The notes under the pieces were generated by a model that did no database searches, was not told where the DNA came from, and saw only the letters and a program-made list of their open reading frames with translations. This document shows, one piece after another, positions 1 through 13,087 of a stretch of 13,087 nt of DNA. Numbering within the stretch: position 1 is the first letter of the stretch; each line of letters opens with the position of its first letter. Origin of the DNA: Hyphomicrobiales bacterium (GTDB lineage: Bacteria > Pseudomonadota > Alphaproteobacteria > Rhizobiales > Kaistiaceae); contig JAFKJZ010000164.1 in assembly GCA_017305815.1 (NCBI GenBank), forward strand, positions 1 to 13,087, in the 5' to 3' direction. A program made the translations under genes and the position numbers.

Positions 1-74
1 CGTTCAGAGCTCGAACGTCCGTTTCCCAAGCTGACGTTCTATCCGTTCATGGAGCGGTTCGCGGAACTCCGACC
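1..74. other. Left-edge stretch with no assignable gene
   Basis: This short stretch before the palindromic repeat looks less GC-rich than the genes. One plus-strand frame is open from the window edge into the repeat and beyond, but it resembles no family I recognise. A second plus-strand frame stops at about position 34. Either could be the tail of a gene lying outside the window, but the sequence does not decide this, so no CDS is called. Confidence 0.3.
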
Positions 75-199
75 CCAACATGCTGAGGAGGCCCAAGGGG
101 CCGTCTCGAAGCACGCAAAGCGTCCGTGCCGTCAAAGCTACCCTGAAGCCGTGCGTCCTTCGAGACGGCTTGCTCACGCAAGCCTCCTCAGGATGTTGG
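75..199. repeat. 125-base imperfect palindromic intergenic repeat
   Basis: The outer arms 75-92 and 182-199 are reverse complements at 17 of 18 positions. An inner pair of arms, 100-116 and 153-169, matches at 16 of 17. Each arm pair therefore holds a single mismatch, and the spacers between them are unpaired. The shared words (CTGAGGAGG, CGTCTCGAAG) are typical of long palindromic intergenic repeats that I recall from Rhizobiales genomes. It lies 3' of doxX. As RNA it would fold into a long stem from either strand, so it may act as a transcript end or RNA stabiliser. It is probably present in many genomic copies, but only this full copy is in the window. Confidence 0.75.
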
Positions 200-249
200 A
201 AGCCGAGGGCTGTACATGGCGGCTTTTCGGAGCCACTGCGACCTCTCGT

Positions 250-687
250 CTAGCGCGAGATGACGGAAGTCGTTGCCCTTCCGAAAAGCGAACTCCGCAG
301 CGCCATCCGGTCGCCTGGCCCTTGCACGGCGGCGAAGAGCAGGCCGGCGATGAAGGTGAAGTGGTCGACGAAGAAGCCGAAGTCGACCTGGTTGCCGCTC
401 CAGTGCGACGGGCCATGGAAGGCGAGCGCCAGGAAGAGGATGTAGGCCGCCGCCAGCAGGGCCGCCTCCGAGAAGAACGCCCCGGTCAGCAGGGCCAGGG
501 CCAGCACCGTCTCGAAGATCGCGGCGACCCAGGCGAGGAACAGCGGGAACGGGAAGCCCGCCGAGGCGATGTAGCCGGCGGTCGCATTGATGTCGACGAA
601 CTTGAACGTGGCGGCCATCACGAAGACGCCGCCGAAGATCAGCCGGGCGATGAGGATGGCTGTGGTTCTGAGTGCCGGTGTGTCCAT
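250..687 (-). CDS. DoxX family small membrane protein
   Basis: This 145-residue protein begins at an ATG with a good ribosome binding site (GGGAGGGA, about 7 bases upstream) and ends at a TAG. The open frame continues upstream of this ATG, but that part overlaps the preceding gene and is not protein-like. Four hydrophobic helices are visible at about residues 9-30, 48-70, 72-92 and 105-123, with the early Gly/Phe-rich 'LIFGGVFVMAATFKF' pattern of the DoxX/SURF4-like fold. DoxX proteins sit in the inner membrane. Some relatives are linked to thiosulfate:quinone oxidation or redox-stress complexes, but most have no proven role. The gene is 97 bases downstream of the DUF2207 gene on the same strand, so cotranscription is possible but not shown. 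I am confident of the family, not of the function. Confidence 0.8.
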   Translation of the reverse strand: MDTPALRTTAILIARLIFGGVFVMAATFKFVDINATAGYIASAGFPFPLFLAWVAAIFETVLALALLTGAFFSEAALLAAAYILFLALAFHGPSHWSGNQVDFGFFVDHFTFIAGLLFAAVQGPGDRMALRSSLFGRATTSVISR

Positions 688-784
688 GGTTCGGTCCCTC
701 CCGAAACGATGCGCTATGCAAGAGCGACGAACGGGCGATACCGCTTTCGACAGGGGGCGTCGATTTTTCTCCGAACCGGTTCCT

Positions 785-2692
785 TTACCAGCCGGAACCG
801 CCGCCTCCGCCGCCGCCGCCACCCGATGAACCGCCGCCACTGCTGCCGCTGAAGCCGCCGGAGCCCGAGCTTGAGCCCGGGGCGGTCGAGGCGGAGGCGA
901 CCGTCTGCGACAGGCCGGAGCCAAGGCGGTCGACAAGGTCGGTGGCGCTGCGGTTGTTGCTGGCGAGATACCAGCTTGAAACCGCGGCCGTGGCGCCGGC
1001 GGCCGCCAGCACGCCGGCGAATTTCTTCGCCCAGGCATTCTCGACGTCGAGCGCCACCGCATAGGGCAGATAGCGCTCGAACAGCTCCGGCGTCTTCTCC
1101 GGCGGATGCAGCATCTCCAGCCGATGTTCCTCGGCGATGCCGAGATACTGACGGAAGCCGGCGATGGCGTCTCGCAGCTTCTGGCCCTCCGGCGTCGGCG
1201 AACGCATCCACGAGAAGGCGGAGGCCAGCATCGGCAGCAGCGCGAAGGGCAGCACCAGCACGGCGAGGTCGAGCGGGCCGCGCACGGCGCTCAGGAAGAC
1301 GCCGAGCCCGGCGCCGCCGAAGGCGAGCGCGAAGATGCCGGTGAAGAGCAGGGCGAAGATCCGCTTGTACCAGGGGCTGCCGCGCAGCGAGCGCAGCGTC
1401 AGGCCGACGACGATCGAGGGGACCGACAGGAACACCAGGCTAAAGGCGGCGACCATGCCGTTCTCGCCCATGGCGATGACCAGGCCGATCGCGGCCAGGA
1501 CATAAGCGGCCAGCGTGATCAGCACGCCGCCCGTCAGCCAGCCGCTGTTCATGTTGAACACGGTGCCGGAATAGGCCTTGGCGAGGCCCTTCGCCAGCGT
1601 CGCCTTGGCGTTCGAAAGCGTCGCGTGGTTCGATTGCACCAGCGAGATCTCGCCGCGGCTGCGGAAGAGCGCCTGCGCCGCCGCCGTCTCCGGCGCCGCG
1701 ATCGGCTTGCCGCCCGGCGTGCGGCTCACCACCAGGGTCTTGCCGCTGTCGGCGATCTTCAATTGGCCCTTGACGCCGAGATCGAGGATCGCCGCCGTGA
1801 AGGCGCGGTCGTCGAAGCCCATTTCGGAGACATAGCGCGTCGCGGCGGCCGAAAGGCCCTCCGGCGGCGTGAACAGCGGAATGACGGGGCCGGGCTTCGG
1901 GTCGCGGCCGGCCTTGCGCCAGGCCTGGAACAGATAGAGCAGCCCGCCGACGGCGCCGAGCAGGGCGAAGATGGCGCCTATATTGTCGTGAAGCCACCAG
2001 ACCGTGCGCTGGCCCTGGCTCGGCGCGTCGACGACGCCCTTTTGCCAGGCGGCGGCGACGGTCAGGCCGTTGTGGGCGGGGAGAGGCGCGGTGGTGCGGA
2101 AGACGATCCGTCCCGGCTCCTTCGAGACGACCTCGGCGTCCTGGCCGCGCTCGCCCTGCTGGCCGGTATAGATCGCCGTGTTGCCGAAGGGGACCGCCTC
2201 CGGCAGCGTGATCCGCGCCTCGGCGACGTCGATCGGGAAGGTCCAGCCGGTGCCGGTGGCGTTCCAGTAGAGCTCGTCGAAACCGTCGAAGAAGCCGATC
2301 TGGCGCGTGGTGCGGTAGCGGATGACATAGTCGTGCGGGCCGGGCGAAAGCAGCGTGTCGGCCGAGCCGATGCGGATGCGCTTGCCGTTCGAAAGCTGCT
2401 CGATCGCGAAAGGTTCGTTCCGGCCGTCGCGGGTGACGGATTCGACGTCGAAGCCGACGACGACCGAACCGCCCTTGTCGTCGCGGTAGGTGGTGGGGAA
2501 ATCGCGCAGGATACCGCGGCGGATCTCGTTGCCTTCCGCCTGCACGCGGATGGTCTCGGTCACGTCGAGATCGCCGTTCTTCTGCACGTTCACGTCGGAG
2601 ACAAAGCGCAGGATGCGCTCCTCGGCGCCGGCCGAAGCCAGCGGCGAAAGCGCGAGCAGCAGACCGACGACGAGACCGGCTATGCGTCGCAT
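785..2692 (-). CDS. DUF2207 domain membrane protein with glycine-rich tail
   Basis: This 635-residue protein starts with a signal peptide (about residues 1-23, cut near ASAGA|EE). An extracytoplasmic beta-rich DUF2207 domain follows (about 25-235), then a membrane helix (236-257), a cytoplasmic stretch with 'FTPPEGLSAAATRYV', and four more hydrophobic helices (about 387-407, 411-432, 446-468, 473-493). Next comes the family's typical C-terminal block (about 504-560) with 'GFRQYL', 'PEKTPELFERYLPYA' and 'ALDVENAWAKKF'. The tail (about 605-635) is almost only Gly and Ser, with a run of nine Gly, and ends in SGW. The ATG lies 10 bases after the lemA stop, and the lemA TGA overlaps a GAGG ribosome binding site, so the two are surely one operon. 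LemA-DUF2207 neighbours are common in bacteria. The biochemical role is unknown; an envelope function is likely. Confidence 0.88.
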   Translation of the reverse strand: MRRIAGLVVGLLLALSPLASAGAEERILRFVSDVNVQKNGDLDVTETIRVQAEGNEIRRGILRDFPTTYRDDKGGSVVVGFDVESVTRDGRNEPFAIEQLSNGKRIRIGSADTLLSPGPHDYVIRYRTTRQIGFFDGFDELYWNATGTGWTFPIDVAEARITLPEAVPFGNTAIYTGQQGERGQDAEVVSKEPGRIVFRTTAPLPAHNGLTVAAAWQKGVVDAPSQGQRTVWWLHDNIGAIFALLGAVGGLLYLFQAWRKAGRDPKPGPVIPLFTPPEGLSAAATRYVSEMGFDDRAFTAAILDLGVKGQLKIADSGKTLVVSRTPGGKPIAAPETAAAQALFRSRGEISLVQSNHATLSNAKATLAKGLAKAYSGTVFNMNSGWLTGGVLITLAAYVLAAIGLVIAMGENGMVAAFSLVFLSVPSIVVGLTLRSLRGSPWYKRIFALLFTGIFALAFGGAGLGVFLSAVRGPLDLAVLVLPFALLPMLASAFSWMRSPTPEGQKLRDAIAGFRQYLGIAEEHRLEMLHPPEKTPELFERYLPYAVALDVENAWAKKFAGVLAAAGATAAVSSWYLASNNRSATDLVDRLGSGLSQTVASASTAPGSSSGSGGFSGSSGGGSSGGGGGGGGGSGW

Positions 2693-2702
2693 GGCGCGCG
2701 CC

Positions 2703-3257
2703 TCAGAACGAGACCTTGGGCGGTATCTGCGCGGCGGCGCGGTCCTCGATTTCGTAGAACGCCTCGGGACGGAAGCCGAACATGTTGGCGACCAGCACGC
2801 TCGGGAAGGTCTGGATCGCGGTGTTCAGGTCGCGCACCGTGCCGTTGTAGTAGCGGCGCGCCATCTGCATCTCGTCCTCGATGTTGGCGAGTTGCGCCTG
2901 CAACTCGCGGAAATTGGCGTCGGCCTTCAGGTCCGGATAGGCCTCGGAAATGGCGATCAGCCGGCCGAGCGCGCCGGAAAGCGCCTGGTCGGCCGCCGCC
3001 TGGCTCTTGACGTCGCCGGCGTTCATGCTCGCGGCGCGCTTGGCGGCGACATCCTCGAAGATGCCCTTTTCGTGCGCGGCATAGCCCTTCACCGTCTCGA
3101 CCAGGTTAGGGATCAGGTCGGCGCGGCGCTTTAGCTGCACGTCGATGCCGCTCCAGCCCTCATGGGCGAGGTTCCGCTTGGCGACGAGGTTGTTGTAGAG
3201 GCTGACGGCATAGAAGGCGGCCGCCACGATCACGGCCAGGACGATCCATGTGGTCAA
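2703..3257 (-). CDS. lemA: LemA family protein
   Basis: This 184-residue protein has one N-terminal membrane helix (about residues 4-21) followed by a long alpha-helical domain typical of LemA: 'YNNLVAKRN', 'GIDVQLKRRADLIPNLVETVKGYA', the helix ending in 'RLIAISEAYPDLKA', 'FRELQAQLANIEDEMQMARRYYNG', then 'FPSVLVANMFGF'. Its length is normal for the family. The start codon is TTG at 3257, read with a GAGGGAGAAG ribosome binding site about 4 bases upstream; no in-frame ATG gives a full first helix. LemA proteins are membrane-anchored with the helical bundle outside or in the periplasm, and their molecular role is not settled. The gene is followed at once by the DUF2207 gene, its usual partner. 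Confidence 0.92.
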   Translation of the reverse strand: MTTWIVLAVIVAAAFYAVSLYNNLVAKRNLAHEGWSGIDVQLKRRADLIPNLVETVKGYAAHEKGIFEDVAAKRAASMNAGDVKSQAAADQALSGALGRLIAISEAYPDLKADANFRELQAQLANIEDEMQMARRYYNGTVRDLNTAIQTFPSVLVANMFGFRPEAFYEIEDRAAAQIPPKVSF

Positions 3258-3466
3258 GGTCTTCTCCCTCGGCTTGGCCGCGTGACCGCTCTGTGGCCGC
3301 GCTGCGATTTTCGAATCCCGCCCGCGTCAAACTGGCGTCGATCGTTGATAGCGCTTCAGAGTGGCGATTGCGAAGGGCCTGTCCGAGGCGCAGCTGCCCG
3401 CATTCCTATCGAGGGGAGACGACGTGGACTATGACGCCCCTCACAAGGTGGCCGCCGCCGCGGGCG
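3258..3466. promoter_or_regulatory. Patatin-lemA intergenic region with weak promoter candidate
   Basis: This 209-base region separates the patatin gene from lemA and should hold the lemA promoter, read on the minus strand. The best candidate I see is TTCGCA (3369-3374), an 18-base spacer, and TATCAA (3345-3350), each 4 of 6 matches to sigma70 boxes. A TTGACG at 3325-3330 has no acceptable -10 box. Near the patatin stop, an 8-base inverted repeat (3432-3439 and 3462-3469) could form a weak stem with a 22-base loop, but no U-tract follows it. Neither call is firm. Confidence 0.25.
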
Positions 3467-4939
3467 TCAGTTCCGCGCCTGCGGGCCGATCGCGTCGAAG
3501 ATCCGCGAGCGTTGGCGGGCCTCGCGCGCGACCTTCTGGATGTTGGGGTTGCGCTGCACGGCCTCGCGCCCGGCGGCGATCACGAGCTCCACCTGCGCCT
3601 TGTCGAGGCGCAGCCGGGTCGGAATGTCGTTCAGTCGCCGGTAGAGCGACGGGTCGGCGTCGCGGAAAGTCAGATGCTCGGTGGTGACGACGACATCGCG
3701 GCAGTTCCAGCCGACGAGCGTGCCTCGATAGCGCAGGACCTGTGCCGTGGAGAGGCCGCAGCGATAGCGGATCAACTGCTGTTGCCATTCGTTCAGCGTC
3801 AGGTCGACGGCATCGAAGCCGTGTCCGGTCGAGGCGGCGATCGTCGTATCGGCGACCGAGCGCAGGATCTTGCCGAGATGCGGGTTCTTCGGCGAGGCGC
3901 CCCAGTCATATTGCCCGTCGACGCCGGCGTCGGTGACGATGAACAGGAAGTTGTGCAGGCGGACGGCCTGATGGGCCGAGAGCGGCGCATAGGGCGTGGC
4001 GGCGGCGGCCCGCTCCAGCGACAGGCCGCTGACGCCGAGATTGTCCGTCAGCCCGCCATCCAGCAGGCGGACATATTTGAGCTCGTCCTTCGACTGGTAG
4101 GAATCGAGCGCCCGCGCATAGGCCTGCAGGCGGATCGAGGGATTGTCGGATTCGAGCGCCTTCTGCAGCCAGGCCGGCCTCCGGTAGTTGCATTCCCCCT
4201 TGGTCGGCGTGTTGAGTACGACAGGCGCGAAGACGACCGGCACGGCGGCCGAGGCCGCGACGGCATCGGCGATCTTGATCTGGTCGAGGTCGCTGCAGAG
4301 GGCCGAGAATGTGTCCTGGGTAAAGAGGAAGGGCGTCTTGTTGTAGATGTCCGACGCCGTGATCCAGACGATCGGCCGGTCCGGCTTCTCGAAGGCGGCA
4401 TAGGTCTTGCCGTCGAACAGCCTTTCGTCGAGCCAGCGGCCGAAGCTGCTACGGTCGTTGGCGCCGCCCTGCATGGCGGCGGTCATGAGATTGGCGGGGT
4501 TGGGCGACGTCCGCATATAGGCCTCGGCGTTCTGCTCGAGGAAGCGTTCGCGGAAATCGACGAACTCGTCCTTGCCCTTGTAGCCGAGATAGGCCGCCAT
4601 GACGGCGCCGCCCGAAGTGCCGGCGACGGAGCGCACGTCGTCGACCAGGCTGCGCTCGCGCGGGTGGTCGTCGATGATCAGCGTGTCGAGTTCGAGAAGC
4701 GCGCCATAGGCGAAGGCGGCCGCGCGCGTGCCGCCGCCTGAAAAGGCGAGCGCGACGATTGTGCTGCCGTCATCGGTCGGGTCGGGCATGGCATCCGGCG
4801 ACGGCTTGCCGGCAACTGGGCTGGTCTGGTTGATCGGCGTGCTGTCGATTGCCGAACAGCCCGACACCGCGATGGCCGCCGCCAGCCCGACGAGCCGAAG
4901 CGCTGCTCCTAGCCTGCTTTGCAACGATCCATTCCCCAC
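3467..4939 (-). CDS. Patatin-like phospholipase, predicted lipoprotein
   Basis: This protein has 490 residues if read from the GTG at 4939. A lipoprotein signal is visible: basic N-terminus, hydrophobic stretch, then lipobox VSGC with the acylated Cys at residue 28. The patatin domain has all key parts: the oxyanion glycine motif SGGGTR (67-72), the nucleophile elbow GTSGG with Ser109, and the DGG motif with Asp294 for the Ser-Asp dyad. Such enzymes hydrolyse acyl esters of phospholipids or other lipids; the lipobox places this one on the periplasmic face of the inner membrane or in the outer membrane. A TTG at residue 6 (4924) is an alternative start, which would still leave the signal peptide intact. 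The gene starts 57 bases after tauC with no terminator between them, so read-through from the tau operon is possible. Its true substrate cannot be told. Confidence 0.88.
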   Translation of the reverse strand: MGNGSLQSRLGAALRLVGLAAAIAVSGCSAIDSTPINQTSPVAGKPSPDAMPDPTDDGSTIVALAFSGGGTRAAAFAYGALLELDTLIIDDHPRERSLVDDVRSVAGTSGGAVMAAYLGYKGKDEFVDFRERFLEQNAEAYMRTSPNPANLMTAAMQGGANDRSSFGRWLDERLFDGKTYAAFEKPDRPIVWITASDIYNKTPFLFTQDTFSALCSDLDQIKIADAVAASAAVPVVFAPVVLNTPTKGECNYRRPAWLQKALESDNPSIRLQAYARALDSYQSKDELKYVRLLDGGLTDNLGVSGLSLERAAAATPYAPLSAHQAVRLHNFLFIVTDAGVDGQYDWGASPKNPHLGKILRSVADTTIAASTGHGFDAVDLTLNEWQQQLIRYRCGLSTAQVLRYRGTLVGWNCRDVVVTTEHLTFRDADPSLYRRLNDIPTRLRLDKAQVELVIAAGREAVQRNPNIQKVAREARQRSRIFDAIGPQARN

Positions 4940-4996
4940 GCCCGCTCTTTCCCGGCAGTCTAGGGAGGGAGGGATTAAGCCTCCTTGAACGGGCGC

Positions 4997-5845
4997 TCAG
5001 GCCTTGCCGGCCCAGGGCACCAGGCGGCGCTCGATCCAGCGCAGCGTCGCCTCCAGCGCGAAGGCGACGGCGGCGATGACGAGGATGCCCATCAGCACGA
5101 CGTCCGTGACCAGGAACTGCGCCGCGGACTGGATCATGAAGCCGAGGCCGCGCGAGGCGGCGACCAGTTCGGCCGCAACCAGCGTCGACCAACCCGCGCC
5201 GAGCGCGATGCGGATGCCGGTCAGGATCGAGGGCAGGGCGCTCGGCAGCACGACATGGCGGAGCAACTGGCCGCGTGTCGCGCCGAGCGAGCGGGCGGCG
5301 TTCAGCCGGTCGGGATCGACGCCCTTCACGCCCGCCGCCGTCGAGATGACGATCGGTGCCAGCATGGCGACGCCGATGATCAGGATCTTCGACGGCTCGC
5401 CGATGCCGAACCAGATGATGACCAGCGGCAGGTAGGCGAGCGGCGGGATCGGGCGCAGGAATTCGATGATCGGATCGAAGATGCCGCGGCCGATGCGGCT
5501 CGCGCCGATGGCGAAGCCGATCGGCACGGCGATCGCCGTCGCGCCGACGAGGGCCGCAAAGACGCGGGCGAGGCTGGCGGAAAGGTGCTGCCAGAGTGTC
5601 GCGTCGACGAAGCCGTCGCGTGCGACGGTCAGGAACGCCTTGCCGACCGCGAGCGGCGACGGCAGGAACAGCGCCGATACCAGCTGGAAATGGGCGTCGA
5701 CCGTCCAGGCCAGCAGCAGCGTGACCAGCGTCGCGGCCGCCGTGAGGGCGACGACCGGGCGTTTTCGCGGCGTCGGCGGCCGGGAGGCTTCGGACTCGGC
5801 GCCTCGCGCCGGCGCGAGGACCGTTTCGGCGAGTTCGAGGCTCAT
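4997..5845 (-). CDS. tauC: Taurine ABC transporter permease TauC
   Basis: This 282-residue inner-membrane protein belongs to the BPD_transp_1 family. A Pro/Arg-rich cytoplasmic N-terminus leads to a first helix near residues 31-49. A block of helices follows, with the conserved 'PIPPLAYLPLVIIWFGIGEPSKI' segment (about 132-154). The EAA loop that contacts the ATPase is at about 182-205 (AARSLGAT...LPSALP). This pattern, including 'LPSPLAVGKAF' and 'AAELVAASRGLGFMI', fits the TauC/SsuC group. The start ATG overlaps the tauB stop as ATGA, preceded by the ribosome binding site GAGAGGGAAG inside tauB, so translation is coupled. It would form the membrane channel for taurine or a related sulfonate with TauA and TauB. 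A related aliphatic sulfonate specificity is the main alternative, but the adjacent TauA argues for taurine. Confidence 0.9.
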   Translation of the reverse strand: MSLELAETVLAPARGAESEASRPPTPRKRPVVALTAAATLVTLLLAWTVDAHFQLVSALFLPSPLAVGKAFLTVARDGFVDATLWQHLSASLARVFAALVGATAIAVPIGFAIGASRIGRGIFDPIIEFLRPIPPLAYLPLVIIWFGIGEPSKILIIGVAMLAPIVISTAAGVKGVDPDRLNAARSLGATRGQLLRHVVLPSALPSILTGIRIALGAGWSTLVAAELVAASRGLGFMIQSAAQFLVTDVVLMGILVIAAVAFALEATLRWIERRLVPWAGKA

Positions 5846-6612
5846 GCCGCTTCCCTCTCAAAGATGCTGTCGAGCAGGTCCTCGCGCGCCGCGACGAAGG
5901 CGGGACTCGCCTTGATCGAGCGGGCGCTTTCGCCGGCAAGACGAGGGCGGCCGAAATCGACGGCGGGGGGGCGGATGATGCGGCCGGGGCCGGGCGCCAT
6001 GACGATGATGCGGGTCGCGAGGTAGAGCGCTTCCTCGACGCCATGGGTGATCAGCAGCGTGCCGGCGCCGCTCGCGTCCCAGGCGGAGAGCAGCAAGTCC
6101 TGCATGCCTTCGCGGGTCATGGCGTCGAGCGCGCCGAGCGGCTCGTCCATCAGCAGGAAGGCGGGGTCGGCCGCGAGCGCCCGAGCGAGGCCGACGCGCT
6201 GGCGCTGGCCGCCGGAAAGCTGCCAGATCGGCCGGTCGCCGAGACCGGCGAGGCCGACGACGTCTAGCAGCCGGTCGGCCTGTTGCCGCCGTTCGGCCGG
6301 GCCGATGCCGGCGAGCCTGGCGGCGAAGGCGACGTTTTCCGCCGTCGAGAGCCAGGGGAACAGCGCGTCGTTCTGGAAGACGACGGCGCGTTCGGCGCCG
6401 GGGCCGGCGACCTCCCGGCCATCGACCAGCACGCGGCCGGCATCGGGCGTCAGGAAACCGGCGGCCAGGTTGAGCAGCGAGGTCTTGCCGCAGCCCGAGC
6501 GCCCGACGATGACGACGAACTCTCCGGACGCAATGTCGAGCGAGACGTTCGAAAGCACCGGCGCGCCGCCGTCATAGCGAAGCGAGACGTTTTCCAGCGC
6601 GAGATGGGGCAT
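5842..6612 (-). CDS. tauB: Taurine ABC transporter ATP-binding protein TauB
   Basis: This 256-residue ABC ATPase is complete. It has a Walker A GRSGCGKTS (37-45), Q-loop Gln80 (VVFQND), signature LSGGQRQR (132-139), Walker B FLLMDEP (152-158), D-loop following it, and switch His190 (LITHGVEEAL). The motif 'GRSGCGKTSLLNLAAGF' and the FPWLS after the Q-loop are typical of the nitrate/sulfonate/taurine importer class. The ATG at 6612 has an AGGA ribosome binding site 8-9 bases upstream. It energises taurine import through TauC. Its stop overlaps the tauC start. It is separated from tauA by 231 bases that contain two hairpins, so it is probably expressed at a lower level than the binding protein. 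Confidence 0.92.
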   Translation of the reverse strand: MPHLALENVSLRYDGGAPVLSNVSLDIASGEFVVIVGRSGCGKTSLLNLAAGFLTPDAGRVLVDGREVAGPGAERAVVFQNDALFPWLSTAENVAFAARLAGIGPAERRQQADRLLDVVGLAGLGDRPIWQLSGGQRQRVGLARALAADPAFLLMDEPLGALDAMTREGMQDLLLSAWDASGAGTLLITHGVEEALYLATRIIVMAPGPGRIIRPPAVDFGRPRLAGESARSIKASPAFVAAREDLLDSIFEREAA

Positions 6613-6663
6613 GGGCGAATTCCTTCCGTGCCGCTCTTGGCGATCGTTCGATGGTCTGGCAAC

Positions 6664-6693
6664 GCCGTCATCCCCGAAGCCCGGGATGACGGC
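6664..6693. repeat. Short palindromic repeat, 11-base arms
   Basis: The arms GCCGTCATCCC (6664-6674) and GGGATGACGGC (6683-6693) are perfect reverse complements around an 8-base loop. The core GTCATCCCGGG...GGGATGAC is a word I recall from short intergenic palindromes in many alphaproteobacterial genomes. It lies between tauA and tauB, 51 bases before the tauB start. In the transcript it would fold as a stem that may block 3' exonucleases or slow the ribosome. It has no U-tract, so it is not a terminator by itself. Confidence 0.65.
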
Positions 6694-6760
6694 GAACTCG
6701 TGGGTCGGCCTCGTGCATCCTGAGAGGACTGCAGAAGGGACGTCCCCCCGAAAATGGTTT

Positions 6761-6795
6761 GGCCCGTTCCGCGACAGAGGGGCGCGGAACGGGCC
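6761..6795 (-). terminator. Strong stem-loop after tauA, attenuator or mRNA stabiliser
   Basis: A perfect 13-base stem (6761-6773 with 6783-6795, GGCCCGTTCCGCG and its complement) encloses a 9-base loop, 48 bases after the tauA stop. On the tau transcript it is followed by AAACCATTTTCGG, which is a poor U-tract. It is therefore more likely a partial terminator or a 3' stabiliser of the tauA message than a full stop. Such an arrangement commonly gives excess of the binding protein over the membrane parts of an ABC importer. Confidence 0.6.
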
Positions 6796-6843
6796 GGGTG
6801 TAGTCGCGGCATGGGCCGGCCGCCGACGGCCGCCGCGACGACC

Positions 6844-7860
6844 TCAGTTGGAAGCTTGCGCCTCGGTCACGAACTTGGTGGTGACGTAGCCGCTATAGTC
6901 CGGGAGCACGGCCGGGATCTTGCCCTGCTCCTTGAGGAAGGCCGAGGCGTCGGCGATCGCCTTCACCGTGCCGCCGCCGAGCAGGTCTGCCGAAGCCTGC
7001 TCTTCCAGCAGCGGGAAGTGGTAACCCTTGAGCAGGGCCGGGACTTCCTCGACCTTGGCGCCGGTCAGGCGGGCAATCTTGGCGGCCTGTTCGGACTTGG
7101 CGTCCCAGGCTTCCGGCTTGGCGCGGAAGTCGGCATAAGACTGGCCGGTCACCTTGACGAAGGCCTTGACCGCTTCCGGATGGGCGTCGGCGAATTCCTT
7201 GCGGACGATCCAGGCGTCGAAGGTCGGCGCGCCGAAAGTCGCGACCTGGGCCGAGTCGGTCAGGACCTTGCCGTTTTCCTTGATCTTGCCGAGCGCCGGA
7301 TCCCAGACATAGGCCGCGTCGATGTCGCCGCGCTCCCAGGCGGCGGCGATCTCCGGCGGCCGCAGGTTCAGGATCTCGACCGACTTCGGATCGATGTTCC
7401 AGTGCTTCAGCGCGGCGAGCAGGCTGTAATGGGTCGTCGAGACGAAGGGCACGGCGATCTTCTTGCCGACGAGGTCCTTCGGTTCGCTGATCTTGGCGCC
7501 GTCGCGCACGACCAGCGCCTCGGATTCGCCGATCAGGCCGACGACGAAGATCGTCTCGATCGGCAGTTCGCGGCTGGCGGCGGCGGCGAGCGGGCTGGAG
7601 CCGACATAGCCGATGTCGACGGCGCCGGAAGCGATGGCGGCGATCACGTCGGCGCCGGAATCGAATTTCTTCCAGTCGATCCTGGCGTTGGCGGCCTTTT
7701 CATACAGGCCGTCGGCCTGCGGGACCTTCGAGGGCTCGACGACGGTCTGGTAGCCGATGGTGAGCTTGGTCTCGTCGGCGCGGGCGGTGGCGCCGGCGGC
7801 GAAGGTCAGGCCGATCGCGGCGGCGGTGGCGACGAAGGTGCGGCGGGTGATGCGTGACAT
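6844..7860 (-). CDS. tauA: Taurine-binding periplasmic protein TauA
   Basis: This 338-residue protein starts at an ATG with an AGGA ribosome binding site. It has a cleavable signal (about residues 1-28, ATARA|DE) carrying a twin-arginine pair in TRRTFVA, so Tat export is possible. The mature part follows E. coli TauA closely in order and wording as I recall it: 'VEPSKVPQADG', 'IDWKKFDSGADV', 'VGSSPLAAAAS', 'GESEALVVRDG', 'KKIAVPFVSTTHYSLLAALKHW', 'AAWERGDIDAAYVWDPAL', 'GAPTFDAWIVRKEF', 'FLKEQGKIPAV'. These point to taurine rather than general alkanesulfonates. It would capture taurine in the periplasm and hand it to TauBC. The gene follows a 148-base leader that contains a small upstream ORF. 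No tauD, tpa or xsc gene is next to it. Confidence 0.95.
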   Translation of the reverse strand: MSRITRRTFVATAAAIGLTFAAGATARADETKLTIGYQTVVEPSKVPQADGLYEKAANARIDWKKFDSGADVIAAIASGAVDIGYVGSSPLAAAASRELPIETIFVVGLIGESEALVVRDGAKISEPKDLVGKKIAVPFVSTTHYSLLAALKHWNIDPKSVEILNLRPPEIAAAWERGDIDAAYVWDPALGKIKENGKVLTDSAQVATFGAPTFDAWIVRKEFADAHPEAVKAFVKVTGQSYADFRAKPEAWDAKSEQAAKIARLTGAKVEEVPALLKGYHFPLLEEQASADLLGGGTVKAIADASAFLKEQGKIPAVLPDYSGYVTTKFVTEAQASN

Positions 7861-7954
7861 GGTTCTGTCCTGAAATGTTCGCGCAGATAGCCGTTCGCGG
7901 AACGGGAGCGCGGGAGAAGCTGGGATTCTGGAAGGATGCCGCTGCGGGCGCGGC

Positions 7955-7970
7955 GTCGCCCTCAGGCGAC
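7955..7970 (-). promoter_or_regulatory. Tetraloop hairpin in tauA leader
   Basis: GTCGCC (7955-7960) and GGCGAC (7965-7970) pair perfectly around a four-base loop. The stem starts 18 bases after the uORF stop codon. A neighbouring stem, CGACC with GGTCG, lies between it and the uORF and would be covered by a ribosome halted near the end of the uORF. This geometry fits a leader-peptide switch, but pairing energy was not calculated. Confidence 0.4.
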
Positions 7971-7987
7971 CTCGACCATGGGGTCGG

Positions 7988-8008
7988 TCAACAGAGCCGG
8001 GTTGTCAT
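7988..8008 (-). CDS. Upstream ORF, putative leader peptide MTTRLC
   Basis: A six-codon ORF, ATG ACA ACC CGG CTC TGT TGA, gives MTTRLC. It is preceded by a strong ribosome binding site, AAGGGAGA, 6 bases before the ATG, better than that of tauA itself. Its last sense codon is Cys. It sits 127 bases upstream of the tauA start in the same transcript, with hairpins between the two. Cysteine codons in short leader ORFs before sulfur genes are known from actinobacteria, where ribosome behaviour at those codons senses cysteine supply. The same logic is inferred here; nothing in the sequence proves translation. It could be a chance ORF, but the ribosome binding site and the terminal Cys before a sulfonate operon make that less likely. 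Confidence 0.55.
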   Translation of the reverse strand: MTTRLC

Positions 8009-8121
8009 GACGCGTCTCCCTTGGGGCTTAGCCGTTGTTGGCGCGGGGCAAGCCGATCCTGAAATCGCCGCGGCGGTCGATCATCCGACCTTGCCTTCAG
8101 ACTAGGCAATGACGGCTTAGG

Positions 8122-8150
8122 CGATAAAGGAAGTCGTTTTTAATTTTGAA
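8122..8150 (-). promoter_or_regulatory. Candidate tau operon promoter in AT-rich patch
   Basis: Minus-strand TTCAAA (8145-8150), a 16-17 base spacer and TTTATC or TTATCG (8122-8128) lie in a clear AT-rich island. The -10 box is a poor sigma70 match, as often seen where an activator is needed, for example a CysB/Cbl-like LysR regulator in sulfonate operons. No regulator gene is nearby. The exact boxes are a guess; the position upstream of the uORF is sensible. Confidence 0.3.
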
Positions 8151-8230
8151 CTAGGTCGTGGTCGTTCGTTGCGCGTTTTCCGTGTCGCGCGGTCATGGGC
8201 TCACCCAGCGGAAAGCCGGCGGCAAGCGGA

Positions 8231-8265
8231 CAAAGAAAAAGGGAGGCCGCTGGTGCGGCCTCCCT
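8231..8265 (-). terminator. Rho-independent terminator of gcd
   Basis: On the minus strand a perfect 10-base stem (GGGAGGCCGC, ACCA loop, GCGGCCTCCC; 8241-8250 with 8255-8264) is followed directly by TTTTTCTTTG. An extra A-T pair closes the base. It begins 28 bases after the gcd stop. It separates gcd from the tau operon. Confidence 0.93.
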
Positions 8266-8292
8266 CGGGTCTGGTTCGCCTCGTGTGGCGGC

Positions 8293-10770
8293 TCAGTTCG
8301 CCTTCGGCAGGGCGTAGGCGACGATGTAGTCGCCGCGGTCCGGCGACTGGCGGGCGCCGCCGGCCGAGATGACGACGAAATGGCGGCCGCTTTCCGGCGA
8401 CACATAGGTCATCGGCGTCGCCTGGGCGCCGACCGGCAGGCGGCCCTTCCAGAGCTCCTGGCCGGTCTTGCTGTCGAGCGCGCGCAGGTAATAGTCCTGC
8501 GTGCCGGCGTAGAAGACGAGGCCGCCGGCCGTCGTCGTCGGGCCGCCGAGCGAGGGCATGCCGATCGGGATCGGCAGGCGGGTCTTCATGCCGAGCGGGC
8601 CGGTATCCTCCAGCGTGCCGGCCGGGACCTGCCAGGCGACCTGGCGGGTGTTCAGGTCGATGCCGGTGATCGTGCCATAGGGCGGCTGGTGGCAGGGAAC
8701 GCCGAGCGGCGACATGAAGCCGTTCTTCAGCGCGCCATAGGGCGTGCCCTTCTGCGTGCCGAGGCCGTCATGCGCCGCCGACGGACCGTAATTGTCGGCG
8801 ACCTCGCGCTGCAGCAGCTCGACGAACTGCGGCATGCGGATGTCGTTGACGACGAGCAGGCCGTTCGCCTCGTCGATCGAGGCGCTGCCCCAGTTCATGC
8901 CGCCATAGTAGCCCGGGAAGATCAGCGAGCGGGTGGTGCCGGGCGGGGTGAACTCGCCCTCGTAGCGCATCTTCTTGAAGGCGATGCGGCAGAAGAGCTG
9001 GTCGAGCGGCGTCGCGCCCCACATCCGCGCCTCGGTGAAGGGCTCGGTGCCGATCGAGGGCATGCCGACCGAATAGGGCTGGGTCGGGGAGAGGAAGTCC
9101 TCCTTTACGCCGCCGGTCTGCGGCACCGGCTTCTCCTGCACCTCGGCGATCGGCTTGCCGTCGCGCCGGTCGAGCAGGAAGATCTGGCCGCGCTTGGTGA
9201 CCTGGACCAGCGCCGGGGTGGTGCCGCCCTTGCCGTCCGGCAGGTCGTAGAGCGCCGGCTGCGAGGGAACGTCATAGTCCCAGAGCTCGTGGTGCACGGT
9301 CTGGAACTTCCAGCGCTCGCGGCCGGTCGCCATGTCGAGGGCGACGACCGAGGCCGTGTATTCCTCCGCCGCCTTGGAGCGGTGCGCGCCGAAGAAGTCG
9401 GGCGTGGCGTTGCCGGTCGGCAGGTAGACCAGGCCGAGCGCCTCGTCATAGCTCGGCGTCGACCAGACGTTCGGCGTGCCGCGCGTGTAGGTCTCGCCCT
9501 CGGGCGGCAGCTTGGTGATGTTCGGATTGCCGAGATCCCAGGCCCAGGCGAGTTCGCCGGTGCGGGCGTTGAAGGCGCGGACGGCGCCGGAGGGCTCGCC
9601 GGTCTCGACATTGTCCCAGACCCAGCCGCCGACCAGGATCAGGTCGCGCATGACGGTCGGGGCCGACGTCTGGAAGTAGAAGCCGGCCTTGACGTCGCCC
9701 ATGCCGTTCTTGAGGTCGACGGTGCCGTTGTTGCCGAAGCCCGAGCAGGGCTCGCCGGTCTTGGCGTCGATCTGGATCAGGCGGGCGTCGATCGTCGTCA
9801 TGACGATGCGGCCGCCGCAATTGTCGGCGACGGGAGCCGGCGCCGGCGCGGCGGGCGCTTCGGCTGCGGGAGCTGCCGCTGTCTCGGTGCCGTCCGCCGG
9901 CGCCGGGGTGGTTTCGGTCGCGGCCGGGGCGGGGGCCGGAGCCTCTACTGCGGCGACGGCCGTCGGCTCATAATAGCTGACGCCGCGGCAACGCTGCCAG
10001 ACCGGCGACTTCGCCTGCGGGTCGAATTTCCAGCGCACCTCGCCGGTCTCGGCGTTCAGCGCGTGGACGATGTTGTGTGGCGAGCAGGTGTAGAGCGTGT
10101 CGCCGATCTGCAGCGGCGTGTTCTGGTCTTCCGAGCCCGAGACGGCCGGATCGCCGGTCTGGAAGGTCCAGGCGACCTTCAGATCCCTGACGTTGTCGCG
10201 GTTGATCTGGTCGATCGGCGCATAGCGCGTGCCGTGCGGCGTGCGGCCATAGTGGCGCCATTCTGTGGCGCTCATCGCCGCCGGCGGAACGGCCGGCGTC
10301 GAGGTGGCCGAGGTGACGTCGTTGCGGACGACGCCATGCGGCTGGAAGGCGTAGAAGGCGGTCGCGCCGAGCGCGACGATCAGCGCCAGCGCGCCGAGGA
10401 GCGCCGGGGCCGAGCTGCTCCTGCGGGCCGGGAAGGCCGGCACCAGCAAAAGCGCGATCACGGCGAGCACGGCCGGGGCGACCAGGCGCGGCACCAGCGG
10501 CCAGAAGTCGAGACCGACCTCCCAGAGCGCCCAGGCCAGCGTGGCGAGCAGGATGACGATGTAGAGCCATGCCGCGACGGGGCGGCGCAGGACATAGAGA
10601 ACGCCGACGATGAAGAGGCCGATGCCGGCCAGCGCGTAGTACCAGGAGCCGCCGAGCAGGATCAGCTGGACGCCGGGAACGGCGAGCCCAACTCCGATGA
10701 GCGCGACGATGATTCCAAAGAGGACGAGCAACCAACCGCCTATGCCTAGCGGAGCTCTCGAGCTGGCCAT
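8293..10770 (-). CDS. gcd: Membrane-bound PQQ-dependent glucose dehydrogenase
   Basis: This 825-residue enzyme oxidises D-glucose to glucono-1,5-lactone in the periplasm and passes electrons to ubiquinone. Five membrane helices fill the N-terminus (about 11-40, 42-61, 66-84, 97-113, 121-141). The eight-bladed PQQ propeller starts near 168 (WRHYGRTPHGTRYAPIDQIN) and runs to the end (GDYIVAYALP), as in E. coli Gcd (796 residues). 'QRCRGVSYY' (259-267) and 'HHELWDYDVPSQP' (493-505) are family hallmarks; Asp498 aligns with the proposed catalytic Asp466 of E. coli, and Lys526 with Lys493. Residues about 271-317 form a Pro/Ala-rich insertion longer than usual. The ATG has a strong GAGGTG ribosome binding site, and the gene has its own promoter and terminator. 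A related membrane quinate dehydrogenase is the main alternative. No PQQ synthesis genes are in the window. Confidence 0.92.
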   Translation of the reverse strand: MASSRAPLGIGGWLLVLFGIIVALIGVGLAVPGVQLILLGGSWYYALAGIGLFIVGVLYVLRRPVAAWLYIVILLATLAWALWEVGLDFWPLVPRLVAPAVLAVIALLLVPAFPARRSSSAPALLGALALIVALGATAFYAFQPHGVVRNDVTSATSTPAVPPAAMSATEWRHYGRTPHGTRYAPIDQINRDNVRDLKVAWTFQTGDPAVSGSEDQNTPLQIGDTLYTCSPHNIVHALNAETGEVRWKFDPQAKSPVWQRCRGVSYYEPTAVAAVEAPAPAPAATETTPAPADGTETAAAPAAEAPAAPAPAPVADNCGGRIVMTTIDARLIQIDAKTGEPCSGFGNNGTVDLKNGMGDVKAGFYFQTSAPTVMRDLILVGGWVWDNVETGEPSGAVRAFNARTGELAWAWDLGNPNITKLPPEGETYTRGTPNVWSTPSYDEALGLVYLPTGNATPDFFGAHRSKAAEEYTASVVALDMATGRERWKFQTVHHELWDYDVPSQPALYDLPDGKGGTTPALVQVTKRGQIFLLDRRDGKPIAEVQEKPVPQTGGVKEDFLSPTQPYSVGMPSIGTEPFTEARMWGATPLDQLFCRIAFKKMRYEGEFTPPGTTRSLIFPGYYGGMNWGSASIDEANGLLVVNDIRMPQFVELLQREVADNYGPSAAHDGLGTQKGTPYGALKNGFMSPLGVPCHQPPYGTITGIDLNTRQVAWQVPAGTLEDTGPLGMKTRLPIPIGMPSLGGPTTTAGGLVFYAGTQDYYLRALDSKTGQELWKGRLPVGAQATPMTYVSPESGRHFVVISAGGARQSPDRGDYIVAYALPKAN

Positions 10771-10873
10771 TTTTCACCTCGGTATGGGGCGTCGCGGCCC
10801 GGGGGGAAGGCGGCGCCGAGTTTGCGATTGAGCCAAGAAGGCCGACCACGCCAATGCGCGCCTGGCGGCGCGC

Positions 10874-10890
10874 GGGCTCAACGGGAGCCC
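10874..10890. promoter_or_regulatory. Inverted repeat at gcd transcript start, possible operator
   Basis: GGGCTC (10874-10879) and GAGCCC (10885-10890) form a perfect 6-base inverted repeat with a 5-base centre. It begins about 6-7 bases after the -10 box, so it covers roughly +1 to +17. It may be a repressor site, or a 5' hairpin that protects the gcd mRNA. Confidence 0.4.
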
Positions 10891-10896
10891 GAAATT

Positions 10897-10925
10897 AGTA
10901 TAAGTGCCTATCCATTATGACGCAA
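10897..10925 (-). promoter_or_regulatory. Sigma70-type promoter of gcd
   Basis: On the minus strand, TTGCGT (10920-10925) and TATACT (10897-10902) are separated by exactly 17 bases. The -10 box matches 5 of 6 consensus bases and the -35 box 3 of 6. The AT-rich surroundings stand out from the GC-rich flanks. Transcription would start near 10889-10890. Confidence 0.65.
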
Positions 10926-10959
10926 CGCGCCGGCCTTGACCGCCATCGAACGGCTGCAA

Positions 10960-10997
10960 TCGCGGCCGGCGCGATAGGATTCGCGCGCCGGCCGCGA
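10960..10997. repeat. 14-base inverted repeat upstream of gcd promoter
   Basis: The arms 10960-10973 and 10984-10997 are perfect reverse complements around a 10-base loop. Neither strand has a U-run after it. It lies 123 bases after the hydrolase stop codon and may serve as its transcript end. The inner arm can also pair with 10926-10935, giving an alternative fold. Confidence 0.5.
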
Positions 10998-11119
10998 CGT
11001 CATTTTGATATCCGGCGCTTCGCGAAACCGGGCAGGATGACCGGATCGGCCGCGCGAGCGGGCGCGCAGGCAGCCGAATCAGCTCGGCTCTCTGCGGTCG
11101 GGTAATGGCGTTGCGGAAA

Positions 11120-11665
11120 TCAGGCGGCGGCGCGGATCGGCTGGCGGCCCAGCTGCGAGGCGAGTCGGAACCCCGCCGGCCAATGGCCGTGCCCGCTCTC
11201 CGGGTTGACGTGGCCGGCATGGCCGAGATCGACCAGCTCGGAGCCCCAGCGCGCCGCAAACAGCCGGCCGCGTTCGACCGAGATGTACGGGTCGTTGCGG
11301 CTCAGCGCCAGGATCGAAGGGAATGGCAGGCGCGACAGCGGCACGTCGCCGAAATCGGCCAGCGGATGGTCGGGGGCGAGACTGTCGACGTCGGCCGGCG
11401 CCACCAGCAGCGCGCCGGCGATGTTGTTGCGCGGATAGCGCTTGGCATAGGCCGCGACGAGCACGGCGCCGAGGCTGTGGGCCACCAGGATCGGCTGCCG
11501 GGTCCGGCGGATGGCGGCGTCGAGGCGGGAAAGCCAGGCCTCCAGCTTCGGGGAATGCCAGTCGTCCTGCTCGACGATGCGCGCATCGGCGTCGACATCC
11601 AGCCAGCGGCGCTGCCAGTGGCCGGCACCGGATCCCTGCCAGCCGGGAATGATCAGACGGGACAT
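11120..11665 (-). CDS. RBBP9/YdeN-type serine hydrolase
   Basis: This 181-residue alpha/beta hydrolase has no signal peptide, so it is cytoplasmic. The nucleophile elbow is AHSLG with Ser64, the acid is Asp125 in SRNDPY, and the base is His152 in 'AGHVNPESGHGHWP'. The opening 'IIPGWQGSGAGHWQRRW' is the standard start of the family (Pfam Ser_hydrolase, formerly DUF1234-like proteins such as YdeN and human RBBP9). Length is normal for this family. Members hydrolyse small ester model substrates; natural substrates are mostly unknown. The ATG has only a weak GAGAG ribosome binding site. The gene stands alone between the transglycosylase and gcd, with sizeable gaps on both sides. Confidence 0.88.
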   Translation of the reverse strand: MSRLIIPGWQGSGAGHWQRRWLDVDADARIVEQDDWHSPKLEAWLSRLDAAIRRTRQPILVAHSLGAVLVAAYAKRYPRNNIAGALLVAPADVDSLAPDHPLADFGDVPLSRLPFPSILALSRNDPYISVERGRLFAARWGSELVDLGHAGHVNPESGHGHWPAGFRLASQLGRQPIRAAA

Positions 11666-11904
11666 GACGGCTCTCTGTCAGTTCAGGATGCCGTCAGGAT
11701 AGGGGAAGGGGCGGATCGATCGAAGGAATGAGGGTCCAAGCTTTCCGGCGATGCCGGATTATCTTCCCTCGGATCGCGCAATGCTTGGAAGTGCAACCGC
11801 CGGGCGGGGCTGGAAGCCTCGTCGCCGGAAATCGTCGACTAATCCGAGGCTTGCGGCCATCGGTCCCTGGAGGCGGCCGGGCATCGCCGCCCGGCCGATC
11901 GTTG
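11666..11904. other. Intergenic region between transglycosylase and hydrolase
   Basis: This 239-base gap has no supported gene. It holds the stem 11874-11897 behind the transglycosylase. It also has an 8-base inverted repeat, AAGCCTCG (11814-11821) with CGAGGCTT (11845-11852). A GATAAT on the minus strand (11758-11763) could be a -10 box for the hydrolase, but I find no matching -35 box. Confidence 0.35.
11874..11897 (-). terminator. Stem-loop after transglycosylase gene, no U-tract
   Basis: A 9-base perfect stem (11874-11882 with 11889-11897, core GGCCGGGC) with a 6-base loop starts 7 bases after the stop codon. It is well placed for a transcript end, but CCTCCAGG rather than a U-run follows. 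It may work as a stabiliser or as a non-canonical terminator. Confidence 0.45.
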
Positions 11905-13087
11905 TCAGGTGCCGGCGCGCAGGCGCTGCAGCAGCGCGGCGTCGGGATAGGAATCGGCCGGCATGCCGAGGTCGATCTGCATCGCCTTGACTGCCGCGCG
12001 GGTGCCGGCGCCGATCATGCCGTCGACCTTGCCGACGTCATGGCCGCGCTTGGCGAGCAGCCGCTGCAGCTCGATGACTTCCTTGTAGGGGAGCTGCTTG
12101 GCATCGCTGCCGCGACCGACCGGCGGCGCGCCGGCGAGCCTCGTCGCGAAGTAGGCGGCCGTCGTCGCATAGATGAACGACTGGTTCCATTCGAGATAGA
12201 CCCTGTAGTTCTGGTATGCGAGGAAAGCCGGACCGTTGCGGCCCATCGGCAGCAGCAGCGAAGCCTTGTAGTCGGTGTCGGGAAGCTTCGAGCCCGGCGC
12301 GACGGTGACGCCCATCTTCTTCCAGGTCGAGACCGGATGCTGGATCTGCAGGTCGGCCTGCGACCAGTCGAGGTTCTCCGGCAGCCGCACCTCGGTCAGC
12401 CAGGGCTGGTCGCGCTGCCAGCCCTCGTGCACGAGCAGGTTGGCGGCGGAGGCGAGGACGTCGGGCACGCTCTTGATCAGGTCGCGGCGGCCGTCGCCGT
12501 CATAGTCGACGGCGAAATCGCGGTAATGCGTCGCCAGGAACTGCACCTGGCCGAGTTCGCCGGCCCAGGGGCCCTTCATCTCGGCCGCCGTCAGGTCGCC
12601 GCGGTCGATCACCGTCAGCGCCGCCATCAGCTGGTCGTGGAAGAGCTGCGGACGGCGGCAGTCATAGGCCAGCGTCGCCAGCGAGCGCAGCGTCGGCATG
12701 TTGCCGAGATTGGCGCCGAAATCGGTCTCGAGGCCCCAGAAGCCGACGAGGACCGCGGCCGGCACGCCGTAGTCCTTCTCGATCCGGTCGAACAGCTTGG
12801 CGTTCTGCTTGATCAGCTGCGCGCCCTTCTGCAGCCGGTACTTGGCGACCATGCGGTCGGAGAATTCGAGGAAGCTCTGCGAGAAGACGTTCTGCGCGCG
12901 ATCCTTGGCGATGACGTCGGGCGCGTAGGCCAGTCCGTCGAGCGCGCCGATCGCCTTAGCCGAAATGCCGTTCTGGGCGGCTTCCTTGCGGAAACCGTCG
13001 AGCCAGGCGGGGAAGCCGGATGCGTCGTTGCAGGAAGCGGCGAGGGCGGGGGCGGCCGAAAGGGCCAAAGCGAGGAATGTCGCGAGC
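11905..13087 (-). CDS. MltB-type lytic murein transglycosylase, N-terminus cut off
   Basis: The visible part is about 393 residues; the reading frame stays open to the window edge, so the start codon is outside. The first visible residues (LATFLALALSAAPALA, cut before ASCND) are the end of a signal peptide without a lipobox Cys, so only a few residues are missing. The SLT_2 (MltB) catalytic domain follows, with the catalytic Glu in 'GFWGLETDFG' (codon 12727-12729), 'GPWAGELGQVQF', and the Asp-rich 'VDYDGDGRRDL'. The last 60 or so residues are a PG_binding_1 domain (LQRLLAKRGHDVGKVDGMIGAGTRAAVKAMQ). The enzyme cleaves peptidoglycan between MurNAc and GlcNAc, leaving 1,6-anhydroMurNAc, in the periplasm. 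An internal TTG at 13068 is not the start, because it would split the signal peptide. Confidence 0.93.
   Translation of the reverse strand, partial: LATFLALALSAAPALAASCNDASGFPAWLDGFRKEAAQNGISAKAIGALDGLAYAPDVIAKDRAQNVFSQSFLEFSDRMVAKYRLQKGAQLIKQNAKLFDRIEKDYGVPAAVLVGFWGLETDFGANLGNMPTLRSLATLAYDCRRPQLFHDQLMAALTVIDRGDLTAAEMKGPWAGELGQVQFLATHYRDFAVDYDGDGRRDLIKSVPDVLASAANLLVHEGWQRDQPWLTEVRLPENLDWSQADLQIQHPVSTWKKMGVTVAPGSKLPDTDYKASLLLPMGRNGPAFLAYQNYRVYLEWNQSFIYATTAAYFATRLAGAPPVGRGSDAKQLPYKEVIELQRLLAKRGHDVGKVDGMIGAGTRAAVKAMQIDLGMPADSYPDAALLQRLRAGT

Follow-up and report, generated by a model that had tools for sequence, protein, structure and literature searches.

The 13,087-nt stretch of DNA analyzed here (hereafter the window; contig G000:C285) carries a set of taurine transport genes, all on the minus strand. 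tauA (6844..7860) encodes the substrate-binding protein of a taurine ABC transporter and matched TIGR01729 with 499 bits, above the curated cut-off. The genes for a tauB-like ATP-binding subunit (5842..6612) and a tauC-like permease (4997..5845) had NF008421 (330 bits) and NF007545 (326 bits) as their best matches, under the cut-offs of 357 and 342, respectively. Upstream of tau lies a PQQ-dependent dehydrogenase gene on the same strand (10770-8293), and a terminator-like hairpin was found 3' of this gene (8239..8266, minus strand; one found versus 0.6 expected in shuffles). This hairpin points to a separate tau promoter between 8239-8266 and 8097, and the transcript therefore probably starts between the hairpin and the conserved leader; a promoter scan gave no match to a sigma-70 promoter. 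A conserved box, CTTTATCG...TAG (8129-8116 in the window), stands upstream of the RNA element in Kaistia tau leaders and is a possible activator or promoter site. Just 5' of the tauA ribosome binding site, minimum free energy (MFE) folding placed a hairpin, CGCGC..GCGCG (7880..7912, minus strand), and a GC-rich hairpin was also present in the MFE folds of L003, L005, L006, L007, and L009.

The original prediction placed a six-codon upstream ORF (uORF) ending in a Cys codon within the tauA leader. Its coordinates and frame are correct: 8008-7988 on the minus strand (ATGACAACCCGGCTCTGTTGA) reads MTTRLC followed by a stop, with the Cys codon TGT (7993-7991) immediately 5' of TGA. A Shine-Dalgarno (SD)-like AAGGGAG (8016..8022, minus strand) precedes the ATG with a spacing of 7 nt and is, as predicted, a stronger ribosome binding site than that of tauA (7860..6844), which reads CAGGACAGAACC-ATG. 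We searched for TauA orthologs in 101 genomes, including 14 of the window's genus, inferred to be Kaistia, with the window's own genome counted. A full-length tauA ortholog (E <= 4.1e-170) was present in 10 of the 14 genus genomes, and no tauA ortholog was found in the other 4. In the alignment of these ten tauA leaders, the uORF (ATG AC. ... TGT TGA) was present in every leader, about 133-149 nt 5' of the tauA start and always behind an SD-like purine run. The peptides were MTTRLC in five leaders and MTPRLC, MTNRLC, MTERLC, MTRLLC, and MTRLRC in the others; thus, the inner codons vary, while the start, Cys codon, and stop are invariant. The mean identity of the other nine leaders to the window was 0.88 in the uORF, 0.91 in the RNA block upstream of it, 0.55 between the uORF stop and tauA, and 0.87 in the first 300 nt of tauA. 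Conservation in 10 of 10 leaders rules out a chance uORF, and a Cys-ended uORF with a ribosome binding site, in the leader of a sulfur operon, is therefore a conserved feature of these loci. The uORF could still be an untranslated by-product of conserved primary sequence or of a DNA site, and its end is indeed conserved at the nucleotide level in Kaistia. Nevertheless, the start, SD, frame, Cys codon, and stop are kept despite the varying inner codons, and unrelated uORF sequences at other loci have the same property, which makes this explanation highly improbable. The two small adjacent stems that had been noted just 3' of the uORF (7986-7973 and 7970-7955; 7955..7986, minus strand) are present in the sequence, but they are not conserved among the ten leaders and so are unsupported as a partner structure. 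By eye, stem 7986-7973 could be aligned only in L001-L004, and the folding energy of the two-stem stretch was ordinary (z -0.97). Outside the genus, a tauA leader of G076 (L011), whose TauA is 66% identical to that of the window, has a Cys-ended uORF encoding MNLHCC, with GGGGAAG upstream, 151 nt 5' of tauA.

Conservation in the leader peaks not in the uORF itself but in the block 5' of it, a feature absent from the original prediction. A covariance model (R1) was built from 18 leaders and matched the full block, a SAM-II-like RNA element, at 8021..8097 (minus strand) with 83.4 bits; the window leader is itself one of the 18 training sequences. From 5' to 3', the block is ordered as GGUCG-GAUGAU-CGACC, then CGCGG-CGAUUUCA...GGCUUGC-CCCGCG...GGCUAAGCC. 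The first part forms a 5' hairpin (stem A; 8075..8090, minus strand), and the P1 stem (CGCGG / CCGCG; 8040..8072, minus strand) encloses GAUUUCA (8066-8060) and GGCUUGC (8054-8048). Stretch GGCUAAGCC (8025..8033, minus strand), 2 nt before the SD of the uORF, is the presumed 3' strand of a pseudoknot, P2. Covariation supported both stems: both partners had changed in 5 of the 5 pairs of stem A (86.4% of cells paired) and in 3 of the 5 pairs of P1 (99.6% paired). The covariation score was 0.517 for 101 copies from 95 loci, whereas shuffles scored 0.115 and slid controls no higher than 0.102; the alignment used (A5) was fitted to the model structure and is biased in favor of covariation. P2 was outside this count, and its inner GC/GC letters are too nearly invariant for covariation to bear on it. 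MFE folding of the leader gave no support for structure (z 0.41 and 1.09) and is uninformative here because such a fold cannot show a pseudoknot. A hairpin of at least 7 pairs follows the pseudoknot strand in 116 of 155 leaders, compared with 26% of shuffles. This hairpin is absent from Kaistia tau leaders L001-L008, in which the SD comes directly next; for six of these eight, the hairpin count gave at most 6 pairs. In L008, the P1 loop carries a 13-nt insertion able to form a GGATC..GATCC hairpin.

The block is related by sequence to the SAM-II riboswitch (RF00521, SAM_alpha; a relative of SAM-V). The two have in common a P1 stem, the core elements GAUUU, CUUGC, and GCUAA in matching order, a possible pseudoknot topology, an association with sulfur-related genes, and occurrence in Alphaproteobacteria. 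RF00521 matched the window leader at the right place and on the right strand (8081-8010) with 14.1 bits, against a cut-off of 36, and this copy ranked third among six in a search of its own genome (E <= 10), with chance matches around it; L010 scored 21.6 bits. A sub-threshold set of 22-32 bits was found at non-tau loci of Kaistia and others, where the best variant copy scored 32.3 bits (genome E 3.2e-5); another variant copy scored 31.6 bits, and no variant copy tested reached the cut-off. In contrast, canonical copies above the cut-off (48-88 bits) were present in 80 of the 101 relatives' genomes. The window's own genome has one of 57 bits before a metZ-like gene (G000:C435:4428-4508; gene assigned by eye), and L068 and L069 are canonical-looking copies before metZ-like genes, again by eye, with L070 ambiguous in type. 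The variant also lacks, by eye, the canonical long outer P2 helix; the outer helix of the canonical copy in the same genome, CCGACC/GGTCGG, has no counterpart in it. Conversely, the variant adds stem A on its 5' side and, in most cases, a hairpin on its 3' side, is usually followed by a Cys uORF, and mostly precedes genes of sulfur acquisition rather than of methionine biosynthesis. Ten of the sub-threshold loci (L051-L060) have a core in common with the tau block, and the uORFs behind them carry Cys codons close to their ends, such as MPKTMATLRHPFRPFEMCRCRRNSH before the stop in L056 and ...MWCRARCC in L057, the latter ahead of metNIQ-like genes (by eye). Six other sub-threshold matches (L061-L066) were, by eye, unlike the tau-type element. 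SAM_alpha occurs in Rhizobiales and Rhodobacterales with metY as a core target, and the available part of that report mentions no tau-type variant (Leyn et al. 2014, PMC4239095). Among other Rfam families, dauA, Atu_C4, CDKN2B-AS, and CsrC at the leader were all far under their cut-offs. The alphaproteobacterial sulfur-gene leader motif sul1 (RF03058) did not match the leader at E <= 10; it was found at other places of the same genomes, for example, at G009:C1:1176504 and, in the window's own genome, at G000:C79:2138-2193 (78 bits).

In the order (297 genomes), R1 matched 68 genomes at E <= 0.01 and 56 at E <= 3e-5. Some of the genomes counted had contributed sequences for training, and no fewer than three of the weaker matches are canonical SAM-II loci (G069:C2, G083:C38, and G087:C27). 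R1 matched 65 of 289 genomes within the class at E <= 0.001 and 13 of 299 in a phylum sample, all 13 of them Alphaproteobacteria; both counts include weak matches unscreened for canonical SAM-II. An exact degenerate pattern matched at least 120 stretches in named genomes, of which 80 were analyzed and 40 (L224-L263) were left out. The pattern fixes the 3' strand of P1 and the core letters and leaves GATTT and the 5' strand of P1 free, so sequences found with it prove neither of the fixed parts. The 80 matches listed are alphaproteobacterial, except for one assigned only to Pseudomonadota, and include Methylobacterium, Microvirga, Bosea, Chelatococcus, Azospirillum, Acetobacteraceae, Sphingomonadales, Hyphomicrobium, and Rhodoplanes. 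Seven loci (L186, L215, L282, L284, L286, L287, and L288) carry tandem copies about 120-160 nt apart, the second of which is often weak, an arrangement known from riboswitches, SAM-II among them (PMC9481103). In most of these loci, P1 of the first copy differs (CGCGCC/GGCGCG, for example), and this copy may resemble canonical SAM-II more closely.

Using an automatic rule (ORFs of 4-45 codons whose start codon follows an SD-like run), we detected 130 uORFs in 155 leaders, a set from which L196 had already been removed because it is the L058 locus. In 98 of these uORFs, at least one of the last 12 codons encodes Cys; 100 shuffles of the same leaders gave a mean of 15.1 and a maximum of 22. Removal of one duplicate (L195, identical to L095) left 154 distinct leaders, some of them 95% or more alike. 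A Cys uORF was present in 97 of the 154 (shuffles: mean 14.8, sd 3.5, maximum 23). The rule errs both ways, with wrong starts in, for example, L105, L106, L113, L130, L135, and L174. In frame, 9.3% of codons were Cys codons, compared with 4.7% and 2.5% for the two other frames, and the Cys codons were clustered within about 8 codons of the stop. Cys uORFs were found in 10 of 10 Kaistia tau leaders, 49 of 66 leaders of the order set, 34 of 49 named leaders without Sphingomonadales, and 4 of 29 Sphingomonadales leaders, compared with 1 of 20 canonical SAM-II leaders of the order. The proposed link between a Cys-codon uORF and sulfur genes thus recurs across alphaproteobacterial loci. The association of the RNA element with the Cys uORF is strong but not universal; Sphingomonadales mostly lack the Cys codons, so the two are separable. 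The Cys uORFs may in turn be more widespread than the element, because the L011 leader gave no R1 match even at E <= 1.

This separability bears on two simpler explanations, each with a single sensor. In one, the leader would be a plain translational riboswitch, with the pseudoknot as the sensor and the uORF only as an expression platform, whose translation matters and for which cysteine is irrelevant. Most Sphingomonadales uORFs do lack Cys, the presumed pseudoknot strand adjoins the uORF SD in Kaistia tau leaders (2 nt in the window), and riboswitches acting via a uORF are known in Mycobacterium tuberculosis (PMC12810186, PMC11260477). A plain riboswitch is nevertheless improbable given the in-frame enrichment of Cys near the stop, which greatly exceeds that in shuffles and in other frames, and the TGT before TGA that is invariant in 10 of 10 Kaistia leaders, whereas codon 3 is variable. 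In the other, Cys-codon attenuation would act alone, with the uORF as the sole sensor and the upstream RNA as a 5' stabilizer or ribosome standby structure without a ligand. The clustering of Cys codons near the stop, their presence in 93 of 125 distinct leaders outside Sphingomonadales, and the L011 uORF agree with this explanation, as do the candidate leader peptides with Cys codons in actinobacterial cys operons, for which the accessible text describes no aptamer (PMC1262725). However, the RNA core is conserved beyond the need of a generic hairpin, resembles the ligand core of SAM-II, occurs in tandem, and persists in Sphingomonadales, mostly without Cys codons; we therefore regard attenuation alone as unlikely.

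The downstream genes sampled mostly serve sulfur acquisition. Among 18 hand-picked downstream neighbors, NCBIfam matches above the curated cut-offs were obtained for TauA (L120 and L124), the SsuA family (L135), a sulfate-binding protein (L136), a family 2A encapsulin cargo cysteine desulfurase (L129, NF041166), an NtaA/DmoA monooxygenase (L131), a MetY-type enzyme (L215), MetQ/NlpA (L151), and the FMN reductase MsuE (L208). The best matches were below the cut-off for taurine dioxygenase (L148 and L173), MetN (L172), MetQ (L089), SsuA (L177), and an N-terminal piece of a MetY-type enzyme (L081). Three of these neighbors gave no clear sulfur gene by NCBIfam, namely, a glutamine amidotransferase (L223), an unmatched protein (L204), and a weak match of acyl-CoA dehydrogenase type (L188). 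The first larger gene was likewise unassigned or no recognized sulfur gene in Kaistia loci L051, L052, and L054-L060 and in many Sphingomonadales. By eye, the next large gene is aminotransferase-like in L051 and L052, encodes an unassigned protein of about 725 residues in Kaistia L055-L060, and is TonB-receptor-like in several Sphingomonadales. The position of the L129 element before an encapsulin cargo gene makes a link to encapsulin sulfur storage possible. An unannotated small protein of one family is encoded downstream of the element in 57 of 66 loci (10 sub-threshold RF00521 loci and 56 R1 loci at E <= 3e-5) and in 37 of the 80 named loci listed. It has about 60-100 amino acids with the pattern ..IIEIDDxAAGILVRxGxxFAFHA....LEG..F....AAERAAR, as in L118, where it lies 333-543 nt from the element. 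Pfam gave nothing above the cut-off for this protein, and a protein search returned only the name hypothetical protein, wherever one was given; it is possibly a sulfur-starvation protein.

The window copy also differs from SAM-II within the core. Parsing succeeded for 176 of 180 distinct copies; the parsed copies had either GCUAAA (161 copies) or GCUAAG (15 copies; hereafter A type and G type). The base after the GAUUU run was C in 0 of 161 A-type versus 10 of 15 G-type copies, and the base two before CUUGC was A in 159 of 161 versus 3 of 15. The window copy is of G type, with GAUUUC and GGCUUGC in its core. Among the ten Kaistia tau leaders, eight (L001-L008) are of G type and two (L009 and L010) of A type; L008 keeps GAUUUG, has an insertion, and was left out of the 176. 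Further G-type copies include L090, L094, L121, and L136 (another family of the order) and L184 (Hyphomicrobium), and the non-tau Kaistia copies read were of A type. SAM-II has a conserved GCUAAA, and the window has G where the A contacting the amino-acid end of SAM would map. In SAM-V, A50 holds the amino-acid end of SAM (PMC6061858), and by analogy this would be the A that is replaced in the window copy. Concerted core changes have served to recognize riboswitch variants with new ligands, for example, from SAM-I to spermidine (PMC10853860); the changes seen here, in a small sample of related sequences, provide a lead only. In a more far-reaching reading, which is tentative and rather doubtful, the leader would belong to an undescribed SAM-II-related alphaproteobacterial RNA class that gates a Cys-sensing uORF, and the ligand of its G-type subclass would have shifted from SAM. 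Induction would then require a low level of the small-molecule signal together with uncharged tRNA-Cys.

As for the mode of control, intrinsic terminators were rare: 13 were found in 155 leaders, whereas shuffles gave 5.4 and the reverse strand gave 7. This rarity speaks against classical intrinsic-terminator attenuation as a general mechanism and leaves translational or Rho-dependent control. A bias of C over G, considered as a sign of a Rho site, was found after the uORF in 78 of 97 cases, yet also within the uORFs themselves in 75 of 97, and was discarded. The position of the pseudoknot strand next to the SD in Kaistia tau leaders suggests control of the uORF ribosome binding site. In translational SAM-II and SAM-V switches, SAM binding hides the SD, although most SAM-II switches are reportedly transcriptional (PMC6061858, PMC9373788). 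Taking these observations together, we judge it fairly likely that the leader exerts cis-acting, sulfur-status control of tauABC through two consecutive sensors, namely, a SAM-II-like pseudoknot followed by a Cys-codon uORF. The first would be an H-type SAM-II-related pseudoknot whose last strand ends 2 nt before the uORF ribosome binding site, and the second would be the six-codon uORF with its Cys codon immediately before the stop. When sulfur is ample, a ligand (SAM or a relative) would hold the pseudoknot and mask the uORF ribosome binding site, and ribosomes that do initiate would meet charged tRNA-Cys and depart at once. Their departure would expose the downstream mRNA to structure or Rho and keep tauABC low. 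When sulfur is short, the pseudoknot would open, ribosomes would pause at UGU and shield the leader, and tauABC would be expressed.

Cys codons near the stop of a conserved short uORF upstream of sulfur genes are the marks of a Cys-codon leader peptide, and all were found here. The actinobacterial Cys-codon leader uORFs are reportedly called leaderless in the title of a 2020 paper by Canestrari et al. (cited in PMC13236596). The leader peptides of actinobacterial cys operons resemble the tau uORF in being short, in having Cys near the stop before sulfur genes, and, in the accessible part of the description, in having no obvious terminators (PMC1262725). They differ in phylum and target genes, and the tau uORF is SD-led and preceded by a conserved pseudoknot-like RNA. 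The uORFC-8-2 motif of Rhodobacterales cysS is likewise an alphaproteobacterial uORF with Cys codons, but its tandem Cys are usually codons 14-15, it has an intrinsic terminator, it is confined to cysS, and the accessible text describes no aptamer for it (PMC8632094). In M. tuberculosis, the Mbox-rv1805A leader, with Rho (PMC12810186), and the B12-ppe2/metE leader (PMC11260477) also combine a riboswitch with a small uORF before the regulated gene; their ligands are Mg2+ or B12, and the accessible parts of these papers describe no amino-acid-sensing codon. We found no description of the two-sensor combination in the openly licensed literature, a body of work that mostly excludes subscription papers, and we consider its novelty provisional. 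The upstream SAM-II-like block probably turns a single-input Cys attenuator into a two-input leader. If the two-sensor interpretation is right, one short leader would read both a SAM-like metabolite and the charging of tRNA-Cys. The element would then mark a shared sulfur-starvation regulon in Hyphomicrobiales, Methylobacterium, Azospirillum, and others and identify its members, the unannotated small protein among them, and the natural series of SAM-II relatives with altered cores would bear on how ligand specificity changes.
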